From Novosphingobium ginsenosidimutans (GTDB lineage: Bacteria > Pseudomonadota > Alphaproteobacteria > Sphingomonadales > Sphingomonadaceae): a stretch of DNA of 64,000 nt. The stretch spans positions 186,001 to 250,000 of the forward strand of contig NZ_CP042345.1 in the NCBI RefSeq assembly GCF_007954425.1, given 5' to 3'. The translations under genes and the position numbers were made by a program. Below, piece after piece: positions 1-64,000 of this stretch (positions are counted from its first letter, which is position 1; the number at the start of each line of letters is the position of its first letter). The notes beneath the pieces were generated by a model, which was not told the origin of the DNA, did not search any database, and saw only the letters and a program-made list of their open reading frames with translations.

Positions 1-14
1 GATGGGGCGGGTCA

Positions 15-953
15 TCATTCTCCCCTCCCTCTTGCGGGAGGGGTCGGGGGTGGGCCCGCCTGGGTGCGCATGGAGGAAGGCCCACCCCTAGCCCCTCCCG
101 CAAGCGGGAGGGGAATTGTCCGCCGCACTTCGGCCAAACGGGCCAGGGTCTTCGGGATTGTCGGGCCGCCGCACCACAGCAGCTTCGGCTCCAGCGGCGC
201 GCGGGTCGTGCGCTTGAGGCCGGCCAGCGCCGGATGGGCCAGCAGCCGGTCTTCCTCGCCGTGGCTGTGGCCGGCGGCCAGGATCACGCGCGGCGGCTGG
301 GCCAGCATGGCTTCCAGCGGCAGATGGCTGGCCTGCGAGAGGCCGCGCGCGGCAGCGACATTGCTGAAACCGGTGTGCTCCAGCAGCGCGGTGATCAATG
401 TCCCCTCTCCCGCGACGATCCCGCCGCCTTGCCAGACAATCGCGTCAACGGGTGGTCCAGCAGGCGCCTTGCTGGCCGCCAGTGCCGCTTCAATCCGGCG
501 AACCAGCGCCTCGCCGCGCTGCGGATGCCCGGCCAGCGCCGCGAGACGACGGACCTGCGCCACGCTGTCCGGCACGGTCGCAGCAATCGGCACCTGCTCC
601 AGCTTCAGTCCCAGCCGTTCCAGCGCCGAACGGGTGGCCGGCGGGGTGAAGGTGCCATCGACCACCACATCGGGTCTCAGCGCCAGCACTTCCTCGACCG
701 AGCCGCCGGTCGCACGGAATTGCCGGGCTGTGGCCAGGTCCATCGAAGACCCCGCCGGATCCTGGCTGTAATGCGAGATCGCGAGGATCTGCGCCGGGGC
801 GGCCACCTCAGCCAGGATCGCATCGGTACAAGGATTGAGGCTGACAATGGTGGGCAGCGCCAGTGCAGCATTTGGGGAGGCAGCCTCACGCGCCGGGGCG
901 GCAGTGCAACCTGCCAGCACCAGCGCGAAGAGGCTGCCCCAGCGCTTTACCAC
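15..953 (-). CDS. BtuF-like cobalamin/metal-complex ABC substrate-binding lipoprotein
   Basis: 312 aa. A lipobox (LVLAGC, Cys about residue 16) marks a lipoprotein. The rest reads as a helical-backbone metal receptor of the BtuF/FhuD type: 'PTIVSLNPCTDAIL' at the start of the mature part and 'EEVLALRPDVVVDG' in the first lobe. It would bind cobalamin, or possibly another metal chelate, in the periplasm and deliver it to an ABC importer, whose permease and ATPase genes are not in the window. The GTG start overlaps the stop of the upstream BtuB-like receptor by 7 nt, so translation is probably coupled and the B12 riboswitch upstream controls both. About 25 C-terminal residues (Gly/Pro/Arg-rich) are encoded by the inverted repeat and are probably not part of the fold. 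Confidence 0.8.
   Translation of the reverse strand: MVKRWGSLFALVLAGCTAAPAREAASPNAALALPTIVSLNPCTDAILAEVAAPAQILAISHYSQDPAGSSMDLATARQFRATGGSVEEVLALRPDVVVDGTFTPPATRSALERLGLKLEQVPIAATVPDSVAQVRRLAALAGHPQRGEALVRRIEAALAASKAPAGPPVDAIVWQGGGIVAGEGTLITALLEHTGFSNVAAARGLSQASHLPLEAMLAQPPRVILAAGHSHGEEDRLLAHPALAGLKRTTRAPLEPKLLWCGGPTIPKTLARLAEVRRTIPLPLAGGARGGPSSMRTQAGPPPTPPARGRGE
22..113. repeat. REP/BIME-like paired inverted repeat
   Basis: Two 35-nt arms (22-56 and 79-113) are reverse complements with 4 mismatches, separated by 22 nt. Each arm carries its own small palindrome around CTTGCGGGAGGGG, so the whole is a palindrome of palindromes, as in paired REP elements of GC-rich proteobacteria. It lies inside the 3' end of the minus-strand BtuF-like ORF and supplies its last codons. 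I found no second copy in this window. Confidence 0.75.
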
Positions 954-2803
954 TTGGCCCGTACCCCGACGAAGGCCGAGCGGCCATAGGTGCCGTAACC
1001 GGCGACGGTCTGGTAATCCGTATCGGTCACGTTCTCGACCCGGCCATAGAGCTCGAACCGCTCGCCCAGCGGCAGGCTGGCGCGCAGGGTCAGCAGACCA
1101 TAGCCATCGAGCCGGGTGAAGTTGCCGCGATCATCGAAGCTGTCGCCCGCCAGGCGCAGGTCCGCGCCCAGCTTGAGCCCGGCCACTGGAGTTTCCCAAT
1201 CCAGCCCGGCACTGGCGAGGTCGCGTGGGCGGCGGGGCAGATCGCGGCCCGTCGCTCGGTCGGTCGCCTTGATGTGGCTGTAGGCGAGACGAGCGCGGAG
1301 CTGGTCAGTCAGCGCGAAACCGCCTTCCACCTCTACCCCCTCGGCGCGGGTGCGGCCGGTGTTGAAGTATCCGGCCGGGAACACGTAATCGATCAGGTTC
1401 CGGCTATCGCGGCGGAACAGGGTGATCGCCAGGTGACGGCTGCCACTGCGATCGCCGTATTCAAGCCCTGCCTCGTAAGCCTTGCTGGTCTCCGGCCGGA
1501 GCGCCACGTTCCCGCCAAAGCCGTAGAGCTGGTACAGCGTTGGCGCCTTGAAGCCCTCGCCATAGGATGCGCGCAGGCGCAGGTTGTCGGCCAGTTCGTA
1601 GGACCCGTTCGCGCCAAAGGTCCAATGGGTGCCGAAGCGGTCATGATCATCGACCCGGACGCCAGCCGAAAGATGCAGGCCGTCCGCGTGGTAGCCCAGC
1701 AGGACGTGTGCGCTTGAGAGGCGGGCATCGTTTTGGGGATCGAAGCTGGTGGTGAAGCGGGTCCACTCGCTGTCCGCGCCAAAGTTGAGAGTGACACTGT
1801 CGGTCAGGTCCGCCTTGCCAGAGAAATCGGCCCGCCAAGACCGACCGCTGGTGGCGAAATTCGGCGCGGTGCTGGCCGCATCGTCGAAGTAGTCCCGGCG
1901 GGTATCAGAATAGGCCAGGCCCAGCTTTAGCGAGACCGCACTGGCGTCATAGTCCAACCCAATCCGGCCCGAGCCCTGGCGCGTGGTCTGCACTTCGGGT
2001 GTATCGGCAAAGCTGAAAGTCGGCGGCGGGAAGCCATCGAAATCGACCCGGCTATCGGCATAGCGCGCAGCAGCAACCAGCGAGAGGCCGTCGGCCAAGC
2101 TGGCATAGCCGCGCAGCGACCCATGCCACTGGCGGAAGCCATCGGCCTCGGTCCCCGGCGCATAGGCTGAGATGCCATCGCTGCGGACATGACCGCCGCT
2201 GACCGTCAGGCCATAGCCATTGCCGGACGTACCCAGCGTGGCGTCGGCAGTCAGCGTGTCGTTCGCGCCATATTCGAATCCCGCCCGCACGCCATCGATC
2301 TGGGCACTAGTCAGGGCGAGTACCCCGCCGATCGCATCCGACCCCCAGACCACCGAGTTGGAGCCGCGCAGCAGTTCGATCTTGTCGATTGCGCCGGTCA
2401 TCAGTGTGCCGAGGTCGAACCCGCCCGACGGCGCGGCGACATCCGCCAGCCGCACGCCATCCAGCGTCACCACCAGCTGCTGCGAATTGGCGCCGCGCAC
2501 GAACAGGCTGGTCTGGCTACCGAGCGGGCCAGAGCGGGCGAGTGAGACGCCGGGCAGGCGTTCGAGAACGCGGGTGAGGTCGGGACCCTGGACCGACGCG
2601 ATCTCGTTCGCGCCGATGACGCTGATCGATTGGCCAGTCTCACTGACGCGCTGGGCGGTGCCAGAGGCAACCACAGTGATGGTTTCTGGCTTGACCCGCT
2701 CATGGATCAGGAAGCAGCAACCGCCATCCTCCGAATCCTGATCCTGCGCCAGGCCTGGTGTGGCAAAGGTCAGCGAAGTAGCAAGTAAAAACAGATATTT
2801 CAC
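947..2803 (-). CDS. btuB: BtuB-like TonB-dependent cobalamin receptor
   Basis: 618 aa outer-membrane receptor. A signal peptide (VKYLFLLATSLTFATPGLAQ) is followed by a TonB-box region (ETITVVASG), a plug domain with 'LERLPGVSLARSGPLGSQTSLFVRGANSQQ', and a 22-strand-type barrel ending in aromatic Trp. Length and plug resemble BtuB. I place the start at a GTG (2801-2803) preceded by GGAAGGA at 6-nt spacing. An upstream ATG at 2878 would run through the riboswitch expression platform and put 25 non-signal residues first. The cobalamin riboswitch directly upstream supports vitamin B12 as substrate. It is co-transcribed with the overlapping BtuF-like gene. An odd cysteine pair (GGCCFL) lies just before the TonB box. 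Confidence 0.9.
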   Translation of the reverse strand: MKYLFLLATSLTFATPGLAQDQDSEDGGCCFLIHERVKPETITVVASGTAQRVSETGQSISVIGANEIASVQGPDLTRVLERLPGVSLARSGPLGSQTSLFVRGANSQQLVVTLDGVRLADVAAPSGGFDLGTLMTGAIDKIELLRGSNSVVWGSDAIGGVLALTSAQIDGVRAGFEYGANDTLTADATLGTSGNGYGLTVSGGHVRSDGISAYAPGTEADGFRQWHGSLRGYASLADGLSLVAAARYADSRVDFDGFPPPTFSFADTPEVQTTRQGSGRIGLDYDASAVSLKLGLAYSDTRRDYFDDAASTAPNFATSGRSWRADFSGKADLTDSVTLNFGADSEWTRFTTSFDPQNDARLSSAHVLLGYHADGLHLSAGVRVDDHDRFGTHWTFGANGSYELADNLRLRASYGEGFKAPTLYQLYGFGGNVALRPETSKAYEAGLEYGDRSGSRHLAITLFRRDSRNLIDYVFPAGYFNTGRTRAEGVEVEGGFALTDQLRARLAYSHIKATDRATGRDLPRRPRDLASAGLDWETPVAGLKLGADLRLAGDSFDDRGNFTRLDGYGLLTLRASLPLGERFELYGRVENVTDTDYQTVAGYGTYGRSAFVGVRAKW

Positions 2804-2809
2804 ACGAAT

Positions 2810-2849
2810 TCCTTCCATCATGAACGAACTGCCGTTCATGGCGGAAGGA
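2810..2849 (-). promoter_or_regulatory. SD-sequestering hairpin (expression platform)
   Basis: On the minus strand TCCTTCC (2843-2849) can pair with the ribosome binding site GGAAGGA (2810-2816). An inner 7-bp stem ATGAACG/CGTTCAT closes a 6-nt loop, and a 3x3 internal loop separates the two stems. The structure sits between the B12 aptamer and the btuB GTG and would hide the SD, which fits translational control by the riboswitch. Pairing is read directly; the regulatory role is inferred. Confidence 0.75.
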
Positions 2850-2889
2850 GCCGCGGGATTGCGGTTCCTCTGCTGCATTCCGGTACACC

Positions 2890-3085
2890 CCGCCCGGCTG
2901 CGGAACGACCGTCACTGGCAGGTCTCCTGGCTCCCGGATCAGCGCCTTGCCCCGCCTTCCCAGTCCGAAAACCAGTGGCATGTGGAGGCTTGGCTCCCCG
3001 GTCACAGTTGCGGGGGCAGCGCGGCATTTCCAACCGCTTCCCTCTTAGGTCTGGCGCTAACCAGACAACCGATGACGTGCCGCAT
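2890..3085 (-). promoter_or_regulatory. Cobalamin (B12) riboswitch aptamer
   Basis: The minus strand contains the class-defining conserved blocks in order: GCTGCCCCCGCAACTGTGA (3002-3020), GCCACTGG (2972-2979) and AGCCAGGAGACCTGCC (2917-2932), with a 5' stem near 3040-3075. These match the adenosylcobalamin riboswitch core. It precedes a BtuB-like receptor and should repress it when B12 is plentiful. The exact ends are approximate. Confidence 0.95.
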
Positions 3086-3246
3086 CCCTAATCCGGGCCA
3101 ACCGCAAGGGCAAGATTTTAACCGCTTAAGGCTATCGCGCAGGCTCGTCCCGCTTCGGCACGGCGCGATTTGCGTTGTGGCGCGGCACCCCGTCCCGGCC
3201 TTACGCGCTACGTCGCGTAATCAGCAGGAACCGAATGGTCGCAACT

Positions 3247-3519
3247 TTAGACCCTGTTTCACTTAGGTGGATGCATCGGCACGGAGCCGAGTTTGGCTCA
3301 GCGCGAGGCGCGAGGAGAGAGCAATGCTCGTATATAGTGACCGACGAGCAACGCTGCGGCGGGCCAAACTCGGCTCGCCCCTTGGGGTCGCGTCAGGAAG
3401 CCCGCTGGACAGCGTCGCGTCGCCTTGCAGGGGCCGCCAGCCCCTGCTGCGCGCCGTTCCTTGCCAGCGGGCTTCCTGACGCGATGACGATGCGTCCACC
3501 TAAATGAAACAGGGTCTAA
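3247..3519. mobile_element. MITE-like nested inverted-repeat element (273 bp)
   Basis: Terminal 32-bp inverted repeats (3247-3278 and 3488-3519) differ at only 2 positions and begin TTAGACCCTGTTTCA. Inside are two more inverted repeats: 3284-3299 with 3361-3376 (15 of 16 pairing), and 3388-3408 with 3464-3484 (21 of 21 pairing), plus a GCAGGGGC/GCCCCTGC hairpin near 3427-3447. No transposase is encoded. The ends could be read as a TA target duplication (TA-GACCC...GGGTC-TA), as in Tc1/IS630-type MITEs, but this is inference. The element separates the B12 leader from the SleB gene and overlaps the first codons of the SleB ORF. Confidence 0.75.
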
Positions 3520-4649
3520 CCCCCAGCCTGGAGCCCCGGCCGCGTGATTTCGGCGCGCGGTTCAAGCGCCGCCGCGTGGCGACGCTGGCCGCCCGGCTGC
3601 GCCGACGGCACCTGGGGCGGCGGGCGCTGGTGCTGGTGGCGGCTTTTGCCGTTCCGGCGATTGCCGCGCCGGGCGACTGGCAGGGCTTCGGGATCGGCAA
3701 CGCCGGATCTGCCTCAGTCGAGGTCGAGCCGCTGCCGTTCGAACGACCGGGTGAGAGCTTCCCCGGTTCCGCCTTCTACTATCTGGCTCAGGACGAAGTC
3801 CTGCCGCCGCTGGTCGAGACGCAAAGCGACGCCGATGGCGACCAGCTGTTCGTTGATGAACGCGCCGGGCCGATCGCCCGGGCGATGCGGATCGACAATT
3901 CGGGCGTCGACCGGACCCGCGCACTCGAATGCCTGACCGCTGCGGTCTATTACGAAGCGCGCAGCGAAAGCGACCAGGGCCAGCGCGCGGTGGCGCAGGT
4001 CGTGCTCAACCGCGTCGCCCATCCCAGCTACCCGAACACGGTCTGCGGCGTGGTCTATCAGGGCTCTGAGCGGTCGACCGGCTGCCAGTTCAGCTTCACC
4101 TGCGATGGCTCGCTGGCCAAGGCGCCCAACCGGATGTTCTGGTACCGGGCCGAGAACGTCGCCCGCGCGGCCCTTTCGGGTTACGTCGAGCGTAGCGTCG
4201 GCCTGGCCACCCATTACCACACCATCGCGATCTTCCCCTACTGGGCGCCAAGCCTGCGTCACATCATCACTGTCGGCGCCCACCGCTTCTATCGCTTCGG
4301 CGGAGCAGCGGGCGATGCTGGCGCCTTTCGCTTTGCCTATCGCGGCGGCGAGCCCGTGGCAGCGCCGCACGCCCGCAATGCGGCGGCGGACAAGCTGCCC
4401 GACCCGGCGCTTGATCCGCTGGCGCTGCAGAAGGCCTACGAGGCGGGATTGCAGGCCGCAGCCGCGCCAGCGATGCTCCCTGCTGCCAGTCTGCAGCCGG
4501 CCCGCCCGCATGCCGCGCCCAGCTATGCCCCTGAAGTGCAGAACCGCGGCGGCGAAGCGCTTTATCGCGGCGATCGCCTGCCACAGGACAACGGCGTGCG
4601 GCCCGAATACCAGAATTCCGGTCGCTGGATCGGCCCACCCGGCACCTGA
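3504..4649 (+). CDS. SleB-type cell wall hydrolase
   Basis: 381 aa. A basic N-terminus is followed by a hydrophobic segment (about residues 42-55), so the protein is exported or membrane-anchored. The Hydrolase_2/SleB domain spans about residues 140-265: 'ALECLTAAVYYEARSESDQG', then 'AVAQVVLNRVAHPSYP', and 'GCQFSFTCDG'. The Glu of YYEAR is the likely catalytic acid of this lytic-transglycosylase-like family. The C-terminal 110 residues are Ala/Pro-rich and low complexity. The first ATG (3504) lies inside the right terminal repeat of the MITE-like element and has no clear SD. The in-frame GTG at 3576 is an alternative start. Confidence 0.8.
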   Translation: MKQGLTPSLEPRPRDFGARFKRRRVATLAARLRRRHLGRRALVLVAAFAVPAIAAPGDWQGFGIGNAGSASVEVEPLPFERPGESFPGSAFYYLAQDEVLPPLVETQSDADGDQLFVDERAGPIARAMRIDNSGVDRTRALECLTAAVYYEARSESDQGQRAVAQVVLNRVAHPSYPNTVCGVVYQGSERSTGCQFSFTCDGSLAKAPNRMFWYRAENVARAALSGYVERSVGLATHYHTIAIFPYWAPSLRHIITVGAHRFYRFGGAAGDAGAFRFAYRGGEPVAAPHARNAAADKLPDPALDPLALQKAYEAGLQAAAAPAMLPAASLQPARPHAAPSYAPEVQNRGGEALYRGDRLPQDNGVRPEYQNSGRWIGPPGT

Positions 4650-4766
4650 CGGGAACCGGCACCCCCGCGCCCGACTTGGTTAAGCTTCAGCAACCATAGT
4701 TCCGCACGAAGCCTTAGCGGGCCCTGGCTATGGCCAATGGAACGTTGCCACAAGCTAAGGTCCGCC

Positions 4767-5075
4767 ATGCCAATCCATTTCGCCGCTGCCCGTTCACCGA
4801 TTGCCGCGCTGGTCAATCCGGCGCGTCGCAACCGGATCATCGGGCGCGCCGCCAACGATAATGGCACGCCGGGCCACAGCGCCGAACTGCGCGCCGCGCT
4901 CAAGCATTTTGCCGAGCATGGCCTGGGTGCCGCCACGGTTGCCCGTCAGAACGCCGAGCACGCCTTTTTCCGCGGCGACCGGCAGGGTTACCTGCACTGG
5001 CTGGGGATTTGCCGCACGCTGGATCGGCGCATGGCCCAGGTCCTGTCGACCCAGGTAGCAGCGGGTAACGACTGA
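4767..5075 (+). CDS. Conserved-looking small soluble protein, function unknown
   Basis: 102 aa from the ATG at 4767, which follows AAGG by 6 nt; the longer ORF start at 4737 lacks an SD. No signal peptide or membrane segment. The N-terminal third is basic (PARRNRIIGRAAND); the rest is predicted helical with 'ARQNAEHAFFRGDRQGYLHWLGICRTLDRRMA'. I do not recognise a family with a known activity. It stands alone between the SleB gene and the GGDEF-EAL gene, all on the same strand. Confidence 0.65.
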   Translation: MPIHFAAARSPIAALVNPARRNRIIGRAANDNGTPGHSAELRAALKHFAEHGLGAATVARQNAEHAFFRGDRQGYLHWLGICRTLDRRMAQVLSTQVAAGND

Positions 5076-5156
5076 CTACGCGGCACGGTAACCGGATCAT
5101 TAACTAATCGGTGACCTCTCTGCGCTAGGCCGCTCTGGTTAAAGAGGGAGCAAGAA

Positions 5157-7100
5157 ATCAAGCGCTGGCGAACCTTGCTGCGGGTACTTTTCCGAACCAA
5201 CGCGTTGGACGATCGTGTCCGGCGGACGCTGGTTGACAACCTGTATGCAAATCCCGGCTCGCTGACCGCCGGCGCCGCCAACGGTATCATCTCGGCTCTC
5301 GTCGCTGCCGCCTATTCCGGAAACGCGCTGATCTGGCAGGTTGCCCTGCTACTTTCGGCGATCGGCGTGACCCGGGTTGCCATGGCGGTCGGTCTGCCGC
5401 GCCTGAAAGTGCGCGATACCAAGCGACTGGAACTGCTCTACGAACTGGGCGCCTTCAGCTACACGGCAACGGTCGGGTTCTTTACGGCGCTTACGATCGC
5501 CTACAACATTCCGCTGGCCGCGCAGATGCTGATGGCCTGTTACGCGATCGGCTATGCCGGCGGCATGGCCACCCGCAACGCCGGCCGCCCGATCATTTCG
5601 GTTGCCGGGATGGTGCTGACGTTCACCCCGATCTGCATCGCGCTGTGGCAAACTGGCGATACCGCCGCGCGCACCCTCGCTGCGGCGATCGTCATCTGCT
5701 TTGCCGGCATGGTCTCGATCGCGTTGCAGATCTTCCGCACGCTGCGCGATTCGATCGCTGCTGCCGAAACCAGCGCACGCCTTGCCGACAAGATGCAGCA
5801 TCTGGCCCGGACCGATGTGGTGACCGGGCTGCACAACCGCGCCGGCCTTAACCACTACCTCGTCGAGCACCTCGCGCGGCCGCGCACGGCACCCAAGCTG
5901 GCCCTATTCTGGTGCGACCTCGACCGGTTCAAGGAAGTCAACGACGTGCTTGGCCACCAGGTTGGTGACCGGGTCTTGACCGAAGTGGCCCAGCGCCTGC
6001 GCAGCCAAGCCAAACCCGATGCCGTGATCGGCCGCTTCGGCGGCGATGAGTTTATCATGGCCTGCGACGTCAAGGACCGCCGCGAGGTGGAGACGATTGC
6101 CCTTGCCGTGCTGGGCGAGATCACCCGGCCGATGCGGCTGGAGAATGACCGGCTCGAGATTTCGTGCTCGATGGGCGTCGCACTGCTGCCCGATGACGGC
6201 GACGACCTTGAAAGCGTGATGCTGGGTGCTGACCTTGCGCTCTATCATGCCAAGGTCAACGGCCGGAACCAGGCCAGTTTCTATGACCGCTCGATGAGCC
6301 GCGACCTCGTGCGCCGCCGCGAGATCGAGGCCGAACTGCGCGTCGCGGTGCAGCGCGACGAGCTGTCGATCTTCTTCCAGCCAATCGTCGATCTGGCCAC
6401 CGGCCGGATCAAGGCGTTCGAAGCGCTGGTCCGCTGGTTCCACCCCGAAAAGGGCGAACTGCGCCCCGACGAGTTCATACCGGTGGCCGAAGAAACCGGT
6501 GCGATCATCACCCTGGGCAACTGGATCACGGCACAAGCGGCCAAGGCAGCCGCAACCTGGCCGGAGGACATCACTGTCGCGGTCAACCTCTCGCCGCTGC
6601 AAATCAAGGCACCGGGGGCTGCGCTGGGCATCCTCAACGCGCTGCGCGAAGCCAAGCTCGACCCGCGGCGGCTTGAGCTGGAGATCACCGAAACGGTGCT
6701 GCTCGACCACTCGCAGCAGACCGAGGACTTCATTGCCGAGCTGTCAGCTGCCGGCGTGCGGTTCGCGCTCGACGATTTCGGCACCGGCTATTCCTCGCTC
6801 GGCTATCTCAACAAGTATCCGTTCGGGAAGATCAAGGTCGACCGCAGCTTCGTTTCCGGTCCCAATGCCGGCAAGAAGAGCGACGCCATCATCCGCGCCG
6901 TTTCGGGCATGGCCACCACGCTCGACATGGCCATCGTCGCTGAGGGTCTGGAAACGGTCGAGCAGGTCGAAGCGGTCAAGGCCGCGGGTTGCACCCTGGG
7001 CCAGGGCTATTACTTCAGCCGCGCCGTGCCCGATTACCTGGCCGCCATGCTGATCGCCCAGGAACGCGAAAAGTTCGAACCGCAGCGCGCGACGGGTTGA
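5157..7100 (+). CDS. Membrane-anchored GGDEF-EAL cyclic-di-GMP protein
   Basis: About 647 aa. The N-terminal ~200 residues hold five or six hydrophobic helices. The GGDEF domain (about 215-375) has an intact GGDEF motif (GRFGGDEFIMACD), but no RxxD inhibitory site at the usual spacing. The EAL domain (about 395-635) keeps the catalytic signatures: EALVRW, NLSPLQ, ELEITET, DDFGTGYSSL, KVDRSF, AEGLET and GQGYYFS. Both synthesis and hydrolysis of c-di-GMP are therefore possible. There is no in-frame ATG or GTG near the 5' end. I place the start at ATC (5157), six nt after GAGGGAG, giving IKRWRTLLR. The alternative is TTG at 5175, which lacks an SD at proper spacing. Confidence 0.9.
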   Translation: MKRWRTLLRVLFRTNALDDRVRRTLVDNLYANPGSLTAGAANGIISALVAAAYSGNALIWQVALLLSAIGVTRVAMAVGLPRLKVRDTKRLELLYELGAFSYTATVGFFTALTIAYNIPLAAQMLMACYAIGYAGGMATRNAGRPIISVAGMVLTFTPICIALWQTGDTAARTLAAAIVICFAGMVSIALQIFRTLRDSIAAAETSARLADKMQHLARTDVVTGLHNRAGLNHYLVEHLARPRTAPKLALFWCDLDRFKEVNDVLGHQVGDRVLTEVAQRLRSQAKPDAVIGRFGGDEFIMACDVKDRREVETIALAVLGEITRPMRLENDRLEISCSMGVALLPDDGDDLESVMLGADLALYHAKVNGRNQASFYDRSMSRDLVRRREIEAELRVAVQRDELSIFFQPIVDLATGRIKAFEALVRWFHPEKGELRPDEFIPVAEETGAIITLGNWITAQAAKAAATWPEDITVAVNLSPLQIKAPGAALGILNALREAKLDPRRLELEITETVLLDHSQQTEDFIAELSAAGVRFALDDFGTGYSSLGYLNKYPFGKIKVDRSFVSGPNAGKKSDAIIRAVSGMATTLDMAIVAEGLETVEQVEAVKAAGCTLGQGYYFSRAVPDYLAAMLIAQEREKFEPQRATG

Positions 7101-7114
7101 TCGCCGAGCGCGAT

Positions 7115-7131
7115 CCTGCCGCTACGGCAGG
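7115..7131 (+). terminator. Short GC hairpin after the GGDEF-EAL gene
   Basis: CCTGCCG and CGGCAGG form a perfect 7-bp stem with a 3-nt loop, 15 nt after the stop codon. No T-run follows, so it may be a 3' end stabiliser or weak terminator rather than a classic intrinsic terminator. Confidence 0.4.
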
Positions 7132-7144
7132 GGCATCTGCCTAG

Positions 7145-8296
<1,152 letters not shown>

Positions 8297-8323
8297 GAAC
8301 AACTCCCCGGGAGACCTCAATCC

Positions 8324-9214
8324 ATGTCCATTCTCATCAACAAGCACACCAAGGTCATCACCCAGGGGATGACCGGCGCCACCGGTACCTTCCACACCGA
8401 ACAGGCGCTGGCTTACGGCACGCAGATGGTTGCGGGCGTGACCCCCGGCAAGGGCGGCACGACCCACATCGGCCTGCCGCAGTATGACACCGTGCATGAA
8501 GCCAAGGCCGCAACCGGCGCCACCGCTTCGTGCATCTACGTGCCGCCGCCGGGTGCAGCCGACGCGATCCTGGAAGCGATCGACGCCGAGATGGAACTGA
8601 TCGTCTGCATCACCGAGGGCATTCCGGTGCTCGACATGGTCAAGGTGAAGCGCGCCCTTTCGGGTTCCAAATCGCGCCTGATCGGCCCGAACTGCCCCGG
8701 CGTGCTGACGCCGGACGAGTGCAAGATCGGCATCATGCCCGGTTCGATCTTTAAGAAGGGTTCGGTCGGCGTCGTCAGCCGCTCGGGCACCCTCACCTAT
8801 GAAGCCGTGTTCCAGACCACCAACATCGGCCTGGGCCAGACGACCGCCGTCGGCATCGGCGGTGACCCGGTCAACGGCACCAACTTCATCGACGTGCTCG
8901 AACTGTTCCTGGCTGATGACGAGACCAAGTCGATCATTATGATCGGCGAGATCGGCGGCGATGCCGAAGAACAGGCCGCGCAGTTCCTGATCGACGAAGC
9001 CAAGCGCGGCCGCAAGAAGCCGATGGCCGGCTTCATTGCCGGGCGCACGGCCCCTCCGGGCCGCCGCATGGGCCACGCCGGCGCGATCGTTTCGGGCGGC
9101 AAGGGCGACGCGGAAAGCAAGATCGCGGCGATGGAAGCCGCAGGCATCCGCGTCTCGAACTCGCCCAGCCTGCTCGGCGAAACGCTCGCCGAAGTGCTCA
9201 AGGAACTGGCCTGA
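8324..9214 (+). CDS. sucD: Succinyl-CoA ligase alpha subunit
   Basis: 296 aa. The CoA-binding N-terminal domain ([18 protein letters not shown]) is followed by the ligase domain. '[16 protein letters not shown]' carries the His that is phosphorylated during catalysis. It works with the beta subunit SucC to convert succinyl-CoA to succinate with nucleotide triphosphate formation. sucC is often its upstream neighbour but is not here: mdh lies 27 nt upstream, so the beta subunit must be encoded elsewhere. Confidence 0.97.
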
Positions 9215-9284
9215 TCCATAGGGGGTTGCGCGGATGCCCGAGGGCGTCCGATCCGCAACCCCTCCTCCCCCAGGATGGATACCC

Positions 9285-12110
9285 ATGGGTAACGAACTGC
9301 ACGATTTCCTGCCTGACGACCCGCAACCGGGTCCGTCATGGGCGCGCTCGAACTGGCCGCAGGTTGGCGGCACAGCCGAAGACGACCTGACCCAGGCGCT
9401 CGATCCCACCGCCATGCAGGTGGCGATCAAGGCGGCTGCAGCCAAGGCGGGCGCGGCGATGGATCCGCGCGCGATCGAAGTAGCTGCGGCGGATTCGATC
9501 CGGGCCATGATGCTGGTGCGCACCTATCGCGTGCGCGGCCATCTTGGCGCCGATCTCGATCCGCTGGGCCTGAGCCACCAGAACCTGCCGGCCGACCTTG
9601 ACCCGGCCTACCACGGCTTTTCCGGCGCAGCGCTGGATCGCAAGGTTTACCTGGGCGGCACACTTGGCCTCGAATGGGCCACGGTGCGCGAGCTGGTCGA
9701 TATCCTGAAGCGCAATTATTGCGGCAAGGTCGGCTTCGAATACATGCACATCGCCGACGTGGAGGAGCGCCGCTTCATCCAGGAACGCATCGAGGGCGGC
9801 GACAAGTCGATCGACTTTACCCCCGAAGGCAAGAAGGCAATCCTGGCCGCCGTGATCCGCGGTGAGCAGTACGAAAAGTTCCTGGGCAAGAAGTACGTCG
9901 GCACCAAGCGGTTCGGCCTTGATGGCGGGGAATCGATGATCCCGGCGCTGGAAGCGGTGATCAAGTACGGCGGCAGCCGCGGCGTGCGCGAGATCGTTTA
10001 CGGCATGGCCCACCGCGGCCGCCTCAACGTCCTCGCCAACGTGATGGCCAAGCCTTACCGCGTGATCTTCCACGAATTCTCGGGCGGCACGGCCAACCCG
10101 GAAGACGTCGGCGGATCGGGCGATGTGAAGTACCACCTTGGTACCAGCACCGACCGCGAATTTGACGGGATCAAGGTTCACATGAGCCTGGTGCCCAACC
10201 CGTCGCACCTCGAAACGGTTGACCCGGTCGTGCTCGGCAAAGTTCGCGCCCAGCAGGTGTTTCGCGACGACATTGGTCAGGGCAAGCACAAGCAGGTCCT
10301 GCCCGTCCTGATCCACGGCGATGCCGCCTTTGCCGGCCAGGGCATTGTCTGGGAATGCTTCGGCTTCTCGGGCGTTAAGGGTTACAACACCGGCGGCTGT
10401 ATCCACTTCATCATCAACAACCAGATCGGCTTCACCACCAGCCCGCAATTCTCACGTGGCTCACCCTACCCGTCGGATGTCGCCAAGGGCGTCCAGGCGC
10501 CGATCATCCACGTCAACGGTGATGATCCCGAAGCCGTGACCTTCGCCTGCAAGCTGGCGATCGACTATCGCCAGACCTTCGGCCGCGACATTGTGGTCGA
10601 CATGTGGTGCTATCGCCGCTTCGGGCACAACGAAGGCGACGAGCCGAGCTTTACCCAGCCGCTGATGTACCAGAAGATCCGCCAGCACCCCGGCGTGTCG
10701 AAGCTCTATGCCGACCGGCTGGTTGCCCAGGGCGTGATCGACAAGGATTGGGCCGGTGAGAACGAGATGCGCTTCACCCAGGTGCTGGAGCAGGAGTTCG
10801 ACGCATCGAAGGGCTACAAGGCCAACGAGGCGGACTGGTTCGCCGGCCGCTGGACCGGCCTCAACAAGCCGGCCGATCCGGAAACCGCGCGCCGCAACGT
10901 GGCGACGGGGATCGAGCAGAAGCTGTTCGACAGCCTCGGCCGCACGCTGACCACGGTTCCCGAAGGGCTGACGATCCACAAGACGCTGGCCCGCGTGCTC
11001 GATGCCAAGCGCGACATGTTTGCGACTGGCACCGGCTTCGACTGGGCGACCGGTGAAGCACTCGCCTTCGGCAGCCTTGCTTCGGAAGGCTACAACATCC
11101 GCCTCTCCGGCCAGGATTCTGGCCGCGGGACCTTCAGCCAGCGCCACGCGGTCTGGGTCGATCAGACCGACGAGCGCAAGTATGTCCCGCTTTCGACCGT
11201 GCCGCACGGCAAGTTCGAAGTGCACGACAGTCCGCTGTCGGAATACGGCGTGCTCGGCTTCGAATATGGCTATGCCAGCGCCGACCCGAAGACCCTGGTC
11301 CTGTGGGAAGCGCAGTTCGGCGATTTCGCCAATGGGGCGCAGATCGTGATCGACCAGTACGTAGCCTCTTCGGAATCGAAGTGGCTGCGCGCCAATGGCC
11401 TCGTCATGTTGCTGCCGCATGGCTACGAGGGCCAGGGTCCGGAACACTCATCGGCCCGGCTTGAGCGGTTCCTGCAGCTTTGCGCCCAGGACAACATCCA
11501 GGTCTGCAACATCACCACCCCGGCCAACTATTTCCATGTGCTGCGCCGGCAGATGCATCGCGGCTTCCGCAAGCCGCTGATCATCATGACGCCCAAGTCG
11601 CTGCTGCGCCACCCGCTGGCCAAGAGCGAGGCGAGCGACTTCGTTGGTGAGGGCCACTTCATGCGGATCCTGTCCGACATCAATGGCGCCGACGACGCGA
11701 AGACCCGCAAGGTCATCCTGTGCTCGGGGAAGGTCGCCTATGACCTGATGGAAGCCCGCGACGCCGCCGGGATCACCGATACCCAGATCATCCGGCTGGA
11801 GCAGCTCTATCCCTTCCCGGGTGAGCCGCTGGCCCTGCGCTTCTCGCGGATGAAGAACCTGGAAGAAGTGGTCTGGTGCCAGGAAGAGCCGCGCAACAAC
11901 GGTTCGTGGTTCTTTGTCGAACCGCTGATCGAGGAAGCCCTGACCGCAGCCAAGAGCAAGGTTGACCGCGCGCGTTATGCTGGCCGTACCGCCAGCGCCT
12001 CGCCGGCCACCGGCCTCGCCAGCCGCCACACCAGCGAACAGGGTGCCCTGATCGGCCATGCCCTTGGGACCTCGGTCCGCTCCGAAATCCGCCGGCAGAA
12101 GAAAGCCTGA
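9285..12110 (+). CDS. sucA: 2-oxoglutarate dehydrogenase E1 component
   Basis: 941 aa. The short N-terminal helix that binds the complex core is present (MGNELHDFLPDD). The thiamine-diphosphate region has 'GMAHRGRLNVLANVM' and 'FGHNEGDEPSFTQP'. The C-terminal transketolase-like domains have 'GYEGQGPEHSSARLERFLQL'. It decarboxylates 2-oxoglutarate and passes the succinyl group to the lipoyl arm of SucB. I choose ATG 9285, which has AGGA 9 nt upstream; the frame from 9234 adds a Pro-rich stretch with no support. sucB starts 12 nt downstream. Confidence 0.96.
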   Translation: MGNELHDFLPDDPQPGPSWARSNWPQVGGTAEDDLTQALDPTAMQVAIKAAAAKAGAAMDPRAIEVAAADSIRAMMLVRTYRVRGHLGADLDPLGLSHQNLPADLDPAYHGFSGAALDRKVYLGGTLGLEWATVRELVDILKRNYCGKVGFEYMHIADVEERRFIQERIEGGDKSIDFTPEGKKAILAAVIRGEQYEKFLGKKYVGTKRFGLDGGESMIPALEAVIKYGGSRGVREIVYGMAHRGRLNVLANVMAKPYRVIFHEFSGGTANPEDVGGSGDVKYHLGTSTDREFDGIKVHMSLVPNPSHLETVDPVVLGKVRAQQVFRDDIGQGKHKQVLPVLIHGDAAFAGQGIVWECFGFSGVKGYNTGGCIHFIINNQIGFTTSPQFSRGSPYPSDVAKGVQAPIIHVNGDDPEAVTFACKLAIDYRQTFGRDIVVDMWCYRRFGHNEGDEPSFTQPLMYQKIRQHPGVSKLYADRLVAQGVIDKDWAGENEMRFTQVLEQEFDASKGYKANEADWFAGRWTGLNKPADPETARRNVATGIEQKLFDSLGRTLTTVPEGLTIHKTLARVLDAKRDMFATGTGFDWATGEALAFGSLASEGYNIRLSGQDSGRGTFSQRHAVWVDQTDERKYVPLSTVPHGKFEVHDSPLSEYGVLGFEYGYASADPKTLVLWEAQFGDFANGAQIVIDQYVASSESKWLRANGLVMLLPHGYEGQGPEHSSARLERFLQLCAQDNIQVCNITTPANYFHVLRRQMHRGFRKPLIIMTPKSLLRHPLAKSEASDFVGEGHFMRILSDINGADDAKTRKVILCSGKVAYDLMEARDAAGITDTQIIRLEQLYPFPGEPLALRFSRMKNLEEVVWCQEEPRNNGSWFFVEPLIEEALTAAKSKVDRARYAGRTASASPATGLASRHTSEQGALIGHALGTSVRSEIRRQKKA

Positions 12111-12122
12111 GGAAGCATTACC

Positions 12123-13343
<1,221 letters not shown>

Positions 13344-13357
13344 GGGGTTAAACCGGC

Positions 13358-14020
13358 TTGCGGCAGCAGCTCTCCAACTGGTTCCGGGCCAAACGCGATC
13401 GCCTGCTGCGTCAGGTGATCGCCGCTGCCCCGCGTCGGGGCGAGACGCTGCAGCTACTCGATCTGGGTGGCCGCGCCTATTACTGGCGGCGGCTGGGAAC
13501 GGACTTCCTACGTGAGCACAAGGTCCATGTGACCCTGCTCAACCTGACCGACTTCGAGCTTTACGCGGGCGATGAAGATCCGACGCTGTTCACCTATCTG
13601 GTCGGTGACGCCTGCAAACTTGACCTGGCCGACAACAGCTTTGACCTGTGCCATTCGAACTCGGTGATCGAGCATGTCGGGCTGGCCTGGCAGATGGAAG
13701 CCTTTGCCGGCGAAGTGCGGCGGATTGCGCCAAGCTATTTCGTCCAGTCGCCCAACTTCTGGTTCCCGATCGATCCGCATTTCTGGCGCCTGCCGCTGGT
13801 CCACTGGACGCCCCGCCCGCTGCGCGCCCGGCTGATGCGATGGCTGCCGCTGGCGACGGCGGGCCGCGCGCCCGACATGATCAGCGCCTACCGCTTTGCG
13901 GACAGTTCGCAGATGCTAAGCAAGGCACAAATGCGCGCGCTGTTTCCCGATTCCCGCCTGCATGCCGAGCGCTTCATGCTGCTCGCCAAATCCTATACTG
14001 CCGTGCGGCTGGCCAAGTAA
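13358..14020 (+). CDS. Class I SAM-dependent methyltransferase, substrate unknown
   Basis: 220 aa. 'LQLLDLGGRAYYWRRLG' corresponds to motif I, and 'FDLCHSNSVIEHVG' is a motif IV-like segment typical of methyltransferase_11-type small-molecule or lipid methylases. The start is a TTG 9 nt after AAGGGG; the gene begins 14 nt after the sucB stop. It is inserted between sucB and lpd, so it is probably co-transcribed with the TCA genes, but nothing shows a role in the complex. Its GC content looks like its neighbours'. Confidence 0.8.
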   Translation: MRQQLSNWFRAKRDRLLRQVIAAAPRRGETLQLLDLGGRAYYWRRLGTDFLREHKVHVTLLNLTDFELYAGDEDPTLFTYLVGDACKLDLADNSFDLCHSNSVIEHVGLAWQMEAFAGEVRRIAPSYFVQSPNFWFPIDPHFWRLPLVHWTPRPLRARLMRWLPLATAGRAPDMISAYRFADSSQMLSKAQMRALFPDSRLHAERFMLLAKSYTAVRLAK

Positions 14021-14052
14021 GCCGCGGCACCTGAACGAAAATGGAAGTTGCC

Positions 14053-15447
<1,395 letters not shown>

Positions 15448-15536
15448 GCTGCAGCGCCGCGCCAACCCGGAAACCCCTGGAAGCCATTGCCATTTAAGCG
15501 CGTTTATGTCCCAATGCCTTGGCAAGGGGGCAGGCG

Positions 15537-17027
15537 ATGGCGCGTTGGTCACCATGGGGGATCGGATCGGCAGCACTGGCCGGCGCCCTTATGCTGGGCA
15601 GTTGCAACCAACTCCCGGAAGCGGAGCGCGGTGCCCCGCCCAGAGCCAATGACGCAATTGAACTCGAAGCGCAGAACTCGGTAATCGCCGTGCCGGTCGA
15701 GATCGGGCTCGACCAGATTCACGCGGCGCTCGAACGCGCGGTGCCACACCAGCTCTGGACCATCGACGAACGCGGCCAGACCTGCGTCGCCTCGGACAAG
15801 GTCAAGGTCCTGATCGTCAAGATCAAGACGCCGAAGATCAAGTGCGACCTGGTGGGAGAGGTAACGCGCGGGCAGCTGACCCTGACAGGAAAAGGCCGCG
15901 ATCTGGTCATCACCATGCCGATCCGCGCAACTGTGCGAGCAAAGAAGATCGCCGGGATCATCAAGCAGGAGACTGCCACGGCCAGCGCGCAGGTTCGCGG
16001 GATCGTGCGGCTCGACATGGGCTCCGACTGGTCGCCGCGCGGGCGGATTGACATCGACTACAACTGGACCCGCGAACCGGGGATCGATTTCCTCGGCCAG
16101 CGGATCAAGTTCACCGGCCCAGCCGACGCCAAGCTGAAGGGCGTGATCGCTGGGTTGGAGCGGACCCTGCCGGGTGAACTCGCCAAGCTGGGGGTACGGC
16201 AGCAGGTTGCCCAATCCTGGCGCCAGGCCTTCACTTCGCTCAACCTCAACCGCGCCAACCCGCCGGTGTGGATGCGCATCGCTCCGCAAGAGCTGCAGTA
16301 TGGCGGCTATGCCGTGCGCGGACGGCGGCTTATCCTTCGGCTTGGCATGGCGGCGCGGACCGAGACCTATATCGGGGCACAGCCGGAAGATCCCCCCGCC
16401 GTGCCGCTGCCCCCGGTCCGGCCGATGACCTCCGAGCCCGGCGCGATGCAGTTCTTCATCCCGGTCATCGCCGACTATGCCCAGCTTGAACCGGTGGTGC
16501 AGAAGGCGCTGGTCAAGCGCGCAGCGCGGCCGATTGAGCTGCCCGCCATCGGCCCGGTAAACGTCAAGTTCGGCAGGGTCACGATCTACGGCACCACCGG
16601 CAACCGGATTGCCGTGGGGGCCGGCTTTACTGCGCGCGATGCGGCCGGGCGGTTGCCCGAGACTGCGGGGACGCTCTGGCTGACCGCGCTGCCGGTCAAT
16701 CCGCCCGACAGCCGCGAGGTCCAGTTTCGCGAGCTAAAGGTTGCGGGCGTGACCAATGGCGCGGTGACCGACCTTCTGCTGCAGCTGGCCAATGCTCCGG
16801 CGATCTCGCAGACCATCGCTGGGACGCTATCGCAGAACTTCTCGCGCGATTATGACGCGTTGCTGGTCAAGATCGGCCGGGCGATCGATACCCAGCGCGA
16901 AGGCCGGCTCGTGATCCGCGCCCGGATCGACAATGTCCGCACCGAACCGCTCCGCGCCGCAGGACGCGGGCTTTACCTGCCGGTTTGGGGCACCGGGACA
17001 GCCGCGATCGAAGTCCAGCCGCGCTAG
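15537..17027 (+). CDS. DUF4403-family lipoprotein
   Basis: 496 aa with a lipobox near residue 22 (ALMLGSC). The mature part matches the layout of DUF4403 proteins: repeated beta-rich segments such as 'VIAVPVEIGLDQIHAALERAVP' and 'GGYAVRGRRLILRLGMAARTETYIG'. It probably sits in the periplasm and may bind lipid-like ligands in a tubular fold, but its role is unknown. ATG 15537 is chosen because AAGGGGG lies 6 nt upstream. It starts about 90 nt after lpd with no obvious terminator between, so read-through is possible. Confidence 0.75.
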   Translation: MARWSPWGIGSAALAGALMLGSCNQLPEAERGAPPRANDAIELEAQNSVIAVPVEIGLDQIHAALERAVPHQLWTIDERGQTCVASDKVKVLIVKIKTPKIKCDLVGEVTRGQLTLTGKGRDLVITMPIRATVRAKKIAGIIKQETATASAQVRGIVRLDMGSDWSPRGRIDIDYNWTREPGIDFLGQRIKFTGPADAKLKGVIAGLERTLPGELAKLGVRQQVAQSWRQAFTSLNLNRANPPVWMRIAPQELQYGGYAVRGRRLILRLGMAARTETYIGAQPEDPPAVPLPPVRPMTSEPGAMQFFIPVIADYAQLEPVVQKALVKRAARPIELPAIGPVNVKFGRVTIYGTTGNRIAVGAGFTARDAAGRLPETAGTLWLTALPVNPPDSREVQFRELKVAGVTNGAVTDLLLQLANAPAISQTIAGTLSQNFSRDYDALLVKIGRAIDTQREGRLVIRARIDNVRTEPLRAAGRGLYLPVWGTGTAAIEVQPR

Positions 17028-17096
17028 GGCCGCCCTTCCACACCAAATTGCAGGTTCGCCTTGCGAAAATCGCCGCGCGCGGGCCATAGGCTCGGC

Positions 17097-17798
17097 ATGG
17101 CTAGCCGCACGCTCATGCAGAACTATGCCCGCTGGCACATCTGGCTGGGCTGGCTGGTTGCCGTGCCGCTGCTGTTCTGGACCGTCTCGGGCCTGGTCAT
17201 GGTCGTCCGCCCGATCGAGGAAGTGCGCGGCCACACTCTGCATATCGAGCACAAACCGGTCCCGGTCCGCGTCCAGCTGGGCGGCGCGGCGGGTGACACG
17301 CTGATCCGGGAGGGCAAGATCCTCGACCAGCGCGGGCGCTCGGTGCTGATCGCCACTTTCATGGATGGCACGGTCCACCGTATCGACCTCGGCGCGCCGG
17401 GTCAGACCATGCTGCCCCCGGTTGATGCGGCCGAGGCCCGCGCCGCGGTGCGCCATGCGATCACGGGCGGGGACCAGGTCGCCTCGCTCAAGCTGTTCCC
17501 AGCCGAACAGTCGCCACCCGATTTCCGCAAGCCCATTGCCGCCTGGCAGGTCACCCTGGCCGATGGCACCCACGTCTATGTTGGCCGCGACACCGGCGAG
17601 ATCGAGGCGATCCGCACCGGTTGGTGGCGGTTCTATGACTTCATGTGGGGCCTGCACATCATGGACCTCGAAACCCGCGAGGATACCCACCATCCGCTGC
17701 TGATCGGCTTTGCCGCGCTGGCGTTCGCCTCGTGCCTGCTCGGCACGGTCCTGCTGTTCCGCCGCCGCCGCGCGATCAAGCGCACCGTGGCCAACTGA
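17097..17798 (+). CDS. PepSY-domain membrane protein
   Basis: 233 aa with a TM segment near residues 17-38 ('WLGWLVAVPLLFWTVSGLVMV'), a periplasmic PepSY-type region with 'WQVTLADGTHVYVGRDTGEI', and a C-terminal TM helix followed by a basic tail. The 'ARWHIWLGW...FWTVSGL' arrangement is typical of PepSY-associated TM (reductase/iron-uptake-associated) proteins. Such proteins often accompany siderophore systems; no such system is adjacent here. ATG 17097 is chosen over an upstream TTG. Confidence 0.7.
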   Translation: MASRTLMQNYARWHIWLGWLVAVPLLFWTVSGLVMVVRPIEEVRGHTLHIEHKPVPVRVQLGGAAGDTLIREGKILDQRGRSVLIATFMDGTVHRIDLGAPGQTMLPPVDAAEARAAVRHAITGGDQVASLKLFPAEQSPPDFRKPIAAWQVTLADGTHVYVGRDTGEIEAIRTGWWRFYDFMWGLHIMDLETREDTHHPLLIGFAALAFASCLLGTVLLFRRRRAIKRTVAN

Positions 17799-17847
17799 CG
17801 CCCACCGGGCTATCGTTTCATTTCTGCCAGATCAGGAGAATACCCCC

Positions 17848-18051
17848 ATGTCCAAGGCCCTCACCGTCAAGCTGACTGGCGATGAAATCGAAATGCTGGT
17901 CGACGCGCTCGAGGTCGATCTGGAAGGCTATGTCGAAGCCGCCAAGGAAGCCCGCGCCAACAACAAGCGCGACGACGTGAATACATTCACCGAAGCCGCC
18001 ACGCGGATCCAGGCGCTGATGACCAAGCTGCAGGATCTGATTGAAGACTGA
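17848..18051 (+). CDS. 67-aa acidic helical protein, unknown
   Basis: 67 aa, preceded by AGGAG at good spacing. Sequence (MSKALTVKLTGDEIEMLV...) predicts two or three amphipathic helices and no signal or membrane segment. I do not recognise a function. Its last codons overlap a possible TTG start of the next membrane-protein gene, which suggests one transcript from the PepSY gene through the TRIC gene. Confidence 0.7.
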   Translation: MSKALTVKLTGDEIEMLVDALEVDLEGYVEAAKEARANNKRDDVNTFTEAATRIQALMTKLQDLIED

Positions 18052-18853
18052 TCCGCGAGTGGGCCGCCGACTGCCCTCGCAAGCTGCCCTGGCGGCGCTG
18101 GTCTTGCCCGTGGCCGCCGGGCTGGCCTGGCTGGCGGTAAGCGGTGCGCCCATGGCCTGGCTAGCGGTGAACGGCGGAGCGCTCCTATTGGCGCTGTTGC
18201 TGGCAGTGCTGCTGCCTATACCACAAGACGAGCGTCGCGCCGCTTTGCTAGCGGCAAGCCTTGTGGCCGCATTGTTCGCAACGGCAATCGCTGGAACCTC
18301 GATTGACGGGGTCCGGCGCTGGGTGAGCCTCGGTCCGGTCAGCTTGCATGTTGGCTATCTGCTGTTGCCCTTGCTGGCAGTGCTCACCCCGCGCCTTCCC
18401 TCTGCCCCCGCGGTGGCACTGCTGGTCCTAGCGCTGCTGGCAACACTGCTCCAGCCCGACCGGGCGACGACCATTGCCCTTGTCGCAGTGCTTGCGGCAC
18501 TGGCCCATGTCCGCCGCGACCGGGCCAGCTTTGTTGGCCTCATTGTTGCCACCGCCGGGGGGAGCGCTGCCTTTGTCGCGCCCGACCCGCTTGCGCCGGT
18601 CCGCTGGGTTGAGGCTGTCCAGCGCGATGCCTGGCACGCCGCGCCGTTCGCTGGGCTCGCCTTGACCCTGGTGACGCTCAGCCCCTTGCTCTTGCTGAAA
18701 CAGGCTCCAACGCTCACCGCTTTTCTTGTTGGCGCGGGTCTGATGGCCTTCGCAGGTCCCTATCCCTCGGTCCTGATCGGCTATGGAGCCGCGCCGATCC
18801 TGGGCTTTGGCCTGGCTTTGGCGGCGCTGCGCTGCCAGAACCAAAGCCGATGA
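18041..18853 (+). CDS. Polytopic membrane protein with a SEDS (FtsW/RodA)-like motif
   Basis: 270 aa, about eight hydrophobic helices. The segment 'IDGVRRWVSLGPVSLHVGYL' resembles the FtsW/RodA signature in which NGARRW is followed by a LGP...QPSE loop. 'APDPLAPVRWVEAVQRDAW' recalls the SEDS extracellular loop that carries a catalytic Asp. The protein is much shorter than FtsW/RodA (about 370-400 aa), and the QPSE motif is replaced. It may be a degenerate SEDS relative; function is unknown. The start is either TTG 18041 or GTG 18059. It ends with an ATGA overlap into the TRIC gene. Confidence 0.6.
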   Translation: MKTDPRVGRRLPSQAALAALVLPVAAGLAWLAVSGAPMAWLAVNGGALLLALLLAVLLPIPQDERRAALLAASLVAALFATAIAGTSIDGVRRWVSLGPVSLHVGYLLLPLLAVLTPRLPSAPAVALLVLALLATLLQPDRATTIALVAVLAALAHVRRDRASFVGLIVATAGGSAAFVAPDPLAPVRWVEAVQRDAWHAAPFAGLALTLVTLSPLLLLKQAPTLTAFLVGAGLMAFAGPYPSVLIGYGAAPILGFGLALAALRCQNQSR

Positions 18854-19473
18854 GCACTGCGATCCCCACCTTGCCCCCGCTGTTCGACCTACTCGGCACG
18901 GCGGTCTTTGCCCTGACCGGGGCGCTGCTCGCAGCGCGCTTGCGGCAGACTTTTGTGACGATGAGTTTCTTTGCCTTGATCACCGGGGTCGGGGGCGGTT
19001 CGATACGCGATCTATTGATTGGGGCGCCGGTGTTCTGGGTGCGCGATCCGTGGGTCGCGCCGGTCTGCCTGGGGGTCGCGCTGCTGGCCTGGTTCACCCC
19101 GCGCAAATGGTGGGAAGGCACCCTGCTCGAATGGGCCGACGCGGCGGGCCTCGCCGCCTATGCCGTGCTCGGCACCGCGAAAGCGCTGGCTTATGGCCTG
19201 CCGCCGATCCCGGCCGTGTTGATGGGGGTGATCACCGGCTGCGTTGGCGGGATCATCCGCGATGTGCTGGCGGGCCGTCCCTCGATCCTGATGCGGCCCG
19301 AACTTTACGTGACCGCTGCTGCGCTCAGCGCCAGCCTTTGCGCATTGGGACAGATCATCGGATTGCCGCAGCAACTGTCCCTGCCGATCGCCGCCTTGGC
19401 CGGTTTTGCGCTGCGCGGCTGGGCGATCCATTCTGGCCTGGCACTGCCCGCCTATGGCCGGGACAAGCCCTAA
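18850..19473 (+). CDS. TRIC-family cation channel (YadS/UPF0126)
   Basis: 207 aa with seven hydrophobic helices arranged as two repeats. Each repeat has the family's glycine-rich signature: 'FFALITGVGGGSIRDLL' and 'VITGCVGGIIRDVLAGRP'. Members are trimeric intracellular cation-type channels in the bacterial inner membrane, with suggested glycine-uptake roles. The start overlaps the upstream membrane gene (ATGA). The stop overlaps, tail to tail, that of the convergent hydrolase within CTAA. Confidence 0.88.
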   Translation: MSTAIPTLPPLFDLLGTAVFALTGALLAARLRQTFVTMSFFALITGVGGGSIRDLLIGAPVFWVRDPWVAPVCLGVALLAWFTPRKWWEGTLLEWADAAGLAAYAVLGTAKALAYGLPPIPAVLMGVITGCVGGIIRDVLAGRPSILMRPELYVTAAALSASLCALGQIIGLPQQLSLPIAALAGFALRGWAIHSGLALPAYGRDKP

Positions 19474-20315
19474 GCCGGCGGCATGACCCGGTTGAGGAAT
19501 TCAATCACCGCGCCGTTGAACTCGTCGTTTTTGTCGCCGGCCACCATGTGACCGGCACCGCGGATGTCGGCAATCTCCAGCTTGGGAATGCGGCGGCGCA
19601 GATCGGCCACGCCGTCGTCATCGACAATATCGCTCTTCATGCCGCGCACCAGCAGGGTCGGGACCCGGTCGGTCCAGTCGGCTTCATCCAGCATGGTCAG
19701 CAGCTGCGATGGATCGGCGCGCTGGTCAGTCATCATCCTGAGGTCCCAGTGCCAATAATAACGCCCGTCGGGATGCAGCCGGAGGTTCTTGTTGAGGCCG
19801 GACAAGTCCTTGGGCCGCGGCCGGTCGGGGTAGTAGGCCGAAATCGCATCGGCTGCCTCTTCCAGGCTGGCGAAGCCCTGGGGATTGGCGGTCATGAACT
19901 CACGGATCTTGGCAACGCCCTTCATTGACATCTTCGGGACGATATCGACCAGCACCAGTGCGGCAACATCCATTCCCTTGCAGGTTGCCGCCAAGGCAGT
20001 GATCCCGCCGAGCGAGGCACCGACCAGCGCCAAGGGCTTTGATCCGACGGCGGCGACACAGGCAAGGTCGTCGGCCCGCTTGAGCAAGTCATAATCGCCA
20101 TCGGGTGACCAGTCGCTATCCCCATGCCCACGCAGGTCATAGTTGATCGAAAAGTAGCCGGCCTTGGCCAGCTGCTGTTCGGCCTTGTCCCACGAATGGC
20201 GGGTCTGCCCGCCGCCGTGGCCCAGAATGACCGTCGGCGCGCCTTTGGGGCCAGCCACGTCAGCCGTCAGGCTTAGCCCATCAGCAATTGGAATTCGGAT
20301 TGTTTCCCCCGTCAT
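19470..20315 (-). CDS. Alpha/beta hydrolase
   Basis: 281 aa from ATG 20315 (MTGETIRIP); an in-frame ATG at 20351 adds 12 residues. Oxyanion motif HGGG, nucleophile elbow GASLGG, an acid near 'VRGMKSDIVDDD', and catalytic His in 'GAGHMVAGD' make a complete triad. 'YDLRGHGDSDW' is typical of small-molecule esterases and epoxide-hydrolase-like enzymes. It follows P450 and rubredoxin genes on the same strand with no promoter-sized gap, so it may act on the P450 product. The substrate is unknown. Confidence 0.85.
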   Translation of the reverse strand: MTGETIRIPIADGLSLTADVAGPKGAPTVILGHGGGQTRHSWDKAEQQLAKAGYFSINYDLRGHGDSDWSPDGDYDLLKRADDLACVAAVGSKPLALVGASLGGITALAATCKGMDVAALVLVDIVPKMSMKGVAKIREFMTANPQGFASLEEAADAISAYYPDRPRPKDLSGLNKNLRLHPDGRYYWHWDLRMMTDQRADPSQLLTMLDEADWTDRVPTLLVRGMKSDIVDDDGVADLRRRIPKLEIADIRGAGHMVAGDKNDEFNGAVIEFLNRVMPPA

Positions 20316-20371
20316 GTTGCACGGGATGCCTGTGCCGTCAGAACGGGTCAATCATCATTTTAATCGAGCGA

Positions 20372-20536
20372 TTAATAATCCACCAGTTCGAAGTCCTGCT
20401 TCTCGGTTCCGCAGTCCGGACAGTACCAGTCCTCTGGAATATCCTCAAAGCGGGTGCCCGGCGCGATGCCCTCGTCCGGTAGGCCGAGCGTATCGTCATA
20501 GATGAAGCCGCAGTTGCGGCAGCGCCACTTGCGCAT
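20372..20536 (-). CDS. Rubredoxin
   Basis: 54 aa, beginning MRKWRCRNCGFIYDD and ending in DFELVDY. Four cysteines in two pairs (Cys6/Cys9 and Cys39/Cys42; 'CRNCG' and 'YCPDCG') form the rubredoxin Fe(SCys)4 site, with the usual 'GIAPGTRFEDIPEDW' between them. It is a one-electron carrier. Its ATG is separated from the P450 stop codon by a single nucleotide, so the two are translationally coupled. This makes it a candidate electron donor, or part of the donor chain, for that P450, where a [2Fe-2S] ferredoxin is more usual. No ferredoxin or rubredoxin reductase lies beside it. Confidence 0.95.
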   Translation of the reverse strand: MRKWRCRNCGFIYDDTLGLPDEGIAPGTRFEDIPEDWYCPDCGTEKQDFELVDY

Positions 20537-20537
20537 C

Positions 20538-21809
20538 TCAGTTCACCGTGAAGCGGATCGGCACGTGCTTTGGCCCGCAGACGAAGTTGGAAATCGTCCG
20601 CTCACCCCGGCCGTTCATCTCGACCGATCTCAGCCGCACGAACAGTTCCTCCCACAGGATCCGCATTTCCATCCGCGCCAGGTGCTGGCCCAGGCAGACG
20701 TGGACGCCATAGCCAAAGGCGATCTGCGGGTTCTGGTCGCGGTCGATCCGGAAATCGAAGGGATCGGCCCAGACCGTCTCGTCGCGGTTGGCCGACTGGT
20801 AGGACAGCATCAGCCAGTCGCCCGCCTTGATCTGCCGTCCGCCGATCTCGCAATCGGTCACCGCGCTGCGCATGAAGTGCTTCACCGGTACTTCCCAGCG
20901 GATCGATTCCTCGACGAAGGCGTTGATCCGGTCCGGGTTATCCTGCATCGCTCGCAGCAGTTCGGGCCGCTCGGCCAGTGCCCACATGGCGCCGGCCGTG
21001 GTGTTGCTAGTGGTATCGTGCCCGGCGGTGGCGGCAATGATGTAGTAACCCATCAGCTGGCGGTGGTTGAGATATTCGCCATTGATCGTGGCGTTGGCGA
21101 TCAGGCTGTTGATCTGCCCGGTGGGATTGGCGCGGAACTTCTCTGTCACGGCCGCGAAATAGGCTTCCAGCTCCATTGTCGTCTCCCACAGCGACTTGAG
21201 CATTTCGTCCGGCGTGAGTTCGGCGCGGCGGCGGTTAAGTTCCGGATCGGCGTTGTTGAACAGCTCCTGTGTCAGCTTGAGCATGAACGGCTCGTCCTCC
21301 TGCGGCACACCCAGCACGGTCATGATCACCCGCAGCGGATAGAGGAAGGCAACATCCTGCGCGAAATCGACCTCGCCGCCGAAGCCCAGCATATGGTCAA
21401 CGAACTCGCGGGCAATCTGCCGGATCTGGTCTTCCAGCGGCTTGATCGCGCGCGGGGTGACGTGTGGAAAGACCACGCCGCGTAGCGCCTTGTGCTCATC
21501 GCCATCGACCGAGACCAGGCTGCGGATCAGGTTCGGTTCGCCCCCGGTGAGCCCTTTCACGCGCTCCACCCCGTCGCGCGGGGAGAGGAAGGTCGATTTG
21601 TCGCCATTGCGGAAAATGTCCGGCTGCCGCTCGATCTCCTTGATGTCAGCATGGCGGCTGACCACCCAGAACGGGTCGAAGTCCGGCAGCTCGGCCTTGT
21701 CGAGCGGTTGCTCGGCACGGATCTGCGTAAAGGCGGCGTCAGCGATCTCGCGCTGCGCATAGGATTTGGGGTCGATGATCGTGCGGGCCAGGGCTTCGGA
21801 AATGGTCAA
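20538..21809 (-). CDS. Cytochrome P450
   Basis: 423 aa, soluble bacterial class. The I-helix oxygen-activation motif 'AGHDTTSN', the ExxR motif in 'EESIRWEVPV', and the heme loop 'FGYGVHVCLGQHLAR' with its Cys ligand are all intact. The subfamily cannot be assigned by eye; the sequence resembles bacterial P450s acting on terpenes, sterol side chains or alkanes. It heads a minus-strand operon with rubredoxin and an alpha/beta hydrolase. The 175-nt intergenic region to the divergent amidohydrolase contains a palindromic operator-like site. Confidence 0.95.
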   Translation of the reverse strand: MTISEALARTIIDPKSYAQREIADAAFTQIRAEQPLDKAELPDFDPFWVVSRHADIKEIERQPDIFRNGDKSTFLSPRDGVERVKGLTGGEPNLIRSLVSVDGDEHKALRGVVFPHVTPRAIKPLEDQIRQIAREFVDHMLGFGGEVDFAQDVAFLYPLRVIMTVLGVPQEDEPFMLKLTQELFNNADPELNRRRAELTPDEMLKSLWETTMELEAYFAAVTEKFRANPTGQINSLIANATINGEYLNHRQLMGYYIIAATAGHDTTSNTTAGAMWALAERPELLRAMQDNPDRINAFVEESIRWEVPVKHFMRSAVTDCEIGGRQIKAGDWLMLSYQSANRDETVWADPFDFRIDRDQNPQIAFGYGVHVCLGQHLARMEMRILWEELFVRLRSVEMNGRGERTISNFVCGPKHVPIRFTVN

Positions 21810-21887
21810 GGCAGCTCTCCATTCTACCGGTTCTGGCGCCCTGGCTGGCAGGAACGGGGCAGGCCGTCTTTGCCCTCGATCAATTTA

Positions 21888-21903
21888 CTGACACTCCTGT
21901 CAG
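21888..21903. promoter_or_regulatory. Palindromic operator between P450 operon and amidohydrolase
   Basis: CTGACACTCCTGTCAG is a perfect 6-bp inverted repeat with a 4-nt spacer, 79 nt upstream of the P450 start in the divergent promoter region. The TGACA-N-TGTCA pattern is typical of TetR-family operators, which often control P450 genes. No TetR gene is adjacent. Confidence 0.55.
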
Positions 21904-21984
21904 CAACTTTGCAGCAAGCGGCGTTGCGGGCCAGCGCCGCGCCCGCTAGGCTTCGGCCAAACAGACCTTCAGGGAGCAGTCACG

Positions 21985-23271
21985 ATGAAGTTTTCCGCCT
22001 TTGCGCTTGCCGCCACGACACTGCTCACCAGCACCGCAGCCCTTGCCGCGCCGACCTATATCCACGCCGGGCGCGTGATCGCCGTGCCGGGCCAGGCCCC
22101 GCGCGGGGCGACAACCATCGTCGTTGACGCTGGCAAGATCGTCTCGCTGCAGGATGGCTATGTGCCTGCGCCAGAGGGCGCGACGGCGATCGACCTCAAG
22201 GACAAGACCGTCCTGCCCGGCCTGATCGACAGCCACACCCACCTCGCCTCGGACCGCGCTGGCAACGAGGGCATCGTGGCGATGGTGACCGAGGGCATGC
22301 CGCTCCACGCCATGGAAACTTACTGGAACGGGATGAAGACCCTGCGGGCCGGGTTCACCACGGTGCGCAACCTGGGTGACGAGGGCGGCAAGGTGCTGGC
22401 GCTGAAGGAAGCGATCAAGCGCGGCTGGGTGCAGGGTCCGCGGATCATTGATGCGGGCGAATCGATCTCCACAACCGGCGGGCACATGGACGGCCGCGTA
22501 GGGCTGGCCGATGAAATGCACGGCATGATCGGCACCGAGAACCTCTGCGACGGGGCCGACGATTGCCGCCGCGCGGTGCGGCGCCAGATCGGGCGCGGCG
22601 CAGACGTGATCAAGTTCGCGACCACCGGCGGGGTTAACTCCGGTACCGGTCTGGCTACTCGGATGGTTGAGGACGAGGCCAAGGCGCTGGTCGAAACCGC
22701 CCATGCTTATGGCCGCAAGGTGGCGGTCCATGCCCACGGCCTTGACGGGATCAAGCTGGCGGTCCGCGCCGGAGCGGATTCGATCGAGCACGGCACCACC
22801 ATCGACGAGGAAACCGCGAAGATGATGGCCAAGGCCGGGACCTATTACGTCCCCACCCTCAGCACGGTGAACGGCTACCTTGAACGGCTCGCCGCTAATC
22901 CCAACGCCTATCCCCCGGCCATCAAGGCCCAGATCGACTGGCGTATCGGCATTACCGGCAAGTCGCTGCAGATCGCCTATCCGCTGGGCGTGAAGATCGC
23001 TTACGGCACCGACGCCGGCGTCTCCAAGCACGGCCGCAATGCCGACGAGTTCGAACTGCTGGTCAAGTTCGGCATGCCGCCCGCCGAGGCGATCAAGGCC
23101 GCCACCGTCAACGCCGCCGCGCTGCTGGGCGTCGACAAGGAAACCGGCACGCTTGAAGCCGGCAAGGCGGCCGATATCATCGCCGTCAGCGGCGATCCGC
23201 TGGCCGACGTGAAGACCTTAAAGACAATGAAGTTCGTCATGGCGCGAGGCGAGGTGATTGTCGGACCCTAA
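21985..23271 (+). CDS. Secreted metal-dependent amidohydrolase
   Basis: 428 aa with a signal peptide (cut near ALAAPTY). Amidohydrolase signatures in order: HTH metal ligands in 'DSHTHLASD', a likely carboxylated Lys in 'VIKFATTGG', then 'VHAHG', 'SIEHGTTID', and the catalytic Asp in 'YGTDAGV'. This set belongs to the imidazolonepropionase/prolidase-related group, whose exported members include Xaa-Arg/Lys-type dipeptidases of Caulobacter. The substrate may therefore be a C-terminally basic peptide, but this is inference. An S9 peptidase gene follows. Confidence 0.85.
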   Translation: MKFSAFALAATTLLTSTAALAAPTYIHAGRVIAVPGQAPRGATTIVVDAGKIVSLQDGYVPAPEGATAIDLKDKTVLPGLIDSHTHLASDRAGNEGIVAMVTEGMPLHAMETYWNGMKTLRAGFTTVRNLGDEGGKVLALKEAIKRGWVQGPRIIDAGESISTTGGHMDGRVGLADEMHGMIGTENLCDGADDCRRAVRRQIGRGADVIKFATTGGVNSGTGLATRMVEDEAKALVETAHAYGRKVAVHAHGLDGIKLAVRAGADSIEHGTTIDEETAKMMAKAGTYYVPTLSTVNGYLERLAANPNAYPPAIKAQIDWRIGITGKSLQIAYPLGVKIAYGTDAGVSKHGRNADEFELLVKFGMPPAEAIKAATVNAAALLGVDKETGTLEAGKAADIIAVSGDPLADVKTLKTMKFVMARGEVIVGP

Positions 23272-23332
23272 CCTCTTGCATCTTGCCTCCCATACAATAG
23301 CTTAGCTGGCGAAGATCAAGCGTGGGGCAACG

Positions 23333-25297
23333 ATGGCGCAGCGGCAGACGTTGGCAGGACTGGGACTGATACTGGCATTGATGGCCTCGCCTGTTTGGGG
23401 CGAGGCACCTTCCGCAACCCGACCTGCCGAAGCCCCGCCGCCCAAAATTCCGACCCTGTCCTTGGCCAAGGACAGCGGGATCGGCACGATGAAGCTGTCC
23501 CCTGATGGCACATTGATCGCGTTGCGATCCACAACGAAGGACAGCACTTCGATCGCGGTGCTCGACGCCGCCACCAAGGACGTGCTGCACCGCCTCGCCC
23601 TGCCCCAGCGAAACAACCTCGAATGGTTCCGTTGGGCCGGAAACGGCAAATTGTTGTTCTCGCTGTCGACCCCGACGGTCTACTTCGGCGAAGAGGCGCG
23701 GCTTTCGCGGCTATTCTTTTACGACCTGGCGAGCAAGGCCATGCCCTTTATTGGCCGTCCCGACATGGGGCTTGAGGGCGATGACGTGCTGTTCGTCGAC
23801 CCGGCGGGCGAATACCTGCTGCTGGCTATGCAGCGGACAATATACGATTACCCCTCGGTCTGGCGCTTCGCCCTGACCGAGAAGCCGATCAAGGGCGTGA
23901 AGGAAGTACAGCGCCCGACCCAAGGCATCTGGGAATGGTTTGCCGACGATGCCGGTATCGTCCGCATGGGCATGGCCTTTGCTGGCGGCAAGGTCCGCGT
24001 CATGTACCGCGCCAAGCCCGACGATCCGCTGCGCGAGATTGCCAAGATCACCGAGGACAATGCCGACGACAAGGTATGGGACGTGCTGCGGATTACCTCC
24101 GGCTCGGACGAAGGGCTTGTGCTGAAGCCCGATGACAATGGCCGGATCGCCGTACGCAAGTTCAACTATGCCACCCGGCAAGTTGGCGAGGTGATCTATG
24201 CCGCACCCGGCTGGGACGTTGACGAGGCTTTGACCGACAAGGATGGCAAACTGCTGGCGGCGTTCTACACCGACGATCGCGATCGCGCGGTCTGGTTCGA
24301 GCCGAAGCTGAAGTCACTTTACGCCCGGCTTGAGAAGGCCATTCCCGATCAGCACGTCTGGATTGTCTCGCGGGCCGAAGACGATTCGCGCATGCTGGTC
24401 TGGGCCGGAAACGAGGCCAATCCCGGCCAGACCTTCATGTTCGACGCCGCTAAGCGCTCGCTTGACAGCTTCAGCGCCGAACTGCCCGATCTTGACCGGT
24501 CGCTCACCGCAAGTCCCAAGCCGATCCGCTATACTGCGCGCGACGGCACGGCGATCAACGGTTACCTGACGTTGCCGCGAGGACGCTCGGCGAAGAAGCT
24601 TCCGCTGATAGTGATGCCGCACGGCGGCCCCTACGGCGTGCGTGACAAGTTGGAGTTTGATTCGACAGTGCAGCTACTGGCGAACCGGGGCTATGCCGTG
24701 ATCCAGCCGAATTATCGCGGCTCCGGCGGCTATGGTGAAAGTTTTGCCGAACTTGGCGCGGGCCAGATCGGGCGGGCCATGCAGGACGATCTTGACGATG
24801 CAATGGACTGGGCGGTCAAGGAAGGGATCGCCGATCCGGCCAGGGTCTGCATGGTTGGCGCCAGCTATGGCGGCTATGCCGCGCTGTGGGCCGCAATCCG
24901 AAATCCGGAACGCTACCGCTGCGCAGTCAGCTTCGCAGGGGTGACCGACTGGAAGAAGCAGCTGAAATACGATGCGAATTTCTTCACCCGCAAGGGTGCC
25001 AAGAGCTGGCGCACGCGCATCCAAGGAGAGGACGCAAACTTCGACCTCGACCTTGTCTCACCCGTTGCGCAGATTGCCCGGCTGACGCGTCCCGTGCTGG
25101 TCACGCACGGCGAGGACGACAGCAACGTACCGTTTAAGCAGTTCTTGTTGCTACGTGACGCGGCGACCAAGGCCGGTAAGCCAATCGAAACGCTGACTTT
25201 CGCCGGTGAAGGGCATGGCTTTGCCGACGATGCCAACGAAGCGCGCTATCTCGACGCGATCGAAGCCTTTCTGGCCAAGCACAACCCGGCGGACTGA
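23333..25297 (+). CDS. Secreted S9-family (prolyl oligopeptidase-type) peptidase
   Basis: 654 aa. A signal peptide (cut near VWGEA) is followed by a beta-propeller-like N-terminal domain (about 45-400) and an alpha/beta hydrolase domain (about 410-654). The triad is visible: Ser in 'GASYGGYAALW', Asp in 'THGEDDSNVPF', His in 'GEGHGFA'. It likely degrades oligopeptides in the periplasm. It lies 61 nt after the amidohydrolase in the same direction, suggesting a shared peptide-use role. Confidence 0.9.
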   Translation: MAQRQTLAGLGLILALMASPVWGEAPSATRPAEAPPPKIPTLSLAKDSGIGTMKLSPDGTLIALRSTTKDSTSIAVLDAATKDVLHRLALPQRNNLEWFRWAGNGKLLFSLSTPTVYFGEEARLSRLFFYDLASKAMPFIGRPDMGLEGDDVLFVDPAGEYLLLAMQRTIYDYPSVWRFALTEKPIKGVKEVQRPTQGIWEWFADDAGIVRMGMAFAGGKVRVMYRAKPDDPLREIAKITEDNADDKVWDVLRITSGSDEGLVLKPDDNGRIAVRKFNYATRQVGEVIYAAPGWDVDEALTDKDGKLLAAFYTDDRDRAVWFEPKLKSLYARLEKAIPDQHVWIVSRAEDDSRMLVWAGNEANPGQTFMFDAAKRSLDSFSAELPDLDRSLTASPKPIRYTARDGTAINGYLTLPRGRSAKKLPLIVMPHGGPYGVRDKLEFDSTVQLLANRGYAVIQPNYRGSGGYGESFAELGAGQIGRAMQDDLDDAMDWAVKEGIADPARVCMVGASYGGYAALWAAIRNPERYRCAVSFAGVTDWKKQLKYDANFFTRKGAKSWRTRIQGEDANFDLDLVSPVAQIARLTRPVLVTHGEDDSNVPFKQFLLLRDAATKAGKPIETLTFAGEGHGFADDANEARYLDAIEAFLAKHNPAD

Positions 25298-25305
25298 CGC
25301 AGCGC

Positions 25306-26094
25306 TCAGTTGCCAGTCAGAAACGCCACCAGCGCCTTGACCTTCTTCTGCCGCCACTGCGGCAGCGGGGCGACCAGCCAGTAGGCGCGGCGGCAGGGTT
25401 CAGGTTCGGTCAGCGTGACACCGCGGCCGGCTCCGGCCCAGGTCAGCGCCAGTTGCGCGGGGACGCGGGCCTTGCCCATTCCGGCAGCAGCGGCGGCCAG
25501 TGCTTGCCCGGCATCGCCGGCCTGGAGCGACGGGGCGCCGGCTTCCTCGCCCCCGGGATAGGGATCGCCGGGCCAGGCGATCCAGTCCCCCTCGCCCGCG
25601 ATCACGCGTTCGGCAGAGCCTAGCGCCACCCCTTCCAAGTCGCCCGGACCTTCAGCCCAACGCACGGCAAGGTCCATGTTGGCTTCGGTGAAATCGGCGG
25701 TCTCATCATTGACCAGGCTGTAGCGAACCTCCGGATTTGCCGCGCGGAACTCAGCCAGGCGCGGCGCGAGCCACGCGGCGAAGAAATCGCGGGGGGCGGC
25801 GATGGTATAGACATGGCTCGATTGGCCGGCCTGCATCGCGGTAACCGCATCCTCGAAGTGGAGGAAGCCAGTGCGCAAGGACTCAAGACCAGCCGTGGCC
25901 TCGTCGGTCAGCTCCAGCCCCTTGGGCGTGCGGCGGAACAGGACAACACCGAGGAGGTCCTCCAGCGCGCGGATCTGCTGGCCGACGGCGGCAGGGGTCA
26001 CCGCCAGCTCGTCCGCCGCGCGGGTGAACGACAGGTGCCGGGCGGCGGCATCGAAAACGCGCAGGGCGTTGAGAGGCAGGTGCGTGCGCTTCAT
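25306..26094 (-). CDS. LysR-family regulator (GcvA-like)
   Basis: 262 aa, somewhat short for the family (about 300). The N-terminal winged HTH (residues 1-65: 'LNALRVFDAAARHLSFTRAADELAVTPAAVGQQIRALEDLLG') is clearly of the GcvA subgroup. The effector domain follows but looks trimmed in its second half. It starts 12 nt after apaG on the same strand, so it is probably the last gene of a metZ-DMT-apaG-lysR run. Its target is unknown. Confidence 0.88.
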   Translation of the reverse strand: MKRTHLPLNALRVFDAAARHLSFTRAADELAVTPAAVGQQIRALEDLLGVVLFRRTPKGLELTDEATAGLESLRTGFLHFEDAVTAMQAGQSSHVYTIAAPRDFFAAWLAPRLAEFRAANPEVRYSLVNDETADFTEANMDLAVRWAEGPGDLEGVALGSAERVIAGEGDWIAWPGDPYPGGEEAGAPSLQAGDAGQALAAAAAGMGKARVPAQLALTWAGAGRGVTLTEPEPCRRAYWLVAPLPQWRQKKVKALVAFLTGN

Positions 26095-26106
26095 CGCGCC
26101 GGAGCC

Positions 26107-26505
26107 TTAGCCTGCCGTGGCAGGCGCCGCCAGCGGGAAGAACGGGATCGCCGCTTCGACCAGCGATCCATCCTCGCAGCGGAAGGTATAGAACCCTTCC
26201 ATCGAGCCAAACGGCGTGCTGAGCGGACAGCCAGAAACATAGTCATGGCTGCCGCCGGGCTGGATCACCGGCTGCTCGCCAACCACGCCTTCGCCCTCGA
26301 CAAAATTGACCATCCCGCGTCCGTCGGTGATCTGCCAGTGGCGGGTCAGCAGCTGGACCGCCTGATCGGCATGGTTCTCGATCCGGATGTGATAGACCCA
26401 GAACCATTTGCCCGCCTCTACCTGCGACTGTTCGGGCAGGAAGTTGACAGTCACCCGAACGGTGATCCCGTCGGTGGTTGCGGCGTGCTGGAACAGCTCC
26501 TTCAT
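26107..26505 (-). CDS. apaG: ApaG protein
   Basis: 132 aa, the usual size of ApaG, from ATG 26505 (MKELFQHAATT). The family core is visible: 'VNFLPEQSQVEAGKWFWVYHIRIENHADQAVQLLTRHWQITD' and the glycine-rich 'GVVGEQPVIQPGGSHDYVSGCPL'. ApaG is a small fibronectin-III-like beta sandwich; it has been linked to Co/Mg resistance and Ap4A levels in enterics, but its biochemical role is unclear. The next upstream start (26541) would add 12 residues. Confidence 0.9.
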   Translation of the reverse strand: MKELFQHAATTDGITVRVTVNFLPEQSQVEAGKWFWVYHIRIENHADQAVQLLTRHWQITDGRGMVNFVEGEGVVGEQPVIQPGGSHDYVSGCPLSTPFGSMEGFYTFRCEDGSLVEAAIPFFPLAAPATAG

Positions 26506-26589
26506 GGGTGACAAGGTAGCGATTGGGCGGTGCGGCGACAATGGGGCGAGCGACCGTTCCTGCCACTTTGCCGATCGATTGTGGTAAAA

Positions 26590-27462
26590 TCAGCTCTGCG
26601 CCAGCAGCACCACGCCGGCCACCATCAGCGCGCAGCCCGCCAGTCGCGCGCGGCCAACGGGCTCGCGCAGCAGGACCATGCCAAGCAGCGCCACCAGCAT
26701 CATCGACATTTCACGCATCGGTGCGACGACGCTGAGCGGCGCGCCGCGCTGCATCGCCCAGAGAACCAGAATGTAACCGAACGGCGCCAGCAGGGCGACG
26801 GTCCAGGCGCTGATCCAGTGGCCCTGCATGGCCTCAGTCGCCGCAGCCCGATCGCGCAGCACCTGCGGCGCGAGCAGCACGGTGCGCACCACATTGGCGC
26901 CCCAATCGAGCACCACGGGTGAAAGCAGCAGCAGCTTTACGGCCGAGCCATCGACGAGGGTGTAGGTCGCGATCAGTCCCCCGGTCAGTAGCCCCCAGCG
27001 CAGTCCGGCCATCGCGCCAGGGCGGGCAAAAGTGCTGAACCGGCCATCCGTGGCAATCAGCAGGATCCCGCCGACCACGCCCAGCAGACCGAGCAGCCGC
27101 AGCGGACCCGGCCCTTCGCCCAGCAGCAGGAAGGCGCCGATCGAGGACAGGAGCGGACCAGTGCCGCGGGCGATCGGATAGACCACCGACAGATCGGCCT
27201 TGCGGTATCCGGTCTGGAGCGCATGACTATAGGCCAGGTGCAGGCAGCCGCTGGCGACAATTGCCGCCAGCGGCTGCCAGGCCCAGCGGAAGCCCTCACC
27301 CATGACGATCAACAGTGCCCAGGGCGCGAAGGCGACCGAGGAGAGCATGGTCGACCAGAACAGAAAAACGCCGCCGGCATGGGCCGAGCGCTTGGCCGCA
27401 AGGTTCCAGGTCGCGTGGCAGACCGCTGCCAGCAGGACCAGCAGCAGCGAGACTGTGTCCAA
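26590..27462 (-). CDS. DMT/EamA-family transporter
   Basis: 290 aa with ten hydrophobic helices in two EamA repeats ('LAAVCHATWNLAAKR' at the start; 'LSVVYPIARGTGPLLSSIGAFLLLGE' mid-protein). It is an inner-membrane drug/metabolite transporter. The start is a TTG at 27460-27462, 3 nt after the metZ stop codon (27466-27468), so the two are probably co-transcribed. An export role for homoserine or sulfur amino acids is possible but not shown. Confidence 0.85.
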   Translation of the reverse strand: MDTVSLLLVLLAAVCHATWNLAAKRSAHAGGVFLFWSTMLSSVAFAPWALLIVMGEGFRWAWQPLAAIVASGCLHLAYSHALQTGYRKADLSVVYPIARGTGPLLSSIGAFLLLGEGPGPLRLLGLLGVVGGILLIATDGRFSTFARPGAMAGLRWGLLTGGLIATYTLVDGSAVKLLLLSPVVLDWGANVVRTVLLAPQVLRDRAAATEAMQGHWISAWTVALLAPFGYILVLWAMQRGAPLSVVAPMREMSMMLVALLGMVLLREPVGRARLAGCALMVAGVVLLAQS

Positions 27463-27465
27463 ACC

Positions 27466-28671
27466 CTAAAGCCCGACCGCCTTGAGCGCCTGGTCGAGGT
27501 CCTCGATGATATCGTCAGGATCTTCCAGGCCAACGTTGAGCCGCAGCATGCCTTCGGTCACACCCATCTCCTCACGCGCTTCGGCGCTGACCGAATAATG
27601 GGTCGTCGAGGCGTTGTGGCACATCAGCGATCGCGCATCGCCGATGTTGTTGGAGATATCGACCAGTTGCAACGCATTGAGCAGGCCGTGGGCCTGGGCG
27701 CGGTCCTCGACCTCGAACGAGAAGATCGAGCCGCAGGCATCCATCTGCTTCACCGCCAGTTCGTACTGCGGGTGGCTTGGCAGACCAGGGTGATTGATCG
27801 CCTTGACCCGACCCTCCAGGAACTGCCCCACCTTCAGCGCATTAGCGCTCTGCTGGCGAACGCGCAGGTCCAGCGTTTCCAGTCCCTTGAGTACGACCCA
27901 GGCATTGAACGGCGCAAGGTTCGGTCCGGTATTGCGCTGGAACGGCAGGAGCACATTGTTGATGAAATCGGCACTGCCCGAAACGGCACCGGCCAGCACC
28001 CGGCCCTGCCCGTCCATCAGCTTGGTTGCCGAATAGGCCACTACGTCGGCGCCCCATTCGATCGGTCGCTGCAGCGCCGGCGTGGCAAAGGCATTGTCGA
28101 CCACGGTGATGATCCCGCGGCTGCGGGCGAGATCGCACACGTACTTGAGATCGACGATGTCCATCGTCGGGTTGGCGGGCGTCTCGAAGAAGAACACCTT
28201 GGTGTTGGGCCGGATCGCGGCTTCCCACTGGGCATTGTCGCGCGCGTCGATCGTCGTTGCCTCGATCCCGAAGCGCGGGAACAGCTGGTCGACCAGCCAG
28301 CGGCACGATCCGAAGGCGGCACGGCCGGCCACGACATGATCGCCCTGGCTGAGTTGGCAGAGCAGCGCTGCAGTCATCGCCGCCATGCCCGAGGCCTGGA
28401 CGCGGCAGGCTTCGGCTCCGTCCAGCAGCGCGATGCGTTCTTCCAGCATGGCGACAGTCGGGTTCTGAAGGCGGGAATAGGTCATCCCCGGATCTTCGCC
28501 CCGGAACCGCGCGGCGGCGGTTTCGGCGTTATCGTAGGAAAAGCCCGAGGTGAGAAACAGCGCCTCGCTGGTCTCCCCCTGCTCGCTGCGCCAGGTGCCG
28601 CCGCGCACGGCGCGGGTGGCGGGCCGCCACTTGGCGGTGATCGAACGGTCGGTTCCGGTGGTGCGCTTCAT
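27466..28671 (-). CDS. metZ: O-succinylhomoserine sulfhydrylase
   Basis: 401 aa Cys/Met-metabolism PLP enzyme. 'MTYSRLQNPT' binds PLP phosphate, 'VVDNAFATPALQRP' is the Asp-containing cofactor loop, and 'YSATKLMDGQGRVLAGAV' has the Schiff-base Lys. The KLMDGQGR context is typical of MetZ rather than CGS or CBL. It makes homocysteine directly from O-succinylhomoserine and sulfide. I start at ATG 28671 (MKRTTGTD); the open frame runs on to 29565 but that part is antisense to the PMT gene. The start faces the divergent PMT gene across only 57 nt. Confidence 0.93.
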   Translation of the reverse strand: MKRTTGTDRSITAKWRPATRAVRGGTWRSEQGETSEALFLTSGFSYDNAETAAARFRGEDPGMTYSRLQNPTVAMLEERIALLDGAEACRVQASGMAAMTAALLCQLSQGDHVVAGRAAFGSCRWLVDQLFPRFGIEATTIDARDNAQWEAAIRPNTKVFFFETPANPTMDIVDLKYVCDLARSRGIITVVDNAFATPALQRPIEWGADVVAYSATKLMDGQGRVLAGAVSGSADFINNVLLPFQRNTGPNLAPFNAWVVLKGLETLDLRVRQQSANALKVGQFLEGRVKAINHPGLPSHPQYELAVKQMDACGSIFSFEVEDRAQAHGLLNALQLVDISNNIGDARSLMCHNASTTHYSVSAEAREEMGVTEGMLRLNVGLEDPDDIIEDLDQALKAVGL

Positions 28672-28728
28672 GATGTGCGCGGCTGTAAGGGCCGTGCGCA
28701 AGCGCCGCAAGAGCATTGCCACCTTGTG

Positions 28729-30036
28729 ATGGCACCGGTAATTCCCCTCGCCATGGTCGCCGCGCCCCGCTTCACGTCTGAACAGGACCCGGCCGACTGG
28801 TGCGCGGTGATCGCGATCTTCTTCCTGGCGCTGCTGTGGTGGCGGCTGGGGATCCCCTCGCAGATCTATTTCGACGAGGTCCACTACATCAACGCCGCGC
28901 GGCACCAGAACCAGGGGCTGCGGTTCAATCCCGAGCACCCGGTGCTGGGCAAGACGATCATCGCCGCCGCGATCCGCTGGCTGGGCGATACGCCGCTGAA
29001 CTGGCGGATCCCATCGGCCATATCGGGCGCGATCGGGCTTTACGCGCTGGGCCGGTTGGTCTGGTTCGTGACCGGGCGGAGGCTTGTCACCCTGGCCGCG
29101 ATGTTCCTGGTCGCAACCGATTTTGCCTGGTTCGTGCAGAGCCGGATCGCCATGCTCGACATGTTCATGGCGATGTTCGGCATGATCGGCCTGTGGCTGG
29201 CGGCGAGCGCGGTCCGGCTGCCCGGCCAAGCCCGCTGGCGGCTGGCGCTGGCGGGCGTGGCAATGGGCCTGTCGCTCGGTGCCAAATGGTCGGTCGCGCC
29301 GCTGCTGATCGTGCCCGGGCTGGTCTTCCTCGGCTGGAAGCTGCGCGATTGCGGCTTGCGCGGGCTCTATCTGCGCGCGGGTGGCCCCGTACCAGGGATC
29401 ACCGTGATCGAGGCTGGCGTCTGGCTCGGCCTTGTGCCGCTGGTGGTCTACTGGCTGACCTTCTGGCCGGCGTTCCACTGGGCCAAGGACCCGGTCAATC
29501 CATGGGATCCGATCGGCTGGCATGCCTACATGCTGCAATTGCAGGACAGCGTGACCAAGCCGCATCCCTATCGCTCCTACTGGTACCAGTGGGTCGGCAA
29601 CTGGCGGGCGATCTGGTTCCTCTACCAGCCGGTCGATGGCGCGCAGCGCGGGATCCTGCTGGTCGGCAATCCCTTCACCATGCTGGCCGGCCTTGCGGCA
29701 TTGGCCTGGTGCCTGTGGGCCGGTTGGCGCGGCCGGATCGAAGCCTGGGTCTTCGCCGGGCTCTATGCCGTCCAGATTGCCTTCTGGGCGCTCTCATCCA
29801 AGCCGGTGCAGTTCTATTATCACTACCTGCTGCCCGGCACCTTCCTAATGGTCTGCCTGGCCCTGGCGCTGGAAGCGCTGTGGCATCGCACCGACCGCTG
29901 GCGCTGGCTGGCAGCGGGGGCACTGGCGCTCAGCCTGGGCATGTTCATCCACTTCTACCCGATCCTCTCCGCCGCCAAGCTGTGCTGCGGGCGGCCGAGC
30001 TTTGAAGAGTGGATGTGGCTGCGAAGCTGGCGCTAG
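28729..30036 (+). CDS. PMT-family (GT39) polyprenyl-phosphate-dependent glycosyltransferase
   Basis: 435 aa, about ten TM helices. The first periplasmic loop has the family's acidic motif in 'IYFDEVHYINAARH', followed by 'NPEHPVLGK', and 'DFAWFVQSRIAMLDMFMAMF' matches the PMT core. A later loop has 'HPYRSYWYQWVGNWRAIWFLYQ', as in protein O-mannosyltransferases. It probably moves a sugar, likely mannose, from polyprenyl phosphate onto an exported acceptor. A polyprenyl-phosphate mannosyltransferase-GtrA fusion is encoded 1.1 kb away. Start is ATG 28729; ATG 28753 is an alternative. Confidence 0.85.
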   Translation: MAPVIPLAMVAAPRFTSEQDPADWCAVIAIFFLALLWWRLGIPSQIYFDEVHYINAARHQNQGLRFNPEHPVLGKTIIAAAIRWLGDTPLNWRIPSAISGAIGLYALGRLVWFVTGRRLVTLAAMFLVATDFAWFVQSRIAMLDMFMAMFGMIGLWLAASAVRLPGQARWRLALAGVAMGLSLGAKWSVAPLLIVPGLVFLGWKLRDCGLRGLYLRAGGPVPGITVIEAGVWLGLVPLVVYWLTFWPAFHWAKDPVNPWDPIGWHAYMLQLQDSVTKPHPYRSYWYQWVGNWRAIWFLYQPVDGAQRGILLVGNPFTMLAGLAALAWCLWAGWRGRIEAWVFAGLYAVQIAFWALSSKPVQFYYHYLLPGTFLMVCLALALEALWHRTDRWRWLAAGALALSLGMFIHFYPILSAAKLCCGRPSFEEWMWLRSWR

Positions 30037-30081
30037 GCCGCAGAACGCGCCAAATGCGAATCGAACAGGGAGATTCGCAAG

Positions 30082-31158
30082 ATGACTGACGCCGCTTCGC
30101 CGCTTACCTTCACGCGCGGTCCGGCCATGGCCAACCGGATGATGCTGGCCCCGCTGACCAACCTGCAGAGCCAGGTCGACGGTGTACTCTCGGACGACGA
30201 GATCAAGTGGCTGACCATGCGCGCTGAGGGCGGCATGGGCCTGGTGATGACTGCTGCCGCCCATGTCCAGCGCCAGGGCCAGGGCTTTCCCGGCCAGCTT
30301 GGCGTATGGTCAGACAACCATATCCCGCGCCTCACCGAGCTCGCCAAGGCGATCAAGGCCAATGGCAGCCTTTCAGCCGTCCAGCTGCACCACGCCGGGA
30401 TCCGCTCACCGCGCGACGTGATTGGTGAAGACCCGCAAGGTCCCTTCGCTGATGCGGAGACCGGATCGCGCGCGCTTTCCACCGCCGAGGTCGAGCAATT
30501 GCGTGATGACTTCATCGCCGCCGCCGTCCGCGCCGAAAAGGCCGGGTTTGACGGGGTCGAGATCCACGGCGCCCACGGCTACATCCTCGCTCAGTTCCTC
30601 GATGCCGAGAACAACCAGCGCACCGACGGCTACGGCGGCAGCTTCGAGCACCGCAAGCGGATCATCTTCGAGGTGATTGACGGCATCCGCGCCGCGACCC
30701 GTGCCGATTTCCAGCTGGGCCTGCGGCTCTCGCCCGAACGCTTCGGCATCCGCACCGCCGAGGCGCTGCAACTGGCCGAGGAAGTCATGGCCGGCGGCCA
30801 GCTCGATTACCTCGACATGTCGCTGTGGGATTGCTTCAAGGACCCGCAGGATCCGGACTATGCCGGCCAGCCGCTAATCAAGCTGTTCACCGCCCTGCCG
30901 CGGGGGAATACCCGCTTGGGCGTCGCGGGGAAGATAATGGACGCCGCCAAGGTCCAGGCCTGTCTCGATGCTCGGGCGGATTTCGTGCTGGTCGGCCGCG
31001 GGGCGATCCTGCACCACGATTTTGCGAAGCGCGTGATCGCCGATCCGGCCTTTGCCGCAGTGGCAACTCCTGTCACCCGAGCGCACCTGCAGGCGGAAGG
31101 CCTGGGGCCGGCCTTCGTAGATTATATGGCGTCTTGGAAAGGCTTCGTAGAAGGCTGA
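30082..31158 (+). CDS. NADH:flavin oxidoreductase (Old Yellow Enzyme family)
   Basis: 358 aa TIM-barrel flavoenzyme. 'RMMLAPLTNLQSQVDG' at the N-terminus, 'QLHHAGIRS' for flavin contact, the catalytic-site segment 'GVEIHGAHGYILAQFLD' and the signature 'NNQRTDGYGGSFEHRKR' are all present. It reduces activated C=C bonds or similar electrophiles with NAD(P)H. It sits between the PMT gene and the convergent GT2-GtrA gene; a link to them is not evident. No C-terminal FeS domain, so it is the single-domain form. Confidence 0.9.
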   Translation: MTDAASPLTFTRGPAMANRMMLAPLTNLQSQVDGVLSDDEIKWLTMRAEGGMGLVMTAAAHVQRQGQGFPGQLGVWSDNHIPRLTELAKAIKANGSLSAVQLHHAGIRSPRDVIGEDPQGPFADAETGSRALSTAEVEQLRDDFIAAAVRAEKAGFDGVEIHGAHGYILAQFLDAENNQRTDGYGGSFEHRKRIIFEVIDGIRAATRADFQLGLRLSPERFGIRTAEALQLAEEVMAGGQLDYLDMSLWDCFKDPQDPDYAGQPLIKLFTALPRGNTRLGVAGKIMDAAKVQACLDARADFVLVGRGAILHHDFAKRVIADPAFAAVATPVTRAHLQAEGLGPAFVDYMASWKGFVEG

Positions 31159-31164
31159 AAACCC

Positions 31165-32292
31165 TCAGTACTTGCCCCACACGAACTTGTTCGACAGCGC
31201 GAAGTTCCAGACCGAGCCAAGCACGATCCCGACCACCACGGCGATCACGTCGTGGAAGCCCATGGTCTTGAGCACGGCGGCCGAGCCGACATTGGTGAGC
31301 AGGCCCAGCGAGCAGGTCACCGCGAACTGGGCCCAGCCGCGCAGCAGCGGGCCAAACCCGCGCAGCCGCTTGTCGGCATAGGTCAGCTCGTTGTTCAGGA
31401 CGAAGTTGAAGGTCATCGCGACCAACGCAGCAACCGTGTTGGCGACGTTGAAGGTCGTGCTCTCGTCCCAGTTGCCATAGACGAAGCGCTCCCCGAAGAC
31501 GAGGTGCAGCATCACCCACAGCGCACCCAGCTGGACGAAAACGCCCAGCGCGCCGACCGTGCCGAACAGCGCAAAGCGGGTCGGGATGATCCGGCCGAGC
31601 CATTTGTCGTAAAGCCCGATCAGGAATTCGAAGACCACAGTGCGGTCAAGCTTGCTCTCGCCTTCGGCGCGGGCAGCGAAGTTCATTGGCAGTTCCTTGA
31701 TGCGCAGCGGCTCTTCGACCGTGGCGAGAATATCGAGTAGTATCTTGAACCCCACGCCTGACAGGCGGTGGGCATCGGCGCGCAGCGTGGCGCTGCGCAG
31801 CATGAAGTAACCGCTCATTGGGTCGGTCAGTTCAACCCCTGTGACCTTGTTGGCGATCCGATTAGCGAAGTTGGAGGCCTTGACCCGGTCGGGCCGGCCC
31901 CATTCTTCGGTGCTGGCGCCTTCGGCAAAGCGGCTGCCATAGGCCAGATCATAGTCCCCGCTTTCGATCGCGGCGAGCATTTGCGGCAGCAGGGCCGGAT
32001 CGTGCTGGTGGTCGGCGTCCATCACCGCCACAACCGGGGCGGCCGTGGCGCACATCCCCTCGATCGCCGCCGACGACAGGCCGCGGCGGCCGATCCGCTG
32101 GATCACGTGGACACGCGGGTCTTCCTGCGCCAGCGCGCGCGCCTCATCAGCGGTGCCATCGGGGCTGTTGTCATCGACCACGATGACTTCCCACGTGATC
32201 CCCGCCAGCGCCTTGTCCAGGCGATCGACCATCGAGCGCAGGTTCTTGCGCTCGTTATAGGTGGGAAGGACAACGCCGAGCCGCAGGGTCAT
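31165..32292 (-). CDS. Polyprenyl-phosphate mannosyltransferase fused to GtrA domain
   Basis: 375 aa. Residues 1-230 are a GT2 domain of the dolichol-phosphate-mannose synthase type: 'VVLPTYNERKNL', 'VDDNSPDGTADEA', catalytic 'MDADHQHDP', and 'DPMSGYFMLR'. Residues 240-375 form a four-helix GtrA-like membrane domain ('FALFGTVGALGVFVQL', 'FNFVLNNELTYAD'). The fusion probably makes and flips polyprenyl-phosphate-mannose. That donor is what the nearby PMT enzyme needs. The start lies one nt after the leuB stop codon (TGACATG). Confidence 0.88.
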   Translation of the reverse strand: MTLRLGVVLPTYNERKNLRSMVDRLDKALAGITWEVIVVDDNSPDGTADEARALAQEDPRVHVIQRIGRRGLSSAAIEGMCATAAPVVAVMDADHQHDPALLPQMLAAIESGDYDLAYGSRFAEGASTEEWGRPDRVKASNFANRIANKVTGVELTDPMSGYFMLRSATLRADAHRLSGVGFKILLDILATVEEPLRIKELPMNFAARAEGESKLDRTVVFEFLIGLYDKWLGRIIPTRFALFGTVGALGVFVQLGALWVMLHLVFGERFVYGNWDESTTFNVANTVAALVAMTFNFVLNNELTYADKRLRGFGPLLRGWAQFAVTCSLGLLTNVGSAAVLKTMGFHDVIAVVVGIVLGSVWNFALSNKFVWGKY

Positions 32293-32293
32293 G

Positions 32294-33337
32294 TCACAGG
32301 CGCTCCAGCACCGCGTCACCGATCGCGGCCGTGCCGTGGCTGCCGCCAAGATCGCCGCCGCGAATGCCATCGGCGAGCGTCTTGGCCACGGCCGCCTCGA
32401 TCCGCGCTGCCTGAGCCTCAAGCCCGAGCGAGTGGCGCAGTAGCATGGCGGCCGAGAGGATCGTTGCCATCGGATTGGCCAGGCCCTTGCCGGCAATGTC
32501 CGGCGCCGAACCGTGGATCGGCTCGTAAAGGCCCATCTTGCCGTCGGACAGGCTGGCCGAGGCCAGCAGGCCGATCGATCCCACGCACATCGAGGCCTGG
32601 TCGGACAGGATATCGCCAAACAGGTTACCGGTAACCACCACGTCGAACTGGCCGGGATTGCGCACCAGCTGCATCGCCGCATTATCGACGTACATGTGGC
32701 TTAGTTCGACCTCGGGGTAGTCCTTCGCCACCTCGATCATCACGTCACGCCAGACCTGCGAGGTTTCGAGGACATTGGCCTTGTCGACCGAGCAGAGCTT
32801 CTTGCCCCGGCCCATCGCGGCGCGGAACCCGACATGGGCAATTCGGCGAACCTCGTCTTCGGCATAGGACATCATGTCCCAGCCCTGGCGGCGGCCATCG
32901 GGCAGAATGCGGATGCCCTTCTCGCCAAAATAGACGTCGCCGTTGAGCTCGCGCACGATCAGCAGATCAATCTTGCTCGCCACTTCCGGGCGCAGCGCCG
33001 AGGCATCTTCCAGCCCGGCAAAGACCTTGGCCGGGCGCAGGTTGGCGAACAGGCCCAGCTCCTTGCGCAGGCCCAGAATTGCCTGCTCGGGGCGCAGGTG
33101 TCGCTCTAGGTTATCACAATCGGGATCGCCAACCGCGCCGAACAGGATCGCATCGCAGGACCGGGCGATCTCCAGCGTTTCGGCTGGCAGGGGGTGGCCG
33201 TGGCGCTTGTAGGCGATTCCGCCGACATCGCCTTCGAACAGCACGAGCCCGGGCAGATCGAGCGCTTCAAGCACGCGCACGGCCTCGCGCGTCACTTCTG
33301 GACCGATTCCATCGCCGGCGAAAACTGCGATCTTCAT
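32294..33337 (-). CDS. leuB: 3-isopropylmalate dehydrogenase
   Basis: 347 aa beta-decarboxylating dehydrogenase. '[21 protein letters not shown]' begins the fold, '[14 protein letters not shown]' is the IPMDH-specific substrate loop, '[15 protein letters not shown]' holds the catalytic Lys, and '[19 protein letters not shown]' is the NAD site. It acts in leucine synthesis. The rest of the leu pathway is not here; ilvE, the last transamination step, lies 3.4 kb away on the other strand. Confidence 0.96.
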
Positions 33338-33349
33338 GGGATTCCCAAC

Positions 33350-33949
33350 CTACTCAATCCGGCCAAGCCGCTCCCGCAGCATGGCGCGCGCCGCCATAAC
33401 ATCGCTTCTCCGATCGGCAAGCGGATAGCGCGCCACCAGCGGGCCAAGCTTGTCAAAGGCCGCCAGCTGGGCATTCCAGTCCGGATCGGCCGAGCGCTCA
33501 ACCGCGCCATAGCCCAGTTCGCGCAGCAGCAGCGCCTCGAAAGCGGTCATGCCGGGCAGCCAGCCGCGCGCCGAGGGGGCATGGCAGACCGCATCGAGTA
33601 GCGCGGTGAGCGCCTGGTGCAGCGCGGGAAAGGGCTGCCGTTCGGGCAGCGCCGAGGCGGTCAGCGTGGTCGCCCAGGTGATCGCGGCAGCAGGTAGCGG
33701 CTCGGTCAGCCAGGGGCCGCGGCTGGCGACCAGCTCAACCCGCGCCGAGGGGAGCTGGCTGCCGGGCCGCACCCGCAGTTCGGCCTCGACCAGATTGCCG
33801 GGCAGCAGCACCGGGCGCAGATTCCGCCCACGCCCGCCCGCGACATAGCTCGCGACGAGGCCATGATCCTCGCTCAGCAGGCGCAGGATCACACCCGTCT
33901 CGCCGTGCGGGCGGGCGGCGCAAACTATTGCGGGGGTGCGCAGGTCCAT
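33350..33949 (-). CDS. recO: DNA repair protein RecO
   Basis: 199 aa, short for RecO (about 240) but with its layout: an N-terminal OB fold ('AIVCAARPHGETGVILRLLSEDHGLVASYVAGG') and a helical C-terminal domain ('MTAFEALLLRELGYG'). The C-terminal zinc-finger cysteines of some RecOs are absent and the tail is shortened. RecO loads RecA with RecR in gap repair. It lies 12 nt upstream of leuB on the same strand. Confidence 0.85.
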   Translation of the reverse strand: MDLRTPAIVCAARPHGETGVILRLLSEDHGLVASYVAGGRGRNLRPVLLPGNLVEAELRVRPGSQLPSARVELVASRGPWLTEPLPAAAITWATTLTASALPERQPFPALHQALTALLDAVCHAPSARGWLPGMTAFEALLLRELGYGAVERSADPDWNAQLAAFDKLGPLVARYPLADRRSDVMAARAMLRERLGRIE

Positions 33950-33987
33950 GGCGCGGCCTTAGCCCGCCGCGCCGCGCATCGAAAAGG

Positions 33988-34248
33988 CTACTTCTTCGCC
34001 TTTGCTGCGAGCGCGGCTTCAAGCGCGGCGACGCGCTCGGCCAGCGCTTCGTTCTCTTCGCGGGCCTTGGCGGCCATGTCCTTGACCGCGTCAAATTCCT
34101 CGCGGCTGACAAAGTCCAGCCCGCCCATCGCCTCGCGGAAGCGCTCGCGCGCATTCTCGCGGGCCTCGCGGCCTGCACCGGCAACGGTTCCGGCCGCACT
34201 GTTGAGCAGCTTGGCAAGATCGGCGAACAGGGGGTTCTGGCTCTGCAT
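33988..34248 (-). CDS. ubiK: UbiK-type accessory factor (BMFP domain)
   Basis: 86 aa. 'NPLFADLAKLLNSAAGTVAGAGREARENARERFREAM' is the amphipathic membrane-interacting half, and 'REEFDAVKDMAAKAREENEALAERVAALEAAL' is a coiled coil that would trimerise. This is the layout of BMFP/UbiK proteins, which assist ubiquinone hydroxylases. The longer frame to 34365 has no support. Brucella membrane-fusogenic protein belongs to the same family. Confidence 0.85.
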   Translation of the reverse strand: MQSQNPLFADLAKLLNSAAGTVAGAGREARENARERFREAMGGLDFVSREEFDAVKDMAAKAREENEALAERVAALEAALAAKAKK

Positions 34249-34286
34249 GGCGGCTAGATGGTCCCGTCGGCGGGCACGTTCAAGTC

Positions 34287-34841
34287 CTATTCGAAGGTAA
34301 CCGTCGAGACTGCACCGGTAACATCGTGCCCGTCGGCGTTCGGATTGGCTTCCAGGAACTGCCAATTGAGCACGGCGGCAAACAGCACCCAGGCAAGATA
34401 GGGCATCAGCAACATGCCTGCCAGCGGACGCACGCGCCAGAACAGCAGCAGGGTTGCGAAGACGGCAACGTCAATGGCCAGCAACAGATACAGCGCAGCG
34501 CTGATCTGGTGTGCGCCAAAGAACAGCGGTGACCAGGCCAGATTGAGGATTAGCTGAATCCCGAAGGCCGCAATCGCTGCCGTGCGCCCCGGCGCGCCGC
34601 GCGCGGTAACGACCAGCGCCAGGGCAAAGCCCATCAACACATAGAGGATCGACCAGACGATCCCGAAGGTGGCCGGCGGCGGGAACAGCGAGGGCTTGAC
34701 CAGCGAGGCGAACCACGGCGTACCCGCGCCGCCGCCCGCTGTCCCGCTCAAGAAGCCGAGCAGGACAATCCCCGGGACCAGGAACAGCGACCAACGAATG
34801 AAGCTGGAACGCAATTGAGCAGGCGAGGCAAGAGCGGACAT
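34287..34841 (-). CDS. tspO: TspO/MBR family protein
   Basis: 184 aa with five TM helices. The family signatures 'PWFASLVKPSLFPPPATFGIVWSILYVLMG', 'NLAWSPLFFG' and 'MPYLAWVLFAAVLNW' are intact. TspO binds porphyrins and is linked to tetrapyrrole and stress responses in alphaproteobacteria. There is an extra ~10-residue N-terminus before helix 1. An 89-nt gap separates it from tlyA. Confidence 0.93.
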   Translation of the reverse strand: MSALASPAQLRSSFIRWSLFLVPGIVLLGFLSGTAGGGAGTPWFASLVKPSLFPPPATFGIVWSILYVLMGFALALVVTARGAPGRTAAIAAFGIQLILNLAWSPLFFGAHQISAALYLLLAIDVAVFATLLLFWRVRPLAGMLLMPYLAWVLFAAVLNWQFLEANPNADGHDVTGAVSTVTFE

Positions 34842-34930
34842 CCATTCCCTCCGATTCGCACCCCGCGATTCGGCGAAGGAGCGGAGAACGAGGGGGATAT
34901 GGCGGGGTCTGGCGGACTAGGCAATCGCCC

Positions 34931-35698
34931 TTAACCCTGATCCGCGCGGCGGGCGGCAATCAGGAACTCGACATTACCTTCCGGGCCGGTGATCGGGCTT
35001 TCGACGATGCCCTGCACAAGCCAGCCCAATCCCTCGATCCAATCGCGCACTTCGTTGCAAACGCGGGCATGAAGCTCCGGATCGCGCACCACGCCGCCCT
35101 TGCCGACCTCACCCCGTCCGACTTCGAACTGCGGCTTGATCAAGGCGATCAACTGGCATTCGGGCGCGGCCAGTTTAAGCGGCACTTCCAATACCTTGGA
35201 TAGTGCGATGAAACTGGCATCGCAAACCACCCAGTTGCACGGGCGATCGATTTCAGCAGGCGTGAGGATGCGGGCACTGGTCTGTTCAAGCACAGTGACG
35301 CGCGGATCCTGGCGCAGTTTCCAGGCAAGCTGGTTGGTGCCGGAATCGACTGCAAACACGTGCTCTGCTCCCTTCTGCAGCAGCACATCGGTAAACCCGC
35401 CGGTCGAGCTGCCGATATCCATTGCCGTGACGCCGGCGGGATCCAGCCCGAAGTGTTCGATCGCATGGGCCAGCTTAATCCCGCCGCGCGAAACCCACGG
35501 ATGGTCGCGCCCGCGCACCTCAAGCGGGGCATCGGCGGGGAGCGTATGGCCTGGTTTGGCCAGCTTCGTCTCGCCGCTGAAGACTAGCCCGGCCAGTACC
35601 AGGGCCTGGGCGCGGCTACGGCTTTCGGCCAGGCCACGATCGACCAGCAACTGGTCAACGCGCACCTTGGGCGGTTTGGCGGATCGGGGCTGGGTCAT
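34931..35698 (-). CDS. tlyA: TlyA-family rRNA 2'-O-methyltransferase
   Basis: 255 aa. An N-terminal S4 RNA-binding domain (about 10-70: 'VRVDQLLVDRGLAESRSRAQALVLAGLV') precedes an FtsJ-like Rossmann methyltransferase with the SAM motif 'AMDIGSSTGGFTDVLL', and catalytic Lys in 'LIALIKPQFEVGRGEVGKGGVV'. TlyA enzymes methylate 16S/23S rRNA cytidines at the ribose. I start at ATG 35698; the frame to 35857 lacks homology-like sequence. The divergent lipoprotein gene starts 48 nt away. Confidence 0.92.
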   Translation of the reverse strand: MTQPRSAKPPKVRVDQLLVDRGLAESRSRAQALVLAGLVFSGETKLAKPGHTLPADAPLEVRGRDHPWVSRGGIKLAHAIEHFGLDPAGVTAMDIGSSTGGFTDVLLQKGAEHVFAVDSGTNQLAWKLRQDPRVTVLEQTSARILTPAEIDRPCNWVVCDASFIALSKVLEVPLKLAAPECQLIALIKPQFEVGRGEVGKGGVVRDPELHARVCNEVRDWIEGLGWLVQGIVESPITGPEGNVEFLIAARRADQG

Positions 35699-35745
35699 GG
35701 CTGGCAGGGCTTGTCGCTCGGTCCGCCTCATTCCATAGGGAAGCG

Positions 35746-36282
35746 ATGAAGGCAAATGTCCTGCTGTTCGGTCTTCTTGCGCCCGCTCTGCTGAGCGCCT
35801 GCGCGCCGCAGACGCCGGCCCCCACACCCGTGCCTGCACCGCGCCCGGTCGCCACAACCGCCCCGGCGGCGCCGACCCCTCCCCGCTTCACCGGCGATTG
35901 GCGCGATGCACCGCTCACGCTAGGTGCCTGGCGCTGGTCTGTGGCGGGCGGACAATCCGTCGCCAGTTTCGGCCTGACCGCGCAGAGTCCGCCAATCATG
36001 TTGGCTTGCATCGCCAAAGGATCGGTCCAATTGCGCGTCGCCGGTAACGTAACAACGGCCACACCGATCGGCATCACCACCTCCGGTGGTACCTTTCCCT
36101 TGATGAGCGATCCCCCCTCGCCTGGCGCCACAGCAATTGTCGTGACGCTCCCGGCGCGGGCACCGGTGCTCGATGCGATGGCGTTCTCGCGCGGTCGCTT
36201 TGTGATCGAAGTAGCTGGCCAGTTACCCAGCTATTTGCCTGCCTGGCCCGAAGTGGCCCGCGTGATCGAGGATTGCCGCTAA
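35746..36282 (+). CDS. Small lipoprotein with Pro/Ala linker, unknown
   Basis: 178 aa. A signal peptide with lipobox (LLSAC, Cys about residue 19) is followed by a Pro/Thr/Ala-rich linker (about 20-48) and a compact beta-rich domain. 'WRDAPLTLGAWRWSVAGGQSVASFG' and the C-terminal 'WPEVARVIEDCR' look conserved. I do not recognise a characterised family. It is probably in the outer-membrane periplasmic leaflet. It stands alone between tlyA and the long non-coding gap. Confidence 0.7.
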   Translation: MKANVLLFGLLAPALLSACAPQTPAPTPVPAPRPVATTAPAAPTPPRFTGDWRDAPLTLGAWRWSVAGGQSVASFGLTAQSPPIMLACIAKGSVQLRVAGNVTTATPIGITTSGGTFPLMSDPPSPGATAIVVTLPARAPVLDAMAFSRGRFVIEVAGQLPSYLPAWPEVARVIEDCR

Positions 36283-36475
36283 ATTCCAGACTGTGGAAAA
36301 CCGGCGCGGAGCAGGCCGGAAGCCCCGGATTCTGACACCGAAAAAAATCATTTCAAGTCTTGTTGTGCAGCGCGGAATGATTCACATTCCATCCCAAGGC
36401 CCATCGGGCTTCGCCGATGGCCCCGACCGCCCTGAGGGGTGGTCCTTGGCTCAACAGCGCGAAAGGAGGTGACCG

Positions 36476-36532
36476 ATGTCTCATGGTTCAGCAGGGAGGT
36501 CGGTAACCCGCAAAACGGAGCATTATCGCTGA
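36476..36532 (+). CDS. 18-codon ORF with perfect Shine-Dalgarno
   Basis: ATG at 36476 is preceded by AAAGGAGGTGA, an exact complement of the 16S rRNA 3' tail, with 4 nt before the start. It encodes MSHGSAGRSVTRKTEHYR, then TGA. The peptide is basic and has no run of one amino acid. The stop lies in the loop of the next stem, where an ATGTAA start-stop pair (36538-36543) also occurs. Translation is plausible but unproven. Confidence 0.45.
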   Translation: MSHGSAGRSVTRKTEHYR

Positions 36533-36587
36533 GGTCGATGTAAGCGATAGAGGCTTCGTGAGCGGCGCTTCCGGCCGCTGACCATGC

Positions 36588-36630
36588 GAAGGGCGGTTCT
36601 CGGGTTGCCGGGGCCGCCCTTCTCATTTTT
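36588..36630 (+). terminator. Intrinsic terminator before ilvE
   Basis: GAAGGGCGG (36588-36596) pairs with CCGCCCTTC (36614-36622), and TCATTTTT follows. It ends the structured RNA and lies 142 nt before the ilvE start. Confidence 0.85.
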
Positions 36631-36699
36631 GCCCTGCACACTTGGCCCGCAGCCTGAATCTGCTTAGACCGAGCCAGAGTGAATAGTCCCGCACGATAA

Positions 36700-36725
36700 T
36701 TACCTTTTTCTTGTCTTTGAGGTAA
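36700..36725. promoter_or_regulatory. Inverted repeat in the ilvE promoter region
   Basis: TTACCT (36700-36705) and AGGTAA (36720-36725) are perfect inverted 6-mers separated by 14 T-rich nt, 47 nt before the ilvE start and after the terminator. It may be a regulator site for ilvE; the regulator is unknown. Confidence 0.35.
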
Positions 36726-36771
36726 CTTTAGTTCAGAGGCACCGCTTCACAGTCAGAAGGATTCCGACCCG

Positions 36772-37857
36772 ATGCTCGCCGCCACCACTTTCGCCCATGT
36801 GCCCCACCCCGCCCCGACGGCGGACGCGGTACGCGCCGGGCTGGTGGCCGATCCGGGCTTTGGCAAGATCTTTTCCGATCACATGGTGACGATCGACTGG
36901 ACCGAGGGCCAGGGCTGGCATTCGGCCACGCTTGGCCCGCGCCAGCCGATCGCGCTCGATCCGGCGGCATCGGTGCTGCACTATGCCCAGGAAATCTTCG
37001 AAGGGCTGAAGGCCTATCGCCTGGCCGATGGCACAATGGCGCTGTTCCGGCCCGAAGCCAACGCGCGCCGCTTCAACGCTTCGGCCCAGCGGCTGGCGAT
37101 GCCCGAATTGCCGGAAGACCTGTTCATCGAGGCGATCCGGCAACTCGTGGCGGTCGATGCTGACTGGTTCCCGTCGGTCGAGGGTGGATCGCTTTATCTC
37201 CGCCCCTTCATGATCGCGACCGAGGCCTTCCTGGGCGTGCGCCCGGCCAAGGAATACAAGTTCATTGTTATCGCCAGCCCGGCCGGCAACTATTTCAAGT
37301 CGGGCGCGCCGGCGGTGTCGATCTGGGTCTCGGACTATACCCGCGCTGCGCCCGGCGGGACCGGCGCGGCCAAGTGCGGCGGCAACTACGCCGCCAGCCT
37401 GGTCCCGACTGCCGAAGCCTTTGCCAAGGGCCATGACCAGGTGCTGTTCCTCGATGCGGCCGAGCACAAGTGGATCGAGGAACTGGGCGGCATGAACCTG
37501 TTCTTCGTGATGGCCGACGGCCGGATCGTCACCCCGCCGCTGACTGGCACGATCCTGCCCGGCGTGACCCGCGATAGCCTGCTGCAGCTCGCCGCCGAGG
37601 AAGGCCTCAAGGTCTCGGAAGAACCCTACAGCCTTGATCAGTGGCAGGCGGATGCCGCTTCCGGCGCGCTGCTTGAGGCCTTTGCTTGCGGCACGGCGGC
37701 AGTCGTTACCCCCGTCGGCAAGGTTGCTGGGCGTGACCGCGAATTCACGATCGGCAGCGGCGGCCCGGGGCAACTGACGCAGAAGCTGCGCAGCCGCCTG
37801 GTTTCGATCCAGCGCGGTGAAGCACCCGACCCGCACGGCTGGGTGCTCAAGCTCTAA
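36772..37857 (+). CDS. ilvE: Branched-chain amino-acid aminotransferase (type II)
   Basis: 361 aa fold-type IV PLP aminotransferase of the longer BCAT class. 'LHYAQEIFEGLKAYR' is the N-terminal substrate-site motif, 'SLYLRPFMIATEAFLGV' holds the conserved Arg, 'KCGGNYAASL' carries the Schiff-base Lys, and 'EELGGMNLFFV' follows. It transaminates Leu, Ile and Val with their 2-oxo acids. Its own promoter probably lies after the upstream terminator. Its stop codon overlaps, tail to tail, the stop of csoR. Confidence 0.95.
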   Translation: MLAATTFAHVPHPAPTADAVRAGLVADPGFGKIFSDHMVTIDWTEGQGWHSATLGPRQPIALDPAASVLHYAQEIFEGLKAYRLADGTMALFRPEANARRFNASAQRLAMPELPEDLFIEAIRQLVAVDADWFPSVEGGSLYLRPFMIATEAFLGVRPAKEYKFIVIASPAGNYFKSGAPAVSIWVSDYTRAAPGGTGAAKCGGNYAASLVPTAEAFAKGHDQVLFLDAAEHKWIEELGGMNLFFVMADGRIVTPPLTGTILPGVTRDSLLQLAAEEGLKVSEEPYSLDQWQADAASGALLEAFACGTAAVVTPVGKVAGRDREFTIGSGGPGQLTQKLRSRLVSIQRGEAPDPHGWVLKL

Positions 37858-38126
37858 CGCTTCACCTTCTCAATCAGGTCGATCAGCTCGCCAAACTTGG
37901 CGCGCTGGGCTTCTGCGTCGCCAGAGGCAATCGCTTCGGAGACGCAGCAGGCGGCGTGGTCTTTCAGGATCTCGCTCTCGACCCGTGCCAGGGCAGACTT
38001 GATTGCCTGGACCTGGTGCAGGACATCAATGCAATAGCGATCATCCGCAACCATCTGCGCAACGCCGCGGACCTGGCCTTCGATGCGTTTCAGCCGGTTG
38101 ACGATGGCTTCCGTCTGTTTTCCCAT
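37854..38126 (-). CDS. csoR: CsoR-family copper-sensing repressor
   Basis: 90 aa all-helical DUF156 repressor. Cys32, His57 and Cys61 have the same 25- and 4-residue spacings as the Cu(I) ligands of CsoR, so it should sense copper rather than nickel or formaldehyde. It is divergent from copABC, and a CsoR-type palindrome lies between. Cu(I) binding should release the operator and induce the cop genes. Confidence 0.92.
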   Translation of the reverse strand: MGKQTEAIVNRLKRIEGQVRGVAQMVADDRYCIDVLHQVQAIKSALARVESEILKDHAACCVSEAIASGDAEAQRAKFGELIDLIEKVKR

Positions 38127-38135
38127 GACTCACCC

Positions 38136-38164
38136 TTGCAATACCCCTGGGGGGTATATAGATA
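38136..38164 (+). promoter_or_regulatory. copA promoter with CsoR operator in the spacer
   Basis: TTGCAA (38136-38141) and TAGATA (38159-38164) are 17 nt apart and make a good sigma-70-type promoter toward copA. ATACCCCTGGGGGGTAT (38141-38157) is a GC-rich palindrome of CsoR-operator type that fills the spacer. A bound repressor would block RNA polymerase directly. Confidence 0.85.
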
Positions 38165-38195
38165 GCGCGGGCCGATCGTCAACCGGAGCCGTATC

Positions 38196-39935
38196 GTGTC
38201 GCTTTCCCGCCGTCGCTTCCTGACTGCCACCGGAGCCGGGCTCGCCCTCGCCCCCTTGCCCGCCTGGGCGCAAGGGCACGGGATGAGTCATGGTGGCCAC
38301 CGGATGCCCAAAGGGCCGCTTATCCCGGCCGGCTTCGGCGTGCTGACCGGCAAGGAAATCGATCTGACTGTCGCCGATGGCCTGCGCGAAGTGGCGGGAC
38401 GGCGCGGGCTCGGCGTGGCGGTCAACGGCACGGTGCCGGGCCCGCTGCTGCGGCTGAAGGAAGGTGACGAGGTCACATTGCGGGTCACCAACCGCCTGCA
38501 TGAGGACACCTCGATCCACTGGCATGGGCTGCTGTTGCCGTTCCAGTTCGATGGCGTACCCGGCGTCAGCTTTCCGGGCATCAAGCCGGGTGAGACCTTC
38601 ACTTACAAGTTCCCGCTGCGCCAGTCGGGCACCTATTGGTACCACAGCCATTCGGGTCTGCAGGAACAGTCCGGCCACTATGGTCCGCTGATCGTCGATT
38701 CGGCCGAGCCCGATCCGATCCAGTCTGACCGCGAATTCGTGCTGCTGCTGAGCGAGTTCACCGCGATGCACCCGCACCAGATCTTTGACCGGCTGCGCAC
38801 CGGCGAAGGCTATTTCAACCGCCAGAAGACCACCTGGACCGACGACTACCCGATGACTGGCGCCGAGCGGCGGATGTGGGCGCAGATGCGAATGCCGCCG
38901 ACCGACATCGCCGATGTCAGCGCGCCCACCTATACTTACCTCGCCAATGGCCTGCCGGCGCAGACTGGGCCGGAATTCCTGTTCCGCCGGGGAGAGCGGG
39001 TGCGGCTGCGGCTGATCAACGGATCGGCCATGACCTTCTTCAATGTCCGCATTCCGGGCCTCAAGCTCACGGTCGTGGCGGCCGATGGCCAGGCGGTGAA
39101 GCCGGTGACAGTCGAGGAACTGCAGATCGCCGTGGCCGAGACCTATGACCTGCTGGTCGAGCCGGATGGCAATGCCTTTTCGATCGTGTGCGAATCGATG
39201 GACCGGTCCGGCATGGCGCTCGCCACGCTCACCACTACGCCCGGCCTGCGCGCGCCGGTGCCGCCGCTGCGCCAGCCCCCGCTGCTGACCATGGCCGATA
39301 TGGGCATGAACCACGGAGATGGCCGGCACGATCACGGCGGCGCTGGCAAGTCCAGCACCAGCATGGACGGCATGCCGATGCGCGACATCAGCCTGCTGCC
39401 GCCCGACGTGAAGATCGGCCCGGGGATCGACATGGTCTCGATGGCGCCAGAGGACAAGCAGGGCGATCCCGGCATCGGCCTGCGCGATGCCGGCCACCGC
39501 GTGCTGACCTATCGCGACCTTGCGGCTCTGACCCCCAACAGGGACACCCGCGAACCGAGCCGGCTGCTCGAACTGCACCTCACCGGCAATATGGAGCGCT
39601 ACATGTGGTCGTTCGACGGGCACATGTTCAACGCCGTCAGCGACGTGCCGATCCGCTTTGCCTGGAACGAACGGGTCCGGGTCAAGCTGGTCAACAACAC
39701 CATGATGGCCCACCCGATCCACCTGCATGGGATGTTCTTCGAACTGGTCAACGGCCAGTCGCCCGCCTTCCAGCCGCGCAAGAACGTGGTCACCGTCCAG
39801 CCGGGCGCGAGCGCGACCTTTGACCTGACCGCCAACGAGCCAGGCGACTGGGTCTTCCACTGCCACCTGCTCTACCACATGCACGGCGGGATGATGCAGA
39901 TCGTCACCGTCATGGGTCCGGAGGGCGCGAAGTGA
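38196..39935 (+). CDS. copA: Copper-resistance multicopper oxidase CopA
   Basis: 579 aa. A Tat signal peptide (SRRRFLTATGAGLAL) is followed by three cupredoxin domains. Copper ligands are seen in 'SIHWHG', 'YWYHSHSG', 'HPIHLHG' and the C-terminal 'HCHLLYHMHGGM'. A Met/His-rich stretch (about 365-400, 'MGMNHGDGRHDHGG') is typical of PcoA/CopA and binds extra copper. It oxidises Cu(I) in the periplasm. GTG start 7 nt after GGAG; it overlaps copB by GTGA. Confidence 0.95.
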   Translation: MSLSRRRFLTATGAGLALAPLPAWAQGHGMSHGGHRMPKGPLIPAGFGVLTGKEIDLTVADGLREVAGRRGLGVAVNGTVPGPLLRLKEGDEVTLRVTNRLHEDTSIHWHGLLLPFQFDGVPGVSFPGIKPGETFTYKFPLRQSGTYWYHSHSGLQEQSGHYGPLIVDSAEPDPIQSDREFVLLLSEFTAMHPHQIFDRLRTGEGYFNRQKTTWTDDYPMTGAERRMWAQMRMPPTDIADVSAPTYTYLANGLPAQTGPEFLFRRGERVRLRLINGSAMTFFNVRIPGLKLTVVAADGQAVKPVTVEELQIAVAETYDLLVEPDGNAFSIVCESMDRSGMALATLTTTPGLRAPVPPLRQPPLLTMADMGMNHGDGRHDHGGAGKSSTSMDGMPMRDISLLPPDVKIGPGIDMVSMAPEDKQGDPGIGLRDAGHRVLTYRDLAALTPNRDTREPSRLLELHLTGNMERYMWSFDGHMFNAVSDVPIRFAWNERVRVKLVNNTMMAHPIHLHGMFFELVNGQSPAFQPRKNVVTVQPGASATFDLTANEPGDWVFHCHLLYHMHGGMMQIVTVMGPEGAK

Positions 39936-40837
39936 GCCGGCTTGCGCTCCTGACCGCGCTCGCCGCGCTGCCGCTGGCTACACCTGTCGTCGCGCAGAGC
40001 CACGAAGGCCACGATCCGCACGCGGGCCACCAGATGCCGCAGCCCGTTGGGGAACCTCAGCCCGAGCCAGTCGATCCCTCGCCCGGCCCGACGATGGAAC
40101 TGCCTCCGCCCGAAGAGGCAGGCTCCGGTCCGCCGCGGGCTGCCGATGCGATCTGGGGAGCCGAGGCCATGGCGCCATCGCGCGCCGCCTTGAAGCGGGA
40201 GCATGGCAGCACGGTGACCACCTGGCTTCAGGCCGACCGGCTTGAATACCAGGCGCGGCAGGGCCACGATGGCCTGTTGTGGGATGTTCAGGGCTATTAC
40301 GGTAACCCCACCAGCAAGCTTTGGCTGAAAAGCGAGGGCGAAGCCGCGCTGGGCGAGGAGGTTGAGGACGCCGAGGTTCAGGCGCTGTGGTCCAGGGCGG
40401 TCGCACCGTTCTGGGATTTGCAGGTTGGCGTCAGGCAGGATCTGGCGGGTGAGACCGATACCCATGCCGTGGTCGGGATCCAGGGCCTGGCACCCTACCT
40501 GTTCGAAATCGACGCCGCGCTGTTCCTTTCCCAGCGCGGCGACCTGACTGCCCGGATCGAGGCTGAGGTCGACCAGCGGATTACCCAAAAACTGATCCTG
40601 CAGCCGCGGGTCGAAGTCAGTCTGGCCGCGCAGGACAATCCGGCCCGCAAGGTCGGTGCCGGGGTGGACAAGATCGAGGCCGGCTTGCGGCTGCGCTATG
40701 AGATCGTGCCCGAATTCGCCCCCTACATCGGGATCGAACAGGGCTGGAGACTGGGCGACAGCGCCCGTTATGCCCGCCTGGCGGGCGAGGACCCGAGCGT
40801 GACCAGCGTGGTCATGGGCGTCCGGTTCTGGTTTTGA
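39932..40837 (+). CDS. copB: Copper-resistance outer-membrane protein CopB
   Basis: 301 aa. A signal peptide, then a short His-rich stretch ('SHEGHDPHAGHQMPQ') and an acidic/Pro-rich linker, then the CopB barrel domain: 'HGSTVTTWLQADRLEYQ', 'QVGVRQDLAGETDTHAVVGIQGLAPYLFEIDAALF', ending in 'VVMGVRFWF' with a C-terminal Phe as in outer-membrane proteins. The GTG start overlaps the copA stop, so translation is coupled. Confidence 0.93.
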   Translation: MSRLALLTALAALPLATPVVAQSHEGHDPHAGHQMPQPVGEPQPEPVDPSPGPTMELPPPEEAGSGPPRAADAIWGAEAMAPSRAALKREHGSTVTTWLQADRLEYQARQGHDGLLWDVQGYYGNPTSKLWLKSEGEAALGEEVEDAEVQALWSRAVAPFWDLQVGVRQDLAGETDTHAVVGIQGLAPYLFEIDAALFLSQRGDLTARIEAEVDQRITQKLILQPRVEVSLAAQDNPARKVGAGVDKIEAGLRLRYEIVPEFAPYIGIEQGWRLGDSARYARLAGEDPSVTSVVMGVRFWF

Positions 40838-40851
40838 TTAGGAGTAACCTC

Positions 40852-41232
40852 ATGTCGTTTCGCCTCCCCACCCTCCTCACAGCTGCCGCACTGACCCTGT
40901 CGGCCCCTGCGCTCGCCCACGTCAAGGTCGCCAGCGCCAGCCCGGCCGAAGGCAGCACCGCCGCTGCGCCCAAAACCGTGGTGCTGAACTTCTCCGACAC
41001 GCTGCTACCCGCCAAGACCGGGGTTGAGCTGGTCATGACTGCGATGCCAGGCCACGCCAACCACGGGATCATGCCGATCAAGAACTTCGTCCCAGCCTGG
41101 TCGAACGGCAACAAGACGCTGACGCTCAACCTGCGCCAGCCGCTGCGCACCGGCACCTATGAGGCGCGGTGGCAGTCGACTGGCGCCGATGGTCACAAGA
41201 TGGCCGGGAAGCTAACCTTCAAGGTCAAGTAA
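40852..41232 (+). CDS. copC: Periplasmic copper-binding protein CopC
   Basis: 126 aa with a signal peptide cleaved before 'HVKVASASPAEGS', so the mature N-terminal His can serve as the Cu(II) brace typical of CopC. The cupredoxin-like core has 'VVLNFSDTLLPAKTGVELV' and ends 'GTYEARWQSTGADGHKMAGKLTFKV'. AGGAG lies 7 nt before ATG 40852. copD, its common membrane partner, is not in the cluster, which ends at the convergent asd gene. Confidence 0.93.
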   Translation: MSFRLPTLLTAAALTLSAPALAHVKVASASPAEGSTAAAPKTVVLNFSDTLLPAKTGVELVMTAMPGHANHGIMPIKNFVPAWSNGNKTLTLNLRQPLRTGTYEARWQSTGADGHKMAGKLTFKVK

Positions 41233-41241
41233 CAGCCAAGA

Positions 41242-42465
<1,224 letters not shown>

Positions 42466-42523
42466 TCAGCATGGAGGCGCCCCTAGCCGTGCTGCACTGC
42501 AATGTAAACGGGCTAAGTGAAGC

Positions 42524-42943
42524 TCAGGCTTCGGCCGGAGGGATCGCGGCCAGCATCCGCATGCGCACGGCGGTAACCTGTTCCAGCAGGTTATGGACCA
42601 TGTTGAGGTCACCCTGGCTGAGCCTGGGGGCTTGGCTGAAAACCTCTACCGCGGGTTCAAGCAGGTCGATGAGGTCCGTCAGTTCGGCGGAAATCGCATC
42701 GCGCAGTTCGCCGCCGGCCAGTTCCGCCGCAATCGGGAAGAACTGCTGCTCGGGCCGCTTGACGATGGTCGGCACCCCGGCGATCTGCCCCAGCTCGGCG
42801 GTCAGCGCGTCCAGCATCCGCCACTTGCGCGGGATCTCCAGCGACATGTCCCGCAGCGCAGCCGCATCGGCGGCGACCAGCTCTGGCGGTTGGACCGGCG
42901 AGGGGCGCGACGAGCGGAAGAAGTTGAACGCGAGCGAAGCCAT
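42524..42943 (-). CDS. Hypothetical 139-aa helical protein
   Basis: 139 aa, no signal peptide. After a short 'MASLAFNFFRSSRPSP' start the whole protein is predicted alpha-helical and leucine/alanine rich ('ISAELTDLIDLLEPAVEVFSQAPRLS', 'VHNLLEQVTAVRMRMLAA'). I do not recognise the family. It lies upstream of asd on the same strand but 229 nt away, with the palindromic leader between, and divergent from yghU. Confidence 0.6.
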   Translation of the reverse strand: MASLAFNFFRSSRPSPVQPPELVAADAAALRDMSLEIPRKWRMLDALTAELGQIAGVPTIVKRPEQQFFPIAAELAGGELRDAISAELTDLIDLLEPAVEVFSQAPRLSQGDLNMVHNLLEQVTAVRMRMLAAIPPAEA

Positions 42944-43072
42944 GCCGAAAGGTTTAGTTGATCTTGCTTAACGGAAAGTAAAAGCAGCAAAGAGATTGCC
43001 GGTCCCGCACTTGCGCTTGTAGGGCATCGCCGCCACCTTCCGCTCGCAGATTGAAACGAAAGGTGCCCCGCG

Positions 43073-43918
43073 ATGGCCGATGCCGAATATACCCCGCCCA
43101 AAGTCTGGACCTGGGACAAGGAAAGCGGCGGCAGGTTCGCCAAGATCAACCGGCCGATCTCGGGCGCGACGCATGAGAAGGAACTGCCGGTCGGCGAGCA
43201 CCCGTTCCAGCTCTATTCGCTCGGCACGCCCAACGGCCAGAAGGTCACGATCCTGTTCGAGGAACTGCTGGAGGCCGGCCATAGCGGCGCAGAATACGAT
43301 GCCTGGTTGATCAACATTGGCGAAGGTGACCAGTTCGGATCAGGCTTTGTCGCGATCAATCCCAATTCCAAGATCCCCGCCCTGCTCGACCGCTCTGGCC
43401 CCGAACCGATCCGACTGTTCGAAAGCGGCGCGATGATGCTGCACCTGGCCGAGAAGTTCGGTGCCTTCATCCCAACCGACGCCAAGGGTCGCGCCGAATG
43501 CCTGTCCTGGCTGATGTGGCAGATGGGCAGTGCACCATTCATCGGCGGGGGCTTCGGCCACTTCTATGCCTATGCCCCGATCAAGATCGAATATGCGATC
43601 GATCGCTATGCCATGGAAACCAAGCGGCTGTTCGACGTGGCCGACAAGCGGCTGGCGGAGGCTCGGTTCCTGGCGGGGGACGAATACACGATCGCCGATA
43701 TGGCGGTCTATGCCTGGTTCGGCCTGCTCTATCGCGGGTTCGCCTATAACGATGCCGCCAACTTCCTGTCGCTCCACGAATACACCAATGTCGGTCGCTG
43801 GGTTGAGGAAATCCTGGCCCGCCCGGCAGTGAAGCGCGGGCAGAAGGTCAATGTCGCAACCGGCCTGATCGAGCGCCATTCAGCCGCCGATTTCGATAAA
43901 CTGACCGAAGCGCAATAG
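43073..43918 (+). CDS. yghU: YghU-type glutathione-dependent disulfide oxidoreductase
   Basis: 281 aa GST superfamily protein. The N-terminal extension 'YTPPKVWTWDKESGGRFAKINRPISGATHEKELPVG' is the hallmark of YghU. A thioredoxin-like domain follows ('PFQLYSLGTPNGQKVTILFEELL'), then a helical domain with 'YTIADMAVYAWFG'. YghU enzymes bind two glutathiones and reduce disulfides and organic peroxides. The stop is followed by a palindrome and then tRNA-Gln. Confidence 0.93.
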   Translation: MADAEYTPPKVWTWDKESGGRFAKINRPISGATHEKELPVGEHPFQLYSLGTPNGQKVTILFEELLEAGHSGAEYDAWLINIGEGDQFGSGFVAINPNSKIPALLDRSGPEPIRLFESGAMMLHLAEKFGAFIPTDAKGRAECLSWLMWQMGSAPFIGGGFGHFYAYAPIKIEYAIDRYAMETKRLFDVADKRLAEARFLAGDEYTIADMAVYAWFGLLYRGFAYNDAANFLSLHEYTNVGRWVEEILARPAVKRGQKVNVATGLIERHSAADFDKLTEAQ

Positions 43919-43932
43919 CCCCCTTCCCTCTG

Positions 43933-43959
43933 CCGCGCGGCGTGCTAAAGGCCGCGCGG
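43933..43959. repeat. GC palindrome pair between yghU and tRNA-Gln
   Basis: CCGCGCGG occurs at 43933-43940 and 43952-43959; each copy is itself palindromic and the two can pair with an 11-nt loop. It may end the yghU transcript. No T-run follows. Confidence 0.4.
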
Positions 43960-43963
43960 TTGC

Positions 43964-44038
43964 TGGGGCGTAGCCAAGCGGTAAGGCACCGGTTTTTGGT
44001 ACCGGCATGCGAAGGTTCGAATCCTTCCGCCCCAGCCA
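43964..44038 (+). tRNA. tRNA-Gln (UUG)
   Basis: 75 nt cloverleaf with encoded CCA. Acceptor TGGGGCG/CGCCCCA, anticodon stem CCGGT/ACCGG around loop TTTTGGT with anticodon TTG, and T-arm with GGTTCGAATCC. The discriminator is G. It is transcribed with, and lies 56 nt before, the acyl-CoA dehydrogenase gene. Confidence 0.96.
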
Positions 44039-44094
44039 TTCCTTGCGCATTATGCCAGTTCGCGCGATCGCCGGGCCAACCTAAGGGACCCGTC

Positions 44095-45288
44095 ATGTCC
44101 AGAATCGAACTCAGCCTGAACCCGTCTCCACGCGCCGTCGCAATCGCCGACCGTGTCGAGTCCTTCGTCCGCGATGTCGTGGTCCCCTACGAACGCGATC
44201 CACGCCGCGACCACCACGGCGCGCCATTGGACGAACTGGTCTATGAGATGCGCGAACACGCCCGTGCGGCGGGCGTGCTCACTCCGCATATCCTGGCCGA
44301 TGGCAGTCACATGACCCAGCGCGAAACGGCGCTGGTGCTGATCAAGTCGGGCCTTTCGCCACTAGGCCCGCTGGCCTGCAACACCATGGCGCCAGACGAG
44401 GGCAACATGTACCTGCTGGGCCACAAGGCGACCGAGGAGCAGAAAGACCACTTCCTGAAACCGCTCGTCGAAGGCCGCGCCCGCAGCGCCTTCTTTATGA
44501 CCGAACCCTCGGACGACAACGGCGCCGGGTCTGACCCGTCAATGATGCTCACCACCTGCCGCCAGGACGGCAACCACTGGGTCATCAACGGTCGCAAGAC
44601 TTTCATCACCGGCGCGGACGGAGCAAGCGTGGGCATTGTCATGGCCAAGGCCGAAGACGGCGGCGCCTGCATGTTCCTGGTCGACCTGCCCGATCCCGCA
44701 ATCCGGATTGATGACGTGCCCAACACGATCGATAGCTCGATGCCCGGCAGCCATGCCACTGTCACGATCGACAACCTGCGTGTCCCTGCCAGCCAGATGC
44801 TGGGCGAGCCCGGCGACGGGTTCAAATATGCCCAGGTCCGCCTGTCCCCGGCGCGCCTCTCGCACTGCATGCGCTGGCTCGGCTGCTGCATCCGCGCGCA
44901 TGAGATTGCCAGCGACTATGCCTGTCGCCGCATGGCCTTCGGCAAGGCGCTGATCGAACACGAAGGCGTCGGCTTCATGCTGGCCGAGAACCTGATCGAC
45001 ATCAAACAGGCCGAACTGATGATCGACTGGTGCGCGGGGGTGCTTGACACCGGCAGCCTGGGTACGACTGAAAGCTCGATGGCCAAGGTTGCCGTGTCCG
45101 AAGCGCTGATGCGGATCGCCGACCGCTGCGTCCAGGTGATGGGCGGGACCGGGGTGACCGACAAGACGATCGTAGAACAGGTCTTCCGCGAAGTCCGGGC
45201 CTTCCGCATCTATGACGGCCCGACCGAGGTCCACAAATGGAGCCTCGCCAAAAAGGTTCGCCGCGACTGGCGCGAAGCCCAGGCATAA
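44095..45288 (+). CDS. Acyl-CoA dehydrogenase (ACAD10/11-like)
   Basis: 397 aa. FAD-binding 'AFFMTEPSDDNGAGSDPS' and 'WVINGRKTFITGADGASVG', then 'RLSHCMRWLGCCIRAHEIASDYACRRMAFGKALIEHE', 'VMGGTGVTDKTIVEQVFREVRAFRIYDGPTEVHKWSLAKK'. The DGPTEVHKW end matches the FadE/ACAD11-like subgroup rather than the short-chain class with YEGT. It oxidises an acyl-CoA at C2-C3. ATG 44095 has AAGGGA 6 nt upstream. The open frame to 43942 runs through the tRNA and is not coding. Confidence 0.92.
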   Translation: MSRIELSLNPSPRAVAIADRVESFVRDVVVPYERDPRRDHHGAPLDELVYEMREHARAAGVLTPHILADGSHMTQRETALVLIKSGLSPLGPLACNTMAPDEGNMYLLGHKATEEQKDHFLKPLVEGRARSAFFMTEPSDDNGAGSDPSMMLTTCRQDGNHWVINGRKTFITGADGASVGIVMAKAEDGGACMFLVDLPDPAIRIDDVPNTIDSSMPGSHATVTIDNLRVPASQMLGEPGDGFKYAQVRLSPARLSHCMRWLGCCIRAHEIASDYACRRMAFGKALIEHEGVGFMLAENLIDIKQAELMIDWCAGVLDTGSLGTTESSMAKVAVSEALMRIADRCVQVMGGTGVTDKTIVEQVFREVRAFRIYDGPTEVHKWSLAKKVRRDWREAQA

Positions 45289-45308
45289 ACGCCAAAAGGA
45301 GTTCAGAG

Positions 45309-46283
45309 ATGCAAGCAGTTCAGGCCTACTTCGAGCAGACCGGCGGCCCCGAAGTGATCCAGTGGCGCACGGTGGACTTGCCCGCCCCTGGACCCGGAGA
45401 AGTGCTGGTTCGGCAGGAGGCGGTCGGGCTGAACTTCATCGATACCTATCACCGCACCGGGCTTTACCCCCAGCCGATGCCTAGCGGGCTCGGCATGGAA
45501 GCCGCCGGCGTGGTCGAAGCCGTAGGCGAAGGCGTGACGCGGGTCGCCCCCGGCCAGCGCGTCGCCAGCTTTACCGGCCCGGGCGCCTATGCCAGCGCCC
45601 GCATCCTGAAAGAGACGGACCTGTTCCCGGTACCCGATGGCGTCGATTCCAAGACCGCTGCGGCAGTCCTGCTCAAGGGTGCGACGGTCGAAGCCTTGGC
45701 TGAGCGCTGCGCCCCGCTTGCCGCAGGCGAGTGGGCGCTGGTCCCGGCCGCTGCGGGCGGTGTCGGGCTCCTGCTGGTCCAGTGGCTGAAGGCGCGCGGC
45801 GTGCGCGTGATCGGCACGGTTGGCAGTGCCGACAAGATCGACCTGGCCAAGCAGGCCGGTGCCGAACTGGTGCTGCTGACCAGCGATCCGGAACTGGCCG
45901 ACAAAGTCCGTGCGGCCACCGATGGGGTTGGCGTGGCGGTGAGCTATGACGGGGTTGGTGCGGCGACCTGGGAGGCTTCGCTCAAGTCGGTCCGGCGGCG
46001 CGGCATGATCGTCAGCTTTGGCAATGCCAGCGGCCCGGTGACTGGCGTGAACCTGGGCGTCCTGGCTGCGCATGGCTCACTGTTCGTGACCCGCATGACG
46101 CTGTTCGATTACTGGCGCGAGCCGGCCGATGCCCTGTCGGGCGCAGCCAAGCTGTGGGACATGGTCGCCAGCGGCAAGCTGACCGTCACGATCGGCCAGA
46201 CCTATGCCCTGACCGATGCGGCCCAGGCCCACCGCGATCTCGAAGCCCGCAAGACAACGGGATCGACGCTGCTGCTGCCCTAA
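45309..46283 (+). CDS. NADPH:quinone oxidoreductase (MDR family)
   Basis: 324 aa zinc-independent medium-chain dehydrogenase/reductase. 'VGLNFIDTYHRTGLYPQPMPSGLGMEAAGVVEAVG' is the quinone-reductase signature, and the Rossmann site is 'VPAAAGGVGLLLVQWLKARG'. It reduces quinones or other electrophiles with NADPH. AGGAG precedes ATG 45309; the gap to the acyl-CoA dehydrogenase is 20 nt, so they are probably one unit. The stop shares CTAA with the convergent gene. Confidence 0.92.
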   Translation: MQAVQAYFEQTGGPEVIQWRTVDLPAPGPGEVLVRQEAVGLNFIDTYHRTGLYPQPMPSGLGMEAAGVVEAVGEGVTRVAPGQRVASFTGPGAYASARILKETDLFPVPDGVDSKTAAAVLLKGATVEALAERCAPLAAGEWALVPAAAGGVGLLLVQWLKARGVRVIGTVGSADKIDLAKQAGAELVLLTSDPELADKVRAATDGVGVAVSYDGVGAATWEASLKSVRRRGMIVSFGNASGPVTGVNLGVLAAHGSLFVTRMTLFDYWREPADALSGAAKLWDMVASGKLTVTIGQTYALTDAAQAHRDLEARKTTGSTLLLP

Positions 46284-46966
46284 CTGTCGTAGGTTGCAAA
46301 CCAGATGACGTGGCGGGGTCCCTTGCCCTTGCCCTCGGCGTCGTAGCGGGCGCGGACTTCGACTTCCTCGACCGCGAAGCCGACGCTTTCCATACGGCGG
46401 ACGAACTTGTCATCGCGTTCGGCCGACCAGATCGCCAGGACACCGCCGGGGGCAAGCGCCTTGCGGGCGTTGTGCAAGCCGGCCTTGCCGTAGAGCCGGT
46501 TGTTCTCCGGCCGGACCAGCCCGTCCGGGCCGTTGTCGACATCGAGCAGGATTGCATCGAACGGCTCGGGCGCGAGCAGGATGGCATCGCCAACATCGTC
46601 CATCACCAACCGCACGCGCGGTTCGTCGAGGCAACCGGCCGCAACCTCAGCCATCGGCCCGCGCGCCCACTGAATGATCTCCGGCACCAGTTCGGCCACA
46701 GTTACGCGGCCCTGCGGCCCCAGCCGGGCCAGCGCTGCGCGCAGGGTAAAGCCCATGCCATAGCCGCCGATCAGCAGGTTGGGCGCGGAGCGACCTTTGA
46801 GCCGGTCGAGCGTCATCGTCGCCAGCGCTTCTTCCGAGCCGCGCATGCGGGTGCTCATCAGCTCGTTGTGGCCCATCACGATCATGAAATCGCGACCATG
46901 GGCGAAGAGCTTGAGCTCCTCGCCGCCGGGCACTTGGGCGCTGCCAAGCAGCTCGCGCGCGATCAC
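46280..46966 (-). CDS. Spermidine-synthase-like methyltransferase fold protein
   Basis: 228 aa. '[32 protein letters not shown]' and '[20 protein letters not shown]' resemble SpeE, with the nucleotide-site '[21 protein letters not shown]'. The catalytic Asp context of true spermidine synthases (DxSDP) is replaced by DVDNGP, so polyamine synthesis is unlikely. The GTG start overlaps the DAHP-synthase stop (GTGA). Role unknown. Confidence 0.8.
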
Positions 46967-48336
46967 GCCGCGCGCTGGGCGCGTTCGCCGGCTTCGGCGT
47001 TGAGCATGTCGGCCAGCAGGAAGGCCAGTTCCAGCGACTGGGCGGCGTTGAGCCGCGGATCGCAATGGGTGTGGTAGCGATCAGCCAGCGTTTCGGAACT
47101 GATCGCCACGGCCCCGCCGACGCACTCGGTCACGTCCTGCCCGGTCATCTCGATGTGAATGCCGCCAGCATGGGTGCCTTCGGCGCGGTGGACGGCAAAG
47201 AAGCCGCGCACCTCATTGAGGATGCGATCGAACGGGCGGGTCTTGTAACCGCTGTTGGCCTTGATGACGTTCCCGTGCATCGGATCGCACGACCAGACCA
47301 CCGGGTGCCCTTCGCGCTTCACCGCGCGGACCAGCGGAGCAAGGCCAGCTTCAACCTTGTCATCGCCAAAGCGGCTGATCAGCGTGATGCGGCCCGCTTC
47401 GCGGCCAGGATTGAGTACATCCAGCTGGCGCAGCAGTTCGTCAGGCGCGAGGCTGGGCCCGCACTTGAAGCCGATCGGATTGCCGACCCCGCGCAGGTAT
47501 TCGACGTGGGCCGACCCTTCGAACCGGGTCCGGTCACCGATCCACAGCATGTGGGCCGAGGTATCGTACCAATCGCCAGTTAGCGAATCCTGCCGGGTCA
47601 TCGCCTGCTCATAGGGCAGGTGCAGCGCCTCGTGGCTGGTGTAGAAGCTGGTGCCTTGCAGCTGCGGTACGGTGCGCGGATCGATCCCGCAGGCTTCCAT
47701 GAAGTCCAGCGCCTCGCCGATCCGGGTGCTGACTTCGGCGAACTTCTCGGCCCAGGGCGAGCGGCCCATGAAATCGAGCGTCCACTGGTGGACCTGGCGT
47801 AGGTTGGCATAGCCGCCGGTCGAGAAAGCGCGCACGAGGTTGAGCGTCGCCGCCGACTGCGAATAGGCCTGGAGCAGACGCTGCGGATTGGGAATGCGGG
47901 CTTCGGGCGTGAATTCGATCCCGTTGATGTTGTCACCCAGGTAGCTCGGCAGTTCGACGCCATCGATCACTTCGACTGGCGAGGACCGCGGCTTGGCGAA
48001 CTGACCGGCCAGACGGCCAACCTTGATCACCGGCTGCTTGCTGGCAAAGGTCAGCACAACTGCCATCTGCAGCAGCACGCGGAAGGTATCGCGGATGTTG
48101 TTCGGATGGAATTCGGCAAAGCTTTCGGCGCAGTCCCCGCCCTGCAGCAGGAAGCCCTTGCCCGCTGCGACCTGGGCCAGATCGGCCTTCAGCGCGCGCG
48201 CCTCACCCGCAAAGACCAGCGGCGGAAAGGTGGTGAGTGTGTCCGTTACTTTGCCGAGCGCGGCCGCGTCGGGATAGACCGGCAGGTGCCGGGCTTCGCG
48301 CGATTGCCAGCTTTCGGGGGTCCAGTTACTTGCCAC
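46963..48336 (-). CDS. Class II 3-deoxy-7-phosphoheptulonate (DAHP) synthase
   Basis: 457 aa, plant-type (class II) length. '[14 protein letters not shown]' at the active site, '[14 protein letters not shown]' and '[31 protein letters not shown]' are the family signatures; 'WSCDPMHGN' and '[15 protein letters not shown]' complete the metal site. It condenses PEP with erythrose-4-phosphate at the head of the shikimate pathway. The spermidine-synthase-like gene downstream is translationally coupled. Confidence 0.95.
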
Positions 48337-48432
48337 TGCTCTGCTCCTTTGCGAGCGCGCGCCATAGCGCCGTCGGTTCGCAATTGCAAAAGACGAAAAG
48401 CCGATCAGCCAAATCGGGAAACAATATGTCGC

Positions 48433-51405
48433 CTATCGCCCTTCGGCAGGCGCTGGGGCGAGGGGCTTGGAGGGGCGGGCCGCAGCGCTGGCCACGGCAG
48501 CACCCTGCGGCATGATTTGCGCCCGCCACGAGCGCCCGGGCTGCAGATACTTGCGCGCGAGCGCCTGCATCTGCTCCGGCGTGGCGCGGGTATAGTCAGA
48601 GAGCAAGGTCCGCAGTCCGGCAAATTTGGCGGGCTCGCTCGTTGCCCCTTCCAGCTGGTACATGAAGAAGCTGCTGCTGGTGCTGGCGCGCGAAATCTGC
48701 TGGCGCAGCGGCTCGATCACCCGCTCCAACTCGTCGGCGCTGGGTGGCTGGGCGACGAGATCGGCCGCGATCTGCTCGGCCGCCTTGAAGAATTCCGGGA
48801 CAGCCTTGGGCGAAAGCTGGGCCATGGCGGTCAGCGACCCGCCGTTCTCCAGGTCCTGCGGCCAGCTATTCTGAACTTGCGGCGCATAGGCCGCGCCCAG
48901 CTTCTCGCGCATCGCGTCCATCAGCCGGTTCTGGAACAGGTCTGAAAGGATCACGAGCTGTCGGCTCTCCGTGATGCTGGCCATGCCGCCGCCAGTAGGC
49001 CAACTGATCAGCGCAGCGGCCTGGGTTGGATCGCCGCGGTGGTCTAGCGTCACCGGCACGCCCGACGGCGGCAGGGTGGGGACCCGGGCCGGCTGAAGCG
49101 GCGCGGCATAGGCTGGCCGCGGCGCGAGGGCACCAAAGCTGCGTTCAAGGGCCGCCACGGCCTGGTCGCGCGTAAAGTCGCCGAACAGCTGGACTTCGAT
49201 CGGCCCCTGTTCGAGGATCGGCTGCCAAACCTGGCGGAAGCCTTCAGGGGTTGCGGCCTCAACCTCTTGCGGGGTCGGCGTGCGGAAACGCGGATCGCGC
49301 CCGCGCAGCAGGAACTCCAGATCGCGTTCCAGTACACCCTGCGGCGAGGCCGAGAAGCTTTCATAACGCAGCCGTGCCGCCGCCTTGGCCCGCAGTACTG
49401 GTCCGCTATCCCAGCGCGGCTGGGCGAACTTCTGCGCAAAAAGGAACAGCTGGTCGGCCATGTCACTTGAGCGCGTATCGGCCGAAAACTGGAACGAGGC
49501 GTCCTGGATCGCGAAGTCATAGCCCATCTTGCGGCCCGTGCTGATCCGATCGAGCTCTTCCTGGCCAAGCTGACCCTGGCCCGAACCGACCAGCGCCATG
49601 TCGCCAAGCGCAATATAGGCTGCATCGCCCGCGCTGAAGGCGCGGAAACCGGCCCCGAACCGGACCTTGACCGAGACGCGGCCCGGCTCATCGGTGGTTG
49701 GCCATAACAGGACCTTGACGCCATTGGCGAACTCCAGCTGCTCGATCCCGAGGATCCCGGCCGAACCGCTGCTGACCAACTTGCCCGGTGCGCCAATGGC
49801 CGGCATTTCGGCAAAGGAGATCGGCTTACCGCCGGGCCGCGCCTTGGGATCGGCCACAGCAGGGGCGGCCAGCGCGGCCGCCAGTGACGCCGCTTGAGCC
49901 TCGTCCGCCTTGGGCGTCACATAAACCGCGCGGGTCACGACGCCTTTGAACAGCCGGCGCGTGTGCTCGAGGACCGCTTGCGGCGTAAACAGATTGCGCG
50001 AGCTGTTGAAAATTTCCAGCACGGTCTCGGGCGAAGCAATGGTCTCGCGAATGTCGAGCGCCGTGACCATGTCATCGGCCAGCTTGGCTCCGGCCAACAG
50101 GCGGCGCTGCTCGACCGAGCTTTCGAAAGCGACGTTGAACTCTGCCACCTCACGCTCGATTTCGTCATCGCTGGGTGGAGTGGCGAGCGCATCGGCAATC
50201 ACGCCGCGCACTTCCTTCAGCGATCTGGTCCAATTTTCGTCAAGCGGGGTGACCGAGACAAAGGTTGCATCGGCTGACTGGCTGACCTTTTCCTGGTTGA
50301 CCTGCGCGAACAGGAAGCTGCCTCCGGCTCGCGCCCGGGCTTCAAGCCGTCGGTTGATGATCGCCTGGGCCAGCGAATCCAGCATGATCCCCTGATTGTA
50401 GGCGATCGTATCCTGCACCGGCCGCCACGGGCGCATCACGGCATAGGTCAGGCCGCGCGGCAAGTCGGGCTCGACCACCACGCGGGTCTGGCCGATCGGG
50501 TTGGCCGGATTGCTGCCCTTGGGGGCGATCGGATCACCGAAGGTAGGCGCTGGGGTGCGCTTGCCGATAGCCGGCCAATCGGCGAAATGCTGGCGCACCA
50601 TCGCTTCGATTTGCGCGGTCTCGATATCGCCAACGACGATGATCACGGCATTGTCAGGTCGATACCAGCGCGAATGGAAGGCGCGGACCGAAGCGTGATT
50701 GGCGGCCTGCAAGGTTTCGGTCGTGCCGATTACCGGGCGCATCGCCATACGCTGCCCGGCAAAGAGGGTCTGCGTGGTCGCATCGGCGACCCGCTCGGCC
50801 AGCCCTCCGCGCTCGCGCTTTTCCGCGAGGACGATCGGCACTTCGGTGCGGATATTGGCCTCGGTCAGCGCTGGGGCGATCATCATGCCCGAAAGCAGCT
50901 TCAGTGATTCATCAAGCTTGGCCGGGGTGGCGTTGGGCAGATCAAGCTTGAAGGTCGTCGAGACCGGGCTGGTCTCGGCATTGGTATCACTGCCGAAGGT
51001 TGCGCCCAGCCGCTGCCAGGTTGGGATTGCCGCCCCTTCGGCCAGATAACGCGACTGGCGGAACACGAGGTGTTCGAGCAAATGGGCAAAGCCGCGTTCG
51101 CTCTCTTCCTCGTGCAGGGATCCAACATCCATCCGCACTCTGATCGCGACCTGGCCCGGCGGCACCCCGTTCTTGCGCACGGCATAGCGCACGCCGTTGG
51201 GCAGTTCGCCAAACACCCATTCCTTGTCCTGCGGTACGTCGCTGCCGCGATAGAGCCATGGACCGGTGGCCGCAGGTTTGGCGGGGGCGGCGGCGGCTGG
51301 TTTGGACTTGGCGGCACTGCTCTGGGCAGCAATCGGCTGGACGCCCAGGGCCAGCAATGGAACTACAAAGGCGAGGCGGCGCAGCGCGCGGAACGAAGAT
51401 CGCAT
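48433..51405 (-). CDS. M16 (pitrilysin-type) metallopeptidase
   Basis: 990 aa with a signal peptide (cut near PIAAQ) and a two-half M16 layout. The inverse zinc motif HLLEH is in 'GFAHLLEHLVF', and the third ligand Glu in 'VLAEKRE' is about 80 residues later. A second, non-catalytic half follows with 'GAGFRAFSAGDAAYIALGDMALVGSGQG'. It probably degrades peptides in the periplasm, such as signal peptides or imported peptides. A TonB receptor gene lies upstream on the same strand after a terminator. Confidence 0.92.
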   Translation of the reverse strand: MRSSFRALRRLAFVVPLLALGVQPIAAQSSAAKSKPAAAAPAKPAATGPWLYRGSDVPQDKEWVFGELPNGVRYAVRKNGVPPGQVAIRVRMDVGSLHEEESERGFAHLLEHLVFRQSRYLAEGAAIPTWQRLGATFGSDTNAETSPVSTTFKLDLPNATPAKLDESLKLLSGMMIAPALTEANIRTEVPIVLAEKRERGGLAERVADATTQTLFAGQRMAMRPVIGTTETLQAANHASVRAFHSRWYRPDNAVIIVVGDIETAQIEAMVRQHFADWPAIGKRTPAPTFGDPIAPKGSNPANPIGQTRVVVEPDLPRGLTYAVMRPWRPVQDTIAYNQGIMLDSLAQAIINRRLEARARAGGSFLFAQVNQEKVSQSADATFVSVTPLDENWTRSLKEVRGVIADALATPPSDDEIEREVAEFNVAFESSVEQRRLLAGAKLADDMVTALDIRETIASPETVLEIFNSSRNLFTPQAVLEHTRRLFKGVVTRAVYVTPKADEAQAASLAAALAAPAVADPKARPGGKPISFAEMPAIGAPGKLVSSGSAGILGIEQLEFANGVKVLLWPTTDEPGRVSVKVRFGAGFRAFSAGDAAYIALGDMALVGSGQGQLGQEELDRISTGRKMGYDFAIQDASFQFSADTRSSDMADQLFLFAQKFAQPRWDSGPVLRAKAAARLRYESFSASPQGVLERDLEFLLRGRDPRFRTPTPQEVEAATPEGFRQVWQPILEQGPIEVQLFGDFTRDQAVAALERSFGALAPRPAYAAPLQPARVPTLPPSGVPVTLDHRGDPTQAAALISWPTGGGMASITESRQLVILSDLFQNRLMDAMREKLGAAYAPQVQNSWPQDLENGGSLTAMAQLSPKAVPEFFKAAEQIAADLVAQPPSADELERVIEPLRQQISRASTSSSFFMYQLEGATSEPAKFAGLRTLLSDYTRATPEQMQALARKYLQPGRSWRAQIMPQGAAVASAAARPSKPLAPAPAEGR

Positions 51406-51469
51406 GGTTTGGCTATAGGCCCCGCAAAGGTGAAGGGCCAGTGAATAGCCTGTGCAACCTGCTTGTTCC

Positions 51470-51503
51470 CAAAACGCAAAAGGGGGCGGTTGCCCGCCCC
51501 CTT
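51470..51503 (-). terminator. Intrinsic terminator of the TonB receptor gene
   Basis: AAGGGGGCGG (51480-51489) pairs with CCGCCCCCTT (51494-51503) around a 4-nt loop. On the minus strand the stem is followed by TTTTGCGTTTT. It lies 25 nt after the receptor stop and before the M16 gene. Confidence 0.9.
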
Positions 51504-51527
51504 CGCTGGTTCGAATTGCAGGTCAGC

Positions 51528-54164
51528 TTACCACTTGAAGCGGACCGTCGCCCCATAGGTGCGCGGCTGGTTCGGATAGGCCGAAACCGAACCCGACTGC
51601 GCGACCGAGTCGAAGATCTGCACCAGGTAGCGGTTGTTGGTGAGGTTGCGGCCCCACAGGCTGAACTCGATCCCGTTCATCATCACATAGCTGAGCGAAG
51701 CGTTGATCTCGCTCACCTCACGGGTGAACGGGCGCGCCGCGTCGAAGGCCGGCTGGTAGGAAGTCACCTGGCCCAGGGCATTGCGCTGGATAAAGGCTGG
51801 AAGGCCTTCGGCAATCTGCACTTCGGATTCGTAGTGCCAGTCACCGCGCAGGATCACGCGGTCACCATTGCCCAGTTCCTTGTTCCACTGCGCCCCGATC
51901 GTGGTCGACAGCCCCGGGATCCCGGCCGGACGGGTGCCCGACAGGTCACCCACGGCGGATGCGGCGAAGCTGTCATACTTCGGATCGAGGTAGACCAGCG
52001 ACAGGTTGAGGCTGAGCTCCTCGGTCGGCTTGACCATGCCATCGAACTCTATGCCATAGGTCGACTGCTTGCCGGCATTGGCCAGGGCAAAGCCGGTGCC
52101 GGTGAAGACGTTCGACTGGAAGCCCGTGATGGTCTGCTTGAACAGCGTCAGGTTGGCGCTGGCAATGCCCCAGTTGGCCTTGATGCCGAGTTCGAACACT
52201 TCGGCATTTTCGGGCCCGGCATAGCGCGAACCGGTGGTCAGGTTCGGCACGGTCAGCCCGGCGGTGCGCAGAGCAGCCAGATCGCTGGCCAGCGGACGGC
52301 TATCGCGCGAGAGGTTGAACGAGCTCGCCTTGAAGCCGGTCGCATAGGACAGGTAGGTGTTGACCGTATCGGTGATCTCCCAGGCGAGGCGCGCGGTCCA
52401 GGTCCACTTGCCGTCGCGGGTCTGCCCGTTCTCTACCGCGTTCGGAATATTGAGGAACGGCGGCAGGAACTGCAGCGGACGCAGGCCGAGCAGCGGATTG
52501 ACCGCCGGGTTGGTCGCGTTGGCGTTGGCGAAGGTGGTCGCACCGCTGACGATCGCGCTGTAGATCGCCGGCTGGGCCACGGCGAACCCGCCAATCTGGG
52601 TCGCATTGGCCGGAGCACCCAGGCCAAGCGCCGTGCCGACCTGCTGCGCGATCACCGTGTTGCGGATCACGCCGCCGCCGATCGCCACAAAGTCCAGCGC
52701 CGAGAAGGTATCGGTGCTGACGGTGTTGGTCACAACGTCCTTGCGGTCCTTGGTGTAGTTGCCGCCCAGCGTCAGGGTCAGCTTGTTGCCCAGCTTGACA
52801 TCGAAGTTGCCAAAGATCGACCAGGCCTGGTTGTCCATCCGCAGGTCATCGAACATGCCCTGCCCGGCGCGCTGGAAGGTGTTCACCGGAACACCCAGGA
52901 CCAGCGTTTCAAGCTGGGTCACCGCACCGCCCGAAAGCAGGTTCACATAGGGGCGGAACTGTGTGCCATAGGTCAGCGTGTTCTTGTACTTGACGTTCTC
53001 GTCAAAGAAGAACCCGCCCACCATCAGGTCGAACATGTCGAGGAAGTTGGCGTTCAGACGCAGTTCCTGCGTGAAGGTGCCGATGTCCACATCGCCAACG
53101 TTCTGGCCGATCAGGTCGGCGCTGGTGAAGTCGGAGTCCTGGTTGGTCAGGCTCGAGCTGTTGCGATAGGCGGTGATCGAGGTCAGCTTGAGCGGGCCGA
53201 CCTGGTAATCGACCTGGCCCGACAGACCCCAGTTCTCAATCTTGTTCGATGACGGGAAGTTCGTATAGGCCACGTCGGCGAACGGCGTGGCCGAATTGTT
53301 GACCCGGCCGCCAATCGCCTCGATCGCGGTAGTCGCGCCCGAACGGCGAACGTTGACGACGGCGCAGCAGACTTCATCGATCTTGTCGTAATCGGCGATC
53401 AGGCGAACCTTCAGCGCATCGCTGGGTTCGAACTTCAGCTGGCCGCGCACGAACCAGCGGTCACGCTCGTTGGCCTTGCCATTGTAGCCAAGGTCGGTGA
53501 CGTAGCCATCGCGCTTGTTGATCCCAGCCGCGACACTGGCGGCGATATTCTCGGTCAGCGGGCCGGTGACATAGCCCTTGAGAACCAAGGCGTCATAGTT
53601 GCCATAGCTGGCTTCGACGCTGCCTTTGAACTTGAACGAGGGCTCGCGGGTGACCATCGAAATCACGCCGGCGCTGGCGTTCTTGCCGAACAGGGTCGAC
53701 TGCGGGCCGCGCAGCACTTCGACGCGCTGGACATCGGGTAGGTCGCCGATCTGGGCGGCAGTGCGGCTGCGATAGACGCCGTCGACGAACACGCCGACCG
53801 AGGGTTCGATGCCGGGATTGTTGGCCCCGTTGCCGAAGCCGCGGATAATGAAGTTGGTGTTGGCGCTGGACTGGAGCTGCGTGACGCGCAGCGCCGGAAC
53901 GAGGGTCTGCAGGTCCTTCAGATCGCGGATCTGGGCACGTTCGATCGTTTCGGCAGTGGTCACAGATACGGCCACCGGCACGTCCTGCAGCGTCTGCTCA
54001 CGCTTGGTCGCAGTAACGACGATCTCGTTGCCTTCGCCTTCAGCGGCCTCGGGCGCGTCGGGGGCGGGCTGCGCCTCCTCTTCGACCTGAGCTTCCTGAG
54101 CATAGGCAGTTGCGGGAAGGGCGGCAGCGCCAAGCAGCAGGGCGCGAATAAGATGCTTTCTCAT
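51528..54164 (-). CDS. TonB-dependent receptor
   Basis: 878 aa. A signal peptide (MRKHLIRALLLGAAALPATAYAQ), an acidic Glu/Ala/Pro linker, TonB box 'NEIVVTATKREQTLQDVPVAVSV', a plug domain, and a barrel ending 'YGATVRFKW'. The TKREQTLQDVPVAVSV type is the large sphingomonad receptor class, whose members import diverse and mostly unknown substrates. Start at ATG 54164; the frame to 54281 has no signal-like sequence. The divergent typA starts 153 nt away. Confidence 0.92.
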   Translation of the reverse strand: MRKHLIRALLLGAAALPATAYAQEAQVEEEAQPAPDAPEAAEGEGNEIVVTATKREQTLQDVPVAVSVTTAETIERAQIRDLKDLQTLVPALRVTQLQSSANTNFIIRGFGNGANNPGIEPSVGVFVDGVYRSRTAAQIGDLPDVQRVEVLRGPQSTLFGKNASAGVISMVTREPSFKFKGSVEASYGNYDALVLKGYVTGPLTENIAASVAAGINKRDGYVTDLGYNGKANERDRWFVRGQLKFEPSDALKVRLIADYDKIDEVCCAVVNVRRSGATTAIEAIGGRVNNSATPFADVAYTNFPSSNKIENWGLSGQVDYQVGPLKLTSITAYRNSSSLTNQDSDFTSADLIGQNVGDVDIGTFTQELRLNANFLDMFDLMVGGFFFDENVKYKNTLTYGTQFRPYVNLLSGGAVTQLETLVLGVPVNTFQRAGQGMFDDLRMDNQAWSIFGNFDVKLGNKLTLTLGGNYTKDRKDVVTNTVSTDTFSALDFVAIGGGVIRNTVIAQQVGTALGLGAPANATQIGGFAVAQPAIYSAIVSGATTFANANATNPAVNPLLGLRPLQFLPPFLNIPNAVENGQTRDGKWTWTARLAWEITDTVNTYLSYATGFKASSFNLSRDSRPLASDLAALRTAGLTVPNLTTGSRYAGPENAEVFELGIKANWGIASANLTLFKQTITGFQSNVFTGTGFALANAGKQSTYGIEFDGMVKPTEELSLNLSLVYLDPKYDSFAASAVGDLSGTRPAGIPGLSTTIGAQWNKELGNGDRVILRGDWHYESEVQIAEGLPAFIQRNALGQVTSYQPAFDAARPFTREVSEINASLSYVMMNGIEFSLWGRNLTNNRYLVQIFDSVAQSGSVSAYPNQPRTYGATVRFKW

Positions 54165-54316
54165 GGCCCGCGCCTCTAGCCGCAACGAAACAAAATACCA
54201 ATACCGCACAAGATACCGATTCACTTGCCCGGAAGCCCCCTTTCGGCTAGGGGCGCGCCAGTAAATGTTGCGGCGCAGCAAAATCGCCGCCCCGCCTCAA
54301 TCGAAAGCCCGCCAGA

Positions 54317-56146
54317 ATGTCCGCCCCGCTGCCGCTGCGCAATATCGCCATTATCGCCCACGTTGACCACGGCAAGACCACGCTGGTTGACCAGCTTTTC
54401 CGCCAGTCCGGTACCTTCCGTGACAACCAGCGCGTTGAAGAACGGGCAATGGATTCGAACGACCTCGAAAAGGAGCGCGGGATCACCATTCTGGCCAAGT
54501 GCACCTCGGTCGAATGGAACGGCACGCGTATCAACATCGTCGATACCCCCGGCCACGCCGACTTTGGCGGTGAGGTTGAGCGCATCCTGAGCATGGTCGA
54601 CGGCGTGATCCTGCTGGTCGACAGTTCAGAAGGCGCGATGCCGCAAACCAAGTTCGTCACGGGCAAGGCGCTAGCCCTCGGGCTGCGCCCCATCGTCGTC
54701 GTCAACAAGATCGACCGCCCGGACGAGCGCATTCAGGAAGTGCTGGACGAAGTGTTCGACCTATTCGTCAGCCTCGACGCCAGCGACGACCAGCTCGACT
54801 TCCCCGTGCTCTACGCCTCGGGCCGCAACGGCTATGCCAACGAAGACCCCACCCTGCGCGAAGGCACCCTGACCCCGCTTTTCGAGAAGATCGTGGACCA
54901 CGTCCCCGCCCCGGCGGCCGACGTCGATGGCGAGTTCAAGTTCCTCGTGACCCTGCTTGATCGCGACAACTTCCTCGGCCGCATCCTGACCGGCAAGGTT
55001 CAGTCGGGCACGGTCAAGGTCAACTCGCCGATCCACGCACTGGATTCGGAGGGCAAGATTGTCGAAAGCGGCCGCGCCTCCAAGCTGATGGCCTTCCGTG
55101 GTCTTGAGCGCGTCCCCGTCGACGAAGCCCGCGCCGGTGACATCATCTCGATCGCCGGCCTAACCGAAGCAACCGTTGCCAACACCATCTGCGATCCTTC
55201 GGTCACCGAACCGCTGCATGCCCAGCCGATTGACCCGCCGACCCTGTCGATGCGCTTCGCCGTCAATGACAGCCCGATGGCCGGCCGCGAAGGTAGCAAG
55301 GTAACCAGCCGGATGATCCGCGACCGCCTGTTCCGCGAAGCGGAATCGAACGTTGCGATCCGTGTGACCGAATCTGCCGACAAGGACAGCTTCGAAGTGG
55401 CCGGCCGCGGCGAACTTCAGCTGGGCGTGCTGATCGAAACGATGCGCCGCGAAGGCTTCGAGCTTGGCATCAGCCGCCCGCGCGTGCTGTTCCGCGAAGA
55501 TGGCGGCCAGCGCACCGAGCCTTACGAAACCGTTGTGATCGACGTGGACGACGAACACTCGGGCACGGTCATCGACAAGATGGCGCTGCGCAAGGCGGAA
55601 ATGACCGACATGCGCCCGTCGGGCGGCGGCAAGACCCGCATCACCTTCTCGGCACCGTCGCGCGGCCTGATCGGCTACCACGGCGAATTCCTGTCCGACA
55701 CGCGCGGCACCGGGATCATGAACCGCCTGTTCGAGAAGTACGGCCCCTACAAGGGTCCGATCGAGGGCCGCCAGAACGGCGTGCTGATCTCGAACTGCGC
55801 CGGGGAAGCCGTCGGATATGCTCTCAACAGCCTGGAAGACCGCGGCGTGCTGTTCGTGCGTCCGCAGGACAAGATCTATGAGGGCATGATCATCGGCGAG
55901 AACGCCAAGCCCGAAGATCTTGAAGTCAACCCGATGAAGTCGAAGCAGCTGACCAACTTCCGCTCGACCGGCAAGGATGACGCGATCCGCCTCACCCCGC
56001 CCCGGATCATGACGCTGGAACAGGCCATCGCCTACATCGACGACGACGAAATGGTCGAAGTCACCCCGCAGTCGATCCGTCTGCGCAAAGCGATCCTCGA
56101 TCCGCACGAGCGCAAGAAGGCGTCGCGCAAGAAGGAAATGGCGTAA
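54317..56146 (+). CDS. typA: Translational GTPase TypA/BipA
   Basis: 609 aa. G1 'AHVDHGKTT', effector 'KERGIT', G3 'DTPGHADF' and G4 'NKID' in the GTPase domain (1-200), then beta-barrel, EF-G-like domains and the TypA-specific C-terminal domain ('[35 protein letters not shown]'). It acts on the ribosome, aiding 50S assembly and stress adaptation. The DEAD-box helicase gene follows by 5 nt, which suggests a shared ribosome-assembly role. Confidence 0.97.
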
Positions 56147-56151
56147 CTCCT

Positions 56152-57945
56152 ATGGCACAATCAGGCTCGCTGCCTGGTGCAGCGTCAGCCGCGCCATTCG
56201 CCGCCCTTCCCGCTCCGCTTGCCGCCGCGTTAACCGCGCGGGGCTACGCTGATCTCACTGCCGTCCAGGCTGCCGTGATCGAGCCCGAGGCCCTGGGCCG
56301 CGACCTTGTCGTCTCGGCCCGAACCGGCTCGGGCAAAACCGTCGCCTTCGGGCTCGCGATGGGCGCCGCGCTGCTGGCTGATGACCAGTTGCCCCGCGCA
56401 GCAGCGCCGCTGGCCCTGATTGTCGCCCCGACCCGCGAACTGGCGCTTCAGGTCAGCCGCGAGCTGACCTGGCTGTTCGCCGGGACCGGCGCCACCGTCA
56501 CCACCTGTGTTGGCGGCATGGACCCGTCGCGCGAACGCCGCGCGCTCTACCAGGGCGCGCATTTCGTGGTCGGCACCCCGGGCCGTCTGCGCGATCACCT
56601 GGAACGCGGCGCGCTGGACCTGTCCGCGCTTAGCTTCGTGGTGCTCGATGAGGCCGACGAGATGCTCGACATGGGCTTCCGCGAAGACCTCGAGGAGCTG
56701 CTCGACGCAACGCCCGCGAACCGCCGCACCCTGCTGTTCTCGGCCACCCTGCCCAAGCCGATCGTTGCCCTGGCCAAGCGCTATCAGCACGAGGCCCTAC
56801 GCATTTCGACCGTCGGCGACGAGCAGGGCCATGGCGACATCGCCTACCAGGCCGTCACAGTCTCGCCCTCCGACATTGAGAACGCGGTGGTCAACCTGCT
56901 GCGCTTTCACGAAGCGGAAACGGCGATGCTGTTCTGCGCCACGCGTGACAATGTCCGTCACCTCCACGCCACCCTGGTCGAGCGCGGCTTCGCAGCCGTC
57001 GCGCTCTCCGGCGAGCACAGCCAGAACGAGCGCAACCAGGCGCTGCAGGCGCTGCGCGACAAGCGCGCCCGGGTTTGCGTCGCGACTGACGTTGCCGCCC
57101 GCGGCATCGACATCGCCTCGCTCAGCCTCGTCATCCACGTCGAAATCCCGCGTGATGCCGAAGCGCTTCAGCACCGCTCTGGCCGTACTGGCCGGGCGGG
57201 CAAGAAGGGCACTGCTGTCCTGATTGTCCCCTACCCGCGCCGCCGCCGGGTAGAGATGATGCTGCGCGGTGCGCGGATCGACGCGCAATGGATGGACGTC
57301 CCCGGCCCCGAACAAATCCGCGCCCAGGACCATGAACGCCTGATCGCCACGCTGACCGCGCCGATCGAGCCGAGTGAGGCCGAAAGCGAACTGGCGGGCC
57401 GACTGCTCGCCACGATGGGCCCGGAAGAACTGGCGCTCGCTCTCGTCCGCGCGCACGCCAGCCGCCTGCCCGAGCCCGAAGAACTGATCGACCTGTCGGC
57501 GCGGACCAAGCCCGATGGCCAGGCCCGTCCGGTCCATCACCGCGAAGGGTTTGATGATACGGTCTGGTTCCGCATGGACATCGGCCGGCGCCACAATGCT
57601 GATCCACGCTGGCTGCTGCCGCTGCTGTGCCGCCGCGGCCACGTGACCCGCACTGAGATCGGCGCGATCCGCATCGCCGCGAACGAGACCTTCTTCCAGA
57701 TCCCCCGCGCGATCGAAGCCAAGTTCCGCGCTGCAGTCGCTCGCACTGCCAATCCCGGCAGCGAAGACGAGAGCGGGATCACTATAGACCTCTCCCCCGA
57801 AACCCCGCGCGACGCAGCAAGAGAGAACCGGCCGCGAGCCGAGCCCGGCTCTCGGGCCAACGATCGGGGTCCCCGCCCTGGCGGCGGGCGGGCGCCGTTC
57901 AAGGGCAAACCCAAGCCGCACCGCAAGGGCCCCAGGCCTGGCTGA
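56152..57945 (+). CDS. DEAD-box RNA helicase with DbpA-type RNA-binding domain
   Basis: 597 aa. Motif I 'SARTGSGKT', motif II 'LDEADEMLD', motif III 'SAT', motif VI 'HRSGRTGRAGKKG' complete the helicase core (1-370). Residues about 475-550 ('DTVWFRMDIGRRHNADPRWLLPLLCRRGHVTRTEIGAIRI') are a DbpA-like RRM. The C-terminus is basic and low complexity. It is probably a ribosome-biogenesis or cold-shock helicase (DeaD/CsdA-like) and forms an operon with typA. Confidence 0.94.
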   Translation: MAQSGSLPGAASAAPFAALPAPLAAALTARGYADLTAVQAAVIEPEALGRDLVVSARTGSGKTVAFGLAMGAALLADDQLPRAAAPLALIVAPTRELALQVSRELTWLFAGTGATVTTCVGGMDPSRERRALYQGAHFVVGTPGRLRDHLERGALDLSALSFVVLDEADEMLDMGFREDLEELLDATPANRRTLLFSATLPKPIVALAKRYQHEALRISTVGDEQGHGDIAYQAVTVSPSDIENAVVNLLRFHEAETAMLFCATRDNVRHLHATLVERGFAAVALSGEHSQNERNQALQALRDKRARVCVATDVAARGIDIASLSLVIHVEIPRDAEALQHRSGRTGRAGKKGTAVLIVPYPRRRRVEMMLRGARIDAQWMDVPGPEQIRAQDHERLIATLTAPIEPSEAESELAGRLLATMGPEELALALVRAHASRLPEPEELIDLSARTKPDGQARPVHHREGFDDTVWFRMDIGRRHNADPRWLLPLLCRRGHVTRTEIGAIRIAANETFFQIPRAIEAKFRAAVARTANPGSEDESGITIDLSPETPRDAARENRPRAEPGSRANDRGPRPGGGRAPFKGKPKPHRKGPRPG

Positions 57946-57974
57946 CGAGCGCTGTATGGCCGGTTGCGTTGGCG

Positions 57975-58292
57975 TCAGCTGTGCTGCTGAAGGTTCAAGT
58001 CCAGCTGATCGGGCAGGTCCAGTTCGCGATCGAACTTGAAGCCTGTCCGGCGGCCTTTTCGCCATACCACAGTCGCCGCACGTTGCGGTCCATTGCCAAA
58101 GCGAAGCAAGACGTGATCGCCCGGCTGCATGGCGTTATCGCCGATTGCCGCAAGACCTCCGCGGGAAAGATTGCTGGTCACTGCTCGGATCAAACCGCTT
58201 TCGCCGGTATCGATCTCCACGAACATCGCCCGGCGACTTCGGCATAGCCGAGCGCCCGAACCAAGGACTTTGGAACTCCGCGAGTGAAGCAT
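57975..58292 (-). CDS. PilZ-domain protein
   Basis: 105 aa. 'RLCRSRRAMFVEIDTGESGLIRAVTSNLSRGGLAAI' contains the c-di-GMP site: an Arg-rich N-terminal motif and NxSxxG-like 'NLSRGGL'. The rest is a short beta barrel ('VLLRFGNGPQRAATVVWRKGRRTGFKFD'). It is a candidate effector for c-di-GMP, made elsewhere by proteins such as the GGDEF-EAL protein at 5.2-7.1 kb. A second ATG (Met at about residue 23) is also possible. Confidence 0.85.
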   Translation of the reverse strand: MLHSRSSKVLGSGARLCRSRRAMFVEIDTGESGLIRAVTSNLSRGGLAAIGDNAMQPGDHVLLRFGNGPQRAATVVWRKGRRTGFKFDRELDLPDQLDLNLQQHS

Positions 58293-58503
58293 TGAAGCTG
58301 TCTTTCGTGTATGAAACAGACTTCCGGTAAAATGCTGAATTCACAGTTCACGAATGCTTAATTGTTCTTTTCTGTTCGCGTTGCTTTGCTGTCCATTTAG
58401 TGCGGTTAAGCCCTTTTGATTCCAGACATTTCGGTAGCGACCAGACTATGGCGGATTAACGGCTCAAGGCCTTAGCCATGAGGTCCCATTACTCGTCACC
58501 GTA

Positions 58504-58519
58504 TGGCGGCTTGCCGCCA
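58504..58519. repeat. Palindrome in the GGT leader
   Basis: TGGCGGC and GCCGCCA pair with a 2-nt loop, 53 nt before the gamma-glutamyltransferase start. The rest of the 279-nt gap (58293-58571) is AT-richer; a 5' untranslated region is likely. I see no coding sequence in it. Confidence 0.4.
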
Positions 58520-58571
58520 GCACACCTCCGTCTTAGAGCTTCACTCCGCTATCCAGCCGCCGGAGTATGCC

Positions 58572-60374
58572 ATGAAGCGCGTCGCCCTCATTCTGTCCGC
58601 CTCGCTCACCATGTTCGCACAGCCGAGTCTGGCGCAGGAACAGCCAGACAAGCTTCGCCCGGTCGCCGAGCAGATCGGGGCGGGCGGACGACCCGCGGGC
58701 GCGCCCTGGTCACGCAGTCCGGTCTATGCCCGCAATGGCATGGCGGCAACGGCGCATCCCCTGGCGACGCAGATCGCACTCGATGTGTTGAAGGCCGGCG
58801 GCAATGCGGTTGACGCGGCGATTGCGGCCAATGCCGCGCTGGGGCTGATGGAGCCGACCGGCAATGGCATCGGCGGGGACCTGTTCGCGATCATCTATGA
58901 CCCCAAAACCGGCAAGCTGCACGGCCTCAACGGGTCCGGCCGCAGCCCCAAGGGGCAGACGCTTAAGCAGCTCAAGGCCAAGCTGGGCGATGCCAAGAGC
59001 CTGCCGCCGCTGGGCGCGCTGCCGGTGACGATCCCGGGCACGGTCGATGCCTGGTTCACCATGCACGCCCGTTTCGGGTCGAAACCGATGGCCGATCTGC
59101 TTGCCCCGACGATCCGCTATGCGCGCGAGGGCCATCCGGTCGCCCCGGTAATCGCCGAATACTATCGCCGCGCGCTGCGTAACTTCGAGGCGAATTCGGC
59201 CAAGTTCGATTTCACCAATGCCCGTGCAACCTGGTTTGCCAATGGTGCCTCGCCCAAGGCCGGCGAGGTGTTCCGCAATCCGGACCTAGCCAATACGCTG
59301 GAGCGGATCGGACAGAACGGGCGCGACGAGTTTTACCGCGGACAGAGCGCCAGGGTAATGGTCGATTACCTGAAGCGGCAGGGATCGGCCTATACGCTGG
59401 AGGACTTTGCCGCCCACCGCAGCGACTGGTTCGAGCCGGTCTGTGTAGCCTATCGCAAAGGTTATGAGCTGTGCGAGCTGCCGCCCAACACGCAGGGCTT
59501 CGCCGCGCTGCAGATGGCCAATATTCTCAAGAACGTGGACCTGGCGCAATGGGAACGCGGCAGCGCGCAGGTGCTGCACTATATCACCGAAGCGAAGCGC
59601 CTAGCCTATGCCGACGTCGCGAAGTTCTATGCCGATCCGGGCTTTGCGCCCTTCCCGATGGATCTGCTGTCGGACGAATATGGCAAGAAGCGCTTCGCCC
59701 TGATCGATCCCAACCGCGCCTCGCCAGAATTCGCGCCTGGTGAGCCCAAGCCCGAGCCGAAGTTGGAAGGGCCAGGTGACACGACTTACATGACCGTGGT
59801 CGACAAGGACGGGCTGATGGTCAGCCTGATCCAGTCCAACTATCGCGGCATGGGCAGCGGGCTGACGCCCGACGGGCTGGGCTTCATGTTCCAGGACCGG
59901 GGCGAGCTTTACAGCCTCGATCCGAAGCACGCCAATGCCTATGCGCCCGGCAAGCGCCCGTTCCAGACGATCATCCCGGCCTTCGTGAAGAAGGATGGCC
60001 AGCCCTATATGACGCTGGGGCTGATGGGCGGCGGGATGCAGCCGCAGGGCCATGTGCAGGTGCTGATCAACCTGGTCGATTACGGCATGAACCTGCAGGA
60101 AGCGGGCGATGCCGCGCGGCTGAACCACGAAGGGGGGCGCGAGCCGACCGAGCCGGCCAGCGGCCCGACGATCGACCCGCTCGGCACGCTTTATGTAGAA
60201 CCCGGCATCCCGGCTGAAACCGTCGCCGCGTTGAAGGCCATGGGCCACAAGGTCGAAGTGGTGAAGGACGGCGCGATGTTTGGCGGATATCAGGCGATCG
60301 CCCGCGATCCCAAGACCGGCGTGCTGACCGGCGCGACCGAAATGCGCAAGGACGGGCAGGCGCAGGGGTACTGA
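58572..60374 (+). CDS. ggt: Gamma-glutamyltransferase
   Basis: 600 aa Ntn-hydrolase precursor with a signal peptide (MKRVALILSASLTMFAQPSLAQ). 'GGNAVDAAIAANAALGLMEPTGNGIGGDLFAI' is the large-subunit signature, and 'GPGDTTYMTVVDKDG' contains the processing Thr that becomes the N-terminal nucleophile; 'GMGSG' and 'MGGGMQPQGHVQVLINLVDYGMN' complete the small subunit. It cleaves glutathione or gamma-glutamyl compounds in the periplasm. I start at ATG 58572 (GGAG 6 nt upstream). Confidence 0.93.
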   Translation: MKRVALILSASLTMFAQPSLAQEQPDKLRPVAEQIGAGGRPAGAPWSRSPVYARNGMAATAHPLATQIALDVLKAGGNAVDAAIAANAALGLMEPTGNGIGGDLFAIIYDPKTGKLHGLNGSGRSPKGQTLKQLKAKLGDAKSLPPLGALPVTIPGTVDAWFTMHARFGSKPMADLLAPTIRYAREGHPVAPVIAEYYRRALRNFEANSAKFDFTNARATWFANGASPKAGEVFRNPDLANTLERIGQNGRDEFYRGQSARVMVDYLKRQGSAYTLEDFAAHRSDWFEPVCVAYRKGYELCELPPNTQGFAALQMANILKNVDLAQWERGSAQVLHYITEAKRLAYADVAKFYADPGFAPFPMDLLSDEYGKKRFALIDPNRASPEFAPGEPKPEPKLEGPGDTTYMTVVDKDGLMVSLIQSNYRGMGSGLTPDGLGFMFQDRGELYSLDPKHANAYAPGKRPFQTIIPAFVKKDGQPYMTLGLMGGGMQPQGHVQVLINLVDYGMNLQEAGDAARLNHEGGREPTEPASGPTIDPLGTLYVEPGIPAETVAALKAMGHKVEVVKDGAMFGGYQAIARDPKTGVLTGATEMRKDGQAQGY

Positions 60375-60478
60375 GCCTGCCCGCCTGCACCGGATCTGCA
60401 CAACAAGCACAAGGCTGCGCCAGCACGGCCTGCGCTGCGCCGCGCTAGACCCTCTCCTGCCATCAGGGGAGATTTCGC

Positions 60479-61999
60479 ATGTCAGCAGTTTATCGCCACG
60501 GGTTCTGGTTCAAGCTGGTGCTGGCCGCTGCGCTGGCCTGGCTGGCGGACCGGGTGTTCTATCAGGGCGGGCACAGCCACGGCTGGCTTGGCCTGTTCGG
60601 CGCGGCGCTGGCCGTGGCGGCGGTCCTCGCCCTGCCGGCGCTGCGGCGTGACCGGCGGGCGCTTGCCGCGCTGATGGTCGCGCTGGCGATGGCCGGGGCC
60701 ATGGCAATCGACGCAACTATCCTGGCGTTCGTGCTGTTCTGGGTGGCGCTGGGTCTGGCGATCCTGCTGCCCGGCACGGCGCGGTTTGACGATGGCTGGC
60801 GCTGGGCGCAGCGACTGTTCGCCCATGGCTTCAAGGCGCTGTTCGGGCCGCTGATCGACCTGTTCAAGCTGGCCCGCAGCCACCGCCGCAAGCCCCAGTC
60901 GGTCGCCGGCCTGCGCCGCACGCTGCCCGCGCTGGTTCTGCCGCTGACGGGATCGGCGGTGATCCTGCTGCTGTTCGCTTCGGCTAACCCGGTGATCGAA
61001 CAGTTCTTCGCTAGCCTCTCGCTGCCCTTCCCCGATGATACCCTGTTCGAGCGGCTGTTCTTCTGGACCTTCGTGGCGGTCGTCACCTGGGGCGTGCTGC
61101 GCCCGCGCCGCAGCCGGCCATTCTTTGGCACCTTCGATGGGTCGGGCGATCTGGCCCTGCCAGGGGTGAGCCCGACTTCGGTGTTACTCAGCCTGCTGGC
61201 CTTCAACCTGATCTTTGTGGTGCAGAACGCGATGGATCTGGCCTGGCTGTGGGGGCTGGTGCCGCTGCCACAAGGCATGACCCTGGCCGATTATGCCCAC
61301 CGCGGGGCCTATCCGCTGGTGGCGACGGCCCTACTTGCCGCACTGTTCGTGTTGGTCACGCTGCGCCCGGGTTCGCAGACCGCAGCCAGCCCGCTGGTGC
61401 GCCGCCTGGTCATGCTGTGGATCGCGCAGAACGTGGTGCTGGTCGCTTCCGCCATGCTGCGGCTCTATGACTATATCGATGCCTATTCGCTGACCCGGCT
61501 GCGGATTGCCGCATTCGCCTGGATGGGACTGGTCGCGCTCGGCCTGGGGCTGATCCTGTGGCGGCTGCTCAAGCAAAAGTCCGCCGCGTGGCTGATCAAT
61601 GCCAACTGCGGCGCGGCGGCCTTGCTGCTGTGCGCTTACGCCTTCATCGATACCGGGGCGATTGCCGCGCAGTGGAACGTGCGCCACGCCCGCGAGGTCG
61701 ACGGCAGTGGCGCGGTGCTCGACCTGTGTTATCTGGCCGAACTTGGCCCTTCGGCGCTGCTGCCGCTGATCGAGCTTGAGCAGCGCCCGCTCGATCCTAT
61801 GCTGCACCAGCGGGTGAAATTGCTGCGCACGCAGGTGCAGTACCGCCAGGGCCAGATCCTGACCGAGGGCGGCTGGACCTGGCTTGGGCAGCAGCGACTG
61901 GCCCAGGCCGAGCGGCGGGTCGGACCGGTGCAGACCTATCCGGGCGAGCGCTATGACTGCTCGGGCGTGCCTTATGATCCCGCGGCCAAGGCTGGTTGA
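60479..61999 (+). CDS. DUF4173 polytopic membrane protein
   Basis: 506 aa with about eleven TM helices. 'QGMTLADYAHRGAYPLVATALLAALFVL' and 'LYDYIDAYSLTRLRIAAFAWMGL' are the recurrent motifs of the DUF4153/DUF4173 group. Its function is unknown. A two-component pair begins 33 nt downstream, so the membrane protein may be its partner or target. Confidence 0.8.
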   Translation: MSAVYRHGFWFKLVLAAALAWLADRVFYQGGHSHGWLGLFGAALAVAAVLALPALRRDRRALAALMVALAMAGAMAIDATILAFVLFWVALGLAILLPGTARFDDGWRWAQRLFAHGFKALFGPLIDLFKLARSHRRKPQSVAGLRRTLPALVLPLTGSAVILLLFASANPVIEQFFASLSLPFPDDTLFERLFFWTFVAVVTWGVLRPRRSRPFFGTFDGSGDLALPGVSPTSVLLSLLAFNLIFVVQNAMDLAWLWGLVPLPQGMTLADYAHRGAYPLVATALLAALFVLVTLRPGSQTAASPLVRRLVMLWIAQNVVLVASAMLRLYDYIDAYSLTRLRIAAFAWMGLVALGLGLILWRLLKQKSAAWLINANCGAAALLLCAYAFIDTGAIAAQWNVRHAREVDGSGAVLDLCYLAELGPSALLPLIELEQRPLDPMLHQRVKLLRTQVQYRQGQILTEGGWTWLGQQRLAQAERRVGPVQTYPGERYDCSGVPYDPAAKAG

Positions 62000-62031
62000 C
62001 CTTCCCGCCGGAACCGCCACAAGGCAAGGCC

Positions 62032-62724
62032 ATGACCCGCCGCGTCCTGATCGTCGACGATGACCCGCATATCCGTGAGGTGCTGGTCTTCGCCTTCGCC
62101 AAAGCCGGGATCGAGACGGCGCAAGCCGAGGATGGGGAGGCGGCGCTGGCGGCAATCGGCCAGGACGCGCCCGACCTGGTGGTGCTGGACATCAACATGC
62201 CGCGGATGGACGGACTGGAAGTCTGCCGCCGGCTGCGCGCCCAGGGCGACTTGCCGATCCTGTTCCTTTCCAGCCGCGATGACGAGCTTGACCGCGTGCT
62301 GGGGATTGAGCTGGGGGCGGACGACTACGTCGTGAAGCCCTTTTCCCCGCGTGAGGTCGTGGCCCGCGCCCAGGCGATCCTGCGGCGCTCTGCCCGCGAT
62401 ACCGCACCCGTGGCCGAGCCAATGGGGCGCGGCGGGCTGAGCCTCGATCTCGATGGCTGGGCCGCGCGCTGGCAGGGGGAGGACGTGGCGCTGACCGTAA
62501 CTGAGTTCACTCTGCTGCGCACCCTGGCGGCCGTCCCGACCCGTTTCTTCAGCCGGGACGAGTTGATCGACCGGCTCCACGGTCCCGGGTTTGCGATCAC
62601 CGACCGGACGATCGACAGCCATGTCCGCAACCTGCGCCGCAAATTTGCCGAGGCGGGGTGTGACAGCCTGGTCGAGACGCGGGCCGGGGTTGGCTACCGG
62701 CTCGGGCCCTGCACCCCGGCATGA
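62032..62724 (+). CDS. OmpR/PhoB-type response regulator
   Basis: 230 aa. Receiver domain with Asp9-Asp11 acidic cluster and phospho-acceptor Asp53 in 'VVLDINMP', plus 'VVKPFSPREV' (conserved Lys). The C-terminal winged helix ('TEFTLLRTLAAVPTRFFSRDELIDRLHG', 'ITDRTIDSHVRNLRRKF') binds DNA. ATG 62032 is chosen. Its stop overlaps the histidine-kinase start (ATGA), so the two form a cognate pair. Confidence 0.94.
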   Translation: MTRRVLIVDDDPHIREVLVFAFAKAGIETAQAEDGEAALAAIGQDAPDLVVLDINMPRMDGLEVCRRLRAQGDLPILFLSSRDDELDRVLGIELGADDYVVKPFSPREVVARAQAILRRSARDTAPVAEPMGRGGLSLDLDGWAARWQGEDVALTVTEFTLLRTLAAVPTRFFSRDELIDRLHGPGFAITDRTIDSHVRNLRRKFAEAGCDSLVETRAGVGYRLGPCTPA

Positions 62725-64000
62725 TCGCCGCGCTGCGCAGTCTGGCCCTGCGGCTCTGGCCCGTGCCGCGGCTGCGCTGGCTGCTGTTCGGGACCCTGCT
62801 GTTCGTCGCCGCGCTCCCCGGCATCGCTGCCCTGGGTCTACGCGTTTACGAGAACGCGCTGATTCGCCGCACCGAGGCCGAGCTGACCGCGCAGAGCGCC
62901 GCGATTGCCGCCAGCGCCGCGCTGCTGTGGCCAGGCCCGGCGGCGGCCGCCCCGCCTGAGCCGCAGGAAGACCCGCGCGAGAACTATGAGGATGCCCCAA
63001 GCGGTGTCGACTTGCGCTCCTCCCCGGTCCTCCCCGAACGCCCTGCGGCCAGCGTGAGCCTCGCCCCCACCGATCCAGTGGCGCTGCAAGTGGCCGAGCG
63101 GTTAGCCCCTGCGATTGCCGAAACCAAGCGCGCCACGCTCGCCTCGATCCTGCTGCTCGATCGCCAGGGCTTGCTGCTGAGCGGGCGCGACCGGGGGCTG
63201 AGCCTGGCGGCGGTGCCCGAGGTACAAAGCGCGCTTTCCGGCGCACCCCGCACCGTATTGCGCCACAACGATGCCTACCTGCGCGATACCCCGCTTGACT
63301 GGATCAGCCGGGCAACCTCGATCCGGATGCACCAGGCCCGCCCGATCGTGGTGCGGGGCGAGGTGGTTGGGGCCGTACTCGTTTCGCGCAGCCCTCGGGC
63401 GCTGTTCCGGGGCATGTGGGAGGATCGCGGCAAGATCGCACTGGGCGTCGCGGCGATCTTTTCACTGCTGCTGGTGCTGACCGGGGTGCTGGCCCGCGCG
63501 ATCGTCAGCCCGGTCGAACGGCTCAGCCGGGCCAGCCGCGCGTTGGCCCAGGGCCGCCATGCCGCACCGCGGCGGCCGACGCTCGAAGTGCGCGAGATCG
63601 GCAGCCTCTATGACGATTTCGCCGCCATGTCGGCAGCGATTGCCCGCCGCTCGCGTTACCTGCGCGATTTTGCCGCAGCGTTGAGCCATGAGTTCAAGAC
63701 GCCGCTCGCCGGCCTGTCGGGCGGGATCGAGCTGCTGCAGGATCACGGCGCGACCATGGCCGACGCTGAGCGCCAACGCTTCCTAAGCAACATGGCCGCC
63801 GATGCCGGGCGGCTATCGCGGCTGGTCAGCCGGCTGATGGAACTGGCCCAGGCGGATATGGGCCGCGCTGACCCTGCCGCGCGAACGGCCCTCGCCCCGA
63901 TCCTTGCGGCTGTGGCTGACGGATTGCGGCGCGAAGACTTTGCCGCTGAGCTTGCGATCCCAGCCGACCTGCCGCCGCTTGCCGCCGAACCCGGTGCGCT
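62721..64000 (+). CDS. Sensor histidine kinase, cut by the window end
   Basis: The first 426 codons are in the window. Two TM segments (about 18-38 and 235-255) flank a periplasmic domain of about 190 residues with a Pro-rich stretch. A HAMP linker follows ('RAIVSPVERLSRASRALAQG'), then the HisKA H-box 'FAAALSHEFKTPLAGLSGG', whose His is phosphorylated. The ATPase domain lies beyond the edge. The signal is unknown. Confidence 0.9.
   Translation, partial: MIAALRSLALRLWPVPRLRWLLFGTLLFVAALPGIAALGLRVYENALIRRTEAELTAQSAAIAASAALLWPGPAAAAPPEPQEDPRENYEDAPSGVDLRSSPVLPERPAASVSLAPTDPVALQVAERLAPAIAETKRATLASILLLDRQGLLLSGRDRGLSLAAVPEVQSALSGAPRTVLRHNDAYLRDTPLDWISRATSIRMHQARPIVVRGEVVGAVLVSRSPRALFRGMWEDRGKIALGVAAIFSLLLVLTGVLARAIVSPVERLSRASRALAQGRHAAPRRPTLEVREIGSLYDDFAAMSAAIARRSRYLRDFAAALSHEFKTPLAGLSGGIELLQDHGATMADAERQRFLSNMAADAGRLSRLVSRLMELAQADMGRADPAARTALAPILAAVADGLRREDFAAELAIPADLPPLAAEPGA

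Follow-up and report, generated by a model that had tools for sequence, protein, structure and literature searches.

The small RNA encoded upstream of ilvE in Novosphingobium ginsenosidimutans would, in the reading that we favour and to which we give a probability of roughly 0.48, just short of even, work by engaging ribosomes and not through its peptide or a neighbouring gene, with a helix (P2) that closes its start site. Comparison with its relatives shows an extended complement of the 16S tail, a start, frame and stop that are kept around a neutral-looking peptide, covariation of P2, and independence from neighbouring genes. The RNA was analyzed within a stretch of 64,000 nt, hereafter the window, whose positions are used throughout.

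A structured RNA in the gap upstream of ilvE

The gap at 36283-36771 (489 nt) lies between a lipoprotein-like gene and ilvE, and the RNA is on the + strand. A structured RNA with an exact Shine-Dalgarno sequence (SD), an 18-codon ORF and a terminator had been predicted in this gap from the letters alone, and it proved real: the segment 36393-36630 folds more stably than its shuffled versions (z -4.4, 0/200 shuffles as stable), and so does the segment 36450-36630 (z -5.0, 0/200 shuffles as stable). The features of the locus are as follows.

35746-36282: lipoprotein-like gene, 178 aa, with an LSAC motif and no Pfam match
36354-36387, + strand: putative promoter, a block kept in the genus alignment
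36394-36449, + strand: 5' three-way-junction domain with a CCAAGG/CCTTGG closing stem (MFE fold)
36461-36472, + strand: extended SD GAAAGGAGGTGA, complementary over 12 nt to the usual alphaproteobacterial 16S 3' tail
36476-36532, + strand: 18-codon ORF, MSHGSAGRSVTRKTEHYR and stop
36482-36488, + strand: 5' strand of the P2 helix, CATGGTT, codons 3-5, pairing with 36580-36586 (covariation)
36524-36549, + strand: P3 hairpin TATCGCT/AGCGATA, arms 36524-36530 and 36543-36549 (MFE and RNAalifold folds)
36565-36580, + strand: rival SD partner GCGCTTCC (predicted minimum-energy fold), whose CGCTG pairs with CAGCG at 36455-36459
36580-36586, + strand: 3' strand of the P2 helix, GACCATG, directly 5' of the terminator
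36588-36630, + strand: intrinsic terminator GAAGGGCGG...CCGCCCTTC TCATTTTT (predicted folds; the helix covaries in 48 class copies)
36772-37857: ilvE, with the Pfam domain Aminotran_4

At the 5' end of the putative promoter, the palindrome CAAGTCTTG (36354-36362) overlaps a -35-like CTTGTT (36359-36364), which a 17-nt spacer separates from a -10-like TCACAT (36382-36387); these elements (36359-36387) were judged against the alphaproteobacterial promoter consensus, and we infer that transcription starts near 36394. The form CAAGwCTTG was found in 29/30 same-genus copies and a wider promoter expression in 21/30, and the CAAGwCTTG palindrome is a possible operator of the RNA. A sigma-70 promoter scan of the window did not list the block 36354-36387. 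At the other end, the terminator consists of a hairpin core (36588-36622 in the MFE fold) followed by TCATTTTT; a simple terminator scan did not list the hairpin 36588-36630, probably because of its branched loop. Between the two, the sequence of the three-way junction varies within the genus, and the stop codon TGA (36530-36532) overlaps the 5' arm and the loop of the P3 hairpin.

Not all the motifs that had drawn attention to the locus are features of the RNA. The motif GGAGGT/GAGGT was said to recur three times: the second GAGGT is conserved (GGTCGG is invariant in the 26-row genus alignment A1) and in the predicted fold pairs with CCGATGTCT around the start codon, and the conserved GGA, a motif that would matter to a CsrA-binding decoy, falls within the 16S complement, but the third GAGGT (36531-36535) occurs only in the window's own row of A1. 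The same is true of an ATGTAA start-stop pair, which had been put forward as a feature and is present in the window's row alone among the 26. Judged on this alignment, the ATGTAA pair and the third GAGGT are probably due to chance.

The RNA is related to CC2171

At gathering scores, a cmscan search of the window returned only a cobalamin riboswitch (2900-3088, - strand) and a tRNA (43964-44035, + strand), both above their Rfam cut-offs, and gave no match for the RNA at 36393-36630. Below that level, however, the model RF01867 (CC2171, a Caulobacter sRNA) matched 36453-36620 over its full length (model positions 1-159) with 41.9 bits and an E-value of 2.6e-7, short of its gathering score of 75 bits, and the combination of SD-start block, P2 helix and adjacent terminator is present in the window at 36461-36630. 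As a homology test without circularity we used a covariance model, R2, that holds no sphingomonad rows; its 48 rows are non-sphingomonad copies, namely the first of 71 eligible ones, and all come from pattern-chosen loci. On the 64-kb window R2 gave the RNA copy 51.7 bits (E 1.5e-11; next match E 5.4), and in the whole genome the window copy was its sole match at E<=0.01. The original prediction had matched the RNA to no named family, a statement overturned by the sub-threshold RF01867 match and its confirmation by R2. By these sequence comparisons, the window RNA is homologous to CC2171, yet it remains under the Rfam criterion, and we term it CC2171-like.

Both RNAs have the same order of parts, namely GAAAGGAGGUGAUCC, RUGUCUCAU, a helix between codons 3-5 and GACNAUG, and the terminator. 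They differ in the letters of P2, which are CAUGGUU/GACCAUG in the window and CAUUGUC/GACAAUG in CC2171, and in the ORF, which has 18 codons and an ATG start in the window whereas 114/118 listed class copies have 19-26 codons and 114/118 start with GTG. CC2171 is typed in Rfam as an sRNA gene, and neither the ORF nor the 16S complement is described in the available literature passages. For the same family, the Rfam 15 paper gives one additional covarying pair in the part available (PMC11701678).

RF01867 matched 36/37 genomes of the same genus, own genome included, and 0/24 genomes from other families of the order (both under strict filters). Across the class it matched 69/289 genomes, 9 of which reach the cut-off, and among 14 control genomes it matched Caulobacter vibrioides above the cut-off. 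A match below the cut-off in the control genome of Deinobacterium chartae is either chance or a distant copy. A second model, R1, made from 26 genus copies, matched 180/199 genomes of the same family (88/96 genera) and only 20/289 class genomes; R2 matched 62/289 class genomes, some of them over the SD-start block only. The string AAAGGAGGTGATCCNRTGTCTCAT, with up to 2 mismatches, was found in 36/289 class genomes versus 0 for its reversed control, and in 18/200 genomes of the phylum, that is, 18/51 of the same class and 0/149 outside it. An exact-pattern scan returned at least 120 class loci, in which the letters of the SD, the start and codons 2-3 are not free, since the pattern holds them. 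Among the 80 locus titles listed, 1 is a non-alphaproteobacterium (a Ramlibacter MAG), 3 are given only as Proteobacteria and the rest are alphaproteobacterial. One genome of the same family (G151, locus L292) carries both a canonical CC2171-like copy (68.9 bits) and a sphingomonad-type copy (34.6 bits). Taken on sequence, this distribution suggests that CC2171-like RNA is class-wide, found over much of the Alphaproteobacteria, and that the window RNA represents its sphingomonad form.

Being near-universal in the family and covarying, the RNA is scarcely credible as a structure formed by chance or as a relic that is no longer transcribed. In the available part of a Mesorhizobium study, MH_s33 is a CC2171 match tabled with 215 nt in columns that we take as RNA-seq; this speaks further against a relic and hints at expression as a discrete small RNA, for the Mesorhizobium relative only (PMC5596092).

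The RNA is independent of its neighbouring genes

The location in front of ilvE had led to the proposal of a terminating leader of this gene, i.e., a cis-acting leader or attenuator under branched-chain amino-acid control. In close relatives the synteny agrees with it, since ilvE lies downstream in 28/30 genus loci and in 27/30 additional loci of the family (both counts include the own genome). The association is lost beyond them: ilvE was found at 1/40 loci from more distant members of the family (about 1.2 kb on each side), so that it is missing in 39/40, and at 0 of the 120 listed class loci at E 1e-5 (0.7-8 kb each, some cut by the contig end), with one weak match among them at E 0.56. Moreover, the distance from the RNA to ilvE ranges from about 80 to 900 nt, the RNA has its own terminator, and the ORF of the window has one Val codon and no Ile or Leu codon. 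We reject the ilvE leader, which synteny largely refutes and which we consider highly improbable.

On the upstream side, the lipoprotein-like gene precedes the RNA at 30, 29 and 33 of the 30, 30 and 40 family loci of the three groups, that is, 92/100 (own genome twice). Among the 120 listed class loci, the widest shared neighbour cluster comprises 14. In rnTrpL of Sinorhizobium, a leader-peptide attenuator, a short ORF, an SD and a terminator are combined in one small transcript, as they are here; the window RNA differs from attenuators of this type in that the gene downstream is not conserved across the class and a diagnostic codon run is missing. Judged on its genomic contexts, the RNA is a free-standing unit, independent of neighbouring genes and with its own terminator.

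Complementarity of exceptional length to the 16S 3' tail

The complement of the usual 16S tail was measured in 100 family loci that had been retrieved with covariance models: the 30 best RF01867 matches, the 30 best R1 matches and 40 picked weaker R1 matches. Among the 99 distinct copies it extends over 15 nt in 88, 12 nt in 8, 11 nt in 2 and 9 nt in 1, and 15 nt is well beyond an ordinary SD. The SD of the window lacks one T (GTGACC) and is thereby complementary to the usual tail over only 12 nt. The sequence AAAGGAGGTGA (36462-36472) occurs once in the 3.12-Mb genome, but a reversed control pattern also occurs once, so its uniqueness says little. The 15-nt form GAAAGGAGGTGATCC was found in 77/99 family genomes, in 66 of them once, and of 30 sites checked (one per genome) among the 92 listed, 26 were this RNA, 4 were 16S antisense and 0 were anything else.

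In one genome with a readable 16S end, GGATCACCTCCTTTCT (G105), the RNA of the same genome complements it over 15 nt. The usual 16S end was searched for in the genome of the window and not found, and an upstream 16S motif was located in 1/25 genomes. Only AAAGGAGGTGATCC, TGTCTCAT and a single G in the P2 3' strand are invariant among the 48 class copies; these rows were chosen by a pattern that holds AAAGGAGGTGATCC and TGTCTCAT, and the family copies retrieved with the models are a fairer sample.

The part that is constant across the class is the one that faces the 30S subunit and the rest is mostly shape, which argues for the ribosome as the partner of the RNA. Among the roles guessed at in the original prediction, that of an SD-displaying decoy for ribosomes comes closest to the comparative data. 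The long SD could also simply be a ribosome-binding site for very high expression. In the available part of a Staphylococcus aureus study, extended SDs are described whose pairing with the anti-SD is longer than usual and governs initiation, and small ORFs are involved (PMC13009471). Long SD-antiSD pairing and small ORFs are also found here; the difference is that the S. aureus cases are mRNAs and uORFs of one species, as far as that part goes, while here a dedicated small RNA pairs over up to 15 nt class-wide (PMC13009471).

Start, frame and stop are kept around a neutral-looking peptide

In the 99 distinct family copies, the ORF has 18 codons in 92 and 15-21 codons in 99/99, ending in TGA (45), TAA (44) or TAG (10); in the other two frames the position of the stop ranges from codon 5 to outside the 300 nt that were read. 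Among the 120 class loci listed, 118 have complete ORFs of 14-33 codons, starting with GTG in 114 and ATG in 4, and the other 2 are cut by the contig end. After de-duplication, an in-frame stop at codons 14-28 was present in 53/54 sphingomonad-type copies, versus 10 and 26 of 54 in the other frames, and in 113/116 other copies, versus 17 and 26 of 116. The three exceptions among the latter stop at codons 29, 30 and 33. The single sphingomonad-type exception, L246, has a 58-codon ORF and is probably an ordinary gene, and thus the pattern is not perfectly specific.

The encoded residues behave differently. In 31 close pairs from outside the sphingomonads, 56, 62 and 60 substitutions fall at codon positions 1, 2 and 3, and 39 synonymous face 96 non-synonymous codon changes, a small sample. 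In codons 10-15 of the family copies, the entropy is lowest at position 3 (0.87, compared with 1.07 at position 1 and 1.35 at position 2). Residue 4 is C, R, S, L or G, with codon 4 being mostly TGT, TGC, CGT, CGC, AGT or GGT depending on its P2 partner, and two copies (L089 and L099) have a shifted frame and retain a nearby stop. Neither the 31 pairs nor the entropy by codon position gives the purifying selection on the peptide that a small-protein gene should display. From these comparisons it looks as if start, frame and stop are kept by selection while the peptide evolves neutrally; the RNA structure also constrains the ORF and may mask selection on the peptide, and related copies are not independent. 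A literature text search with the peptide strings gave no match.

That the RNA is a small mRNA, as had also been suggested, agrees with the maintained ORF and not with the seemingly unmaintained peptide. If the RNA were an mRNA with an unusually strong ribosome-binding site that encodes a functional peptide of about 18-26 residues, this would account for the kept start, frame and stop. Against a functional peptide stand the neutral-looking synonymous and non-synonymous changes in the 31 pairs, the lower variation at position 3 in codons 10-15, a residue 4 that follows P2 pairing and the frame-shifted copies that keep a nearby stop, and we regard it as improbable. The dual-function sRNAs SgrS/SgrT and RNAIII are likewise small structured RNAs that carry a short ORF; their peptide is functional, whereas here it is apparently not conserved. 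In Caulobacter, ribosome profiling found ncRNAs, mostly intergenic ones, untranslated and two earlier-predicted ncRNAs translated; the former finding counts against our favoured ribosome-engaging reading, the latter would favour the functional peptide, the two are not named in the available part, and CC2171 may be on either side, as the group that holds it is not given there (PMC4117421).

P2 joins the start of the ORF to the stretch before the terminator

P2 is a helix between codons 3-5 and the 7 nt immediately 5' of the terminator, and it covaries through all four letters at codon 4. Its partner was sought only beside independently found terminators, which were located in all but 3/169 copies (L084, L123 and L246), and hexamers from other copies served as control. 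A strict 6-bp partner was present in 112/166 copies versus 23/4316 control trials, and with G-U pairs allowed in 133/166 versus 115/4316; it was absent beside the terminator in 54/166 and 33/166 copies, respectively. The strict pairs are of 7 types: CATTGT/ACAATG, CATTGC/GCAATG, CATGGT/ACCATG, CATCGC/GCGATG, CATCGT/ACGATG, CATAGT/ACTATG and CATGAA/TTCATG. A CATTTG/CAAATG pair in L158 was left uncounted, as it is not beside the terminator located in that copy.

In the fixed columns of the alignment of the 48 class copies (A2), 95.5% of the P2 cells are paired, and in 16 cells both sides have changed; slid versions of the helix bring the paired share down to 28-58%, and 0/500 shuffles reach the values observed for the whole structure of P2 and terminator. 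An earlier permutation of P2 (0/300) was biased for this helix since the partner was picked by complementarity; the terminator-anchored and fixed-column tests are fair. A structured RNA, as predicted, is supported by covariation, of P2 in the 166 copies and the 48 class copies and of the terminator helix in the 48 class copies. Four class copies (L298, L299, L304 and L307) are divergent: their peptides differ, and their P2 sequences may differ too; in L298 a free-register search, which is only suggestive, gave the candidate P2 ATGAGATT/AATCTCAT.

P2 is absent from the minimum-energy fold of the window copy, and forcing it costs 8.1 kcal/mol. Averaged over 40 sphingomonad-type copies the cost is 4.1 kcal/mol (below 1 in 1/40), and over 84 other copies it is 1.0 kcal/mol (below 1 in 61). 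Most of the SD is paired in the MFE fold of the window, with 29% left unpaired, and GCGCTTCC/CACTTCC buries it in both this and the RNAalifold fold. This SD sequestration is a possible rival fold according to the predictions, and GCGCTTCC is largely kept in the genus. The SD hardly varies, and its partner drifts in other genera. In terms of predicted folds, P2 and the SD-burying structure may both be real alternatives. A pseudoknot between AGCG (before the SD) and CGCT (before GACCATG), prompted by one double change in copy L080, was dropped after a permutation test on 124 de-duplicated copies (mean duplex energy -3.73 for the real and -3.71 for the permuted pairs; 126/300 permutations at least as good).

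The behaviour of P2 also bears on a trans-acting base-pairing sRNA that would be translated incidentally, being dual-function or protected by translation, with an exposed loop that targets mRNAs and a strong SD that serves mainly for protection of the RNA or control of its folding. CC2171 is classed as an sRNA in Rfam, the gene stands alone with a terminator and has a rich conserved structure, and the stretch around CCGGCCGCTGACCATG is largely conserved within the family, all of which would fit such a role. However, almost nothing is constant outside the SD-start block in the 48 class copies, and the P2 3' strand follows its own 5' partner instead of staying constant, and we find a base-pairing sRNA rather unlikely. 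Hfq-bound sRNAs are given under CCNA numbers, not mapped to CC2171, in the available part of the study concerned (PMC11005374).

A model of ribosome engagement

Ribosome engagement, the reading that we prefer, would proceed as follows. A discrete transcript of about 235 nt would be produced from the RNA's own presumed promoter and end at its terminator, and would engage the 30S subunit by pairing over an exceptional length with the 16S 3' tail. About 18 codons would then be translated, across the hairpin region and with a stop before the P2 3' strand, and the ribosome would leave inside the RNA; what is selected would be ribosome binding or translation rather than the peptide. P2 would let the RNA close around its own start site. 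Relative to the start codon the P2 5' strand occupies +7 to +13, a region inside the 30S footprint. P2 and initiation should therefore exclude each other, and the closed and the ribosome-engaged states would be mutually exclusive by geometry. With such a switch, the RNA would be open when loaded with 30S and closed otherwise, and could report on or titrate free 30S subunits.

A more specific version, which we consider unlikely enough to offer only tentatively, is that the RNA targets the anti-SD tail of the 16S rRNA throughout the class, capturing free 30S subunits by its nearly full complement of this tail, that the short ORF, whatever its peptide, then releases them, and that P2 closes when 30S is scarce, making the RNA a sensor or buffer of ribosomes competent for initiation. 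Should the ribosome itself be the target, translation capacity would be controlled here in a way that is new, and CC2171-like RNA, whose Caulobacter sRNA is so far unexplained, may act on or report on ribosomes. In the available parts of the literature that names CC2171 or RF01867, no function is stated for CC2171, and on that literature the 15-nt 16S complement, the kept ORF with a neutral-looking peptide and the four-letter covariation of P2 seem undescribed.

The 16S complement has a possible practical side. The conserved class-copy block AAGGAGGTGATCCA is identical to the beginning of a widely used universal 16S reverse primer, and primers of this kind could also anneal to the RNA gene through it.
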